From Henricia sp. BOLD:AAB3569 (taxonomy: Eukaryota > Echinodermata > Asteroidea > Spinulosida > Echinasteridae), in assembly GCA_037783545.1 (NCBI GenBank), contig JBBELK010000298.1, positions 4,650,001-4,714,000 on the forward strand: a stretch of 64,000 nt of DNA, written 5' to 3'. Made by a program: the position numbers and the translations under genes. The notes beneath the pieces are model-generated. The model had not been told where the DNA came from, did not search any database, and saw nothing but the letters and a program-made list of their open reading frames with translations. Of this stretch, positions 1 through 64,000 are shown one piece after another (the first letter of the stretch is position 1; every line of letters begins with the position of its first letter).

Positions 1-718
1 AGCCTAAGACTCGCACGCTGCGGCTTAGGCCTATACATGTTCCCGCAGCGCTAGGTTTTGGAGGCCTAAATTACACAATACATTACTTTCGCCGCCGTAA
101 AGTTGTTTATCCTATTTCTTGTTTTTAGCGTTTGTAGTTAACTTTATACCAGTGGAAATGTTACAAATTTGACAATTTACGAGGTACAGTTTTAAGGTAC
201 AAATGTTCAAGGAATGTCCAGGCATAATATACCTTTAACCTGAAAGGTAAAAGTACAAGTATATGTGCACATATTTTCGATCACGCGATCCTAATTTGAT
301 CACAATATCTCCAACAGGTGGGACGGGGACGAACTGGTAAATTGAATATGCAAACCAGCAGGTAAGATTGTACATTAAAAAATAGAAACGACTTTCTAAG
401 TCTGGTAATAATTACAAAACCTTCTTAATTCTCGCGGATAATTCAGATGTTGGATGTTTCCAGGGATGATCTTTTGAGCAGCTACAGAAAAAGTGTGTTA
501 GGTTCCCCGGGACAAATTGAATCCATGTAACTTGCTGGCTCAAAGGTTTGAAGGGCCAGGGGGACTCAAATCACCAAATCGCAAAATATCACGGGGTCGT
601 GCACCACTTTGATTGCTCTCGCATAAAAGGAAAACTGAAGAAACAAACATAAAAAGAGACAAAAATTTCTTTGTATCGTTAAACAGTGTTCTGGTCTCTC
701 AGTCATCCTGGCCTAATC
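1..718. repeat. 5' flank of gene 1, copied at 25852-27018
   Basis: Gene-free stretch before the first TPR-TIR gene. It is repeated with scattered substitutions and small indels at 25852-26486, and its last 75 bases again at 26961-27018. The two parts of the second copy are separated by a SINE insertion. The match stops close to the ATG of gene 1. This is the left edge of a tandem segmental duplication whose second unit starts near 25.85 kb. No open frame of interest is visible here. Confidence 0.85.
621..630 (+). promoter_or_regulatory. TATA-like box of gene 1
   Basis: The word GCATAAAAGG lies about 100 bases before the ATG of gene 1 in an AT-poor local context. It is fully conserved at 26469-26478 in the duplicated flank that has lost the gene. 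Position and conservation fit a core promoter element, but no transcript start can be seen from sequence. Confidence 0.35.
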
Positions 719-725
719 CTAAGAA

Positions 726-3077
726 ATGGCATCAGGAAATTGCAAACCCGCCGTGTCGCCAGGGCACTTTATGCTTCCTCTTACCATCAACAAAGACATC
801 AACATTGACAAGACCGCTGTCGAGAAAAAGATCCGAGATCTGGAGCATTTCCGTCGAGTTCGGGTTGGCCGATCTGAGGAGTTAGCCATCCTCAACTTGC
901 AAGGTCTTCTGACGCTCCGCATTCATCAATACAAAGAAGCTCTTGAATTCTTCTATATCGTTCTTGAAAAGGACCTCAAGAATTTGAACGCTTTGGCAAA
1001 CCTCCAGTACGTCTTGGAGAAGCTCTTCAGGCTGACCGAGGCACAGCACTGCAAGGACGAGATACATCGTCTCCTAAAGTCCCAAGAGCCTACAGCCTTT
1101 CCAAAGACGTCCGATCTCGGGCCATCGCAAGATTGCTTGAAAGCCAGATGTCTAGCTGAGCACGCTTTCGCTTTCACCTTCGACGTCTACGATGAAACGG
1201 TTGAATGCAAAAGGTTCGTGGAATCAAACAAGCTGTACCGGATGGCACTGGATTTAGGTGGAAATGAAGTAGCCATTGCAGAAGAAAACGACTGGAAATT
1301 CTGCATCGCAGTCAATGCGCGCAAGCTGTTTGATTCAATGTGGCATAAAAATGAGTTGGATGATGCTCATAAGTACGCTGATACTGCTATTGAGTTATTC
1401 CATGACCTTACTCAGATTGCAGATGATCCAGAGCTTACTTGGGATAGCTGGAAAAACCTCGGGGAAATTTTCAACAAATTTAAAAGAAAGAAGATTATTA
1501 AACGGGTACCTTTTGGACTAAATTTTTTTTGGCACGATCCCGAGAATTGCATGCTAAAAGCCATGGAAGTCTCCCCAAACAACGCGAGACTCTTGACTCA
1601 TTACGCCAAATACCTGTACTTCTCCGACCACGAATTCACGAAGTCCCAAGAATTACTAGAGCAGTCCATCAGACTGGATAGCAGCGAATTTAACTTCTAT
1701 GCATTTTCGACTAGAGCCCTCATAAACATCGTCTACTACATGTATCAGCAGCGATATTTGGCTCAATCGGGGCTCCTTCGACACATTCAATTTGCCAAAA
1801 GCGACCTCGAAACGGCCATTTCTATGCATGTCACGCCGTGGGACTTGGCCCGCCTTGGACAGGTTTATCATCTTCTCGCTAAACACCACACAGAGGAAGA
1901 CACCGAGGTTAGATCCTTGATCGAGGAAGCACTTTTGTACTTCACTAAAGCCGCTGAATGTCAAGATGGCCACAGGATAAGTGACGTAAATCATTCGCGG
2001 GGGTGCTGCCTTTTCGACATCGGAGAGAAACGCTCCGCAATAGGCTGCTTCAAACAAGCCATCGACTGTGAGGCACCGACGAGCGAAGACACCAGGAACT
2101 TTAATGAGTTGCTGCATGTGTACCTGAGCATACTTCACGAGGAGAAACCCATTAAAGACAAGTCCATCCTGGCTGAAACTGCATATTCTCTGAGCAAAGC
2201 TCTCGTAAAGTATGGGCAAGGTAACCTAATTAAATACTGCATCACCAAGTTCAGATCAGAATATGCAAAAGAATTGGCAATGCTGAAAGAATACTGTAAG
2301 GGATTCAGCGAATTCAAGCACCTCACTCCTTTGTTGAAATCAGTAGGGACAGTACGTGTATTTCCCACACGAGGCAGTATTCTAGCTGGGGGAAAGCTAC
2401 AAGACGCATGGGCTAAAACGTACCGCTTAAAGAAAGCTATGCAAGAACACCATGTTAAGGACGCCGATGATCGGGATGTGGAAACCCGGCACACAATGGT
2501 TGGCGCAGAGGGTAGTGACGAGGCCAGCGGCATTGATTCTGATGCGACGTCCGTACAACGTGCTGCAGGAAACGGAGCAGGGGGTGTTAGGGTGGAGGTC
2601 CTCGCTGAGCAACTGGCAAACATTGGCATGAAAAAGCTGATAAGAAAAGCTCCCAAGGAGGCAAGAGTACCCGACTACCTGTACGACTTTTTTGTGGTCT
2701 ACCCGAAGAGTCAGACAGACTGGGTGTCATACGATTTGCTCAACGAGCTGGAAGCCATCCACAAGCTCAAAGGTTGCACTCGTGACAGAGACGCCTTGGC
2801 TGGGACATTGAAGTTGACGAGTGCGATTGAGTTAATGAAGGAAAGTGCCAGCATTTTGCTGATCATCACGGCAGAGTTTGAGAAAGATCGGGAGTGCGAG
2901 GAACTCATGCACCACGCTCTGCAGCTCAGAAAGGCGGGTGATCACACTCGGGTCATTATTCCTATTCGTCGTGGTAACTCGGAAGTCCCCTACGAAATAA
3001 GCACATTTAATGATTTTGATGCTACTGGCGCAGTTGACTGGAGCAAGTTGGCCCTATGTATTGAACAGCAAATATGA
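726..3077 (+). CDS. TPR-TIR protein, intronless paralogue (gene 1)
   Basis: A 783-residue protein in one uninterrupted exon. Residues about 50-560 are helical TPR-like repeats; the first reads SEELAILNLQGLLTLRIHQY, followed by a second helix pair, in the style of TTC22/IFIT proteins. Residues about 649-783 form a TIR domain: strand A YDFFVVYP, box-2-like RDALAGT at 688-694, strand D SILLIIT, then a conserved ECEELMHHAL helix, and a C-terminal VDW near box 3. A charged low-complexity linker (about 570-640) joins them. The start has good context (aagaaATGG) and aligns with the N termini of genes 2 and 3. Known: TPRs bind proteins or RNA; TIR domains signal by self-association and some cleave NAD. 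Inferred: cytosolic innate-immune scaffold or effector. No signal peptide or membrane segment is seen. Unlike its paralogues it has no introns and no cassette-exon equivalent, so it may be a retrocopy or have lost its introns. Confidence 0.88.
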   Translation: MASGNCKPAVSPGHFMLPLTINKDINIDKTAVEKKIRDLEHFRRVRVGRSEELAILNLQGLLTLRIHQYKEALEFFYIVLEKDLKNLNALANLQYVLEKLFRLTEAQHCKDEIHRLLKSQEPTAFPKTSDLGPSQDCLKARCLAEHAFAFTFDVYDETVECKRFVESNKLYRMALDLGGNEVAIAEENDWKFCIAVNARKLFDSMWHKNELDDAHKYADTAIELFHDLTQIADDPELTWDSWKNLGEIFNKFKRKKIIKRVPFGLNFFWHDPENCMLKAMEVSPNNARLLTHYAKYLYFSDHEFTKSQELLEQSIRLDSSEFNFYAFSTRALINIVYYMYQQRYLAQSGLLRHIQFAKSDLETAISMHVTPWDLARLGQVYHLLAKHHTEEDTEVRSLIEEALLYFTKAAECQDGHRISDVNHSRGCCLFDIGEKRSAIGCFKQAIDCEAPTSEDTRNFNELLHVYLSILHEEKPIKDKSILAETAYSLSKALVKYGQGNLIKYCITKFRSEYAKELAMLKEYCKGFSEFKHLTPLLKSVGTVRVFPTRGSILAGGKLQDAWAKTYRLKKAMQEHHVKDADDRDVETRHTMVGAEGSDEASGIDSDATSVQRAAGNGAGGVRVEVLAEQLANIGMKKLIRKAPKEARVPDYLYDFFVVYPKSQTDWVSYDLLNELEAIHKLKGCTRDRDALAGTLKLTSAIELMKESASILLIITAEFEKDRECEELMHHALQLRKAGDHTRVIIPIRRGNSEVPYEISTFNDFDATGAVDWSKLALCIEQQI

Positions 3078-3104
3078 ACACGTGCATGGTTCCCGAAAAT
3101 GGAC

Positions 3105-3262
3105 ATTGTGACAAGAACACTGGAATGGATATCGCTAAGCATGACTTGTGACAGTTCGGACGCCGCGGCTTCCCATCATAGTTCCCAGTTCCTTTACCTA
3201 GTACTTCTGGTCAATGTTACTTTTCGTGATACATGTATATAGTGCTACATTGTCAACAGTGG
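3105..3262. repeat. 3' flank of gene 1, copied at 27722-27862
   Basis: The block starting AAGAACACTGGAATGGAT, just after the stop codon of gene 1, recurs at 27725 with a few substitutions. In the second location no TPR-TIR coding sequence precedes it. Together with the 5' flank this brackets the missing gene of duplication unit II. Confidence 0.8.
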
Positions 3263-3390
3263 CAGAACGTTTTTCAAAGTGGGGGGAGGGGGGTGCATGT
3301 TGTGGGACATCAGGCAGCATAACCAGCCATTGATATGCCGACCAATAAGTCCCACCTTTTGTTTGACCAATCACCATGGTGAAGAAAATG

Positions 3391-3740
3391 GCGATCACGT
3401 AGCGCGAAGTCGTAACGGCGTGGGATCCGGGGCCCGCTTTTGGATTCTAGATGCTCTGTGGTGCGATCTCGGGCAATATTTAATCACTTTAAGCAGGCAA
3501 AAGTGTGATGTCATATGAAGCAGATATCTCAACGGTTGCAAAAATGTTTGTTTGTTTTTTACATTGGCGATCGCGTATCGCGAAGCCCTAACGGCGTGGG
3601 GTCTGGGGTCCGCTTAAGGGTCCCGGAAAATTTTGGATTGTAGATGCTCTGTGATGCAATATCAGGCAATATTTAACCAAAAAGCAGGCAAAAGTGTGAT
3701 GTCATATGAAGCAGATACCCCAAAGGGTTGCAAAAGTTAT
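3391..3740. repeat. Tandem duplication, period about 176 bp, two copies
   Basis: The segment starting GCGATCACGTAGCGCGAAG at 3391 recurs at 3567 (GCGATCGCGTATCGCGAAG). Both copies run through the shared word AAAAGTGTGATGTCATATGA to a GGTTGCAAAA end. No coding content is seen. Confidence 0.8.
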
Positions 3741-3788
3741 CGATAATCTAAGAAAAGAAAACAGATGAGTTTTTATATATACATATAA

Positions 3789-4856
3789 ACACCTCAACAA
3801 AAGTAGGTTCCCCTGTAATGATTATATCCCCAAAGTAAATTTCGGAATTACACGAAACTTGGTGTGAATGATTAGTGCAATGCATGGAACGTGCATGTCA
3901 AGTGGTGGGTCCATACCTTATGTCATGCATAAATAAGCAGCATTTAAAGGTGAAATTGACACTTTTCAAAAATTGCAAAATGCAATCAACAATTCCCTTA
4001 TTCTTTTTACACATGACAAGTACAGTTTTGGTCCTCAGTATCTAGTGGTGTTCGTGCACCGTGACTGCACTAAGCAGTTTAACATAAGAAAATGCCACGC
4101 ATGTCCATTTAAGACAGGGCCAATGCCATAGGCCTGCTAGAGACCCTTACACGTAAAACAAGTAGCCCGTAAGATGAGAGTCAGTCCAAATGCATTAAGA
4201 AAATTGCGTCCAAAATTCGAATTGATTGGAGCTGTCGCAGACTTGCCAAGAACTGGTCGACCAAACGTTACTACACTTGCAGACAATCACTTTATGACAA
4301 TGCAAGTCCATACAGGGCAAAAGTGGTCAATGAGCTTCTAGAGATTCAAGAAATTGACTGAATCATATGGCCAGCAAACTCCCCAGATCTCAATCCCATA
4401 GAACATTTGTGGGATCAGATGAAGCAGGCATTTGATCGGAGAACTGATGATCAAACAACACTCAAGGACTTGCCCCAGATGCTGCAGGAGTGGATTACCC
4501 TTCCGCAGCGGAGGATCACCCATCTCATCAACACAGTAGGCCTATGCGTGATCGATGTCATCAGGTGTTAAAAATCACGGTGGTAACGCAAGATACTGAG
4601 GACCAAAACTGTACTTGTCATTTGTGAAAAGAATTGGTGAATAATTTGTTGACTGCATTTTGCAATTTTTGAAAGTGTCAATTTCACCTTTAAAAGCCGC
4701 TTATTCATGCATAACATTAGGGATGCACCACCACAGTACTTTAAATGCACGTTCCATGCATTGCACTAATCATTCACACCAAGTTTCGTGTAATTCCGAA
4801 AATTAGGATATAGGCCCTAAGCATTTATTTAGGGGGTAACTTACTTTGTTGAGACC
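3789..4856 (+). mobile_element. Tc1/mariner-type DNA transposon with long terminal inverted repeats, internally deleted
   Basis: Left end CTCAACAAAAGTAGGTTCCCC (from 3792) is mirrored by TAACTTACTTTGTTGAG at 4838-4854. The inverted arms continue inward for roughly 270 bases (about 3789-4063 against 4590-4856), including matching stretches around GAATGATTAGTGCAATGCAT and GTGAAATTGACACTTT. Between the arms are the two ends of a Tc1-like transposase gene with the catalytic middle missing. The arms differ by many point changes, so the copy is old and cannot move by itself. Confidence 0.8.
4159..4571 (+). pseudogene. Tc1/mariner transposase remnant
   Basis: Translated pieces show the N-terminal helix-turn-helix region (VARKMRVSPNALRKL, then the linker motif RTGRPNVTT) at about 4159-4290. 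In a separate frame segment from 4368 the C-terminal end reads WPANSPDLNPIEHLWDQMK and runs to TAA at 4569-4571. PDLNPIEHLWD is the hallmark around the last catalytic residue of Tc1 transposases. The part that should hold the first two Asp residues of the DDE triad is absent (about 200 codons missing). It lies between the long inverted arms of its own element. Confidence 0.8.
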
Positions 4857-7124
4857 ACAAATGGATCCGCCCTGATCACAGACATGATTCAGTGCATGGT
4901 GTATTCTAACTCATTAAAATACCGAAATACAAAGCAACACGATGTCATTATTGGTATTTAGATGGATGTTTATTTTATTTCACCTATTAGTTTTTCTTTC
5001 CTGAATAATTAATTTGGAGAAAATGCATGTGGAAAGAAACTAGAAAAGTGGGGGGGGGGGGGGGGGGGGGGGGGGGGGATATCCCCCAGTCGAAAATGTG
5101 GGGGTGGGGTGGGGGATTGGCGCCCCTGCCACCCCCAACCCCCGCCGTTGTACATTGTAGGCCTACAGGTATATAAAACACAGCATTGTAGATCTACAGA
5201 TGATTGGTGGTTACGAGACTGTGGGAAACGATGGTTCAAAATACCTCTGAATTTTGAGAGCAAACATTTGATCCTGCAAAACCCGTGGGCTAGTCCAACT
5301 TCGGCACGATATGTTTTATTTGGCGTTTATCAACAATATTAAACGGCACGACAATAGTAATTGGTATAAGTAATTGTATTTGTACATGGCATTGCGTATA
5401 AAGGTGCCGTCGTCATCTTGGTAGGCCTATAAAGTTCTTATATACTTTTAAAGGTAAAACACACCATTTGTAGTGACCCCAACGTTTGTTTTCGCGAGTT
5501 GACAAGAAAAACATTACTACAATTGTTAATGATACATGTAATTGTACCAAACAATTGGTTTTTTTGTGTGAAAAATTAACAACTGAAGGTGGTTTTCTGT
5601 AAACAATATATTTGCAAAAGACTTTTTTTTCAACTAAACACAAAAACCATGCATGGATTTTTTCAACATGGGCTTCTAATCACGCCAATTTTAACAGTTT
5701 ACCAATCATGTGTTGTACCTTTTACATGGTTGTTTACGATTTTGTGTGATTCCGAACATCCAAATTATACAAGAAATGTACAGACTACAGAAATTGTAAC
5801 AAAATTCAAGGGATTGTCCATTTTACCAACATCGACAGACGAATAACCATTGTCGGGTTGGCGTGATGATTGCTGGCTCACGGCACTGGTTTGTGTGTTG
5901 TGTCCACTCCCTATTGCCTATAGTCCCCTCCTTTGGCGTTGCATTGAGCTGTGGATAAGATAAATATTTACAGCGGTTATTTTGTTTTCGTGACGTCAGC
6001 TTTGTTACATGTGCGCATATTTTGTGGGACGATAGGAAAGCATGTGGGTAAACAAGTTGTTGCTTTGTTTTGTTGCCCATGGTAATAAATGTTGTGATAA
6101 TGCTTTTTGCATGTTGATACATTGACCATGTATAATTATCGTGTGTCGTCGCACTCACCTCTTTGGGTCTTGTATATTTACATGTACTTTGGGGAACAAA
6201 ATATTGTATTGATATCTAAATTGCCCATTGTTATGGGTTAAGTTATGATAGCGCATTCTTCACATCTTTTGATATCTTTGGTATCTTGATATCTTTTCCA
6301 TATGTTTATTGTGTGCTAAAACCGCCCCCTTGTATCCACATAGGTTTATGTGCTTTTGGTGAAAGAAATTGTATTGTATCTAAAATATTGCCCATTGTGA
6401 AGGGTTTTGTGATAACGCATAAAACATTTTGTATATTTACACCTTGATCATTTTGTGAATCTGACAGTTTTACCTCGTTATTAATGGATCCTTTGGACTT
6501 TGCAGATTACCTTGCTATAACAGGAAATTTGTATTATCAAGAATTATGACTAACAAGGTATTAGAGCCTAAAAAACTATGAATTGTAGGATAGGGCGACG
6601 AATCGTGTGTAAAAACGGTATATTAGGGCGACCTGCTCAATATTTTTGAGTTTAAAAATCCTTTTTTTTTAGGTCAAAAACCATTTTTTTTAAATCGAGA
6701 ACCATTTTTATTAGGTCTAGAACTGTCTCTCTTAGGTCTGTGACCATCTCTGGAAGCTTTGGGTAAAAAAATAAGGTGTCATTTTGAGTGATTCTTGCCG
6801 AAATTTCGGTGGTCCCCGGGGAGAAATGTCGCCCTATTGCGGCATTCAGGGTTATTTAAAGTTTCCTTCTTATAAGCAGAATGTTATATTAATGGGTTTT
6901 TTTTTAAATCGAGATTCGACTGTATTACTATTAGGCCTTCAAGTTTGTGCCTGCACTTCTCTCCCTGTCTCCTTGGAGGCGGTGTCGCTACCGGGGAGGG
7001 GGAAGGCGGTGGGGGCAGGGCAGGCAGGGGTGCCGGGGGCTCCGTTGTGCCCCACAAATGAGATTACTGCATGTGTAAGCTGCATATCCCCCCCCCCCCC
7101 CCCCCCCCCCCACACACTCCCCCT
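4857..7124. other. Gene-free stretch with low-complexity DNA and duplicated blocks
   Basis: No supportable gene. It holds a run of 29 G at 5050-5078. The segment about 5440-5700 shares words such as TTAACAACTGAAGG and AACACAAAAACCAT with repeats near 22.95-23.1 and 40.7-40.9 kb. The segments 6375-6570 and 6865-6970 are repeated at 28165-28400 downstream of the gene-1 ghost locus, so they belong to the segmental duplication. There is a run of 24 C at 7088-7111. Confidence 0.6.
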
Positions 7125-7278
7125 AGCATGTACTGTAAATATAACATGTGACTGTTGAACCATGTTTATTGGGTCCAATTTGCACTTATGGTATTGTAAA
7201 CTACTGCTGTCTTTAGACCTTTGATCGTGCCCGAAACGTACAGGGGGCGGACAAGACGAATACGGTCGGCCGTAAGTA
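7125..7278. repeat. Dispersed repeat, left part (second copy 9036-9175)
   Basis: Begins TAGCATGTACTGTAAATAT and ends at GGTCGGCCGTA. The same sequence recurs at 9036-9175 and there continues directly into the segment that, in this first copy, resumes only at 8236. The interruption is the 957-bp GC-rich element 7279-8235. Confidence 0.85.
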
Positions 7279-8235
7279 ATGCTACGTTTACACCATGTCC
7301 CCGGCAGTCCCGGCGCCCCGGTTTGGCCAAAAACGTGGCGTGCCGTGGAACTTTTGTCGGCTTTTTTAATTACTTTGGCTCGACTCGGCCCTAGTTGGGC
7401 CGGTGTGTTGCGTTCTACCACGGTGCGTTACGTCCCGGTACGTAAAGCGTGGCGCGCCGTGCCGGTTCCGGGCTGCGAGGCGGACGGCGCGCTACGTTTT
7501 AAGCGCCGTTTCACTACGGATGGGTCCACGTCCCAGGCCGGCCTGCTAAGTTCTAATGCGGTGCCTCACGTCCGTCCCGTTCGTGTCACGTTTGTTGTCC
7601 CGGCCCAATACGGTCCCGACGGTGTGCAAGGGTCTGCTGCGGCGCCCTGCGACTGAACGTGGCAGCTGTCACGTTTCACGCCCCGGTGGTCACCCGGTGG
7701 TCTCTTGGTGAGCCCCGGTTGGTATAAATAGTGCGCTCCACACCTTCATTTTCACTTCGTCCTGGAGCGCGACGCAGTGAGGCGTAACTGGTCGTGAGCA
7801 ACAACCGTCACACACCTTGGCGCACCGCAGTTGACCAGGCCGCATTCACACCATGCTGTGGCCGCTACCGTGTCGGGCCCTGGCAGACCGTGGGGTGCCG
7901 GGCTTCCAAACGTGGCGGAGCGCGAGGCACCGGCCGCGATCAGAGTTCCCCGGCACCCCAAGGTGCCACACCCCGGTCAAGGCACACTGCGGTCCGTCAC
8001 GCCCTGTGACGGAAGCCCCGTCCCACTGCGGCCCAGGACGATTCTCATTAGTGCTGGGACTGCCGGGGCAAAATTTTTGACAGAGCTGCTCACCGGCCGG
8101 TGGCAAGGGTGAGCTACGGTTATTCACGTTTCGCCACCCCGGTCCCCTACGCTCCCCGACGTCCATCCCGGTGCCTCCCCGGTGCTCCTCTACCGGGGCG
8201 CCGGGACTGCCGGGGACATGGTGTAAACGTAGCAT
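7279..8235. mobile_element. GC-rich non-autonomous inverted-repeat element (957 bp)
   Basis: Starts ATGCTACGTTTACACCATGT and ends with its exact reverse complement. The terminal inverted repeats look perfect over about 44 bases. The interior is GC- and CpG-rich, unlike the AT-rich surroundings, and has no credible gene, although the composition produces long spurious frames. AAGT precedes it by one base and follows it directly, a candidate 4-bp target duplication. The related copy at 9036-9256 lacks this insert and acts as an empty site. Confidence 0.85.
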
Positions 8236-8312
8236 AAGTGTGCACACAACTATACAGGCAGAGATCCGTGCGCCGAACTCATGAATATTTTGTATGCCCT
8301 CAAATTGACTAT
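8236..8312. repeat. Dispersed repeat, right part (second copy 9176-9256)
   Basis: AAGTGTGCACACAACT, the GCAGAGATCCGTGCGCCGAA word and GTATGCCCTCAAATT continue the repeat interrupted at 7279. They are contiguous with the left half in the 9036-9256 copy. Confidence 0.8.
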
Positions 8313-9634
8313 GTTACGTTTAATGTGTGCCAAAAACCGCCCCTTGTTTATCCACAGAGGTTTAAGCAGAATGTTATATTCCTCCCCTCCCCCCAAGTCT
8401 GTCGATGCCGCTGTTCCTCTGGCAATGTATTATACAGCGTGCACTGTGCTTCGAACAAATTGTGAATATGTGTCTATAGAATTATGAGTAATTGGTAAAT
8501 TTATACTTAGCATTGTATAAAAAAATGCGACTTTTAAAATTCCACTTTAGCAGAGTTTGGGTATTATTTTAAATTTGGCAGCCGAAATATGTATGGATAG
8601 CCCATATTTGTTATGCTCGGTTGTAATTTGGAGCATTCTGTGCAGTAGTTATGTACAGTGATAAATTAGTCTTTTGTATGTTTCACACGAATAGCGTCTG
8701 GTGCACTGACGTATCTCCTTTAACGTGCACACTTAGTATCCACTTGACCATACTAAATTTGTGTTGCTATGTGGTGTACGCGGCAGGTATGAAGTACATA
8801 ATCAATACCGTGTTCACCATATCATAACATAATGGTATAAAGCTACCAGACGGTTGGATGCTCGGCAAAGATGTGCACGTACCACGTAGCAACAAGTACG
8901 TTTGTAAAAACTATAGTTTGGGTACATGTATATCAATTTAATGGCCTTATTTTGTAGGCTTATGATATGTATAATTTGTATTTCGATCGCTTGTATGATA
9001 GTTTGACCTTATTTTATGAATATGATTGTACTTAGCATGTACTGTAAATATCACATGTGACTGTTGAACCATGTTTATTGGGTCCAACTTGCATTTGTAG
9101 CATTGTAAACTACTGCTGTCTATAGACCGAAACGTACAGGGGGCGGACAAGACGAATACGGTCGGCCGTACCGTGATAAAGTGTGCACACAACTAAATAG
9201 GCAGAGATCCGTGCGCCGAACTCATTCATATTTTGTATGCCCTCAAATTCTTCTTTATTATACATGTAGAGAGAGTTCCGAGCTGAACGATCGGTCAAAT
9301 GTAGAAATTGTCCATCGTCCTGATATGGGGTATTTTTTCTTCCAACTGTAAAGATTTTGGACACTGTATAGCTCTTAAAATGGCCCTATTTTTCCCACTA
9401 GCGAATGTGACTTTTACTAAAATTGACGCTGGTCTGTTTGGCAATTTTCATTCTTGCAGGGGTAGAAGTGAAAATTAGGGAATAAAAGTGACGGATTGCC
9501 CCCATAAAATTGAACAGAATTAGTATTTTGGTTGTTGTCCGAGAGGCTGAGAAAGTAGGTTTTTTAAAATGATATTTGAAAATTGGGCATTTAGCATTGG
9601 TCCTATATGGGGCCCGATTTACTTAGGGATTATT
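8313..9634. other. Intergenic AT-rich stretch
   Basis: Apart from the second copy of the dispersed repeat at 9036-9256, I see no gene, RNA or clear mobile-element ends. Short frames are scattered and lack recognisable domains. Confidence 0.5.
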
Positions 9635-9897
9635 ATAGGGAGTTTCACATTCCGCGGCCTTCTTGAAAAAAACAACCTAAAACCAGTTGAGAGAAACACA
9701 TTATTGCTCAGCCGGCCAGCCAATGATCTCGATTGTGACGCATTATTGACAAGCACATTTTAAAATGCTAACCAATTGCGTTTAAAGCGTGCTCATTGGC
9801 CGGCCGGCCGAGCAATTTTGTTCCCCTTAACTGGCTTTTGTAATTCGAATGGTGGCGCTTTTTCTCAAAATGGTCGCGGAATGTGAAACTCCCTTAT
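9635..9897. mobile_element. MITE with GGGAGTTTCACATTCCGCG ends
   Basis: The left end ATAGGGAGTTTCACATTCCG is mirrored by CGGAATGTGAAACTCCC near 9879-9893. Internal GGCCGGCC palindromes (near 9711 and 9800) add a second fold. It is about 263 bp with no coding capacity. Confidence 0.75.
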
Positions 9898-10731
9898 AAA
9901 TATGCGATTGTTAAACCATGTTAAATGGGTCGAATTTGCAAATAAATCGAGTGTGACTTTTTTGTTTATTTATTTCACAAGGCATCCTGTTAATTACCTT
10001 TGTAGGAAAATCACATGTAAAGTACGATTCTTCCCTGAATTTAAATGTTGCCTTTTAATTACCGTGGTATATTTACATGAGTTCAAGTTGAAGGATCCTG
10101 CTGGTATTTTCTGAAATAGTAAGGATTTCAATGTAGAGTATAGTTTCGCTTTCGGCTTTTATGTACTGCATAAACAAAATACATATGAACATTGACCTTT
10201 GACCGTGTCGGCGTGTAGCATCACCTCTATTTAAACCCCCAAATCTGAAAGCGGCGGTCTATATAGCCAAGACCAATCCTGGACATTAATTCTGCACAGG
10301 ATCGGGAAAGTTATATAAATTGTTCTGAAATTGGTGCAAGATGTGAAAAGATGGTCCAAACGTATTCACCCATAGCAGGACATAACTTCAAAATGTCTCG
10401 ATTGCCTGTAACTGATTGATGACAGACTTTTATCTTGTGTGCTGGTGAAAAAAAACTCCAACGATATCACGACAGAATTACGGCGCACTGCGGCAGAACA
10501 CTCATGACGTTAGCCACCGGTGTATTCATATGCAAATACGCAGTGACAACGAGACTACGGTCTGAAGTACTAGTCGTCAGGGAACTATATCAGAATAAAC
10601 CGCTCTTGGATTGATATTTTAATTGTTGGGATGACTCGGCTTTCAACAGGTGCCATTTTCAACTGCGTGAGCGCTGATCGTCGCAACATTTTCTATCGTA
10701 TTCGTAATGCTATAAGCACATAAAGGTAATG
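9898..10731. other. Intergenic stretch before the gene 2 upstream elements
   Basis: AT-rich, without a supportable gene. Nothing recognised beyond a few short frames with no domain signature. Confidence 0.45.
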
Positions 10732-10927
10732 TAAAGCCGCCCTCAGGTCGACCTTGCGACGATGCAGAACAGGCGACGACTGCCTTTTTATAATCAAGCT
10801 GCGCCTGAGCTATGCCCGTCGGCATCAAAATCATTCGGCGATTGTTTTGCGCTCTTTAATATTTTGTGTCGACTTACCGCTTATTCAGCGTTACTCACAC
10901 GATTTGTTCAGTTTTGTGACCTGAGTA

Positions 10928-11428
10928 TTAAGCTGCGATAGTTCGAGACTGTTTGCAGACTTGAAATTGGCGACTTTTTCAAGACAAAGTCTTCCCACTG
11001 AATCAAATACAACAGATTTGTATCAGCATGTACTATCGTGTCTGATGTTGTCAAGATACTGACTGCGCATGCACAGAATGGGCGGGAATTATGCAAAAAG
11101 TCTTCAAAATGTCTTATAAATGAAGACATTTTTAAGACATTCTGAAGACATTCTGCTGACTATTTCGCGATTGTTTCATGATCTTTTGCCCTATTATTCT
11201 CAAGACAATCTGAAGACATTTTGAAAACATTCTGCAGACAATTTGGTGCACATTTCAAAACCTTGGCGACCACAGCTGTCGCAAACAAATTTTTGAACAC
11301 GTTCAAAATTCCCGCGACATCATGACGACCTCCACAAACAGACAACAATTCTGCAGACATTCTGCAGAATGACAGTCGCAAATGTCGCCATTGCAAACAG
11401 TCGCAACCCTAGTGGGATACAGGCTTTA
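10928..11428. mobile_element. MITE-B, decayed copy inserted in MITE-A
   Basis: The right end GTCGCAACCCTAGTGGGATA continues into AGGCTTTAA and resembles the right end of the neighbouring copy. The left end TTAAGCTGCGATAG is a shortened form of the same terminus. The interior carries repeated GACATTCTGAAGACATT-like words. The corresponding point upstream of gene 3 (CCTGAGTGTTACTTTTTTGC near 28900) is uninterrupted. Confidence 0.65.
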
Positions 11429-12022
11429 AGGTAGTATCTCACTGGGCTGCGACAGCTCGCGACTAGTTGGGGACACAAAATACGGGAATTAGTGAAAATG
11501 TTTCCTTGGAATCACGCTGAATTTGTACTTTTTTTTACGACACGTTTGCGTATGTCGCACGAATGTTGCACGAATGTCGCACGAACTCCCGGCGAAATTT
11601 GTGCCAACAATCGCCGGGAGTTCGCCTACGTGTCGCGCGACATTCGCGCAACAAAATTGCGAATTTTTGGCACTTGCGACTGAAGCGCGCCTGGAATGTC
11701 AGATTCTCATTTTTGTCTCCAATCAGTCACAATTTAGTTTCCTAGGGCGCCATCCCCTCACAAAGTTGTCTCACATTTCTCACACTTTCTGACTCACGGA
11801 AACTAAATTGAGAAGGGTTCGAGACGGGTTCAAGACACCCGCGACGACACCCGCGAATTTTGTTGAACATGGTCAAAATTCCAGCGACACGAGAGCGAGG
11901 CCCTGCGGCTCACGCGAGGAAATTGAGAACCCCGCGAACGTTTCGAGACATTTTGGAAACTCCCGTGCGAATGCCGTTCGCAATTTTTCGCCAACAGTCG
12001 CAGCCCAGTGAGATAGGGGCTT
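11429..12022. mobile_element. MITE-B, better preserved copy in tandem
   Basis: The inverted ends share TATCTCACTGGGCTGCGAC at about 11435-11453 and its reverse complement at about 11997-12015. The outermost bases (TTAAGGTAG against GGGGCTTTA) are less similar. The interior is rich in CGCGACA and TGTCGC words. No coding content is trusted. Confidence 0.75.
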
Positions 12023-12044
12023 TACTTTTTTGCTTGATGCCGAA

Positions 12045-14647
12045 CACTCTCAGAACGCTGGTTAAAATATCACTGGTTAAAAATAAGTTGGTTAAAAACC
12101 TCCCAATGTTGGTTAAATTCTATGAGTTGGGTAAATTTTTCTTTAACCAGGGGTTGGTTAAGAAATATTCTGCTTTCTGGTTGGGTAAACTGCGGGTTGT
12201 GTAAAATATAAGATCAGAGGGCTGTATTTTAACCAACTATGGTTATAATGTCGACCCCCCGCAAAAGCGAAGTTGGTTAAAACAAATCGCCCAACCATGT
12301 CACGTGGTGTCCAGCGAAAGCTGCCATTGGTGAATGGCAACATTCGCCAGTGCAGCATTTTTTTCACGCGTCGCGATCGCGTCGTTGTCGATGTGTGGAT
12401 GTAAAAACGTTGTGTGTGCGTACAGGCACACAGTAAAACACACACAAAATGGCGAAGGTTCACGGTCAGATTAGCGGTGTTTCTGAGCCGAAATGACGGT
12501 TATTTGAAGGTAAGCCTGTCTCGTTTAATCGTCTGGTATTTCGTTAGACTGTGTGGATACATTAGTGGTTGCTAGCAGAAAGATTTGGCAGACCTTTTCG
12601 AAGGTTTAAGCCGACATGAACGTGCTATTTTTTTTAAAAACCATACACGCACGGCATGCACGGCTAGGCTTTGTACACGTAGGCCGTGTGTATGCTAGTG
12701 ATAGTGGAGTACATACATGTACTCGCTATACGCACGGTCTTCGTTTTTTCGTTTCTCCCGTTTCGTGTGATAAATTCCCCGCCCCTGGGGAAAATTTGGA
12801 TGACAAAATCCTCGCCCATATGGGGACAAAACGTGCACGTTTTTTTCTCTAGGTGCGCTGTAAATGTTGTTTCTATATGCGTACGTCGTGGACGAATCGC
12901 CACATGAGAGCTAGGTGTGGCACCGCGGGGGGAGGATGGGGGGAAACAATTGATAGGTACATGATTTGGAAAGAATTCCGATTACCACTAGTCGGCACTG
13001 ATTGTCCTTATAGTGATTTAATAACCACTAAATGTGTTAAACGTTTGAAGAGAAGTCTTTTTGGTATTTTTTTGTGTAAGAAAGGTAAGAATTTAGTACT
13101 CGGACATCACTAATTTTGCCTTAAAATGATTTATTAAATAGCAATAAGTGCAAATATAATGAGAAAACCAAAATTTGGAGGGGAAAAATATGAAGAATTT
13201 ACTCGAAAAAATTTAGAATTTTTCTGAGTTGTCCCATAGGCTTAGTGCATGACGGCTTATGTGATGTCCGACTTGTAAATTCTTTCCGATAGATGTCCTG
13301 CATACTAAGTTAGTCTTTGTTTAATTTTGTTTATCCATACAGCAATTTAATAACAACACGGTAATGAGAAGCCAAGGCGACAACCACTCATCACAGTTGA
13401 TCTGACAACTGCTTCTCCCTGATGCTATTGTCTTCATCAAGCTGGTGAGGGCCGATCGAGGTGGATCATTCTGATGGAAACACTTAAACATTCAAGAAGA
13501 CATAGTGTGCTGGACATAATAACTAAATCATCTGATCTGCCTTTTGACATTTTGTTTGTGAGCTACAGCTGCCTTAGAGTAATCTGGTGTGAGAGGCCTG
13601 AATACGGAAAACTATTAATTTAGTGGACAGTAATGATAGGGACTTGGAAATCTGTGACGTCATCGCGCGCGCACTGGGTACACTAATTTTCTGCCGTATG
13701 CGAAGTGCAGTGGCGCATCGTGAGAAATGCGCTGTAAACATCACAGCGTTGTTCAATTCCAACTTTTTTAATAGATACTGAAAATAAAGAATACTTTCTG
13801 ACGATATTTATTTTTAAAACGATTTTTTTAAATATTTAAATTGGCTACCGCTTGCTCAATTTATGCGATGAATGTTGTTTTGGAACTTACAGAAAATAAT
13901 CTGTAATGTGAGATGATATTTTTAATCAAATTCGAACTTTGTTTTCAAGTCCCTAGCCTATGCTAACTGTAGTAGAATTCACAGGTATACAGACAAAACT
14001 GCATTTTTGTCACTTTTTGATCCAGAACAAACTTTCCATACTTTGCAAACTAATTGCAACTAAATGTAAATTGTGTTATTTCGCAACCCGAAGTTAACTT
14101 TTCTTTGTCTGTGTAAACCACAAAAGAAACAAAAAGCACTCAAGCATTCTCAAACTTATTGTTAAAGATCAAACACTTTCATTCAGAAAATTTCAGGATA
14201 TATTTGACCTACTGCTGCTGGTTATGTAGCCTACATCAAAATACGGTACATGAAATATTCAAAATATTCAAATGAAAAATTATAAAGTTCATTGTGTAGT
14301 ATTTGCCTTTATTTAGTGTCTTAAAGAACTGATAACATAATAAATTAACCAACTGTTGGTAAAATATTGCCCAATTTCTGTGAACAGCATTTAAGTAAAT
14401 TGCCCAACCATTCTGGTATAACCAACTGCATGGTTAAAATTTGCCCAACTCGCCATTAACCAACAGGTTGGTTAAAATGTATTTAACCAATCATTGGTTA
14501 TAAATTTTAACCAACCACGTATTAAAATGTAACCAACCTGGGTTGGTTAAGGTTTTAACCAACTGTTGGGATGTTCACCTGGTAATACATGGTTGGTTAA
14601 AATTTTAACCAAGTTGGTTAAAATTTTTAACCAACGTTCTGAGAGTG
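12045..14647. mobile_element. 2.6-kb DNA transposon with GGTTAAAA subterminal repeats (possibly CACTA-like)
   Basis: The left end CACTCTCAGAACGCTGGTTA is mirrored by TTAACCAACGTTCTGAGAGTG at the right end. Both subterminal regions (about 12055-12290 and 14340-14640) are packed with short copies of GTTGGTTAAAA in both orientations, a typical transposase-binding layout. CACT-type ends, subterminal repeats and an apparent 2-bp (AA) target duplication suggest CACTA/EnSpm, but no transposase is recognisable. The interior contains a fragment (about 12765-12965) related to 18057-18260. It lies directly upstream of gene 2. Confidence 0.7.
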
Positions 14648-14661
14648 AATGTGCGACTTTA

Positions 14662-14776
14662 GGCATGCATATACATTCAGCCTGTCTGATAAGTTTTGTG
14701 TACACAAGGTCTGAAACCATGATCAACTACTCAATTATTTCCGTTGCAGAGAACTAATTTTGACGGCAAGTACATC
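14662..14776 (+). promoter_or_regulatory. Gene 2 proximal promoter / 5' UTR, conserved with gene 3
   Basis: From GGCATGCATATA through the start codon this stretch matches 29355-29463 upstream of gene 3 at most positions. It contains a short TATA-like word (CATATACAT) and a candidate 3' splice site (TTATTTCCGTTGCAG, about 14738-14752) in front of AGAAC. A non-coding first exon further upstream is therefore possible. It is the conserved strip left between the transposon pile-up and the gene. Confidence 0.4.
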
Positions 14777-16499
14777 ATGGCAGAAACTATGGACTTACCA
14801 CCGGGGCTTTTCCAATTAGATCTTCCTGTCAACAAAGACGACACCGCATACAAAGGCGCCATAGGACCGAAAATGATCGACATCGAACAAGCCTTGGAGG
14901 CACATGTAGGCAAACCCGAAGAACTCGCCCTCCTAAATCTATCGGGTCTCTTCAATTTCCGCCTTGAAAATTACGGAGATGCTGAAGAAAACTTCCAGTC
15001 AGTTCTCAGAAAGGACCCAAACAACCTCAATGCAATTGCTAATTTGCTCTATCTGCTGGAGAAATTGGAGAGAAGCTGGGAAGTAAAACAACTTCGCAAG
15101 AAATATCAGGATCTGATGCAGGCGCCTAATCCGGGGACAAGAGCCAGATGCTTCGCTGAACAGGCGTATGCCTTTTCATTTGGTATCAACGTAGATAGAG
15201 GTGAAAAGGAGAGGCAGTTGAAATCTAACGAGATGTTCTCAACAGCTCTCTCAGAAGCGGGCATTCATGTTGACGAGTCAGAAAAAGACTTCTGGAAGTT
15301 TCACATTGCTATAAATGCCCGCAAAATCTTCAGCAGTTACAACCCCAATCCACAGAGTATGGACAAAATTAACATGAAAAGGGCCGTTACATTGTCCTAT
15401 GAAATAATAAAACGAGAACCTGGTGTGGCGGAATACAAGTGGGAGAGCTGGAGAAACCTAGCTGATACATTTCGCAAGATAAAGAGTAGACCGCATATGT
15501 GGCCTGACGATCTACCACAAGAACTTCGTCAATATCTTGACAAACCAGAAAAATGCATGGAAGAAGCACTTAAATTGGCTCCGAAAGATCCGCATCTTCT
15601 GGCACGGTACGCAAACTTTCTGTATTCGACTGAAAAGAAGCGATTACCAGAGGTCCTGCGATTGTTGGAGAAATCCATTGATATCGACGAAAGTGAACAT
15701 AATTACATTGCCTTCACAACTAGAGGTCAAATTGTTACTAGAAACATGGAGTACAACGTGAAAAACACAGGGGTCGATAATCCAGATTACAGGAGGAGGT
15801 TAAATATGGCAAGAAATGATTTAGAACGTGCGATAAAGTACCGAAATGCCACCTGGGACTTACTGACTATTGCCCGCGTTTACCACCTCTTTGCGTTGTG
15901 TTCGTTAGACGAAACGCCCGAATCCCGGCGAAAATATCTGGGAAAAGAATTAGAGTACCTCACACGAGCACAAGACCGTGAAAAAAAGACCAGGCAAAAG
16001 ACCGCGCTCACAGCCCGTGGACGATTTTATTTTGAATGTGGTGAATATCAAAAGTCAATCGCCTACTATGAGCAGGTTTTAGACATAGTGCATGAAACAT
16101 CTCCCTACACAGGTCATCTCATCAACATGTTCCAAAGTTATTTCTGTCTGCTACGAAATGCACCAAATAGATTACAAATGCATGGGGAGATGGCGAAATG
16201 CTTAAAGCAAGGGATCACTAGGTACGGGACCAGCAAAATCATTGGCGGCCGTTTTAACTCTCTTCTTGAAAAATACAAAGAGGAGGCTTCGATGCTGAGG
16301 CAACACTGTGAAAGCATCCCTGATGGTGGGGCCCTCGTTAAAGTACTGACAAATGAGGAACCTCTTTCACCAGATGCAAAGCCTCTGCAAGATGGTGGAA
16401 GGCTTCAACACATTTGGTTCGGGCCCTCGGACTGCACGGAGGATGCAGCTGGTAATGGCGAGGACGGTTCTTCGGAGAGACCCTTTCCACAAGTCACGG
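14777..16499 (+). CDS. Gene 2 exon 1: TPR array
   Basis: Carries the whole TPR part and ends GTCACGG before the donor GTATGT at 16500. If the intron is not removed, the frame closes after ten more codons (TAG 16526-16528), giving a TPR-only protein of about 583 residues. The last residues before the donor are rich in Gly, Ser, Glu and Asp, as expected of a flexible linker. Confidence 0.85.
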
Positions 16500-19205
16500 G
16501 TATGTTAATAAAATATTTATCTCGTTAGCTTTGATTTGATTTTGACATGAGCTTAGAAGCTCATGTCAAAATCAAATATATTTGGCAACTTTCTGTATTA
16601 AAATGGCTAAGGTAAAAATCAGATGCTTGGATGTTCATGGCTAGTTTCACCCAGGTAAAAGAAATCGGAGACAAACACGTTATTTTTTGCCGCGAATGTA
16701 CGTCAGTGCCAGGGAGAGGGACGTGACGACGTTTTTTTTTCACAAACGTAAACGTAAATAGTTGTGTTAAAAAAAAAACAATTTGTGAATTTTGACGCAA
16801 ACGATGACGAAAATGTCATTGGAATCCCCATTATTGTTTGCTCCCAAGGATTTTAGATCTTACTTATAGGCAGCTAAAGAAGTTGGGGTTTTATTGATAT
16901 GGTACCAATTGAAAAAAATGTCGAGACTTGAGACAGAAATGAGACAAATATTTAATCCCCAAACCTCCAAAGCGCATCTTAGTCGGACAAATTACAGCTT
17001 AAAAAAGGTGTGCGAATCATTCTACTCTTTGATCGTATTTTGCATATGTTTTTATCTATTGCCCATTCTTGGGCACAAATTTAACACAATTTAAGTAATG
17101 CTCTACTTTGAAGTTTAAACACCATGAAATGTATGTCAGTGTCAGTCAGCCAAAAAGGCAATGCATATGCGTATATGACCACTATCACAGCCGTTAAACT
17201 CGAAACTCTTTTTGTACATGTTCTTAACCACGTCGGCCTAGGCAAAGATGGCAGGGCTGGAAAGCAGCCTCTTTCTGAAGAAGCAGCAAAAGAATGGAAT
17301 GACTTCAGGGCTGTTGTTCCAACCGCCGGCGCCGCCAGTGCCGCCGGCGCCGCCAGCAACCAACCGCCAGTCCATTTTCACCAACAAATAGTCATCCAGC
17401 ATCCAACAAATAGTCCAATCATTCTCGGGGCAGGCGTTGGCAACACATTTAATTATGGTACGTGATTTTAAAAATATATAGTTACTCTGCTCGAGGACGA
17501 TCTAACCTTAAAAATTACATCTGGAAGTTAGAGTAGATACTTTTCTCTGTTTAACCAGTCATCACCTTTCAAATAACATTGCCAAAATTTCAAGGTGGAT
17601 TCAGCTTCGATCACTGCAGAGACATTTTTTGGAGCACATAACGTGGGACTTCACACTATTACCCCTCGTCATTGAGATCTTAATCGCAGTCCTTAATTTA
17701 ATGTCATCTTACTGGCGCGTATATACAGCCCTGACTGCCCATTGTGCATGCTCAAACATTGTCCAACGTGTTCAAGCTTGTTCGAAGAAGTTCAAATTCC
17801 AATTTACACGACCTGTACATTTCCACTGAACATTCCCAATTAACACGATCATACTTTTGTTCAAGAACTCCATCCAACAAATGTATGACGATGTTCACAG
17901 AGTCCCAGAGATTGTTCACAAATGTTTTATGAATTTAGTGGATTTTCTTGCAACCTGAAATACCATGTGACCTAATTATGTAATCTATTACAACTTGAAC
18001 ATCGTGCAACATGTTCAAGCTTTTTCGCAGATGTTCGAATTCCCTAGGTGGGGGTTTGGTCACGTTTTTAATGCCCCAGGGTGGGGCATTTGACCCGTGT
18101 ATTTGTATACAAGACGCGCATGTTTTGCACACGAGGGTGAGGATTTTTGACACCTAATTGTTGCCCCAGGGGTGGGAATTTTGTCACAAAAAAGTGACAA
18201 TCCCCACCTCTTAGGTGGGGTAGCCCGGGGGCGGAGGGGTGGGGGAAACAATTGATAGGTGAATTACGGCAAAGTGCCTTTCCCAAGCGTACACACAGCA
18301 TGGACAGATGCCAGCCTGGATTCGAACGGCATGACCTACATATCAAACCAAGTTCAATTGACTGTCAAGATGCTCCACGGGTATCTGTACTCCTACCCCA
18401 TCTGCACCCCATAAATCGTGGTCACATAACTTCCAAACACACTTTAAAAAATTGCAAATCGTCCATAAATTGCCAGTCCCTGACTCATAACAAAACGGAT
18501 AGCCCCACGCCCTCACCCCGTCCTCAAAAATTGCATCAGAAAATGTGTTCTCACTATTGCTCAGACGACTCGGGATTTTTTGTGGCGTTATATCATGTAT
18601 ATGATATTCTTGAGTGTTCTTTTGCATGACTATAAGCTTCATTTTCATTTCAAGCCACAAGCCAACCGGCTGCTCTGGGTGCTGCGACATCGACTGTGCG
18701 CGGACTCGAAGATGGGATGAAGATAGCAGCCCTTGATAGAGAGCTATCATCTCTCCGTAACGTAAAATCAGAGGAAGAACAGAGAGTCACTGCAGGCTTT
18801 AAGTATGACTTCTGTGTGGTGTACCCGTACAGTCAGGGAGACTGGGTGTCTCGTCATCTCCTGAGAGAGTTGGAAGGCATTCGGAAACTGAAAGGATGCA
18901 CCTTTGAAAGAGACGACTTGGCCGGGACCGGCGAGCTGAAGAACGCAGTCGATCTAATGGATGCCAGTGCCAGCATTTTGCTGGTAATCACGGAAGGCTT
19001 CCAGTGGGAGTGCGAGCAATCCATGCACCACGCTCTGCGGCTCAAAAGAGAGGGCGCTCGCAGTCAGGCCATCATCCATATCCGCCGTGATAACTCGGAA
19101 GTCCCGCACGAATTGCCCAAAAATAATGTTTTTGATGCTACTGGTGTAGTTGACTGGAAAAATTTGGCCTCTTCCATCACTATAAACAACCCGAAAGTGC
19201 CCTGA
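14777..19205 (+). CDS. TPR-TIR protein (gene 2), three exons
   Basis: Proposed exons are 14777-16499, 17242-17457 and 18655-19205, giving 829 residues. Donors GTATGT and GTACGT and acceptors CCTAG and TCAAG all leave phase 1, so the frame continues. Residues 1-574 are TPR-like helices (NLSGLFNFRLENYGDAEENF and later SIAYYEQVLD repeats, TTC22/IFIT-like). Residues 575-646 are a cassette with an Ala/Gly patch and a hydrophobic core. Residues 694-829 are a TIR domain with YDFCVVY, RDDLAGT at 732-738, SILLVIT and WECE at 764-767. An upstream in-frame ATG at 14744 exists, but the start at 14777 (ATCATGG) matches gene 3 (MAEPMDLPPPG). Inferred role: cytosolic immune-type scaffold or effector. It is a close paralogue of gene 3; no breaks are seen. 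Confidence 0.85.
16535..16576 (+). other. Conserved RNA hairpin in intron 1 of gene 2
   Basis: Arms of 18 bases, TTTGATTTTGACATGAGC and its exact reverse complement, flank the six-base loop TTAGAA. The hairpin lies 35 bases past the donor of exon 1. The paralogous position in gene 3 (31213-31254) has the same hairpin with one compensated pair change, so the fold may be under selection. It could influence donor use or intron retention. Confidence 0.65.
17242..17457 (+). CDS. Gene 2 exon 2: phase-symmetrical cassette with RHIM/amyloid-like core
   Basis: 216 bases, entering and leaving in phase 1, so skipping it would keep the frame. It encodes an Ala/Gly stretch (GAASAAGAAS, six residues longer than in gene 3) followed by VHFHQQIVIQ and a core IILGAGVGNTFNYG. 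The core shared with gene 3 is LG, two variable residues, VGN, two variable residues, then N and an aromatic, then G. Alternating hydrophobics with G and N resemble RHIM and amyloid-signalling motifs by eye; this is not proven. Acceptor CGGCCTAG and donor GGTACGTGA are conserved in gene 3. Confidence 0.75.
18057..18260. repeat. GC-rich repeat in intron 2 of gene 2
   Basis: Contains GCCCCAGGGTGGGGCA and GGGGAAACAATTGATAGGT words. The latter, together with a CCCCTGGGG-type segment, recurs at about 12765-12965 inside the transposon upstream of the gene. It resembles a dispersed inverted-repeat element fragment; boundaries are not clear. The rest of the 1.2-kb intron shows only short GTTCA-rich repetitive sequence. 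Confidence 0.45.
18655..19205 (+). CDS. Gene 2 exon 3: TIR domain
   Basis: Starts after TTTCATTTCAAG and completes a GCC codon with the last base of the previous exon. After a short Ser/Ala-rich linker and an acidic helix (EDGMKIAALDRELSSL) comes the TIR domain from GFKYDFCVVYP to the end. It keeps the RD of box 2, the strand D hydrophobics, a WECE motif at the helix where NAD-cleaving TIRs carry their Glu, and the C-terminal VVDWKNLA. Stop TGA at 19203-19205. Confidence 0.85.
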
Positions 19206-19227
19206 ATTAGTTGCCCTGTTTTTGTTT

Positions 19228-19568
19228 TTAAAGGTAGAATACATGATTGGTATTTCGAGGAATCAGAAATATTCACAGATTTGCACATAACTTACACAAT
19301 ATGTACATGATGACGGTAGAAAACGTCCCCTAAAATGGTTTTGTCTGAAGTGCTATAGTCTTTGAGAAATGAGCAAAACAATTATTTGTCTTCTCGCGCG
19401 AAGTGATTGTAAACCATTTTATTTTTTACTGTTTTCTCAAGTTAGACGAAGTACGGAGCTGATTTTTGCTCAGGTTGGTTTTAATCATGCATACCTTCAA
19501 TTCAATCACACAGGGGGAGAGGTGAAACTATTTGTAACGGTTTACCGATCATGTAATACTACCTTTAA
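19228..19568. mobile_element. MITE flanked by TTAA, paralogue-specific insertion
   Basis: Element 19232-19564 starts AGGTAGAATACATGATTGGT and ends with an imperfect reverse complement (GATCATGTAATACTACCT), between TTAA duplications at 19228-19231 and 19565-19568. The same site after gene 3 holds a single TTAA (36454-36457) with matching sequence on both sides, proving insertion after the duplication. TTAA targets are typical of piggyBac and Kolobok families. A relative in reverse orientation lies at 27324-27721. Confidence 0.85.
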
Positions 19569-19977
19569 ATCAACAGAAGGTAATCTATACGTATACATTG
19601 GTCTTGCATGATATGAGGGCGTGTTTATGCACGTCACTTCGAGCTTGTTCAAGCAGTGACTGATTGGATATTGTCAAAGTAGATTCCTCAACAACATCGT
19701 GAATTCAGACTGTATATAGAGGAATTTCAAAAACGAGGGTCTCGGTGCTTTCATTTGTGTTGAAATTTGCAAATGAATAGACGCGTGACGTAATACAATT
19801 TGAAATTGATATGTATGATTATGGCTGCATTTAAAGGGCATGACATGCTAAATAACTTTATGCCTAATCTTTGCCGTACACAAGGGATTATTTGTTTAGC
19901 AAGATATTACTACTGTTCGTTTTGATGTAAAATGACTAAAGGGTAGCCTTTTATAATTTTGATTATTTCATCGAGAA
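19569..19977. repeat. Downstream flank of gene 2, copied after gene 3
   Basis: About 19640-19830 matches 37285-37560 (shared words CATCGTGAATTCAGACTGTA and AATAGACGCGTGACGTAATA). It is part of the segmental duplication. No gene is seen. Confidence 0.7.
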
Positions 19978-20276
19978 CCGCGTGTGGTCTAGTGGGTATG
20001 AAGTGGAACTCCCAATCAGAGATTGTGGGTTCAAGCTCCACTTCGACCAACGTGTCTGTGTCCCTGGAGTGCACTTAATCCCAGTTGCCTCGTCAACCCA
20101 AGCGATATACGGGAAGCTGTTAAGGGGAATGCCACAATCTAACTGCTGATATATGGCGCCTGGCCAGCAGCCACATAGTTAAAGCGAAATGGTTCTGGTG
20201 ATTTCCTGATGGCAGCGGTAATAATGGCAACAGCGCCAGGATATGTGCGCTATATAAGAATCCACTTTTATTATTT
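19978..20276 (+). repeat. tRNA-derived SINE
   Basis: The head has an RNA polymerase III A box TGGTCTAGTGG (19985-19995) and a B box GGTTCAAGCTCC with a flanking GTGG/CCAC stem (about 20027-20041). The body ends in GCGCTATATAAGAATCCAC and a TTATTATTT tail. The copy of this region downstream of gene 3 lacks it, so it inserted after the duplication. Confidence 0.7.
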
Positions 20277-20334
20277 AAATTTATGTGAACCGCTCCGACC
20301 ATCCGCTCAAAATGTTAGTTTTTGGTTGAAGGTT

Positions 20335-20535
20335 GTTTTTTTTGTGGGGTGTGGGGTGATCCTTATTAGGTGGGGTGGGGTGTTGGTGTACTGGTGAGGG
20401 GGTTGTGGTGCGGGTGAGGGGGTTGGGGTGCGGTTGATGGGGCGGGGGTTGTAGGTGGTGGGGTGATGATGGGGTGGGAGTGTGAGGTTGGGGTGGAAGT
20501 TTAAGGGGGTGCAGGTTGGGGTACGAGTGATGGAG
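20335..20535. repeat. G-rich degenerate minisatellite
   Basis: Long stretch of GGTGGGGTG-like words with few C on this strand and many potential G-quadruplexes. A related tract is at 38730-38965, flanked by the same unique words (CAAAATGTTAGTTTTTGGTT before, GAAGCAGCGAGCCATGGCGG after). It is therefore part of the duplicated segment but has diverged in length and detail. Confidence 0.75.
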
Positions 20536-21470
20536 TGCGGGTTTTAGTTCGTAGGAATTTTAATTCGTGGGAAGCAGCGAGCCATGGCGGCTTCGCCGTT
20601 CTAGTTTTGTCTCTTCTCTCCAATGGAATTGCTAGAGACATTGGGCGCAGTCCTTGTGAGCATATGCAGCCCGAATTGCAGCATACACACACGCGTTTAG
20701 GCCAAGGGGCTGTAACCTTTGCAGATACCAATTGGGGCATGCCATGGCAACTTAAGGAACACACAACACAGTAGAAAAGCAAAGAAATAACCTAAGACTT
20801 CAAACTGGAATTGTGGAAAATTGCTGTAGTTTCCAGCTATAGTTTTCCTATGGCTTACACCAGGCAACATATAAAACAAACCCAAACAATCGTGGGTTAC
20901 AAAATTGTCAGCAAGTTGGAGAAAATACTGAAATCTTTTGTGCACAATTCAATGAGATTTTCCTGTGTTTGCCTAATGTGACATCACAACTTTGTCATGA
21001 ATATGTAAATTTCATTAGCATGAAAATCAAAAGCCTTGATTTTAACCCCCAAAACAATTTTTATAACTGTAAATAAATGGGGTAGTTGTGTAGCATAGAT
21101 TTTATTAATAAAAATGCCATTCAGGCCCTTTAAGAGTCCTTGGATTTGTACACCCTCCTCTTTACCTAGTTTAGTTGGCAGTAATGTTTACTCTATAGAT
21201 TTACAAAATAAAAAACCAAATCTACTGAATTATATGAAATGTCGTTTTGACTAATAAGCGAATGACAATAGACATTTGCATGGCGTCCATCTTAGGGGGC
21301 AATCACGATGTCTTTATGTGTCATGCATGAGTAGGCGCTTTGTGGATATTGTCACATCATTTAAACAAGAAAATCTGCTCCCTAACAAGGCCGCGTTGCA
21401 CAGGATATTTTTAACATCAGCTTAAACACACTTGGAATATCTATGTATTGTACATGTATATTTCAACCAA
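20536..21470. repeat. Downstream duplication segment, unit I
   Basis: 20560-20780 corresponds to 38985-39190 and 21175-21420 to 39880-40120; for example AGAAAATCTGCTCCCTAACA is common to both. No gene is supported. The material between is AT-rich and unmatched. Confidence 0.7.
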
Positions 21471-22102
21471 ACCATTTTACCCAAAATTGCTGACAAAATA
21501 TTGTATATATCGCAATGTATGAATTTACATAATGATTAGTATATTGTTGACGTACTTATGTCATGTACACGTTCTTAATATAGTTGCATTCTGTATAATA
21601 CGATACACCATGGATGTTCGCTCGTAACCACCGCCATTAATTACAGGGCGCTGAGATGGGCTGATGTGCAGATATAGACGCACGGAGCATTGTGGGTTGC
21701 TTGCTGAGGAACAATTAATCAATAGTATGCTTTATATCCAGTACAAAAATCAATTTTACGAATGAAATGAGTGTACGATGTGCAAAACCATTTTTACCCA
21801 AGATTGCTGACAAAATATTGTATATCACAATATATGAATTTACATAATGATTAGTATATTGTTGACGTACTTATGTCATGTACATGTACTTAATATAGTT
21901 GCATTCTGTATAATACGATACACCAGTGGATGTTCGCTCGTAAACCACCGCCCTTACAGGGCGCTGGGATGGGCTGATGTGCAGATGTAGACGCACGGAG
22001 CATTGTGGGTTGCTTGCTGAGGAACCATTAATAAATAATATGCTTATATATCCAGTGCAAAAATCAATTTTACGAATGAAATGAGTGTACGGTGTGCAAA
22101 AC
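21471..22102. repeat. Tandem duplication, period about 316 bp, two copies
   Basis: ACCATTTTACCCAAAATTGC at 21471 recurs as ACCATTTTTACCCAAGATTG at 21787. Both copies continue through ATATGAATTTACATAATGAT-like words and GCACGGAGCATTGTGGGTTG. No coding content. Confidence 0.85.
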
Positions 22103-22214
22103 TTGCCTTGCCTGCTGCTGCGAAATGTTTTACGACCGTTTACAAGAAAAAGACCTCGGGGTCACGTGTCGTATAAAATTTGGCTAATGAGAGCGCAAAC
22201 AGATTAGCCCATCC

Positions 22215-22459
22215 CAGGGGCCAATTTAACGGCGTTGTTTAGCACTAATTTGTTTAGCACATAATTTCTTTGCTTTGTAAAATTGGTTTCCAGCAAAACA
22301 TACGCCAAATTGGTGGTTTTTATAGTAACAGAAGCAAAATATTAGTAAATACATACCACATACAATTTTGGCTGGCAATCCATTTTTTGCAAAATAAAGC
22401 AAAGAAATTCTGTGCAAAGCAAATGTTTGTGCTAAACAGCGCCATGAAATTGGCCCCTG
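22215..22459. mobile_element. MITE with CAGGGGCCAATTT ends (possibly hAT-like)
   Basis: The left end CAGGGGCCAATTTAACGGCG is mirrored by CGCCATGAAATTGGCCCCTG. Inner words TTTAGCAC / GTGCTAAAC extend the arms to about 40 bases. It is 245 bp and non-coding. A fragment of the same family sits at 28410-28465. Confidence 0.8.
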
Positions 22460-23217
22460 GGCGCTGGGCTCGAGCGAACAGTTATTAGGGATGTTCGGGA
22501 AGCTTACGCTGCGAGGCCGTAACAAAGCCTTGTGTTAGCCCGGTGGCTGACTCCATCACAGTGTTCCAACTCGCGGACGGGTCTCTCGTTTGAAGGCTCG
22601 GTGTAATGACGCCACTTTCGTTTTTCCTTGCGAGTCAAGCGATAGCAGTGTTTTTAAAAACCCCGCCTGGCAACAACCTTTGACCTGTGTTCTCAGAAAG
22701 GGCTTTCCCGAGTAATTCGGTGTATAAAACTATTTGAACGCCACTATTATCACTCATGTTAAACGCTCAATTTATCTTCTTCGTCGTGATCTCCTTCTTG
22801 AATGACTATCATTAATTCATTATGTTCTATTGCCATTGTACTCTTGATAAATGGTGAAAATGATAGATATTTAGATTGTCAATGTAAGACGATTTCCTGT
22901 ATTTTGAAAATGCGGACACAATAAAGAATTTAATCTAATCTAGTTTAAATTTAAAGGTGTTAATAGTGATTATAACAAACGACTCATTATTTTTTTTTAA
23001 GTGTAAATGGTACCTAGGCTTTGTGGAAGAAATTGCCAACTGAAGGCGTTTTTGTTAATCGTTTGCAAACGATTTTTATCATTCATTCAACACAAAAATC
23101 ATCATGAATTTTTAAAGTTTTCTTAAATATTGCTGCATAATAATGTTAATTGATGAACTTCCTTGTAAAAGTTTTTCAATCATGCATATTTGTCTTTAAC
23201 ACATTAAAGCTCTCACC

Positions 23218-23326
23218 AATTCTTGGGTTTTACTTGGCTTGACAACCAGTTGCTATCCGCCATTACTATGGACACAGTAATGGCGGATATAGCAACCGTT
23301 GTCAAGTCAAGTGAAACCCAAGAATT
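23218..23326. repeat. 109-bp foldback (long hairpin)
   Basis: AATTCTTGGGTTTTACTTGG and its near-exact reverse complement form arms of about 49 bases around a ten-base loop TATGGACACA, with only a few mismatches. In the unit II copy (about 44065-44130) only the loop and right arm remain. It is probably a small foldback element. Confidence 0.75.
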
Positions 23327-24080
23327 AAATCTGGCAGTTATATTGTAATTGAGATGCGGAATACTCTATATCATCCCATTGTTTATAAAGTATCCGAGGA
23401 ATTCGTAGTTCTGACCTGCTGTTCAAACTGACCCCACGTGAGCATTGACCAATCAAAACAGAGTTACATGTACACAAACAACGCCACTATAATGCAGCAC
23501 GATAAGTAACAGAAGACATTCTTCTATATTGTTCCCCCATTGTGTCTCAAACTTCTAAGGAATTTTAAAGGAATTCGTTCAGTTTTTAGGAGGGAGCGTT
23601 GGTGCGTTAACAAAAGGGAATAATGTGTAGGTATAGGGGATGGACTCATTTTGTCAAATATCGTGCTGGGTATACGACGCCGCACACCTGGTGTGCATTA
23701 ACACGTGCTGCATGATATGCGCGTGCTTGAGTACACTGCTTGTTGTAAGCTTGACTGTTGTACACCGATCGAGTCACTCGAGAGTGGATTTTACTTGGTC
23801 AATTTCCACAAACCGAAGTGTTTGAACGGATTTGGGCATGTGGACGACCTCGTATCAGTAAAAAAATTACCAAAACACAGTGTTCTGTTCAAAGGTAAGA
23901 ATTATTTTATGGACATAAAATGCTGATATATCTTCTAAAATCGGCTTTATATAGTCACATGTGACCCGGTCATTTTTGAAATGCCTTCACACTTGCGTTT
24001 TGTCACGACCAAGTCCTGACCAATGGCTCACGTGTGAACACGCATGAACACGTCATTGCACAAGAGTTTACAAACCGAAC

Positions 24081-24460
24081 GGTATTTTTTCCTTATACAT
24101 TGAACAAAGATTTGAAGGAATTACCTCCTGGAATCAACAGATCATCCAATTTTAAGATATACTTCCCACTTGCATATTTGTCGCAAATGTTGCATTTCTG
24201 AGATAAATAAATGATAAAATTACTTCATAAAGTAATGCACAAAATTACGACGCGAGCGGCCCGCGCATAAGGCGACAACAGGGGACGCTGCGCGCGCTGG
24301 GGAATGGTTATCTTGTGCAAGGAGAAAATGTGATTTTTCTACAGAACAGCAACATTTACGACAAAAGTGCAAGTGGGAAGTATATCTTAAAATTATATTA
24401 TCTGTTGATTCCAGGAGGTAATTTCCTTCAAATCTTTGTTCAATGTATACGGAAAAATAT
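24081..24460. mobile_element. MITE with about 100-bp inverted arms
   Basis: The left arm GTATTTTTTCCTTATACATTG, with a following GATTTGAAGGAATTACCTCC, is mirrored on the right; the pair spans about 24081-24185 and 24355-24460. The centre is GC-rich (GCGAGCGGCCCGCGC). The corresponding unit II segment near 44855 lacks it, so it post-dates the duplication. Confidence 0.75.
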
Positions 24461-25070
24461 TGTGCTTACATTGTTGAACAGTTTAAGTAACAAAATGTGC
24501 CCCACAAGATGACAGGTATTGAATACGGTCTATTGCAAGGCCAGGCAAATTTTCTATATAAAATTTGTCGAGTGATTCCACCAGGTTGGGACACTAAGTG
24601 TGACATTTTCTTGTTTTCACAAAATGGTCGATAAGTAAGCAACAAGTCATTTACATAATTTTCTTGCATCATATGGTTGCTTTCATTGTTCTTTGATAAT
24701 ATATAAATCATCAGTCTTGTTGGAATTGCTATTTCTAAAAATGGTGGCTTCGGACGTAACATGAACACCACGACAATTTTGCTCTTTTCTCTCTGCCCTT
24801 GAAAGTTCCATTGTTGAATTTGACATTAGTACACAGTTTTTGTAATCAGAATTGAGGATTCTGTCCTGAATTTCTGTGTTGTTTGAGAAAATTTGTTGAA
24901 AAACGCTGAATGTCAAACCCACATTTGCACACAACTCCATTTAGTTGACTGTTGCTCCTATGTTTTGTTATAAATAATGGAGGCCTCATTCAACTGCTAT
25001 TATTTCTTAGTACTACATCGTACATAGTACTATACCTAGGCCTACTGCACCAGTAAGTGAAAAAAAATAT

Positions 25071-25851
25071 GGTCATTCCATATCAATTCAACGAGCTTTT
25101 GGACCTGACCCTCACAGATTGAAATGAAATTTGGTGTGCTAATTGGACTCCTTGAGAAACCCCGAGAACTAACATTTTATATCATTTGGTCAATTAATTT
25201 TTAAAATACGGGTCAACGAACCTTTTCTAATTAGCATGACCTGCTATGTTTGGACAGTTATATCTCTAAAAGTAATGGACCTAGAGAGATAAACTTTACA
25301 TCATTTTAAAGCTCTTGAAATGGCCTTCAATATATAACATCAAAATTGTATCTCGTACTACAAAAAAGTTATGTAAATTTATAACCTTTGCAAAAATGCG
25401 TATTTGTCAAAATGCGTATTTGTTTAATTTGTTAAAATAAATGATATAATAGGTCTACATGTACAAATGCACACTTGAAATGTTCCACTGATAAAGCTTG
25501 CTGACTTACCGTATCGCAGGGAAGGCGAGGCGAGACAAAGCGTAAGTTTAAAGTCCGCTATAGATTGGTTCTACTCCCACCGTTAATCAGCAGATTACCA
25601 AATTAAATATCATTATGTCAGATAGGCCTATTGTTCGATTTTAAGCGCCCCTTGCCCTGAAACTGATGCAAGATTTTGAAAAAAAGTAGACTAAATAGGA
25701 TTGTTAACACGAATGTTTATTAAAGGTGTTGTTTGGATTGTAATTTTTAGACAAAGGATACGCTTTTTTCCGTTCGGGGACCAAGTTTTTGACTCAAAAA
25801 AAGCCATAGTTGTCACAGTATCGCACATTACCCGAAGAACAGCCTCAGCGT
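25071..25851. other. Intergenic stretch at the junction of the two duplication units
   Basis: AT-rich DNA after the last match to unit II (25070) and before the repeat of the window start (25852). No gene, RNA or element ends are recognised. Confidence 0.5.
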
Positions 25852-26500
25852 AAGACTCGCACGCTGCGGCTTACATGTTTCCGCACGCTCAGCGCTATGT
25901 TTTAGAGGCCTAAATTACTTTCACCGCCGTAAAGTTGCTTATCTTATTTCTTGTTTTTAGCGTTTGTATAGTTAACTTTATACCAGTGGAAATGTTACAA
26001 ATTTGACAATTTACGAGGAATAGTTTTAAGGTACAAATGTTCTAGGAATGTCCAGGCATAATATACCTTTAACCTGAAAGGTAAAAGTACAAGTATGTGC
26101 ACATATTTTCGATCACGCGATCCTAATTTGTTCACAATATCTCCAACAGGTGGGACGGGGACGAACTGGTAAATTGAATATGCAAACCAGCAGGTAAGAT
26201 TGTACATTAAAAAATAGAAACTACTTTCTAAGTCTGGTAATAATTTAATACAAAACCTTCTTAATTCTCGCGGATAATTCAGATGTTGGATGTTTCCAGG
26301 GATGACCTTTTGAGCAGCTATATACAGAAAGACTTCGGTACCCCTGAATAAATTGAATTCATGTAACTTGCTGGCTCGAAGGAGTTGAAGGGCCGGGGAA
26401 CTCAAATCACCAAATCGCAAACTATCAAACTGTATCGCTGGGTCGTGCACCACTTTGATTGCTCTCGCATAAAAGGAAAACTTAACAAAATGAACCGGCT

Positions 26501-26573
26501 AGCTCGGTGGTCGAGTGGTTAAGACGTCTGCCATGTATGCAGGAGGTCGTGGGTTCGAGTCCCACCCGAGCAC
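26501..26573 (+). tRNA. tRNA-like SINE head, unit 1 (probably not a functional tRNA)
   Basis: Folds as a 73-base cloverleaf: acceptor stem with six of seven pairs, A box TGGTCGAGTGG (26508-26518), an anticodon stem TCTGC/GCAGG around CATGTAT, a five-pair T stem and B box GGTTCGAGTCC (26552-26562). Position 33 is A instead of the invariant T, and the formal anticodon would be TGT. With the attached repeat body it is best read as a SINE promoter. A second copy lies at 26757-26829. Confidence 0.5.
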
Positions 26574-26756
26574 GCTATGAAGTTTTTCATAGTGTCTCGG
26601 GAAAGCACTGAGTATACAGTGTTAATAAATACGTCGGGTAAGGGCAAAAAACAACCTTACTTAACATTCAATTTCCCCGACGCAAGTCTAAATCAAATTC
26701 TGACTAATTGCAATCCCCGTTGCAAAATGATTCAAACCGGCCATTCAACACCGGCT

Positions 26757-26829
26757 AGCTCGGTGGTCGAGTGGTTAAGACGTCTGCCATGTATGCAGGA
26801 GGTCGTGGGTTCGAGTCCCACCCGAGCAC
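26757..26829 (+). tRNA. tRNA-like SINE head, unit 2 (probably not a functional tRNA)
   Basis: Appears identical to the head at 26501-26573, with the same A33 loop anomaly. It is the second unit of the SINE dimer. Confidence 0.5.
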
Positions 26830-27323
26830 GCTATGAAGTTTTTCATAGTGTCTCGGGAAACCACTGAGTATACAGTGTTAATAAATACGTCGGGTAAGGG
26901 CAAAAAAACAACCTTACTTAACATTCAATTTCCCCGACGCAAGTCTAAATCAAATTCTGAAAATGAAAAGAGACAAAACATTGTTTTGTATCGTTGAACA
27001 GTGTTGTGGTCTCCTAGTCATCCTGCTCTGCGGCAGTCAAATGGTCTGCAGTGGCGAACAAAGACGGAAAACGAAGGCTTTCTAAGGTCAGTAAGAATAG
27101 AAATTGAAATCTGTTGTAATCTCCCAATGTCGAATTTGTTTAGGGGTTCTCTAATCAATCATATCGTCGTTTCTCGATAACACGCTTGGCAAAAAAAGAA
27201 TACTGCAATGACAGACAATAATGACCCAGCGTCAAGACAGATCAGACCACACAAAAAAGCGGGGCACTAAAGGAAATATATACCACTTAAACATTATGAT
27301 TTGACTAAAGTCATGAAATTTAA

Positions 27324-27721
27324 AGATAGTATACATGATTGGTAAACTGTTACAAAAAGTTTTATCCCCCTGTGATTGAAGATATGCATGATTAAAACCA
27401 GCTCCGTACTTCGTCTAACTTTTGAGAAAACAGTCCAAACAAAAGGGTTTGCCCCAAAACTTTACTTCGCCCTGAACCATTTCGCCCTGAACCACGGTTT
27501 GGGGGCGAAATGGCACTTGGGCGAAATGGTTTTGGGGCGAATTGGATTTTTGTCTCATGAGACGAAAAATAATTGTTTTACTCATTTCTTAAAGACTATA
27601 GCACTTCAGACAATACCATTTCAGGGAAGGTTTTCTACGGTCATCATGTTTATATTGTGCGAGTTCGGCGTTCATCTGTGAACATTTCGGATTTTCGAGC
27701 TACCAATCATGTATACTGCCT
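27324..27721. mobile_element. TTAA-flanked MITE, relative of 19232-19564 in reverse orientation
   Basis: Starts AGATAGTATACATGATTGGT after TTAA (27320-27323) and ends CCAATCATGTATACTGCCT before TTAA (27722-27725). The middle, including TTAAAACCAGCTCCGTACTT, is the reverse complement of the interior of the element after gene 2. About 398 bp. Confidence 0.8.
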
Positions 27722-28409
27722 TTAAGAACACTGGAATGGATTTCGCTGGGCATTACCTGTGACAGTTCGGACGTCACGGCTTCCCATCATAGTTCCGAGA
27801 TTCTTTACCTTCCGGTCAATGTTACTTTTCGTGGTACATGTATATATGGCTACATATTACAATTGGTGGCTATCCTTTCGAAGTATATGACAAAGGGTGA
27901 AATTCGGAGTTAAATCTGTCGTATTTCCCATACAATCCATACACATTTGATAAGTATGGCCTGCAAAATTTAATGATTTTTTTAAAATGTGGAATACGAC
28001 ATATTTAACTCCACATTTCAACTTTTTGTAAACCAGTTGTGGAAATGACAACATGCATTGATTTTTGTCATGCTTAAAACATCCTTATTAGCTTAAAACA
28101 TCCTATGTAGAACCGAGATGGGTGCCACGAGATGACACAAAAACCGATGGCGTCACACGGCCTAATAAAATTGCCCATTGTCAAAGGTTTTGTGATAACG
28201 CATTTTGTACATTTACACATTGGTCATTTTGAATCTTACAGTTTTATCTCGTTAATAAAAGGTCCTTTGGACTTCGCAGATTACCTTATTATCAAGAATG
28301 ATGACAAACAATGATTAGGACCTAAATTTTCCTTCTTATAAGCAGATTGCTATAGTAATGTTTTATCGAGATTCGACTGTATTATGTGCCACAATTCTCT
28401 TCCTGCCTC

Positions 28410-28465
28410 CAGGGGCCAATTTCATGGCGTTGCTTAGCACACAAATTTGCTTAGCACGTGTATAA
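28410..28465. mobile_element. Fragment of the CAGGGGCCAATTT MITE
   Basis: CAGGGGCCAATTTCATGGCG and TTAGCAC words match one end of the element at 22215-22459. The other end is absent. Confidence 0.6.
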
Positions 28466-28475
28466 AGGTAAAATG

Positions 28476-28970
28476 TAAAGCCGCCCTCGGGTCGACCTTG
28501 CGACGATGCAGAACAGGCGACGACTGACTTTTTATAACCAATCTGCGCCTGAGCTACGCCCGTCGGCATCAACATCTTCGGCGACTGTTTTGCGACCCGA
28601 GTGTAGTTCCGACGGCATTTAATACGAAAACCGGCATCAGGCGGCGCTCAAAGAATCAGCAATCGCAAGAGTTGAACATGTTCCACTTTTGCGACGTGAT
28701 GCCGATTGTCACAGCCAATTTCTATGGAAGAAAACAAGATGAGCGCACAGCACGCGCATCCATATTTCCTTAGCCAATCAGCGGGCGGAAAAATCACAAC
28801 AACGTGCGTGACATGAGCATGCTTGCGATTATTTTATGTCGAGTTGGTGCTTGTTTAGCGATACTCACACGATTTGTTTAGTTTTGTGACCTGAGTGTTA
28901 CTTTTTTGCTTGACGCCGAATGTTCCGTCACGGCACAAGAGAATCGCAGGTCGACCTGAGGGCGACTTTA
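28476..28970. mobile_element. MITE-A upstream of gene 3, intact copy
   Basis: The ends TAAAGCCGCCCTCGGGTCGA and (right, reverse complement) TAAAGTCGCCCTCAGGTCGA are inverted repeats of about 26 bases. About 495 bp. The equivalent upstream of gene 2 is broken by three insertions. It ends 490 bases before the start codon and may have been recruited as promoter-proximal DNA. Confidence 0.75.
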
Positions 28971-28975
28971 GGCAT

Positions 28976-29352
28976 TATTTTTATTTTATTATTATTATTA
29001 TTTCTTTCTGGTATTCATACCAAGGATTCCTCAATAGTGCTCATTGCACTGTCACTCGCAAGCGTGAGGAAACCCATGAAGAATTAGAATTAGAAATGGC
29101 CAGAGACACCGGGGATGATCCCCCTTGCTCTTCACGAAAGAATGCTCTGGGATCTTTAGAGTGCGTTTCCATTACCTAACACACTGGACCAACAGCTTTA
29201 CATCCCTTCCGAAGGATGGAGCAAGTGTGGTTGAGTGCCTTGCCCAAGGGCACAGGTACCATAGCCGTGGGGAGGTTCGAACCTGGAACCCCAAGTTTTC
29301 ACCTATGATTGCGAGTCAATGACCTAAACCGCTCGTCCACGGTACCCCACAA
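28976..29352 (-). repeat. tRNA-derived SINE upstream of gene 3, 7-bp target duplication
   Basis: Read on the minus strand it starts GTGGGGTACC, has an A box TGGACGAGCGG (near 29331-29341) and a B box AGGTTCGAACCTC (near 29273-29285), and ends in a TAATAATAATAAAATAAAA tail at 28976. TAGGCAT occurs on both sides (28969-28975 and 29353-29359). The gene 2 upstream region has a single uninterrupted TTTAGGCATGCATAT. Confidence 0.85.
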
Positions 29353-29354
29353 TA

Positions 29355-29463
29355 GGCATGCATATATATACATTCAGCCTGTCTGATATGTTTTGGTTTG
29401 AAACCATGATCAACTACTCAATTATTTCCGTTGTAGAGAACCAATTTTGACGGCAAGTGCATC
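29355..29463 (+). promoter_or_regulatory. Gene 3 proximal promoter / 5' UTR
   Basis: GGCATGCATATATATACATT carries a TATA-like word about 95 bases before the ATG. The stretch then matches gene 2 up to the start, including a candidate 3' splice site TTATTTCCGTTGTAG in front of AGAACC. The SINE inserted directly on its upstream border. Confidence 0.45.
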
Positions 29464-31198
29464 ATGGCAGAACCTATGGACTTACCACCACCGGGGCTTT
29501 TCCAATTAGATCTTCCTGTCAATAAAGAAGACACCGCATACAAAGACGCCATAGGGCCGAAAATGATCGACATCGAACAAGCCTTGGAGGCACATGCAGG
29601 CAAACCCGAAGAACTCGCCCTCCTAAATCTATCGGGTCTCCTCAATTTCCGCCTTGAAAATTACGGAGATGCTGAAGAAATCTTCCAATCGGTTCTCAAA
29701 AAGGATGCAAACAACCTCAATGCAATTGCTAATTTGCTCTATCTGCTAGAGAAACTGGATAGAAGCTGGGAAGTAAAACGACTTCGCAAGAAATATCGGG
29801 ATCTGATGCAGACGCCTAATCCGGGGACAATAGCCAGACGCTTCGCTGAACAGGCGTATGCCTTTTCATTTGGTATCAACGTAGATAGTGGTGAAAAGGA
29901 GAGGCAGTTGAAATCTAACGAGATGTTCTCAAGAGCTCTCTCAGAAGCGGGCAATCATGTTGACGAGTCAGAAAAAGACTTCTGGAAGTTTTACATGGCT
30001 ATAAATGCCCGCAAAATCTTCAACAGTTTCAACCTGAAATCTTTAACTCCCTATCCACAGTGTGTGGAAAATATGAAAAGGGCCGTTACATTGTTCTATG
30101 AAATAATAAAACGAGAACCGGGTGATGCGGAATACAAGTGGGAGAGCTGGAGAAACCTAGCTGATACATTTCGCAAGATAAAGAGTGGACTGCATATGTA
30201 CCCTGACGAATTACCACAAGAACTTCGCCAATATCTTGACAAACCAGAAAAATGCATGAAAGAAGCACTTAAATTGTCCCCAAATGATCCGCATCTTCTG
30301 GCACGCTACGCAAACTTTCTGTATTCGACTGAAAAGAAGCGATTACCAGAGGTCATGCGATTGTTGCAGAAATCCATTGATATTGACGAAAGTGAACATA
30401 ATTACATTGCCTTCACAACTAGAGGTCAAATTGTTACTAGAAACATGGAGTACAACGTGAAAAACACAGGGGTCGATAATCCAGATTACAGGAGGAGGTT
30501 AGAGATGGCAAGAAATGATTTAAAACGTGCGATAAAGTACCGAAATGCCACCTGGGACTTACTGACTATTGCCCGCGTTTACCATCTCTTTGCGTTGTGT
30601 TCGTCAGACGAAACGCGCGAATCCCGGCGAAAATACCTGGAAAAAGAATTGGAGTACCTCACACGAGCACAAGACCGTGAAAAAAAGACGAGGTACAAGA
30701 CCGCGCTCACAGCCCTTGGACGATTTCATTTTGAGTGTGGCGAATATCGAAAGTCAATCGCCTACTATGAGCAGGTTTTAGACGTGGTGCGTAAAACATC
30801 TCCACACACAGGTAACTTCATCAACATGTTTCAAAGTTACTTCTGTCTGCAACGAAATGCATCAAATAAATCACAAATGATTGGAAAGATGGCGGAATGC
30901 TTAAAGCAAGGGATCAATAGGTACGGAATCAGCAAGATCATTAGCGACCATTTTAACTCTCTCCTTCAAAAATACCAGGAGGAGGCTTCGATGCTGAGGC
31001 AATACTGTGAAAGCATCCCTGACAGTGAGGCCCTTGTGGAAGTACTGACAAACGAGGAACCTCTTTCACCAAATGCAAAGCCTCTGCAAGATGGTGGAAG
31101 GCTTCAACACATTTGGGTTGGGTCCTCGGATCGGACGGAGGATGCAGCTGGCACTAGCGAGGACGGTACTTCGGAGAGATCCTTTCCACAAGCCACGG
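29464..31198 (+). CDS. Gene 3 exon 1: TPR array
   Basis: Encodes the TPR-like helices, differing from gene 2 mainly by scattered substitutions and a slightly longer segment after INARKIF. The donor at 31199 is GTATGC. Retaining the intron would add about 33 codons and end at 31297-31299, giving a TPR-only form. Confidence 0.82.
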
Positions 31199-34100
31199 GT
31201 ATGCTAATAACATTTGAATTCGACACGGGCTTAAAAGCTCATGTCGAAATCAAATATCAATGTATTTGCCAACCGTCTGTGTTAAAAAGGCCAAGGTAAA
31301 AAGCAGATGTTTAAATCCAATCGATGGCTAGCTTCATGTTATCTCTTTTCTTTTGCCGCGAATGTACGTCAGTATTTAGGGCCAGGGAGTGGTACGTGTT
31401 TTTTTTCCCACAAATTGTAAATTTTGACGCGAAAGATGACGAAAATATTCACCATATTGTATGCTCCCAAGGATTTGAGATCTTACTTAGGCAGCTGAAG
31501 AAGTTAAGGTTTTATTTATATGGTAATGGTACCAATTGACAAATGCTGCACAAATCTTGAATTATTTGGCCTTTCCTTAAATGTATGTTAAGCCCTGAAT
31601 TCCTTGAAAATGTTGTAGGTATCTTATAAATTTATTGTGTGTGTGTGTCTTGCGCCAAACCTGAGCTTTACTCTGTGGGACAACGGTTGACAGCGTTCCA
31701 AACAAAAGAGGTCTGTCTCGAAAATATCGAGACTGAAACAAGACAAATATTTGATTAACCTCCAAAGCTTATCTTAGTCGGACAAATTACAGCTATAAGA
31801 AACACTCTTTGTGCGAATCATTCTACTCTTGGACCATCTATTCACATTCTTCATCAGATGAATAAATGGACCATCTATTCGTATTCTATCGTCTGAAATC
31901 GCCCGTTCTTTCGCAGAAAACACCTTAGTTTAAGGAATGCTCTACTTAACCATAAAAATCGAAGTTGTCTTTCACTTACTGGCGTGGTATATAGCCACCA
32001 TCACAGCCCGTTAAACTTGAAACTCTTTTTGTATATACTCTGAACCACGACGGCCTAGGCACGGATAGCAGAGCTGGGGAGCAACTTCTTTCTGAAGGAG
32101 CAGCAAAAGAGGCCGTCATTCCAACCACCGGCGCCGCCAGCAACCAAACGCAATTCCATCTTCACATCCGTCAGGCAACACGTACTGTAATCTTCCTTGG
32201 GGAAAGTGTTGGCAACGCTATAAATTTTGGTACGTGATTCCAAAAAATATAGTTACTGTACTCGGGGACGATCTAACCTTGAAAATTACATCTGGAAAAA
32301 GCAGCTACTTTTTTCTGTTTACCAAAGTCATCATCTTTCAAATAGCATTAGCAATAAAATACACATTTTTTATTTCAAGGGGGAATCACTTTTGATCACC
32401 AATATTTACCTTTAGGCCTCCTGGAGTCATTCGGACCGAGTCCGTCGAACGATGGGGGACACTGCTTCTGTCTGTGGCGCAATTTGCATCGCTTTAATAG
32501 CTGACTGGCCTCTCAGTATAGACTCTGCCTGCACTGCTCCGGCTTTGATGGCGCTCCTCCAGAAACATATAGGCCCGTATTCTAAGACATCACTCAACGT
32601 CATCCTCCACTCACACTCCAGTGAGGAGGACTCAAGTGTAACTCAAGGAAAAGGAGAAGGTCTACCTCACCATCATTGAGGTATACCTCAACCTTACGGG
32701 AATAATGACATTTTGTTATTCAAAGAGATTCCTCAAGTTGCAATTGATTGAGGTCAGCCTGCACTGTTATGACTTGTGCTGGCTATTGAACAACAAGTTA
32801 TATAAATGATAATGTGGAATCTACATCACACAGGTCCAACCTTTCATTATCCAAAATCACAGAACCATGAATGAACAATGAAAGGTCAGACCAATTGCCT
32901 TGGTAGCACCGGCCCTGTTATACATTGCACATTCAAAAAGATCTAGGTCGGCCTGGTCGTTCTCTGTGTACCCACTACCAGTGTAGGAACCATGTCAAAC
33001 GCCATGTTTAGACTGACTGAGGAAGTCTCAAGGCAGGTATTGCCCTTCCTCAAGCTTTACTCACAGAGGAACACTTACTTGAGGAAGAGGGAGGTCTTTG
33101 AAATGGAAAATAGGTGAAGTCGACCTCGCACTCAGTGAGTAGCACCTTCTCCTCAATGAGTATGAGGTGGTCCTTAGTGAGGATGAGGAGTTCCTCAGTG
33201 AGTGTGAGTCGAGGAACGTCTTAGAATACGGGCCATAGACTGTGTTTGCTAGTCCCATCCTCTTAAATCAGTGCCCCTTTAACGCACTCCCCGATCGTGC
33301 GTACCGAGGCCCTGTTGAAACCGGCCCCATTTCGCTGGGGAACAAGCGACAGAAATCTTGTCGCCTCTCTAGATCAATCAGGACGCTTGGCAGTGCATTG
33401 CAGGCATTCAAATGTAACGCGCGCATATTGTAAACACGTGCATGCATGTGATACATGATACTCGATAATGCTGGCCGTTGTCCGCGTCGGCGATTGGCTG
33501 CTATTTAAAGCATACAGGGGAATCCGTTCTATTCACGTTGGTCAGCAGGCATCCCTGTTATTAATTTAAAAAACTGCGGAGTAAATAAGATCGTCGCCGG
33601 AAATGTTGGTAGGAATGGGACAGTCATAAGGAACAGAACCCATACCAATAGAATTTCTGGAAAGTATAGAAATCGTTTCTTTACGGCATAACATGACCAA
33701 ATTGATTAAATTACATTAAAATGTCTCGGGCGTGTGTTGGCTGAACACAACAGCCGACTTTACTTCACAGATTTGCGTGGATTTTATAAGGGTATAGACC
33801 TTTAACACGGTGCGGCTATGTCTTTCATTTTCCCCTTATTAAAATGAACGTAACCAAAGCGAGGCTTGCAGAAAAAAAATAGTTCTGTTTGGCTCTGTGT
33901 CGAAAATGTTCATTGTGTGCATCACAATGACATGCGCGCAGCGCGGGGAGTGATTCTCTCAGGGCGTGTTTGTTTCGGACGGATCCAGATTCAGATCGGC
34001 GCATTACCAAGGTGAACTCGTTCACTTCGCGCACATCCTGATCGAGATCTGTGATCTGTGGAATCCTTCTCGAAAGATGGTTGAGCGCTAGATCCAAAAT

Positions 34101-36375
34101 GGCGACGTAAACATCGCGAAGATTTTGTGTGAGTAAAACCGTGTCGTTTCGGTTTTCAGAGGCAACACACGATACAAACAAATTTAGAATACTTGTTTAT
34201 TAACGACAAATGTCGTGGGAGAAATTTGGAACAGAAATTTGACAAATTTGGTAAATAAATTGCAATTCACGTGATTTGAGATCCGAGTTGAGAGCGGTTT
34301 CGTTTGTTTCTGCGCGGTAAAACAGATCGGAATCTGGATTCGGATCTGTCATGAAACAAACACACCCTCTAAACAACAACGGAAGATTGCACGCGCTATC
34401 GCGCGATCGCGCAGACGCACTGATAGTGCCCGGCATACTATGGGGAACAAGACAAAGATGGACGCACCGTGATAAAGGTCTAAAATGTAACGTCGCTTAG
34501 CAGAGTGGAAATTTCCTAAGATCTCAGGATGGTTAGTCCAGGCCGTACAGCTGTAGATCTTCATTTATAGCATCATTCCATCTTTTTTTTGCCGGCCTCT
34601 GTGGCGAGTTGCCAAACACTATCTCGCCAAACACTGTCTCGTGCCCCGACCTGCTTGGGATGCTCGTCCATCAGGTCTACGTCTGGGCACAGGCTAAGAG
34701 AGCTCGTCGCTGATTAGTTAAGGCCCACGATGAATTTCGGTGCGGGACCCCCACGAAGGTTTTTGCTCATTCATAACCACGCGCGGGTAAAGCTCGGAAA
34801 GCTGCACACACCCAGGTGTGAACCCACCTCAGTCCCACCGCGGACGTCCTATTGTTCCTCTTTTGTTTGGACTTGGTTTCTTTGGCGACTGCTCTCATTT
34901 GTTTTGCACACGATTCTAAATCGCGGACGTCCTTGGCAATCGCGGACCCTATTGTTCCTATTGTTAAACGTCCCATTTGAATACAGAAACCCGCGCATTC
35001 ATACTGCCACACACACCAGATGGTCTTTACGAGAAACATGACACATATCTTCTTCGCTTTCATCACATTATTTGTTCTTATTTAGTAACTGGCACATCTT
35101 TGTATAAACAACATGACTCTACAGTAAATAATGGCAGTAACATTCCGCATGAGCAATGAAAACAAGTGGAAAATGGGAACGCACGGAAATATTACACGGA
35201 GGAATGTTACCGCAAGGTCACCGTAACTTCCTGCGAAGTAGCAGAAAAGCAATTGCAAACGCCAGACCCCCCCCCCCCTCAACAATGCATCAGGAAATCT
35301 GTTGCTCTGGATCCAGTCATGGATTAGTGTGGTACCACACCTCAAGGATTAGATAAATCAATGTGTGGATCACTATACACGTTAACGTTTAATTATTAAA
35401 CGTTAACGTGTATAGTGATATTTCCATCTGGTTGAGATCCTTATTTAGTGCAATTTTATAGTCCTTTTCAACGGGACACAAATACCTCACTAATGTTCAC
35501 ACGACATTATTTTTTTGTGGCGTTATACATGCGTTATATCATGTATAGACCCTTTGCACCGGCGGCCATGACAGGGGGCAGGTTTTCAGATTTAAATGAT
35601 GTGACAATAGATCCACAAAGTGCTTACTCGTGCATGGTGCACGATAACAATGCGACTGCCCTGTCATTGCCGCCCATGCAAAGGGTCTATATGATATTCT
35701 TGAGTCTTCTTTCGCATTAATATAAGCTTCGTTTTTATTCCAGCTAGCATGGATCCAGCTAGCAAAACCCACTCATCTGAAAGAGCGGCTCCCCAAAGTG
35801 AACGAGGAGGGAGTACCGACGCTAAAGGCGAAGCCACGGCCGGACCCACAAGCCAACCCACATTCAACCATTCAACCAACCAACCGGCTAATGTGGGTGC
35901 TGCGAATTCATCGAATATGAGCGGACGCGATGATGGGATGAACATAGCAGGTCTTAATAGAGAGCTGTCATCTCTACACGTAAAATCAGAGGAAGAACAG
36001 AGAGTCACTGCAGGCTTTAAGTATGACTTCTGCGTCGTGTGCCCGGAAAGTCAGAGAGACTGGTTGTCTCATAATCTCCTGAGCGAGTTGGAAGATATTC
36101 GGGGACTAAAAGGGTGCACCCCTGGGAGAGCTAGAGACGCCGAGGCTGGGACCTTTAAGCTGACCAACGCGATGGCTCTAATGGACGAAAGTGCCACCAT
36201 TCTGCTGGTCATCGCGAAAGACTTCCAGCTGGAGTGCGAGCAACTCCTCCACCACGCTCTGCAGCGCAAGAGAGAGGGCGACCGCAGTCGGGCTATCATT
36301 CCTATCCGCCGTGATAACTCGGAGGTCCCGGAAGAATTGAGCACAATTAATTCTGTTGATGCTACTGGTATATAG
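29464..36375 (+). CDS. TPR-TIR protein (gene 3), three exons, C terminus cut by a frameshift
   Basis: Proposed exons 29464-31198, 32059-32229 and 35744-36375 give 845 residues. All junctions are phase 1, with donors GTATGC and GTACGT and acceptors CCTAG and TTCCAG. Residues 1-578 are the TPR-like array, nearly identical to gene 2. Residues 579-635 are the cassette with a VIFLGESVGNAINFG core. A longer Ser/Asn/Pro-rich linker follows, with the TIR domain from about 726 (YDFCVVC, RD in an altered GRARDAEAGT box, ILLVIA, LECEQLLHHAL). Two extra bases near 36370 (GGTATATAG where gene 2 has GGTGTAG) create TAG at 36373 and remove the last 18 or so residues of the domain. The starting ATG has ATCATGG context. 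Function is inferred as for gene 2; the truncated TIR may be altered or inactive. Confidence 0.82.
31213..31254 (+). other. Conserved RNA hairpin in intron 1 of gene 3
   Basis: Left arm TTTGAATTCGACACGGGC, loop TTAAAA, right arm GCTCATGTCGAAATCAAA. Against gene 2 there is one compensated change (T-A to C-G), one change to a G-U pair and two mismatches. It begins 15 bases after the donor. Confidence 0.55.
32059..32229 (+). CDS. Gene 3 exon 2: cassette with RHIM/amyloid-like core
   Basis: 171 bases, open in the frame set by exon 1, with no ATG of its own. It is bounded by CGGCCTAG and GGTACGTGA exactly as in gene 2. It encodes GAASNQTQFHLHI and the core VIFLGESVGNAINFG. Relative to gene 2 it lacks the six-residue Ala/Gly expansion and five residues around WNDFR. 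The core is the best conserved part. Confidence 0.72.
32572..33234. mobile_element. MITE in intron 2 of gene 3 (GGCCCGTATTCTAAGAC ends)
   Basis: The left end GGCCCGTATTCTAAGAC is mirrored by GTCTTAGAATACGGGCC. The subterminal regions hold many GTGAGTGTGAGG / CCTCACTCACACTC words. ATA lies next to both ends, a possible 3-bp target duplication (Harbinger-like). About 663 bp, non-coding. Confidence 0.75.
33235..33958. other. Intron 2 of gene 3, unannotated part
   Basis: No second-strand gene or element ends are recognised in this part of the 3.5-kb intron. Confidence 0.4.
33959..34371. mobile_element. MITE in intron 2 of gene 3 (GGGCGTGTTTGTTTC ends)
   Basis: The left end AGGGCGTGTTTGTTTCGGAC and the GATCCAGATTCAGATC word are mirrored at the right by GATCGGAATCTGGATTCGGA and GAAACAAACACACCCTCT. 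About 45-base imperfect arms. No target duplication is clear. Confidence 0.7.
34372..35368. other. Intron 2 of gene 3, unannotated part
   Basis: Contains a short run of C (35267-35277) and no recognisable gene or repeat ends. Short frames look random. Confidence 0.4.
35369..35419. repeat. Perfect 51-bp palindrome
   Basis: Arms of 25 bases, beginning ATCACTATACACGTTAACGT, meet around a single central T and are exact reverse complements. It holds two GTTAAC sites. It lies in intron 2 of gene 3, 325 bases before the TIR exon. It could be the ends of an excised foldback element or a cruciform-forming site; no counterpart was found in the gene 2 intron. Confidence 0.85.
35546..35689. mobile_element. 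144-bp MITE beside the TIR-exon acceptor of gene 3
   Basis: The ends TAGACCCTTTGCACCGGCGG and (reversed) TAGACCCTTTGCATGGGCGG are about 31-base inverted repeats. The gene 2 intron has the intact target ATCATGTATATGATATTCTT at about 18591-18610, so insertion at TA after the duplication is shown directly. It ends 54 bases before the proposed acceptor at 35743 and may overlap the branch-point region. Confidence 0.85.
35744..36375 (+). CDS. Gene 3 exon 3: linker and truncated TIR domain
   Basis: Begins after TTTTTATTCCAG; CT completes a GCT codon, and the frame passes an internal ATG at 35749. The linker (about 75 residues) is longer than in gene 2 and rich in Ser, Thr, Asn and Pro. The TIR domain follows through DATGI and stops at TAG 36373-36375. 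The missing tail (VDWKKLA and onward) is present in the next frame up to TGA at 36429-36431. Confidence 0.82.
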
Positions 36376-36431
36376 TTGACTGGAAGAAATTAGCCTCTTG
36401 CATCACTAAAACCAAACCGAAAGAGCTATGA
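36376..36431 (+). pseudogene. Out-of-frame C-terminal tail of gene 3
   Basis: Read in the shifted frame this gives VDWKKLASCITKTKPKEL and a stop, clearly the homologue of the gene 2 ending VDWKNLASSITI. It shows that the shortened TIR of gene 3 comes from a recent 2-bp insertion in a TATA-like run rather than from a different gene end. Confidence 0.8.
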
Positions 36432-36769
36432 ATTAGTTACTTTATTTTGGTTTTTAAATCAACCGAAGGCAATCCTAGGTATTTCTTCTAGACTGGTTCC
36501 CGCTCCACATATTCTACATGTACAACGAATGATATGAGGACCGGCAGCCGACATGTTGAAAATAGTAACATGACGTCATGCGTTGATTTTTAGGAGCGCA
36601 GCTATGATTGGTTGCAGCTCATAACCGTTAATTTTCAAAGCGCGCTGCGCTATGGCCCGAGTGTTCGTAACCGCAACCAGTATATAACAATTTCAAAGGG
36701 GTTGTATTCCATTTCTGGCCAATACAATTTTAATCTAACCTTTGGCGTATAGGCCTACAATGTACATGT

Positions 36770-36965
36770 ATACCGGGGTGGGGTGTTATGGCGTCGAACT
36801 TAAGTTCATGTATACTAGTACTATAGTGTAGGTTCGAATCCGGGCCGCGACGGGTTGTGGCACCTGTGCCCTTGAGCAAGGCACTCAACCACACTTGCTC
36901 CCATTCCTGTATTGGCGGTTCTCCGCTGTTGGATATGGTGAATAAATAAATAAATAATTAAAAAG
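36770..36965 (+). repeat. tRNA-derived SINE, head decayed
   Basis: Has a B box GGTTCGAATCC (36832-36842), the body word GTGCCCTTGAGCAAGGCACT, seen in part in the SINE at 28976-29352, and an AATAAATAAATAAATAATTA tail. The A-box half cannot be recognised with confidence. Confidence 0.6.
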
Positions 36966-37284
36966 ATTTGATGATAAAAATAATATCTGGAGGAAAAATA
37001 ATTATCAAAACTTCTTAGAACTTGTTTGCCTTAGGAACAAAATATCAAATTCAAACCTTGTCTGCATCATCAGCAATAAACATTTGGCGGCACGCGGCGT
37101 CCATGCCATTCAAATTCTCGAAACATTGACGAATCGCACCCGATGATCAACGATAACGATATCAACGACGTGAATTCGGGTAACTCCGGAAACTTCCGGA
37201 AACGGAATAATATGGCGGACTGACGGCTGCTGGACTTAAAGATCAGTCGGAATATTTTAGTCCGGGAACCAGACTACGTTACAT

Positions 37285-37560
37285 CGACCTTGTTCAAGCA
37301 GTGACCGCGGTTAATCACTTCTTGCGAAATGAATATTGTCAAAGTGGATTCTTCGACAACATCGTGAATTCAGACTGTATAAAGAATTTCAAATTGTTAT
37401 AAAAAAACGAAGGTCTCGGTGCTTTCTTTTGAGCTGAAATTTGCAAACGAATAGACGCGTGACGTAATACGATTTAAAATTTACGAACATGTATGCAATC
37501 ATATACCAGTATACAAAGCTTGTTTTAGCAAGCAATGATAATGGCTGCATTTTAAGTGTT
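37285..37560. repeat. Downstream flank of gene 3 (copy of 19640-19830)
   Basis: Shares CATCGTGAATTCAGACTGTA and AATAGACGCGTGACGTAATA with the DNA after gene 2. It belongs to the segmental duplication. Confidence 0.7.
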
Positions 37561-37869
37561 TTGGCGAGCTGCTATGTAATAGACCGTGTAAGTCTCGTTT
37601 CGGGTCACACTTCCGGAGACCAGTCAGGGAATGGCAATGGTTTTGTTTAACGTTGTGGTGATCTTCTTTGAATTATCACCAATCAATGGAAAAGGCACCT
37701 TAAAATCTACCGATTCGTTAAATAAAATGAAGAAAATGTTCGAGTTTGTCACAAACAAATACAAAAGTTTGAGCCTGCCTTTACGAAAGGCAGGTTCACT
37801 GAGGCTTGGTGCATCTCAGAAATATTAACGTGGTTAAACAAATACCTACTTCAACGTTCACTTCTGTTG

Positions 37870-38175
37870 GTATAAGGTAAGTCGTTTACGACCGGTACTC
37901 ATCCCCGGTTTCCGTGGCATTGAGTGACTAGGACCAATTGCTACATCATACATGTACTGATCCTCCTGGATGGGATGCCAGTCCATCGCAGCAACTATTT
38001 GGGTTTCCCCCAACCGTATTTGCTGGTACTCATTTATACACCTGGGTGGAGAGAGAGAACGTGGAGTAAAGTGTCTTGTCCAAGGACACAACGAGGTGCA
38101 ATGGCCAGGTTTCGAACCATGGACCGAAAGTCCGACACGCTATTCACGCTATCCACTAGACCACTACGTCTCCAC
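37870..38175 (-). repeat. tRNA-derived SINE with 12-bp target duplication
   Basis: Read on the minus strand: A box TGGTCTAGTGGATAG (about 38145-38159) and B box GGTTCGAAACC (about 38108-38118), followed by a body containing GTTGTGTCCTTGGACAAGAC. TCACTTCTGTTG occurs on both sides (37858-37869 and 38176-38187). Confidence 0.85.
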
Positions 38176-38639
38176 TCACTTCTGTTGAGAGTAAACTAAA
38201 ACCACCACCACTAAAAACCCAAACAAATGGTCAGGACAGAAATCGCAAAGACCGACTGAAGCCGCATCAAGATCTTTCGCGACACTTGCGGACTACCAGT
38301 GACGCGCTGTCATGGTTGTGTGGTTTTTATATTACATGTAGCGTTTAATACCAGTTTATCTCAGAGACAGAAATAAAAGGTGAGATTTAACATTTTATGA
38401 GCATTTTGCTCAATTAACGTTTCTCACAAGTAATAAATGGGATTTTAAGAATGTTTGCAGTGGACCCCGAATCGGTAGGTGAAACTGCTAATTTTGACAT
38501 GGTATCAAAATGGTACCGGGACAAAAACGGTCGCTGCCCGTGGTTTAGCTGCTATACGAGGTCTCATGAAGTCGACGAGTCTCGCGGAGTCCCGCACGTT
38601 CTCGAGGTCAACTTACACGGTCTATACCGATTTCCGTCC

Positions 38640-39200
38640 GTTTGTCTGTCTGTCTGTCGCTCCGGCCGGCCACCCGCTCAAAATGTTAGTTTTTGGTTGA
38701 AGGGGTTTTGTTAAAGTTTTTTGTTTATGGGGTTGGGATGGGAAGGGGGGGGGGGGGGGGGGGTGCAGGTAATCTTGGGGTGGGGTGAGGTGGTGGGGTG
38801 CGGGCTATGGGGTGAGGGGGTTGGTGTGCGGTTGATAGGGCGGGGTTGTAGGTGGTGGGGTAGGGGTGATGACGGGGTGGGAGTTTGAGGTTGGGTGGAA
38901 GTTTAAAGGGGTGCGGGTTGGGGTGAGGGTTTGAGTGGGGCTTGGGGTACGAGTGATGGAGTGCGGGTTTTAGTAATAGGAATTTTAATTTGTTAGAAGC
39001 AGCGAGCCATGGCGGCTTCGCCGTTCTAGTTATTTTATCTCTCTCCAATGGAATTGCTCTAGACATTGTGTGTAGGCCCTGGGAGCATATACAGCCCTTG
39101 CAGCGTGACACACGCTCAGGGGCTACAACCCTTGCGGATACCAATTTGGGTGGAGAGGGGCAACTTATGGTCGATTGCCATTGCTGAAGGACACACACCA
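38640..39200. repeat. G-rich minisatellite and flanks, copy of 20280-20780
   Basis: Includes a long G run near 38747-38763 and many GGTGGGG words, flanked by the same unique sequences as the unit I copy. It is strongly asymmetric (G on +, C on -) and likely to form G-quadruplexes. The long proline-rich frames on the minus strand are compositional. Confidence 0.75.
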
Positions 39201-39304
39201 TGGCTGCAGGTGGGATTCATACACAGATATCCATTAAAATATAGATAAGAAACGGAGGCCGTACGCGCATAACCGCGCCTTCTCATTACCATATTTATAG
39301 CCAC

Positions 39305-39440
39305 CTTCATTTGCATACTTTTGGGCACTTTGCATAACTATTTGCATAGTTTTGGGCACCATTTGCATATTTGCCTGGTTTAGGCCACCTCATTTGCATG
39401 ATTTTGGGCACCGTAATTTGCATGATTTTGGGCACTTTTA
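39305..39440. repeat. Degenerate tandem repeat with ATTTGCAT words
   Basis: About five imperfect units of TTTGCATGATTTTGGGCAC. Four or so contain ATTTGCAT or its near form, the octamer recognised by POU factors. The spacing is irregular; it may just be a minisatellite. Confidence 0.6.
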
Positions 39441-39879
39441 CATGGGTTTTCAAATTTACATAAATGTTAAATATTACGCACGCGTACGCGTTCCAAACCG
39501 CCCAAAGCCGGTTACGGTGATGTGACATTCAATAACACACTGCTGGTTTCTTGTTGTTAATATAAATCTGTGGATTCATACAAACAACCGTTATAAATAG
39601 TTACACAAGGTTTGGCGTTGAGTAAGACTACCGGCTTGGCCTTGGTGAGGCGCTGGTCCCATTTAGGAACCGATATGCTCAGAAGCAGAAAAGCGACCTC
39701 TGAGTATTTGCAGAGCTTGGAAAGTACGGGAAATTAGAAACCTAAGCGCATGCTACACTTGGCGCGAAATGAGTTCTTCAGAGAGGGAGGTAGGCAAATG
39801 TACTATAAAACTGGACGTTATTCACCGTTATTTTAAGATCTTTGAATGTTTACACCCTCCACCTGAAAAGAATTTACGT

Positions 39880-40940
39880 AGTTTAGTTAGCAGTAATGTT
39901 TACTGTATAGATTTACAAACATCAAAAACCAAATTTACTAAATAAATATGAAATGTCGTTTTGACTACATGTATAAGCGAATGACAATAGGCCCTTTGCC
40001 TGGTGGCCATCTTAGGGGCCAATCACGATGTCAGCATGCGTCATGCATGAGTTGGCGCTTTGTGGATATATTGCACATAATTTAAACAAGAAAATCTGCT
40101 CCCTAACAAGGCCGCGTTGCACATGCAGCACGATACGTGGCAGAGGGTATTCCCCTACCATTGTTCCCCTATTGTGTCTCAAACATCCAAGGAATTTCAT
40201 TTATTAGAGACGTTCGAGAAGCTTACACTGCACCGCATAACACCAACTTACACGTACAGAGGGTTCTTTTTTCCATCACGCAATACACATGTCTGCCCGG
40301 TGGCTGACACCATCACAGTATTCCAACTCGCGGACAGGTCTCTGGTGGAATTAAGGCTCGGTGTAATGACGCCACCTTCATTTCCTTGCGAGTCAAGCGA
40401 TAGCAGTGTTTTTAAAAGCCCCGCCTGGCAACAACCTTGTGTTCTCGGAATTCAAAGTTAAAACTTCAAGGGCTTTTCCGTGTAATTCGGTGTAAGCTAT
40501 TCGAACGCCACTACTATCAATTTATTTTGTTAAACGCTCAATTTATTTTCTTCGTCGTGTCTCCTTCTTGAATGACTATCACTATGTTCTATTGCCATTG
40601 TACTCTTGATAAATGGTAAAAATAATAGATATTTGTATATATATTGCCAATGTAAGTCTTTGTAAGACGATTTCCTGTATTTTTAAAATATTTTTAAAAT
40701 TTATAATCTAGTTTAAATTTAAAGGTGTTGATATAGTGATTATAACAAACGACACACGATTGTTTTGTTTTTTCAGTGTAATATCGTACCTCTGTGGGAG
40801 AAATTGCCAACTGAAAGCGTTTTTTTAATCGGGTGCAAACGATTTTTTATCATTCATTCAACACAAAAATCATCATGGATTTTTAAGGTTTTCTTAAGTA
40901 TGACTCCATAAAAATGTTTATTGATAAACTGCCTTGTAGA
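39880..40940. repeat. Segmental-duplication block of unit II (partner 21175-23180)
   Basis: 39880-40120 matches 21175-21420 and 40200-40940 matches 22490-23180. The 316-bp tandem pair and the CAGGGGCC MITE of unit I are missing here, so they arose or were lost after duplication. Confidence 0.75.
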
Positions 40941-41228
40941 CATTTTAGCCACATGTTAATTAATAAACCGCCTTGTAGACATTTTAGCCACATGTTAATT
41001 AATAAACCGCCTTGTAGACATTTTAGCCACATGTTAATTAATAAACCGCCTTGTAGACATTTTAGCCACATGTTAATTAATAAACTGCCTTGTAGACATT
41101 TTAGCCACATGTTAATTAATAAACTGCCTTGTAGAAATTTTAGCCACATGTTAATTAATAAACTGCCTTGTAGACATTTTAGCCACATGTTAATTAATAA
41201 ACTGCCTTGTAGACATTTTAGCCACACA
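40917..41228. repeat. 39-bp minisatellite, eight copies
   Basis: Unit TTAATTAATAAACTGCCTTG followed by TAGACATTTTAGCCACATG, almost perfect over eight copies. It grew from the single unit still present in unit I near 23150-23190 (GATGAACTTCCTTGTAAAAG). Since 39 is divisible by three and the unit has no stops in one frame of each strand, both strands show spurious open frames. Confidence 0.9.
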
Positions 41229-41261
41229 TGTGGCTGACATTTCTAAAAGGAATTAAAGGTT

Positions 41262-41430
41262 ATCAATAGGCAGCCGAAGTGTGACGTGTTGTCATGGTAA
41301 TTGGCTCTAAACATCATGGCCGTCGGAAAAGTACCATTGCAAAAGCACAGGGACACGGTTCAGCGATTTCTAGTGTATAGCCATTGCCTAGGCAACTAAC
41401 AAAAGATGACGTATTCACTTCGGCAGTCTA
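41262..41430. mobile_element. MITE, GCCGAAGTG-type ends (family also at 51908-52077)
   Basis: GCCGAAGTGTGACGTGTTGT and (right, reversed) GCCGAAGTGAATACGTCATC form the arms, with GGTAATTGGCTC / GCCTAGGCAACT further in. The 51908 element has the same arrangement of GACGTCA, TTGCCATG and AAGTG words. Confidence 0.6.
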
Positions 41431-41626
41431 TAGTGTAATCCGAGTAACATTTAGTGAGCCCGCCCTCTTGTGGTTATTCCATTGTTACTGCGGTGTATAT
41501 CTATTGTGACGTCACGTAAACACCATGGAGATACACCGCAGTTTTCATTCATCGGATTAGTCTATAGAGTGGTTTCACAAGCGACGGATACGTCACAGGT
41601 TTCTGTAGTGATGTGTCGTCATTATA

Positions 41627-41782
41627 CAAATAATGAATGTTTATGAGTGCAATGGGAGGAATATTTTCAATGAGGTGAAAGATGGAATGCTCCATCCCAT
41701 TCAACGAGGCGAAGCCGAGTTGAATGGAACATTCACCGAATGAAAATATTCCTTCCATTGCACGAGTTAAAACATTCATTAT
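41627..41782. mobile_element. Foldback MITE (ATTCATTAT ends)
   Basis: ATAATGAATGTTTATGAGTG and GCAATGGGAGGAATATTTTC are mirrored at 41740-41782. The centre carries TCAACGAGGCGAAGCCGAGTT. About 40-base arms, 156 bp. Confidence 0.75.
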
Positions 41783-42039
41783 TTTTTTTATATAACGCCC
41801 ATTAGTAGATCCTTGTCATCCTACAGTTTTGTTACAAATTATTCAGGCTTACCCGTACCCTTGCTTACGAGTTGTAAAAAACTTTGTGTCACGCACATAT
41901 TCATACACATATTGTACACGCGTAAGCGGCTGTATATAGTGGGTGCACCGTCCAACGAAAAAAACAAAAGTATGGAACAAAACTGCACGTTTAGTGTATG
42001 GCACGCCAAAGCGGAAATAATTAAACACTGATAATTTAA

Positions 42040-42175
42040 CGCCAACCCTGAAAAACAAGTTGCAACATTTTATAAATTAACCGTCAACCCTGAAAAACAG
42101 GTTACAAAATTTTATAAATTAACTATCCACCCTGAAAAACAAGTCTCAACATTCTTTATCAACATTTTATAAATT
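42040..42175. repeat. Tandem repeat, about 44 bp, three copies
   Basis: Units read CAACCCTGAAAAACAAGTTG followed by an ACATTTTATAAATTAAC segment. The third unit has a small internal extension. Confidence 0.75.
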
Positions 42176-42853
42176 TACCATCTTGATTTTGAATTGAAAT
42201 AAATGTCATGTCCACAGTCAAGTTAAATATCTTGTTTTGTGCGCTGTACATGTACGGTAACCGAGTTTTGTATCGCGATGGTGTTGTTTCGCCATAACAT
42301 GCAAATGGTATATTACGGCAGCCGTAAATGAATTTCCAATTGCTATTTTCACAGCAAGAAAGCTTTATTTTTTCATTTAAAATCAAACACATCCAGCCAC
42401 GATTACCAAATAAAACAAATTTTCTTTTTATGAATGTCAATGAGCCTGGTACTACTATATAATGGTCACCCAAGGGACTGACCAAAATAAACAGGTGGCC
42501 TTTATATGCCGGTGCAGTGGACACATGCATGGATATACAAACATCCTAAAACATACCACAATGAATGTGTATTGCTGAAAAACAGCAAAAAGTGAAGTGT
42601 ATGAAATAGGCCCTCGTTAAAAAGATAAAATGTGTTAAGTTTTTAATAACAATTTAAAGCTCCTCATAAAATTGTCCATAATAGGTTGATTCATTGAGGC
42701 AATTTACTGTACTGTGGCCAGATTATACAGGTTCGACTGCCACTGGGATTGTACACACACAAATACTGGTGCCCTGGCCACTGGCCGCGTTAGACAGGGG
42801 CCCTAATAGAAGAATTAGGTCTATAGGGAAAACCTGAGGGAGTATACCAAATG
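42176..42853. other. Intergenic AT-rich stretch
   Basis: Nothing recognisable: no splice-bounded open frame, RNA or inverted-repeat ends. Confidence 0.45.
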
Positions 42854-42891
42854 TGCCTTATAGCTCAGCTGGTAGAGCATCTGCCTAGTAA
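42854..42891 (+). tRNA. 5' half of a tRNA (pseudogene)
   Basis: TATAGCTCAGCTGGTAGAGC has a proper A box and D stem, and the start of an anticodon stem and loop (TCTGC, CTAGTAA; formal anticodon AGT, Thr). It then breaks into an A run. The B box half is missing, so this is a truncated tRNA or SINE head. Confidence 0.6.
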
Positions 42892-43084
42892 AAAAAACAG
42901 TACCGGTACCCAATAGCAGTACAAACATGGAGCGAGGTAGGACAAATATATGATATTGGTCAGTGCTGACAATGACCGATCATCGATCATGGACATCATC
43001 ACATGATTGAGGAAGGAACAAACTGCAAACAGCAGTGTTCAGTTCTTTTTGAGTTCCGTTTTAACTAATATATCTGTAATATAT

Positions 43085-43480
43085 TTTGGGCATCGGGCGG
43101 GCATCGAGTTACTTTTAACTCTGACTTAAAACCTGGTGCGGCGTTTCGCATCGCAAACTGATCGCCAATAAATCGGTCGATGCCTGGCCGATGTCCGGCA
43201 GGGCATCGCACACATTGGGCGGGCTCCGGGCCAATTTTGTGACAACTCAGACAATCCATATGTCGGCCAGGCGCCGCCCAGGCGCCGCCCAGGCGCCGTC
43301 CAGGCGCCGCCCAGACGCCGCTCAGACGCCGGCCGGGCCCGCCCGGCGTCCAGCCGACCTGGCGGCGCCCGGCCGGAAATCGGCCAGATATCGGCTGTTT
43401 ATCGCAGTGACATAGGCAGGACATCGGCATGACATCGGACGAGTGCCTGCCGGACACCGGCCGATAAACGGGCCAAGAAA
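43085..43480. repeat. GC-rich repeat with an 11-bp tandem array
   Basis: Many GGCCGAT, CATCGGGC and GCCGGGC words. The core near 43265-43325 has about six copies of GGCGCCGCCCA. Composition differs sharply from the flanks, as in the GC-rich elements at 7279 and 49449. Exact ends are not resolved. Confidence 0.6.
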
Positions 43481-43525
43481 TCGACCCCATTCTGTCATAG
43501 CAGCGTGCGGGGCACTTTTAATTAG

Positions 43526-43760
43526 CCTTTTTTAAGTATGGCGGACACAATAGGAGGGCGCACTTTGCAGTGGGTATAAATGCAAAATAACTCAGTTTTT
43601 CACTTTACACTTATTAATTTTATTTATAATTCTGTTTATGTATTATAATTACAACATGTAAATCAAGTTTTTGGAAAGAAATACAATTGATAAAAAAATT
43701 CATACCCAAATGAAATCGCGCCCTCTCCTTTTGTTCCGCCATACTTCTAAAAGGCTAATT
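43526..43760. mobile_element. MITE with AGCCTTTTT...TATGGCGGA ends
   Basis: TAAGTATGGCGGACACAATA and GGAGGGCGC are mirrored by GCGCCCTCTCC and TTGTTCCGCCATACTTCTAA before AAAGGCT. AATT lies on both sides as a possible target duplication. The centre is AT-rich. Confidence 0.75.
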
Positions 43761-44059
43761 GTGACTGTGACCGCCCAATCGCGCGATCGTTCGCCGACCT
43801 CTACACGCCGGCCGATGCCTATAAATCGCACACGCCGCCCGGCCTCCGCTTTAATTGTGACTTAGGTATTAAATAGGTGGTTTAGATAGTCAAATTCCTC
43901 ACTCGTGAAACGAAATGATATTTCTTTGACACTACACGCAGCTGTATACCGTAAAGTGCACTGTACATCGTGCGCGAACGCCAGCTCTTGGCTGCCGCTC
44001 TACATGCGGGGCCGGCAAAATGTCCGAGTGCGCCCTCTAGTCTTACGGCTCATACAACT

Positions 44060-44860
44060 CTATGGTCCATACTATGGACACAGTAATGGCGGATAGCAAC
44101 CGTTGTCAAGCCAAGTGAAACTCAAGAATTCAACCTGCGTGGCAGTTATATTGTAATTGATATGCGGTATCATCCCATTGTTTCAAGTCCCATTTAAGTC
44201 CCATTGTTCCGAGGAATTCGTAGTTCCAACCTGCTGTTCAAACTGACCCCACGTGAGCATTAACCAATCAAAACAGAAGTACATGTACACAAACAACGCC
44301 ATTATAATGCAGCACGATAAGTAGCAGAATGCACCCTTCTATATTGTTCCCCCATTGTGTCTCAAACATCTAGGGAATTTTAAAGGAATTCTTTCAGTTT
44401 TTAGGAGGGAGCGATGGTGCGTTAACAAAAGGGAATAATGTGTTGAGGTCCAGGGGCGTTGACTTATTTTGTCAAACATCGCCGTGCTGGGATACGACGC
44501 ACACCTAGTGTGCATTAGCACGTACTGCATGATATCATGTGCGCGTGCTTACACCGATCGAGTTACTCGAGAGTGGATTTTACTTGGTAAATTTCCACAA
44601 ACCAAAGTGTTTCAACGGATTTGGGCATGTGGACGACCTCATATCAGTTTAAAAATGACCAAAAACAAAGTGTTCTGTTCAAAGGTAAGAATTATTTTAT
44701 GGATATACATGTATGTTCTAAAATCGGCTTTATATAGTCACATGTGACCCGGTCATTCTTGAAATGCCTTCACACTTGCGTTTTGTCACGACCGAGTCAT
44801 GACCAATGGCTCACGTGTGAACACACCTGAACACGTCCTTGCACAAGAGTTTACAAATTG
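44060..44860. repeat. Segmental-duplication block of unit II (partner 23260-24060)
   Basis: GGCGGATAGCAACCGTTGTC at the start, TGACCCCACGTGAGCATTAA in the middle and AGTCACATGTGACCCGGTCA later all recur in unit I in the same order. No gene is seen in either copy. Confidence 0.75.
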
Positions 44861-44992
44861 AACAACCAATAAATCAAAATAGGCCTAGGTGTCATTATCA
44901 GTCGGGAAAATGTAAATAGAAAGTTGCCTACGTAATAGCTAGTGTTACGAAAGAAACACTTGGGGAATCGGCCCACGAACTAACTTTTTACA

Positions 44993-45740
44993 GTCACAAT
45001 TCTGCGCTGCGTGTTAGTGTAACAGATCTGTTAACTTAATCAGAATTGTGACTTCGGAACAAAAGCCGTGTTAACTCGATGTTAACATGGTGTTTAGGAC
45101 GTGTTAATGTTACATTTCATGTTAGTTCAACAGCTCCTGTTACAGATCGTGTTAGTGTAACATATCTGTTAACAGATCTGTTAACTTAATCTGAACAAAG
45201 TGGATGGTGTTAATTTTGATTAGTTTATAACGTTCATGATTCTCAATAAATTGAAGTCGGGTTTTTAGTACAACTTATATATGTGTCAGGTCTTGGATTG
45301 TACCCGCAATTGGAAAAATGTTTTGGGCTCCGTGAAGATTTTAGAAATTTCAATCACTTATTGGTTAAGCTCGTGTAACACGGACCGGAGGTCACAATTC
45401 TGTGTGTGTTAGTATGTTGAAAGTCATGCAGAACCCTACCGACTTGACATTTCCCAAGATGCCCAGTCAACAGATCTGTTACACTAACACGGTTTCCCGA
45501 GACTCCGATGTTAACTCAATTTTAACTCGATGTTAACATGGTGTTAACAGATCTGTCACACTAACACTAACAGGCAACACGGGATTGCGCCCTCACTCGC
45601 TGCAATTTGCGGTTCTGTGCGCGACTTTTAACACGTCCTGTTAACACGGCGTTTGTTCTGAGGTCACAATTCTGATTAAGTTAACAGATCTGTTAACAGA
45701 TCTGTAACACTAACACGTAACACAAACAGAATTGTGACCT
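44993..45740. mobile_element. Cluster of nested small elements with GTCACAATTCTG ends
   Basis: GTCACAATTCTG or its complement CAGAATTGTGAC occurs near 44993, 45047, 45391, 45663 and 45727, in alternating orientation, as expected for several nested inverted-repeat elements. Between them GTTAACAGATCTGTTAAC and TGTTAGTGTAACA palindromes recur many times. The insertion separates duplication blocks that are nearly adjacent in unit I. Confidence 0.7.
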
Positions 45741-46205
45741 CACCCATTGTACTTACATTGTTGAACAGTTTAAGTAACAAAAGGTGCCCCACAAGATGGC
45801 AGCTGTTCGTTACGGTCTATTGGATGCTGGGCCATTGCACTGTTACGATTCATTACGATGACACAGTACAAATCTACCACATCTGCGACTTGTTAAGACA
45901 GTCATTTTGTAACAAACCTTGGAAAATGTATTTATTTATTTACGTATTTTCTATTTTATCACTTAATGATAAAATGCATTATTCGCCGCTGACACACGGT
46001 TGATCTCAAAATCTTTTCAGTCAGCTAATGGTTCCCACATCAAGTGGGCCTATGCAGAAAGTTGTAAACAACACTGGTGTCACTTTGAGCGCCATCAGCT
46101 GGCATTTTGCCCAGAAAGTTTTGAGCGCGTGTGCGAATAAACAAAAAAGATACAATGTATTGAATGAGCTCTTGCGCTGTGTGTGAGGGCGCGAAATTTG
46201 CACTA

Positions 46206-46511
46206 AAGGGGCGTTCACACTATCGCGGAAAAATCACACTTTCGCGCTGCGCTCACCGCATTGCATGAGCTCCCAATCACCGATTATTCCAAAATAGAAA
46301 ATTCCACTCTGCTAACTTGGGGCTTCTCTGATACCTCATTGGCTGCGCGTTGGAAAGGTCAGCGCACCGCGGTCAAAGTTCAACAGATTTGAACTTTGAC
46401 CCAGTTCAAAACGTTTTGCGCGTCGCGATAGGCCGCGCACAAGCGGCAAACCAGTTTGTGTACAAACCAATGGAACAGTGTGATTTTTCCGCGATAGTGT
46501 GAACGCCCCTT
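46206..46511. mobile_element. MITE with perfect 35-bp inverted ends
   Basis: AAGGGGCGTTCACACTATCG continues to ACACT and is exactly mirrored at 46477-46511. About 306 bp. The perfect ends suggest recent activity. Confidence 0.85.
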
Positions 46512-46770
46512 AGATTTTCGTAGCCGCTGCATGGAAAATTGACCCACCGCCTCCCCATCGGCCACGCCCGTACGTTAATGATTTGAATTTTGAGCAGGAA
46601 TTTCGCTGGGAGCGACGGGCAGTGCCTCAAATTAAACTAAATCAACAACTTGTGTACATAATTATTAAGTAAGACTTTGAATTTGGACGTTAACACATTT
46701 TAACAAGTTTGTGCTTATAATCTTTACATGTGGAAACATTACGCCAAGCATCCTCTGGTTCTGGGGGAGC

Positions 46771-47094
46771 TTATTCCAACCGTATTTCCGAACGGTGGAA
46801 AAAACAGCGTGTCTGTTCAAATTTAGGCATTTAATTTAAGGTCACGTGACAAACATTTAACACTGTGATTAGCACCCACTTGTTCTGATGGGGCTAGTAT
46901 TCAACCGTAGCTGCGAACAATGGTTTACACAGTTTATTCCAACCGTATGTGCGAACGGTGGAAAAACACGGCGTGTCTGTTCAATGTAGGTATTTAATTT
47001 AACGTCACGTGACAAACATTTAACACTGTGATTAGCACCCACTTGTCCTAATGGGGCTAGTATTCAACCGTAACTGCGAACGGTGGTTTACACA
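46771..47094. repeat. Tandem duplication, period about 163 bp, two copies
   Basis: TTATTCCAACCGTATTTCCG at 46771 recurs as TTATTCCAACCGTATGTGCG at 46934. Both end at GGTTTACACAGT. Confidence 0.85.
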
Positions 47095-47300
47095 GTGAAT
47101 TGATCGCAAGCTGCCAAGTGATGCCAAACATGGCAAGGAATGGCAAGCTGCCAAGTGATGCCAAGCATGGCAAGGAGTTCGGGAAGACGTTCCCATTTTT
47201 TTCTGGCAAGCATGCCCAAAAATTTAATACCAAGCATGGCTAGAATTTGGGGCAAGCGTCCCCAATTGTTTCTGGCAAGAGTGCCAAAAAACTATGTGTT
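47095..47300. repeat. Short-period repeat of GCCAAG / GGCAAG words
   Basis: AAGCTGCCAAGTGATGCCAA appears twice about 40 bases apart, followed by looser GGCAAGCATGCCC variants. No function is suggested. Confidence 0.65.
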
Positions 47301-47753
47301 TGATTGAAATAAATGAGCGGCTCGAAAAACTATGCCAAACAGTCAAAACCTTGTTTCCAGGTGTTTTTTGTGTGCGGTCTGAGAATAAATTCGCCATATC
47401 CAACGGCGAAAGGACCACCAATCGTAACGGTAAGCACTTATTTGTTCGTAAATAATTTTGTTTTTGAACTTGTTTTCTAGTTTTGTTGGTTGGACATAAA
47501 ATAGTTCAAATAGTGTAATTGTTTTATGGTGGTTTGTTCATTTTTTTGAAATTTAACTGGTGCAGCATTTATTCCTATTTTATCGACTGGCTGCCGGCTA
47601 AATAGCATAGGTGGGGCGAAGTGGCAATGATGAGAAGTGACTGTAAAGCGATTTCAGTAACGTACGCGTGTGTATCGCGGTGTTTTGTTTGCCACCCGAA
47701 AAGCATTGTTAGCGAGTTTACAACTGGTTAAACAATTAGTCTGGAGTTACTTA

Positions 47754-48720
47754 AACAGCTAGAATCCCACTTGAAGAAAATCCAGCATTTCGGCTTTTTT
47801 CGGTAGTCCAAACATCCCTCTTGCCGACGTGGATTTTTATTATTTTTTATTTGTCGGTTTTAAGTGGATAAATTGCAAGCAAAAGTGCGCTTTTCGAAAA
47901 TGAGATTTTCGCGATTTCTGAAACGCTCATTAGGTATTCATGATATGCGCGTGACCCCGTGACGCAATCCTGAGAAAGAGAAGTCAACACGATAGTTAGC
48001 TCCATACGTTTACACGCAAAAAACCTAGAAAACCGTCTCTTTTAGATGGTGTTTTTTGAAGAATTTTGTTGTTCCAAAAAGCCAGAGATATGCCCAGTAG
48101 CTGCGTGGTTGCATGTTTTACCAGACACTATGACAAAAAAGAGCAGAAAGATTTTCTTTTCTATTACCAAGAGAGAGAAAAATGAGTCGCTCATTCTATA
48201 ACTTGTACGGCCGATGTCCAAACACGTGGAAACTACGCCACAGTGGACCGTACACAGACCGCTGTGAACTGCCCTTCGTTCTGTGACAAAACCACAATGC
48301 ACCAGTATTTACTTCAAAAGAGAGTCACTGTAAGCCACAATTTCATCGTTTTTTCACAAAACGGGTAATACATGTAGTAGATTGCTGTCATATTACATGA
48401 AGTGTTTTTCACGTTTGTATTTTGAATTACAAGGACAAAATAGGCATAATAAACATTCACTTCGTGTATTTTCCATTCAATACTGCACAGACCGTTTTGT
48501 ATGTTTCTCAGGATGACGTCAACACCCTGTTGATAAACAAGCCGAGTGACCTCGAGCGTTTCAGAATTTGGGTGAAGAGGGTCGGAACTGCTTTACGTTT
48601 TAAGCAAAAGTCTGTCGATTTTTTGTGAAAAACAAGTTGTGATGGTGTTGTAGACACATACACCTCCATGATAAACAGAAAAACTAAAAAAATGTGGAAG
48701 GGGGGATTCTTGCTGTTCAA
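47754..48720. mobile_element. 0.97-kb dispersed element, copy 1
   Basis: Starts AACAGCTAGAATCCCACTT and ends AAGGGGGGATTCTTGCTGTT, imperfect inverted ends of about 20 bases. A second copy with many matching blocks lies at 52445-53285. Shared words include TTTCTGAAACGCTCATTAGG and ACACATACACCTCCATGATA. No transposase is recognisable; a non-autonomous DNA element is the best guess. Confidence 0.7.
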
Positions 48721-49448
48721 GGTATCTTGTATTTTGTTTTCCTGATGCGAATAATAACCTTCGCTTTTTTGTTGTTGTGAATGCTAGGTATAGACGATTC
48801 CAGAAGCTCGCTGCCGCGGATTGGTTACAATTTATGAATAATTCATCACCTCCGTTGCTGTTAAATTATTCTGCACAAAGGTCACAACGACGAGATGGTA
48901 AAGGCGTTCGTGGCGAACAGTCTGCAATATGAATGCTAGTCTTTCCTCATGCGCTAGCAAAACCGTGCACAAAACAAACCTTGCCACGGACGACTTAACT
49001 AAAGGCTAGGATAATATGTTCTGCAGTTATGTGCGGTAGAGTATGGGTAACTGATGGGTATATCAGTAATCAATACTCCTTATCTTCACCCTCATGACGT
49101 AATTGAGTACAACCATATTGTTGCCAAAATCCGCTCTTGTAAGAGGCGTCTGCTGACTCATCATTGCCGGTTCACACGCTTACTGCAGGAATTGATTTTG
49201 CCTGGTCAAACGAAAAATAGCCCAACTGAAACATGTGAATAAGCGGGCCTCCCACTGTACGATTTTAGCCACGAATTTCCAACGATTAGGCACTAGATTA
49301 GGCAGACTTAGTACTCAAAATAAGTACATACGACTATTGCAATTATTATGAGGGTGACGTTATCCATAACGACGCCAGCCTGTGTGCTTACATTTGTGCA
49401 TACTTATATGGGAATTTGTGGGAACCATGCATGGGAAAGCACACATGT
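48721..49448. other. Intergenic stretch
   Basis: No supportable gene or repeat ends were seen before the GC-rich element at 49449. Confidence 0.4.
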
Positions 49449-50580
49449 AAAGCTTCAGTCACATCGAAGCCGGCGTGTTCCCGGTGACCCACGGAGAGCC
49501 ACGGTGCTGAAAATGGTCAATACGGCGCCGAGACGGTGTCGTCCCGGAGCATCACGGTGTCACGGCGCCTCACGGCGCTTCACGGCGAGTCACGGTAGTT
49601 TAAAGCATGTTTAAAAATTATTTTTTGGCCCACGGCGCGCCACGTTTCATCACGGCTTATCACGGAGTGCCAAGGTGTCAGGACGGCGTCAAGACGGCGT
49701 GGCCCCGATCGACCACGGTTCGTCACGGTTCTCACGCCGTGGCTCGCCGGGAGCCCTATGTGACTGTAGCTTAAAGCTTCAGTCACATCGAAGCCGGCGT
49801 GGACCCGGCGACCCACGGCGACAATACGGTGCTCCCGGCGTCAATACGGCGCCGAGACGGTGTCGTCCCGGAGCATCACGGTGTCACGGCGCCTCACGGC
49901 GCTTCACGGCGAGTCACGGTAGTTTAAAGCATGTTTAAAAATTATTTGTTGGCCCACGGCGCGCCACGTTTCATCACGGCTTATCACGGAGTGCCAAGGT
50001 GTCAAGACGGCGTCAAGAAATAATTTTTAAACATGCTTTAAACTACCGTGACTCGCCGTGAAGCGCCGTGACACCGTGATGCTCCGGGAGCACGCCGTGT
50101 CGCACCGTGGGGCACCGTGCCCTACCGGGGCGACGCCGGGAGCTCACCGTGGCAGACCGGGAGCTCGCCGTATTCCACCGTGGGGCACCGTGCCCTACCG
50201 GGGCGACGCCGGGAGCTCACCGTGGCAGACCGGGAGCTCGCCGTATTCCACCGTGGGGCACCGTGCCCTACCGGGGCGACGCCGGGAGCTCACCGTGGCA
50301 GACCGGGAGCTCGCCGTATTCCACCGTGGGGCACCGTGCCCTACCGGGGCGACGCCGGGAGCTCACCGGGAGCACGCCGGGAATAAACCGTATTGTCGCC
50401 GTGGGTCGCCGGGTCCACGCCGGCTCCACCCCGTGGTTCACCTTGCTGGACGGTCTCGAGTCGAGCATCGACGATTTATTTGCAATTTTCGTCACGGTGA
50501 GCCACGGCGCGGCCATTTTCAGCACCGTGGCTCTCCGTGGGTCACCGGGAACACGCCGGCTTCGATGTGACTGAAGCTTT
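49449..50580. mobile_element. GC-rich nested inverted-repeat element (1.13 kb)
   Basis: The outer ends begin AAAGCTTCAGTCACATCGAA and match inverted over at least 67 bases. A second left end of the same type begins at about 49772 and pairs with an inner right end at about 50388-50430 (GGCGACCCACGGCGACAATA against its complement). A third fold pairs CACGGCGAGTCACGGTAGTT (about 49574 and 49904) with 50030-50060. The interior is made of CACGG/CCGTG words. The open frames here are compositional. Confidence 0.8.
50104..50375. repeat. 73-bp tandem repeat, four copies
   Basis: CACCGTGCCCTACCGGGGCG recurs at intervals of exactly 73 bases (marker positions 50123, 50196, 50269, 50342). The copies appear identical, which points to very recent expansion. 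Confidence 0.9.
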
Positions 50581-51907
50581 AACAAACCGTGATGTCATTT
50601 ATGTTTTAGGTCTAATTGCCCATGTATGGCGATTGTTTTTATTATTTTGATGTCTAGACCATGTACACGTGTTAAAAACAGCTGTCCTATTTTTGAATCT
50701 TTAAATCTGTCATTTGCCGAGGATTTTCAGATCGTCTATAAAATTTGTCGAGTGATTCCACCAGGTTGGGACACTGTGTAACATTTTCTTGTTTCCAAAA
50801 ATTGGTCGACAAGTAAGCAACAAGTCCTCATTTATATAATTTCTTGCATCATATTATGGTTGCTTTCACTGTTCTTAAATAATATATAAGTCCTCAGTCT
50901 TGTTGAAATTGTACATTTTAAATAATTGTTTTTAAATGGTGGCTTCGGACGTAAAATGAACACCACGACAATTTTGCTCTTTTCACTCTGACCTTGAAAG
51001 TTCTCTTGTTTTTGACATTAGTGCACAGTTCTTGTATTCAAAATTTGGAGGATTCTGTCCTGAATTTCTGTGTTGTTCGAGAAGATTTGTTGAAAAACGC
51101 TTAATGTGACGCCCACATTTGCACACAACTCCATTTAGTTGACTGTTGCTCCTATGTTTTGTTATAAGTAATTGAGGACTGGTCTAATTTCTCATTCAAC
51201 TGCTAGTATTTCTGAGTACTATTGACTCAGGAAAGTCATATACAGCACCAGTAAGTGAAAAAAATATAAGGTCAGCAAGTTTCAGACGTAACATGGACAC
51301 TGTGTCCCAACCTGGTGCAGAGCAACTGGCAGCACCTTTGTCCAAGGGGATACAATTTAAAAGCCGATACGAAAACAAAATCAATTTCAGAATCGGCCAC
51401 TTTTGACTTGGAATCCTCTAATGTCGACACATCGCTGAAGACGGTGGCGGAAATTGAAGCGGGTGATACTCATGCCGAAAGCTTCTGAAAGAATGCTGGA
51501 TCACCCCCAATGTCCGAGTCATTGCACAACTAGCTGCTTGATCATGTTGAGCAACTCATCAGAAGGTGCAAACGGACCTCTGACATAAACAATTTCCTTA
51601 TATATTGCAGGACGCTAATCGAAAGTTGCTGATTCTGAAATTGAGGTGGTTTTTTGTATCACCCTCTCGGTCAAAGCCGATTAGATCGCTGGATAAAATT
51701 TGTCGGACCTTGCTTTATACGTGATCTGAAATTTTGGTTTAAATCCGTTGGCAAATGACGGGTTATATCAGAGGAAAAGTAGGACTTCTTTATTTGACAC
51801 GTAGTATATCTAAATCGATGTATGTGCTTTGTATACTCTGCAGGATTTTAGCTGTCGATAGCCAAATACAGCCAAATGAATATTTATCAATTTGGCTATA
51901 TATTTCT
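50581..51907. repeat. Tail of segmental-duplication unit II, then unique DNA
   Basis: 50730-51265 matches 24550-25070 (CGAGTGATTCCACCAGGTTG; ACACAACTCCATTTAGTTGA). The match ends at CACCAGTAAGTGAAAAAAAT, giving the right border of the duplication. From 51266 on I recognise nothing. Confidence 0.7.
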
Positions 51908-52077
51908 GAACAGTAGACTAAAGTGAAAACGTCATCCTTTGCGTGTTGCCATGGTTTTTGGGTCTACACTAAAACCAGTGAACTGTTTCCTTGCGCTATA
52001 CCAATGGACGTTTCAGATTACCAGCGAATGTTTAGACCCAATTAACATGGCAACCGACGTCACACTTTAGTAGTCTA
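51908..52077. mobile_element. MITE, AGACTAAAGTG-type ends
   Basis: AGACTAAAGTGAAAACGTCA is mirrored by GACGTCACACTTTAGTAGTCT; inner TTGCCATGG / CATGGCAA and GGGTCTA / TAGACCC words extend the arms. Same family as 41262-41430. Confidence 0.75.
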
Positions 52078-52444
52078 TTTGCAACTTGTACAAAAGAGCA
52101 GAGTTCGTATTATTTTAAATTTGCCAGCTGGCGGAGCCCTGCTATTGTATGGACAACAATAATCAATGTGCATAATTATTGATGGGTTTTACATTTTGTG
52201 GCATACTCCCGATAGTTATGTTTGCTGTGATTGTTTCATGAATATTATGCGTGTAATTTTTTTTTATTACCTACTGAAAAGCCGATGACGAACTTCACAA
52301 AGAATGGTATTTTTTTGCAGCGATGCTTCGCACTATGGGCGCTGCCATTTTGTCCGAATACTGGGCAAATGTTGCTTACAACTTCGTGTTGTACGATACT
52401 TGTTAAGCACAAGGTAAAATTGTTTGATGGGTACAATTCCCCTT

Positions 52445-53285
52445 TAAAGAGCTAGAATCCCCCTTGACGAAAAATCCAGCAATTTGCACCTTTTTCGATA
52501 GTCTATATATCCCTCCAGCCGACTTATATCGCTGTTTATTTTAAATTGTCCGTTTTTAAGTGGATAAATCGCAAGTCGCGATTTCTGAAACGCTCATTAG
52601 GTATGACGCAATCCCGAGACACACGAGTAAACACGGTCGACCGTCTCTGTTCAATGGTATTTTTTGAAGAATTGTTTTCGTGCAAAAAGCCAGAGATGTG
52701 CCCGGTAGTTGTGTGGTTGTATGCTTTAGCAGACACCATGAAAAAAAGAAAGATTTTCTTGTTCATAACCAAGAGAGAGAAAAATGAGCGGCTCGTTCTC
52801 ACCGGCCAATGTTCATACAGTGCTAGGGCTGTGCAAATTTCAAACACGTGGGAACTACGGCCCACAGGGACCGTTTAACACGCACTGTGTATGCCGTTCG
52901 TTCCGTGATAACCACCGGTCGCAATGCTCCAGTATTTACTTCATTGTGAGCTACAATTTCACCGTTTTAAAAAAAGGTGTTTTTTACGTTTGTATTTTGA
53001 ATTAATTACAAGGACAAAACAGGCATGACAACATTCACTCCGTATATTTTCCATTTAATACTGCACAGGCCGTTTTGTGTTCTTCTCAGGATGACGTCAA
53101 AACCGTGTTTATCAACAAACCAAGTGACCTCGGGCGTTTCAGAATTTCGGGTGAAGAGGGTCGGAACTGCTTTGCGTTTTAAACAAAAGGCTGTTGAATT
53201 TTTTTGTGAGAAATAAGTTGTGATGGTGTTGTAGACACATACACCTCCATGATAAACATTAAAACTCAAAAAATGTGGACGGGGG
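52445..53285. mobile_element. 0.9-kb dispersed element, copy 2
   Basis: The left end GAGCTAGAATCCCCCTTGAC resembles copy 1 (47754). The right end (GTGGACGGGGGATACG) is decayed. Shared interior blocks run in the same order with small deletions. Confidence 0.65.
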
Positions 53286-53859
53286 ATACGTGAAGCATCC
53301 ACAACAGTAATGTGTTTCGGAAAATCTATAACAAAAAAAAGTATTGTATTTGTGTATCTAAAATAAATAAAAAAAATATATAGTGGTAACGCGATTCTCG
53401 ACCTTGTACTTATAGGCGCAGCTAGGCGTGTATTATACATTGCGATTGTTTGTGTAATCCTGTACGCACGTATATGCCGACCTGTCTATAATAAACCCAC
53501 GGTGAGAATTTTGTTCAACCGACCCTGTTGGCCTATGTAGATTTTCGGTTCACAAAAAAAGAATCGTCGGGTAAGTAAAACTGTTATCATACCCACTTTT
53601 ACAGCCCATTATACAGCTAAGCTATAAGGAGGACTCCTTCTGGTTTATAGCTACTTTAATTAGCAGGCAGGGAGGCTGTAAAATTGCAATGAGGACATAT
53701 ATATGTTTTTCTTATTCTTATTTATTCGTTCGTTCCTGCCGTTCGGGCCCGTGTCGTGTGTGGCCCGTGTTACGAACAGACGGCGCGGCGCGGCCCGACT
53801 GGATTGAATAGCGCCCTCTTTCGCCGTGTCGATCGCAGGCTCGCCATCCTAAAACAGGG
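53286..53859. other. Intergenic stretch
   Basis: No supportable gene; nothing beyond short A runs and random frames. Confidence 0.4.
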
Positions 53860-54028
53860 AATAAGCCAGTTCGGAATCTCGCGCGCGCAATGAACGTCTA
53901 TGGGATTGTGTCAAGGTCATTTGAGATAAACACAGGTCATTTGAGATAAACACAATGCATACCGCTTTGTTTATCTCAAACCAAAGTCGGGAGACGCATG
54001 CGCAGTCGAGACTCCGAACTGGCTTATT
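53860..54028. mobile_element. MITE with AATAAGCCAGTTCGGA ends
   Basis: AATAAGCCAGTTCGGAATCT is mirrored by ACTCCGAACTGGCTTATT. The interior has a 20-base direct duplication (GGTCATTTGAGATAAACACA twice). About 169 bp. Confidence 0.8.
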
Positions 54029-54571
54029 GATCGAGTGACACGAGGTCCGGGATTTGTTTTGGAAAATTTGGTTTTCAAGGAGTGGTGGTCCATGGGTGGT
54101 CATACTGTGGTCATAGTGGTGATCCTGGTGGTGTAGAGGTGATCCTGGTGGTGAAGTAGTGGATCTGATGAAGGTGATGGTGGCAGTGTGGTCTAGTACT
54201 AGGCCTAGTGATCATGTTGGTGTAGCTAGTGGATACCCCTAGAACCATGGAGGAAGAAATTTCCTCCATGCTAGAACTATGGGGGATATACTCTCCCCCA
54301 TAGGTAATGTTGTTTTTTTTCCCAATATGGCGGCGCCTGAACTTTAAGATCGGACCGAAACGTTTTCGGCTAGCGCAATAATCCGCTGCCCAATCGCCAC
54401 CAAACTCCATCTGATAGTTCTTGAGACACTCACCTTGCGTGTGTCTACGGAATTTCGGTACCATTTGTCCACTAAATTCTCCGAAAATAATGTTGGGAAA
54501 TGAACGGGGAAAATGTGCGATGCATCCACATGCTAGACTGGTCCCCTGTCCATGTGCACTACGCTGCTCTC
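54029..54571. other. Gene-free or weakly coding stretch
   Basis: Contains GGTGGT/GTGGTC-rich repetitive sequence (54080-54220) and a minus-strand frame near 54420-54540 ending at a GTGAGT donor-like word. No domain can be recognised in it and I do not call a gene. Confidence 0.35.
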
Positions 54572-54636
54572 GCTATACGCCTTTCTTAATATTTATTCAT
54601 AAACGGACCAAAGCGAGGCTATAGTTCCTCCGAAAA
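54572..54636. repeat. Inverted-repeat partner of 63146-63203
   Basis: TATACGCCTTTCTTAATATT through GCGAGGCTATAGTTCC is present in reverse complement 8.5 kb away with one or two differences. The YqaJ relic and the Gypsy element lie between. Either two copies of a small repeat or the ends of a larger transposon. Confidence 0.7.
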
Positions 54637-55425
54637 GTAAACAAACCATTCAACGCACGCACGATGCATGGCAGCTATCGATGTCAACGCAAGGAACCTT
54701 AGCTTAGCCTCAAGTTTCGTCGATTTATGGTCGACTCCAGGATTATATCAAAAGACAGACAGTTTGGCAATGAATGCAGGTACTTCTCAGCGGCGTAGGT
54801 GCAAGATTTGGAAGGTAGGAATGCTGTAAAATGATGGTGTTTACATCCGCATAATCTGATGAAAAATCGTAACGAACGACATGTTTGCATATGCCTACAC
54901 TACACAGTACATGCAGATTCACTCGTCATGCCTTCGTGGTAATAATGTTACTGAAATGCCTGCACTACATTTTCCTTTATTACGGCATATTAAAATCAAC
55001 CACCAAAACGTGAAATTATGTTAAGAAATCGTAATATTAGCATGGAAATGTTACCGAATTTCGGAAAGAATTGAGAAGTTGATCATGGCTAATTCATACC
55101 TTGTGAGTTGTGTGCATACTGTGCAAAACATGAAACATTTTTATGATCAACTTCCCAAATCTTGTCAAGGTGACGACCGTCCCAAGTTTGTCCTCCATAT
55201 GTTTTTTTTTGGGGGGGGGGGGGGGGACAAAATAGCCATCTTGGGAAACACACGTAGGCCTAGCTGCTAGCAGAAAAACATGGTCTCTATTATTCACACT
55301 TCCAATCTGGAGGACAAATAGGGTAAATTCGGTCAGGAAACTTGATTTTAGCAATGAAAACACTTTAAGTATGTCATGCTCCATTGCATTCTAACAATTT
55401 CTTTCTCTTGCGTTTTTCTACTCAG
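54637..55425. other. Intergenic stretch with poly-G run
   Basis: Nine or ten T followed by 16 G at 55211-55226; no gene is recognised. It may contain further decayed exons of the YqaJ relic that I cannot identify. Confidence 0.4.
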
Positions 55426-56128
55426 ACCCACAAATTAGCAGAGTTGCAATAAAGTACGGCATGGAAGATGGAATCTCTGTCGGCAAAGTATGTCTGCGAG
55501 GTAAAATTTGTTGTAATTTAGGGGTTTTTTTTTCAACCAAAAATTCCAATGTCACACTTATTGGTAGCAGTCAATCCACCCGTGCTGGCACACACAAACC
55601 CCGGGCACAAACCCATGTTGAGCATTTACTAGTATGTATTAACTTTTGCAGTCTGTATAGGGGAATAGTGACAACAATTATTAATACAAGAATAGATCCA
55701 CCTTTATAAGAAGCTTTTCATGCTGATATTACAAAAATCCTGTTAAAACAGGGCACTTTTGCAGTGCCTATACACAAGTGTTTAGTTCAGCTGTACTGTG
55801 TGTGCATGTACAACTCATACCTGCTTGATACAGTGTAGTAGAGTGACAAGGCTGTGTCCTTGATGTGCATTTGGGGAAAATGAATTTAGTAATTACAATT
55901 AAATGCCGTTTTACTTTTAGGCAGATTCCTAACAAAAGCGATTCCTCTGCTTTTTTTCAGAAAATGAGGAATAAGATTGACCTCCATCTACACGGGATTC
56001 TCATCAGTCCGTATAGTTCCCGACTTATACTTGCGGCTTCTCCCGACAGAAGAGTGTGCAATCCTTTGTCTCTACGCTTTGGTCTTTTTAAAGTAAAATG
56101 TCCTGTTGCTACTTCGTGTCTGGGGCTT
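55426..56128 (+). pseudogene. YqaJ-type exonuclease relic, two exons visible
   Basis: Exon A (55426-55500, after CTACTCAG, donor GGTAAAA) reads RVAIKYGMEDGISVGKVCL, like the AIKYGMENE segment of YqaJ/lambda-exonuclease domains. Exon B (from about 55961, after TTTTTTTCAG) reads LHGILISPYSSRLILAASPD and then RFGLFKVKCP, matching the GLFISP...LGASPDG...GLLEIKCP core. The active-site Asp of SPD is kept, but the Glu expected two residues before the Lys is itself Lys, and splice phases between the two pieces do not agree. In animals such domains often come from transposons. It is probably a decayed transposon gene. Confidence 0.6.
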
Positions 56129-56134
56129 CCATGA

Positions 56135-57006
56135 TGATAACATTACAGCTACACAAGACGTACTTTTTTCCCAAATGCCCTGCAGCTAGCTGTATGTGAC
56201 TTAGCCTATATTGCAAAGGACAACCACACACAAAACTGTGAGCATGTGATCAGCTACATGTAAGTACATGTACACTCCATGGTGTATTCACATAACATGG
56301 AGGCCTACTTGGCAGATGTACATGCAACTACGACAGTTATTTGATAATCATGAATGAAATTCCACTGTACATGTATTTAACATCTTTGTTAAAATTTTGA
56401 GCAAACTGTCCAAGGAGTGAATACATGTAGACACAGTGTGCCCTTATAAAAAGTTCCACTGTAAAAGTTGCTTGGCTTACTGATGTCATGAGATTAGCTA
56501 GTGGATTTTGAAAGTTAATTTTTTTTAGCTATGAAGGTACATATGTACATTCCTGCTTAAGCAGCACCCATGGGGTCAAAGACTTGCGACGCGTCACAAG
56601 TATACCAAATCCATTGCATCTCGCAACAGGTTCAGCGAGTTGCGATGGATTTGGCTTTATCTGCGACGCGTCACAAATCTTTGTGAAAGCGACCCCTGCT
56701 CCTGTATTTAGACAAGTGTACATGTGAACAAAATTTGGAAGCATGCATGCCTCAGACTACACAAAATAAATGCTACATTACAATTGAACTCTGACCTCCA
56801 AGTTTGTTTATTCTTTACAATTTACATGTATAGACTATAGTCATCACTACAATTATTTTTCTGTTAAAAAATTAGATTTGTGGAAAGACTGCGTGCCTGC
56901 ATTATTAGCAACACAGCAAGCTGATGTATACTAATAATGTCAATTATAAGATTAGTACTAATTACTATAGTAAAACAATCTGCTTATCACAAGAAAATGT
57001 TCAGGC
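56135..57006. other. Intergenic stretch with one small foldback
   Basis: At 56574-56697 GGGGTC and TTGCGACGCGTCACAAG are mirrored by TGCGACGCGTCACAAATC and GACCCC around a GTTGCGAtGGATTTGG arm, an imperfect foldback of about 124 bp. Otherwise no gene is seen. Confidence 0.55.
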
Positions 57007-57011
57007 CCTAT
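57007..57011. repeat. Target-site duplication of the Gypsy element, left
   Basis: CCTAT directly before the LTR; the identical pentamer follows the other LTR at 62180-62184. A 5-bp duplication fits Ty3/Gypsy integrases. Confidence 0.85.
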
Positions 57012-57163
57012 TGTGATATGAGGATATGCTCAATGAATTGACAAATGAGACGATTATTACAGGCGGCTTCTGCATGTCATGTTCTACTCTCGTGTACCGT
57101 GATACAGGGTCCTAACATGTCATCTAGGTCAAAGGTTATATGAATATGCATGATCCCATTACA
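57012..57163 (-). repeat. 3' LTR of the Ty3/Gypsy element (152 bp)
   Basis: Bounded by TG and CA (on this strand TGTGATATGAGG at the left and CCCATTACA at the right). By eye it is identical to the LTR at 62028-62179. A short LTR of this size is normal for several animal Gypsy lineages. Confidence 0.92.
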
Positions 57164-57173
57164 TCCCCCTTTT
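57164..57173 (-). other. Polypurine tract of the Gypsy element
   Basis: On the minus strand AAAAGGGGGA directly abuts the 3' LTR, the expected primer for plus-strand synthesis. The 400 bases between it and the pol stop are AT-rich and non-coding. Confidence 0.8.
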
Positions 57174-57572
57174 GAGAATAAAATTTAAGAATGGAATTGA
57201 GCCAGAGGGATGAAAAGCTGTTTTAGTCAAAGTTTACCAAAACACGGAACTATTTCTGTAATCACCTGGAGTTATCGCCTAATTGTTAACACAAAACACA
57301 GAAATGTTGTTTCTTCATCAATTAACTCTTTTTTTAAACAAAACTTGTGGAACTTTTAAAACTTCTGGAACAACCTAAGTAGTATTCATCAATAACTTTC
57401 TCATCAGTGAAAAAAAAATTGGTTCTCTGTTAACCGGAAAAAAAAAATGTCTTCCTTTAGCCAATTTTTTGGTGACTCTGTTTCTTTCACTACAAAATAC
57501 ACAATAAGAAAAACTAAACAAAACTTTGTAAAGAAATAAGTTTGTTGGCAAGTACACTTATTTGAAACAGTC

Positions 57573-60500
57573 TTATGTTTGAATCAGTCTTTGTGGCTTC
57601 TTTACTACGCGGCCACTGCGTGTATGGTATGGTTCAGTATCCACTGCCGGCAAGTCAGTGCTAGAGTTATTTCCACTGTGATGTTTGTTCTCAGTAGACT
57701 TGCCCCTAGTCGTCCTCAGTATGGACTTAGGGCCTTGAGGGTTGTGTGGCGGGGTATGTACGCGAACAACTGGCGGGTCTGCAAAGCGAAGTGTTTTTCG
57801 CGTTGGTTCGGTGTCGCGAATATGCACTCTGTTGCGTCGTAAGGTTTGACCATTTGGCATCTGAACAACGAACGATCTCGGCTCTGGGCGAGCATCTTGG
57901 ACTACTGCTGGTGTCCATTTGCCAGAGTGATAGTCTTGAACTGTCACGTGTTGTCCCGGAGCCAGTGATGACAGTTTGCGTACACCACCGCGGTCATGGT
58001 ATTCTTTTTGTTTGTCTTGGCGTTGGGCCAACTTGGAATACACGTCGTCCTTGTCGCGTCTGTCATGGCAAACCTTTGAAGGAAGATTGTCCTTGAGTTT
58101 GCGACCATTAAGAAGCTCTGCGGGCGACGGAAGAGTGCTGTCTATCGGAGTTGTGCGGAGGCATAGGAGCGCAAGGTACGGGTCCATATTGGACTGCTTA
58201 GCCTTTGTCAAGGTCGATTTTACAGTCTGTATCATCCGCTCAATGAAACCATTGCTTCTCGGGTATCGTGGGCTTGACGTGACATGGTCAAAACCCCAGT
58301 CGATGGAGAATTTGCGGTACTCACGACTGTCATACTGCGGGCCATTGTCACTAATGACCTTGGTGGGGATACCCTGCTCGCTGAATATCTGTTTTGTGAG
58401 TGTTACTACTGCTGCACTCGAACACTGTCCACTCACGCGACGTATAAATGGATCCTTCGAATAATAGTCTGCGACAATGAGGTAGTCAGCGTTGTCAAAT
58501 CGGAACAGATCCGTTCCGACAGTCTGCCAGGGACGTTGAGGTATCTCATGAGGTAGAAGAGGCTCATGAGACTGCTTGCGCTGGTGTGTTTGACACACAA
58601 CGCATTTCCCAACTAACCGTTCAATGTCTTTGTTGATGCCTGACCAGTACACGCATGCTTTGGCACGCAGTTGGCATTTGTTAACACCTTGGTGTCCCGC
58701 GTGTATTTTCTCGAGTGTCTCTTGGTGCATGGATTCAGGAATGACGATTCTGTCACCCTTGATGACTAAGCCGTTGTCAACTGACAGTTCGTCTCTACAT
58801 GACCAATAGTGACGAATGCACTTAGGCAGATCCTTGGGATCTTCCGGCCAGCCAACTAAGATTGTCTCAGTCAATGGTCGTAGCACGTTGTCGTTATACG
58901 TTTCTTGCCTGAGCTGGGAAAGTCGAGCTTGGGAGAATTGTATGGCGTAGATTGTCGTATCGAAGTTGATCTGTGGGCCATACGCGGGGTTAAGTCGCGA
59001 CAGAGCATCTGCGAGTAGCAATTCGCGTCCCGGCTTGTACACAATGGTCAGATCATATGGTTGCAACCGCAACATCATACGTTGGAGTCTCGGGGGCGTG
59101 TTTGCGAGGCTTTTGTGTTGGATGTTCTCCAAGGGCTTGTGGTCCGACTCCACAACGAATTTTGCTCCGTAGAGGTAAGTGTGGAATCGTGTACAGCCAA
59201 AAACGACTGCAAGTAACTCACGCTCGATGTTTGCGTATCGTTTTTCGGCGTCCGTCAGGGCTTTGCTCGCGAATGCCACAGGTTTGTTGTTTTGCAGGAG
59301 TGCCGCTCCAAGTCCTTTTGCAGATGCATCGACCTGTAGCACCGTGGGTTGTCGGGGGTTGAAGTGGGTAAGTGTACACTCAGTACCAATCAACGACTTG
59401 ACGTTATTGAATGCCATCTCGTGCGATGGTGTCCACTGCCACTCACTGTCCTTCCGCAGAAGTGCGCGGAGTGTGTCCGTGTGATCAGCGAGTCGGGGGA
59501 GAAACGGCGCAAGGTATTGCACCATGCCCAGGAATTGCTGCAATTCAGTGACATTCTGCGGTGCAGGGAGAGCATGTATGTCTTGCACTTTCTCCGGGTC
59601 GGGGTGCACACCAGAGGCATCATAGAGGCAACCGAAAAACTTAATGCAAGGGGTTCTCACATCGCACTTGTCGAGGTTGAAGATTAGGCCGTACTTGCGA
59701 GCAACTTGCATGAGATTGTGCAAATGTTTATCATGTTCCTCGAATGTCGCCCCGAAGACCGCGATATCGTCCGCGATCCCTAATGTACCAGGACACTGCT
59801 CCAGGATCATGTCCATTTTCTCCTGAAAGATATCCTGGGAGACTTTCAGCCCGAAGGGCAGGCGACGAAACCGGTACCGCCCGAACGGCGAATTGAAAGT
59901 TGTTAAGAGACTGGACTCCTCATCCAGCACAATGCTCCAGTACCCATGTCGCGCGTCCAACTTGCTGAACACCTTGGCGCCGCTGAACTGGTGTGTAATT
60001 TCTTCCAGTGTCGGCGTTTTGTGGTATGTCCGTTTGGAGGCCTTGTTCAGTGCCTGTGGATCAAGGCACACACGGAGACTGCCGTTGGCTTTCCTGCTGA
60101 ATGCCAGTGACGAGACCCAATCTGTGGGCTCTGTGACCTTGACAATGACATTCAGGCCTACCATCCTATCCAGTTCAGCCTTTAGTTCATGCTTGATCTG
60201 GATGGGGTACTTGCGCGGAGGCTGTACGACCGGACATGCGTCCTCTCGTAACGTGACGTGGTATTCACCGGGGAATTTGCCAATCCCAGTGAAACGATCC
60301 GGATATAAGCTGCAGAGGTCGCTCTTTGTCACAATTGGCTGGATAGGGTCGCGTCGCGTTTGCGATGAACGAACACCCACAGAACTATCACTGCGTCGTG
60401 ACGTTTTGCGTATCGCGCAGTTTAGTGTGATAAGGTGGAGTGCTCGTGAAGTCGGAAGTCCGAGAATTGCCGGACCCGCGGTATCGGCGACGAAGAATTC

Positions 60501-61547
60501 CGCATCGAGCCCGTCTGTCTCGCCGTAGCTGCATGGAATTGTGACACACCCATATTGTTGAATGCGGGTTCCGTTGTAGGCAGTGAGAAACGTATTTCGC
60601 GGCGTCGTGAAGCCCGGCTGAGGGTATCCATCTGCATCTAGCGCTCGCGGAAACATGCGTCTGAATGTGCGCAAAGGTAAGATGTTCCCCTGGGCACCGG
60701 TGTCGACTTTGACACTCAGAGTATGCAATCCTGGACGATGTTTCAGTTTGATGCTGAGTGACACGAAAAGTTCATCGCGAGTATCAGATGTACGCTTAGC
60801 GTCGCGACCATGCTGGGCTGTAATGGTGTCGAAAGCGATGTTCTCAAATTGGTCCTGCAGATCCGAAACCTCGTATTCAACTGCGTTTACCTCATTAGAC
60901 TGACGAGGTACAGGTCTAGAGCTCGATTTCCACCGACGACCGCGTTTGGGCGAGTATGATCCTCGTGTACGCGAACGCGAATAGCGAGGAGTTTGTAGCT
61001 TCCGCTTAGTGCCCGCTGTACTCAGGCACATATGTTGCCAGTGTCCTTCTTTACCGCAACTTTTGCATTTCGTCCCATATGCAGGGCATTTCTCGCGAGG
61101 TCGATATGGGTGGCGTCCACCACAGTTTTTGCACTGTCCTCGCGTCATGACTGCATCCACCTTCGCATTCCCTATGTGACTAAGCTGTGCCATGTGCATG
61201 ACACTGACCTCGTGTGCTCGGCAAATGTCCAAGGCGTCTTTCAGCTGCAGCGTTTCATCTTTCCGAAGCAGTTTCTTTTGCACCTCGGAGTATTTCACCC
61301 CAGAGGTAAGAACCTCTATGATCCGTTCATTAAGCGCTGCTTCGTTGGCGAACTGACATTTCATGGCTTTTGCCTTGCATCGCGTGTAAAAATCATCAAC
61401 ACTCTCGCTTTCCGACTGGACGTAACGTTGAAACTCCAGGCGATGTATTCGAAAGTTGTCCTGGGGTTCTATCTGGCTGGAGAATTTGCCCCAAATATTC
61501 TGAGGATCTTGTAGTTCCTCACCTGTTAGTCCCCATGTGTTGTACAT
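57573..61547 (-). CDS. Ty3/Gypsy Gag-Pol polyprotein (1324 residues from the first Met)
   Basis: Domains in order: Gag capsid-like segment (1-130); CCHC zinc knuckle CKSCGKEGHWQHMC at 161-174; aspartic protease with DTGA at 282-285; reverse transcriptase about 450-640 with LDAR (531) and the catalytic IADD at 591-594, a variant of YxDD common in this lineage; RNase H about 735-860 with VDAS, IERE and SDHKP; integrase with zinc-binding HAGH (949-952) and CVVC (982-985), then the DDE triad D1013, D1067 (SDNGPQ) and E1103; C-terminal GPY/F-like segment. It makes the capsid and enzymes for reverse transcription and integration. The frame stays open upstream of this Met to about 61611, where it meets the short Gag-start frame at an A9 run, so the true start is probably 61716. 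No internal stop is seen. Confidence 0.93.
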   Translation of the reverse strand: MYNTWGLTGEELQDPQNIWGKFSSQIEPQDNFRIHRLEFQRYVQSESESVDDFYTRCKAKAMKCQFANEAALNERIIEVLTSGVKYSEVQKKLLRKDETLQLKDALDICRAHEVSVMHMAQLSHIGNAKVDAVMTRGQCKNCGGRHPYRPREKCPAYGTKCKSCGKEGHWQHMCLSTAGTKRKLQTPRYSRSRTRGSYSPKRGRRWKSSSRPVPRQSNEVNAVEYEVSDLQDQFENIAFDTITAQHGRDAKRTSDTRDELFVSLSIKLKHRPGLHTLSVKVDTGAQGNILPLRTFRRMFPRALDADGYPQPGFTTPRNTFLTAYNGTRIQQYGCVTIPCSYGETDGLDAEFFVADTAGPAILGLPTSRALHLITLNCAIRKTSRRSDSSVGVRSSQTRRDPIQPIVTKSDLCSLYPDRFTGIGKFPGEYHVTLREDACPVVQPPRKYPIQIKHELKAELDRMVGLNVIVKVTEPTDWVSSLAFSRKANGSLRVCLDPQALNKASKRTYHKTPTLEEITHQFSGAKVFSKLDARHGYWSIVLDEESSLLTTFNSPFGRYRFRRLPFGLKVSQDIFQEKMDMILEQCPGTLGIADDIAVFGATFEEHDKHLHNLMQVARKYGLIFNLDKCDVRTPCIKFFGCLYDASGVHPDPEKVQDIHALPAPQNVTELQQFLGMVQYLAPFLPRLADHTDTLRALLRKDSEWQWTPSHEMAFNNVKSLIGTECTLTHFNPRQPTVLQVDASAKGLGAALLQNNKPVAFASKALTDAEKRYANIERELLAVVFGCTRFHTYLYGAKFVVESDHKPLENIQHKSLANTPPRLQRMMLRLQPYDLTIVYKPGRELLLADALSRLNPAYGPQINFDTTIYAIQFSQARLSQLRQETYNDNVLRPLTETILVGWPEDPKDLPKCIRHYWSCRDELSVDNGLVIKGDRIVIPESMHQETLEKIHAGHQGVNKCQLRAKACVYWSGINKDIERLVGKCVVCQTHQRKQSHEPLLPHEIPQRPWQTVGTDLFRFDNADYLIVADYYSKDPFIRRVSGQCSSAAVVTLTKQIFSEQGIPTKVISDNGPQYDSREYRKFSIDWGFDHVTSSPRYPRSNGFIERMIQTVKSTLTKAKQSNMDPYLALLCLRTTPIDSTLPSPAELLNGRKLKDNLPSKVCHDRRDKDDVYSKLAQRQDKQKEYHDRGGVRKLSSLAPGQHVTVQDYHSGKWTPAVVQDARPEPRSFVVQMPNGQTLRRNRVHIRDTEPTRKTLRFADPPVVRVHTPPHNPQGPKSILRTTRGKSTENKHHSGNNSSTDLPAVDTEPYHTRSGRVVKKPQRLIQT

Positions 61548-61596
61548 GCGGAGTCCCTCCTTGCCAGACCACAGTATGATGTAATTGTGCTGATCT

Positions 61597-61716
61597 TCAG
61601 CCGCGATTTTTTTTTACCGTAAACCACATTTGTGCAGTTTGTTTGAAGTCCTTGTAAGCTTGGGGCCTGTCTGCACCGTCCCAGTCCATTTTGGGGTGAG
61701 GTATTGAGTCAGCCAT
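61597..61716 (-). pseudogene. Start of Gag, separated by a homopolymer frameshift
   Basis: A 39-codon frame beginning MADSIPHPKMDWDG and stopping just after an A9 run (61607-61615 on the plus strand as T9). Removing one base would join it to the main frame, so this is either a homopolymer insertion in the genome or a sequencing or assembly error. A programmed +1 shift so early in Gag would be unusual. Confidence 0.75.
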
Positions 61717-62015
61717 GCTGTTGCCTATCTCCGAAACGCCGTGCGAAAAGTAAACGAATTGCAGTCGAGCCGAAGCAAGATTCTGCGATGTACAAAGCAG
61801 GGGTCGGAGGTCACCGTCGATTACACACGGACCGTGTGAGACATGGCGCAATGTAATGTTGCATGTGTATACGTACGTACGTACGTGCCGTGAATTACTG
61901 CACACACACGGAGCTGGCGCAAAAACGTGGAACTTCGTGCGGGTTTGTATCGCTCATAAGTCTTACTTTGAGGATATATTTCGATGTCCTGTCGGGTCTA
62001 TATATATCACTTATA

Positions 62016-62027
62016 CCGCTGCCACCA
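62016..62027 (-). other. Primer-binding site of the Gypsy element
   Basis: On the minus strand TGGTGGCAGCGG directly follows the 5' LTR, as expected for a site complementary to a tRNA 3' end (TGG pairs with CCA). The matching tRNA cannot be named from memory with confidence. Confidence 0.75.
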
Positions 62028-62179
62028 TGTGATATGAGGATATGCTCAATGAATTGACAAATGAGACGATTATTACAGGCGGCTTCTGCATGTCATGTTC
62101 TACTCTCGTGTACCGTGATACAGGGTCCTAACATGTCATCTAGGTCAAAGGTTATATGAATATGCATGATCCCATTACA
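62028..62179 (-). repeat. 5' LTR of the Ty3/Gypsy element (152 bp)
   Basis: Identical by eye to 57012-57163. It should hold the promoter and polyadenylation signal; no unambiguous TATA box is visible. Confidence 0.92.
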
Positions 62180-62184
62180 CCTAT
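62180..62184. repeat. Target-site duplication of the Gypsy element, right
   Basis: CCTAT, identical to 57007-57011. Confidence 0.85.
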
Positions 62185-63145
62185 CTTTCAATCATTGCTT
62201 TCATTCATTAGGTTTAAAGACATGATTGATTAGTAAACTTTTAAAATGGTACGCACAGCATTACAGAACTAAAGGTGCCTTTTAAAATTTCACTCATTCA
62301 TAATTCAAAAACCTTTAAAATACATGCTGCTTTGATGCATGATTTTTTTTAATGGTAGGCCTAAATAATTCATTTGCAAATTGTCAAAAAAAAACTGTAG
62401 TTGGCAATTTCTCGCACAAAGGTACCCGAAAGAATTGAGAAGTTCAGACCTTCATTGAGAAGTTCAGAGTCAGACCTTGTGTGCAAAACATATGAGACAC
62501 AGGCTGAACAAAATGTCAAGTGTTTTCCCACAAAATCTTAAATTTTTTCCACTTGAAATTTATTCCATCAAATCTGCACATTCCAATGCTAGATGGGTCA
62601 TTTTAAAGAAAATAAATTCTTATCAACTTCTCAACCCTTACCAATGGTACCATTTTTATAAGAAAAAGGAGAGAATTTACAAGTCAGACTTCTTGTAGGC
62701 CTACTGCCTCATAAATTATACGAGATCGGCAAAGATTTGTTCGAACATGAATCGTAATTTCTTCCTGCCAAATTGTTTTTAGATCAGATCTGCACTTACT
62801 GACGGCTAACATTAGTTAATTAGTCATTTTTCAACTTATATCGTGATGTCCGACTTGTAAATTCTTACCCGTAATAAATCAACAGAGGGAGGAAAAAGTC
62901 ATCGTCGCTGCATGGCCCAATTTCCGGACACGGTTCAAAATAAATTTTTAAAAATGTCCTTCGAAGATCTGTCCTTCGTCTCTCCTAATTTTGATGTGCC
63001 CCTGCTTCTGTCGGTCATTATCACTCAGAAATCTACAAAAGCAAACCTAAAAAGGTCCAAACGACGAACGTTTTACGCTGTCAACTTGGAGCACATCGGT
63101 ACCTTCGTAGGTTTATCGCACGCATACAATCCGGCACTGAAATGA
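62185..63145. other. Intergenic stretch
   Basis: AT-rich, with no supported gene. A 77-codon frame at 62912-63145 has no recognised domain, and its end overlaps the region beside the inverted repeat at 63146. Confidence 0.4.
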
Positions 63146-63203
63146 GTGGAACTATAGCCTCGCTTTGGTCCGTCATGAATAAATATTAAGAAAGGCGTAT
63201 ACA
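63146..63203. repeat. Inverted-repeat partner of 54572-54636
   Basis: GGAACTATAGCCTCGCTTTG through TTAAGAAAGGCGTATA, the reverse complement of the block 8.5 kb to the left. Confidence 0.7.
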
Positions 63204-63739
63204 AGGACAGGCACACGCCGAGCAATAACCACAGGTGATTGGCCGTTGTATTACCACGCGTGATTGGTCGTTGTTTTTACTTGTATTAAATATATGCATG
63301 ATCTATTTTTAGAGTTTGCTCAACAACGAGTGAATTTCGCAATCGTTAATTTTGTCGCTGGGTTTTGCATATCCTATTCAATCTTTGCCATCCCTTATAA
63401 TTATTTAGTAATGTTGGCAGTGGTGTACTCGTCAACGCCCAGGTTTGTACTGATACATTACTTTTTACTTGAAATGGCGCTGTTTGCCGTATTTTTAAGC
63501 CGCCAAACATCAATATCACAGTGGGGCCGTTGTTCAAAAAAAGTTTTACATCGCATAAAAAAACTCGACAAAACATGACAGAAACCCCATCGGATGATAT
63601 GAATGACATGGTTGGATATAGAGCTATTTGTTCAACCTTGATTCCCACCGAAACCAGTATGTTTATTTGGTTCTGACAGCAATTTTACAGGCATATCTTC
63701 TGCTGTCGATGCAAAAATACCGCTGCTGCCGCCGCTGAC

Positions 63740-63855
63740 AGGCTAGTCTTGATGCAAGACCGAGTTCGCGATCCCCACATTGTTCATTTTAGCCGCCAGA
63801 GGGCGTACCTACACTTACAACGTGAACTCGAAAACTCGGTCTTGATTACTCCGTA
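63740..63855. repeat. Small foldback with CAAGACCGAGTT ends
   Basis: CAAGACCGAGTT near 63753 is mirrored by AACTCGGTCTTG near 63833-63844. A GCCGCCAGAGGGCG word lies between. It is probably a short MITE. Confidence 0.6.
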
Positions 63856-64000
63856 AGAAAAAAGTTCGATAACCTTAATGGAAGCACATGAATAATTAAA
63901 CAGCAAGGTCAAAAATTATGGGCGCCTGCGTAGAAGAGAAAGCGATGCCTCCATAATTAGGTCATGTGGGATGGTAACTTGCCGTGTACATTTTGTACGT

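Follow-up and report, generated by a model that had tools for sequence, protein, structure and literature searches.

Proteins that combine TPR repeats with a TIR domain are a listed class in invertebrates, catalogued in oyster (PMC4346834) and Aplysia (PMC9334734), and the compared descriptions of these proteins make no mention of a separate, duplicable linker exon with the conserved core described below; no report of such an exon was found in the available portions of the open-licence literature. Here we analyse a 64,000-nucleotide stretch of DNA from the sea star Henricia sp. (the window; C298:4650001-4714000), in which TPR repeats and a TIR likewise occur together in one gene, the joining of exons in genes 2 and 3 being predicted from splice signals. 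Exon 2 of these two genes, which lies between the TPR and TIR parts, is a variant on this already listed class, and a sequence-only reading of the window had likened its short core to RHIM and to other amyloid signalling motifs. Like the RHIM of RIPK1, RIPK3, ZBP1 and TRIF, the last of which also carries a TIR, the core is a short hydrophobic-x-hydrophobic-G element with Asn. Insect cRHIMs (PGRP-LC, PGRP-LE and IMD) occur in different proteins and, compared by their description in the available text of PMC9531809, loosely resemble it, with diverged cores that keep Val and Gly and mostly lack Gln. The fungal HET-s, PP and sigma motifs and the bacterial BASS motifs, as described in the accessible parts of PMC7889193, PMC5485727 and PMC8086366, likewise place a short motif bearing Gly and Asn in TPR- or TIR-linked proteins.

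Exon structures throughout are predicted from splice signals and open frames (Table 1), and genome searches covered 740.7 Mb in 2104 contigs. In genes 2 and 3 the coordinates of exon 2, its sizes of 216 and 171 nt, and its entry and exit in phase 1 are as the sequence-only reading had placed them, and the exon has an AG acceptor and a GT donor; gene 2 exon 1 supplies 574 complete codons before its phase-1 donor. The same reading gave the core as LG-xx-VGN-xx-N-aromatic-G. Up to the aromatic residue this is correct for both genes (LGAGVGNTFNY in gene 2 and LGESVGNAINF in gene 3), but the last Gly is intron read-through: it arises solely from GGT across the donor, and after joining the junction codon is GCC or GCT, encoding Ala in both genes. 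The read-through Gly was also carried in our exon 2 genome-search queries and in alignment A1, whose invariant last column carries no meaning. Gene 1 lacks exon 2, as had been claimed, but its absence there is not evidence of skipping because gene 1 belongs to a different subfamily of paralogues and consists of one exon, with 31% identity to the TPR exon of gene 2. The TPR region appears similar in style to that of TTC22, a protein that is not known to have a TIR.

Table 1. Predicted features of the TPR-TIR genes, with positions counted from the first nucleotide of the window
Feature	Position	Strand	Basis
Gene 2 exon 1, TPR region	14777..16499	+	Open frame from ATG; TPR_2 36.4 bits (cut-off 27)
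Gene 2 exon 2, modular linker exon	17242..17457	+	216 nt, phase 1-1, AG/GT, length divisible by three, open frame
Gene 2 exon 2, N-terminal conserved patch KDGRAGKQPLSEEAAKE	17244..17294	+	13-copy alignment
Gene 2 exon 2, conserved core PVHFHQQIVIQHPTNSPIILGAGVGNTFNY	17367..17457	+	Copy comparison, alignment, constraint
Gene 2 exon 3, short linker then TIR	18655..19205	+	TIR_2 18.1 bits (below cut-off 28); paralogue profile
Gene 3 exon 1, TPR region, phase-1 donor	29464..31198	+	Open frame, splice signal
Gene 3 exon 2	32059..32229	+	171 nt, phase 1-1, AG/GT
Gene 3 exon 2, conserved core QFHLHIRQATRTVIFLGESVGNAINF	32151..32229	+	Copy comparison, alignment
Gene 3 exon 3, longer linker then TIR	35744..36375	+	TIR frame stops earlier than in gene 2
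Gene 1, single-exon TPR-TIR paralogue, other subfamily, without exon 2 module	726..3077	+	TIR_2 30.3 bits (cut-off 28)

Compared with gene 2, the early end of the gene 3 TIR frame, at window positions 36370-36375, costs gene 3 the last conserved segment. Elsewhere in the window, intron 2 of gene 3 contains an inverted repeat, ggcccgtattctaagac ... gtcttagaatacgggcc (32572-33235), that looks like a short transposon by eye, and a long single frame of 1346 amino acids on the minus strand (57573-61613) resembles, also by eye, a gypsy-type retroelement polyprotein.

Exon 2 is repeated along a single contig. A whole-genome search with the gene 2 exon peptide returned 13 places, gene 2 exon 2 itself and 12 further copies, all on contig C298, and every one of the 13 has intact AG/GT sites, phase 1-1 and a length of 171-216 nt that is divisible by three. 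The gene 2 TPR exon, searched in translation, had 24 matches. Among them are ten gene-2-type genes (identity at least 80%) within C298:4602-4790 kb, of which one is split into two pieces. Eight of the ten contain exon 2, amounting to ten copies, with three in the gene at 4623 kb (C298:4623754-4629746), where they stand in tandem and in frame, 176 and 255 nt apart, with splice sites intact. The genes at 4775 and 4786 kb lack the exon. Both align with their neighbours on either side of the gap (main pieces 84-94% identical), and exon 2 was therefore deleted inside the intron. Both also carry an in-frame stop in exon 3 upstream of the TIR, and in one of them exon 1 is split over two frames; loss of the core from other paralogues, which the sequence-only reading took to speak against its proposal if rapid, was seen solely in these two damaged genes. 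The remaining three copies (4730, 4850 and 3864 kb) have no adjoining gene-2-type TPR exon; that at 4730 kb has a TIR exon. The solitary minus-strand copy at 4850 kb, which sits between two frames of RING/TRIM-like appearance to the eye (C298:4842448-4853647, minus strand), is taken for a displaced exon. Inspection by eye of the linkers of more distant TPR-TIR frames at seven places, gene 1 and six others, revealed no exon 2 element. The claim that the TPR-TIR linker module is optional survives in an evolutionary sense, with 0, 1 or 3 copies per gene, and concerns genes, not mRNA.

As to the mRNA, the reading frame of genes 2 and 3 is open both with and without exon 2, which bears out the earlier description of the exon as frame-neutral. 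Phase-symmetric exons are common, and phase symmetry alone is no evidence of skipping. The exon 2 acceptors (n=13) have a mean pyrimidine content of 0.61 and a T content of 0.28; exon 3 acceptors (n=10) range over 0.70-0.75 pyrimidine and 0.35-0.64 T, a set in which those at 4613 and 4740 kb were measured over a longer stretch, and the eight of ten that are strictly comparable give 0.70-0.75 and 0.35-0.60. The poorer tract at exon 2 would be compatible with regulated inclusion.

The exon has a conserved N-terminal patch and a conserved core. Near the N terminus, alignment columns Q8, L10, S11 and K18 are the same in 13/13 copies. The core element, 23-30 residues long, runs from V-H-x-H, sometimes with an insert, through I, a His/Thr/Asn turn and three hydrophobic residues to G-x-S/G-V-G/A-N-T-F/I-N-Y/F. 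Its G64 and N69 are invariant, as are H48 and Q42; V67, N72 and an aromatic residue at 73 are each found in 12 of 13 copies, L63 in 11 (F in two) and G68 in 8 (A in four, R in one). Most copies show a V-H-x-H-I alternation, and columns 61-64 read hydrophobic-[IF]-[LF]-G, without Gln, in all 13. The core had been put forward as the part kept while the linkers diverged; it is not the best-kept part of the exon. Mean pairwise identity is 0.86 over the first 45 nt and 0.77 over the last 60 nt, length varies inside the core as well (columns 49-52 and 55-60), and dN/dS is highest there: by a simple counting method it is 0.75 for the exon over all 13 copies, with 0.62 in the N-terminal block, 0.69 in the middle and 0.89 in the core. 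Among eight gene-matched copies, exon 2 gives 0.66, exon 1 gives 0.57 and exon 3 gives 0.61. Exon 2 is coding and constrained about as much as its flanking exons, in a fast-evolving family, and by dN/dS its core is not unusually constrained.

The high dN/dS values of the exon and core are what one would look for if exon 2 were simply a disordered spacer, of little consequence in its length, its core being kept mainly by shared ancestry and exchange along the array. An AlphaFold2 model of gene 2 exon 2 alone agrees with a spacer in being mostly without regular structure (mean pLDDT 60.7, pTM 0.21, a weak helix at residues 12-24 and no strand). A model of such low confidence says little about amyloids. 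Pairwise identities also suggest exchange along the array, at least for exon 1, and some pairs of copies share near-identical long flanks (0.99 upstream for gene 2 and the 4616 kb copy, for example), so recent exchange between genes has taken place in some parts. Against a plain spacer stand four residues (G64, N69, H48 and Q42) that are invariant in 13 copies while the surrounding introns diverge: mean pairwise identity, gaps counted, reaches 0.83 and 0.77 over the 20 nt of the two splice sites and 0.73 within the exon, but drops to 0.42 upstream and 0.30 downstream at a distance of 100-200 nt. Hydrophobic character is retained too, with 12 of 14 kinds of replacement at nine hydrophobic columns being hydrophobic when 6.9 were expected (P 0.005, for columns picked after seeing the alignment). 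With the further observation that exon 2 tracks the TIR exon, we consider a plain spacer doubtful.

Exon 2 varies together with the TIR exon. Across eight genes, with the three-copy gene represented by its first copy, exon 2 identity correlates with that of the TIR exon (r 0.67, Mantel p 0.006), and no correlation is seen with that of the TPR exon (r -0.11, p 0.58); TPR-exon and TIR-exon identities are likewise uncorrelated (r 0.14, p 0.28). The 4602 kb gene illustrates the pattern: its exon 1 is 96% identical to that of gene 3, whereas exon 2 reaches 77% and the TIR 80%. The TPR exons (window 14777-16499 and 29464-31198, and their paralogues) are 87-96% identical over 28 pairs, and are often closer to one another than are the exon 2 and TIR parts. 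From these identities the TPR exons look homogenised, as by gene conversion, while exon 2 and the TIR appear to stay together. Derivation of exon 2 from the linker of exon 3 was considered and is unsupported (p 0.48 and 0.07).

A profile of nine paralogue TIRs found TLR and MyD88 TIRs as its best PDB matches (E about 1e-11); 39 PDB sequences matched up to E 0.01, with TLR15/TLR2 and MyD88 at the top and SARM1 not among the 39. By profile, therefore, the predicted domain is classed as a TLR/MyD88-type TIR. In alignment A2, compared with TLRs by eye and in an uncertain register, the Glu of the TLR 'YEL' faces S, L, F or A in 9/9 rows, and this column, subject to the same uncertainty of register, would favour a scaffold TIR rather than an NAD-cleaving one. 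The TPR-TIR genes of this array are likely immune genes.

Kinship of the core with RHIM, suggested by the sequence-only reading, is not supported. The RHIM tetrad has the consensus [IV]-Q-[ILVC]-G, from which columns 61-64 depart in 13/13 copies by having no Gln; IQIG and VQVG both occur in the available text of PMC9531809. The Pfam RHIM profile (PF12721), which the earlier reading had proposed as a check, was run over the whole genome and gave four sub-threshold matches, none at any exon 2 copy; nor did it match the exon and core peptides up to E 10, in searches where HMMER filtering can lose very weak matches. In local alignments with two RHIM stretches, one from RIPK3 and the other from RIPK1, eleven core peptides scored no better than their own shuffles (p 0.19-0.81), and a PDB profile search with the eleven cores returned 15 sequences up to E 10 that included no RHIM; its best match, the C-terminal peptide of alpha-1-antitrypsin (E 0.054), was taken as chance. 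RHIM membership of exon 2 is accordingly rejected, and for RHIM the lack of motif similarity that the sequence-only reading counted among its refuting observations does hold. At C651:43528-43575 and C594:657548-657595 the genome also holds a near-identical pair of Ser-rich frames with MVQVGDNT, close to the RHIM tetrad, scoring 16.6 bits where the Pfam cut-off is 20.

An amyloid from a different family could well fail the RHIM tests, because the amyloid signalling motifs of bacteria and fungi have diverged too far for homology to be noticeable (in the available text of PMC8086366) and mosquito cRHIMs keep the core Val and Gly with only one having Gln, and gave a thioflavin T signal in the cells expressing them (in the corresponding part of PMC9531809). 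On such an account the core would belong to a new, non-RHIM family of functional amyloid signalling motifs; once activation exposes it, it would template cross-beta polymers that concentrate the TIRs, with one or three copies tuning nucleation. The V-H-x-H-I alternation of most copies, the hydrophobic-x-hydrophobic-G tetrad of all 13, the invariant N69 and the N-x-aromatic tail would suit this role, although the cRHIM-style tetrad is a pattern too loose to show kinship. Against it, Pfam scans of two exon 2 peptides and the eleven core peptides found no family up to E 10, the profiles for HET-s, Ses_B/PP and NACHT_sigma (fungal amyloid signalling motifs, according to the portion of PMC12261475 available) included, in searches whose HMMER filters may drop very weak matches. 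A degenerate-pattern scan of bacterial and archaeal genomes matched nine stretches, none confirmed as a relative. Aggregation propensity is unremarkable, exceeding shuffles at 0.05 in one copy of 13 (p 0.043), and was dropped as support. Fungal and bacterial systems pair a receptor with an effector that shares the motif, whereas no such pair, and no partner gene or gene of another architecture carrying the motif, emerged here from whole-genome queries of 72 and 28 residues; the 28-residue query, taken to E 10, found just the 13 places already known, a search in which diverged partners could be missed. We regard the amyloid account as unlikely.

A DNA pattern for V[GA]NT[FI]N[YF] matched the genome 79 times forward and 44 times in reverse (control 0). 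Among the 100 matches listed, 68 by hand count were a single word, GTCGGCAACACAATTAATTTTG, and eight were exon 2 copies. The word recurs at dozens of dispersed places, for example at C9:2017459. At two other pattern places that were read, one with and one without GTCGGCAACACAATTAATTTTG, the open frame spans no more than some 30-40 residues and no link to exon 2 was found by blastn; GTCGGCAACACAATTAATTTTG is therefore taken to be, apparently, a non-coding repeat.

That the core is instead a docking short linear motif for some other protein, unrelated to self-assembly and triplicated into three docking sites, would sit well with a short conserved patch of variable copy number in a largely unstructured linker, but no known motif was identified and alternating hydrophobics are probably more usual in strand-forming patches, which leaves this very unlikely.

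Exon 2 is a real, constrained and duplicable linker exon in a tandem TPR-TIR array, and it is not recognisably RHIM. The reading that we tentatively prefer as a whole is that of a modular tether with a conserved TIR-proximal interaction patch that helps to cluster or dock the TIR. Exon 2 is a phase-symmetric, duplicable coding module that lies shortly before the TIR in a single subfamily of the tandem TPR-TIR genes, and it supplies a flexible Ala/Gly/Pro/Ser tether of variable length together with the short conserved N-terminal patch and the beta-prone-looking core of 23-30 residues. Pairing either with itself or with some partner, the core would most likely act as a TIR-proximal patch through which TIRs come together once the TPR part is engaged, and a copy number of 0, 1 or 3 would set valency. 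The anatomy, copies, phase, constraint, loss, triplication and TIR covariation are shown by the genes themselves; self-association, and any use made of skipping, are inferred. In favour of the tether with its interaction patch are splice sites and phase that stay intact in 13/13 copies despite whole-codon length changes, the constraint on the exon, its covariation with the TIR, its triplication and a TIR like those of TLR/MyD88. Weighing against it are a low-confidence model that supports no defined element, aggregation above shuffles in 1/13 copies, the highest dN/dS together with indels in the core, the lack of any gene of other architecture among the genome matches, and 3/13 copies without a TPR exon of the same type.

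Section 10 of PMC7889193, as available, asks as an open question whether animals have any signalling amyloid besides RHIM. It is quite unlikely, though it would bear on that question, that the phase-symmetric exon 2 carries a new, non-RHIM animal amyloid motif and that the number of its copies (0, 1 or 3), and possibly their inclusion, sets the polymerisation valency of TPR-TIR immune proteins. Placed beside the TIR, the exon offers a compact test case: the conserved element makes a peptide of some 26 residues, and nature provides genes with one copy, with three, and with the exon lost. If it proves not to be an amyloid, exon 2 still shows how an array of genes can drop or multiply a linker in a signalling protein and keep the reading frame unbroken.
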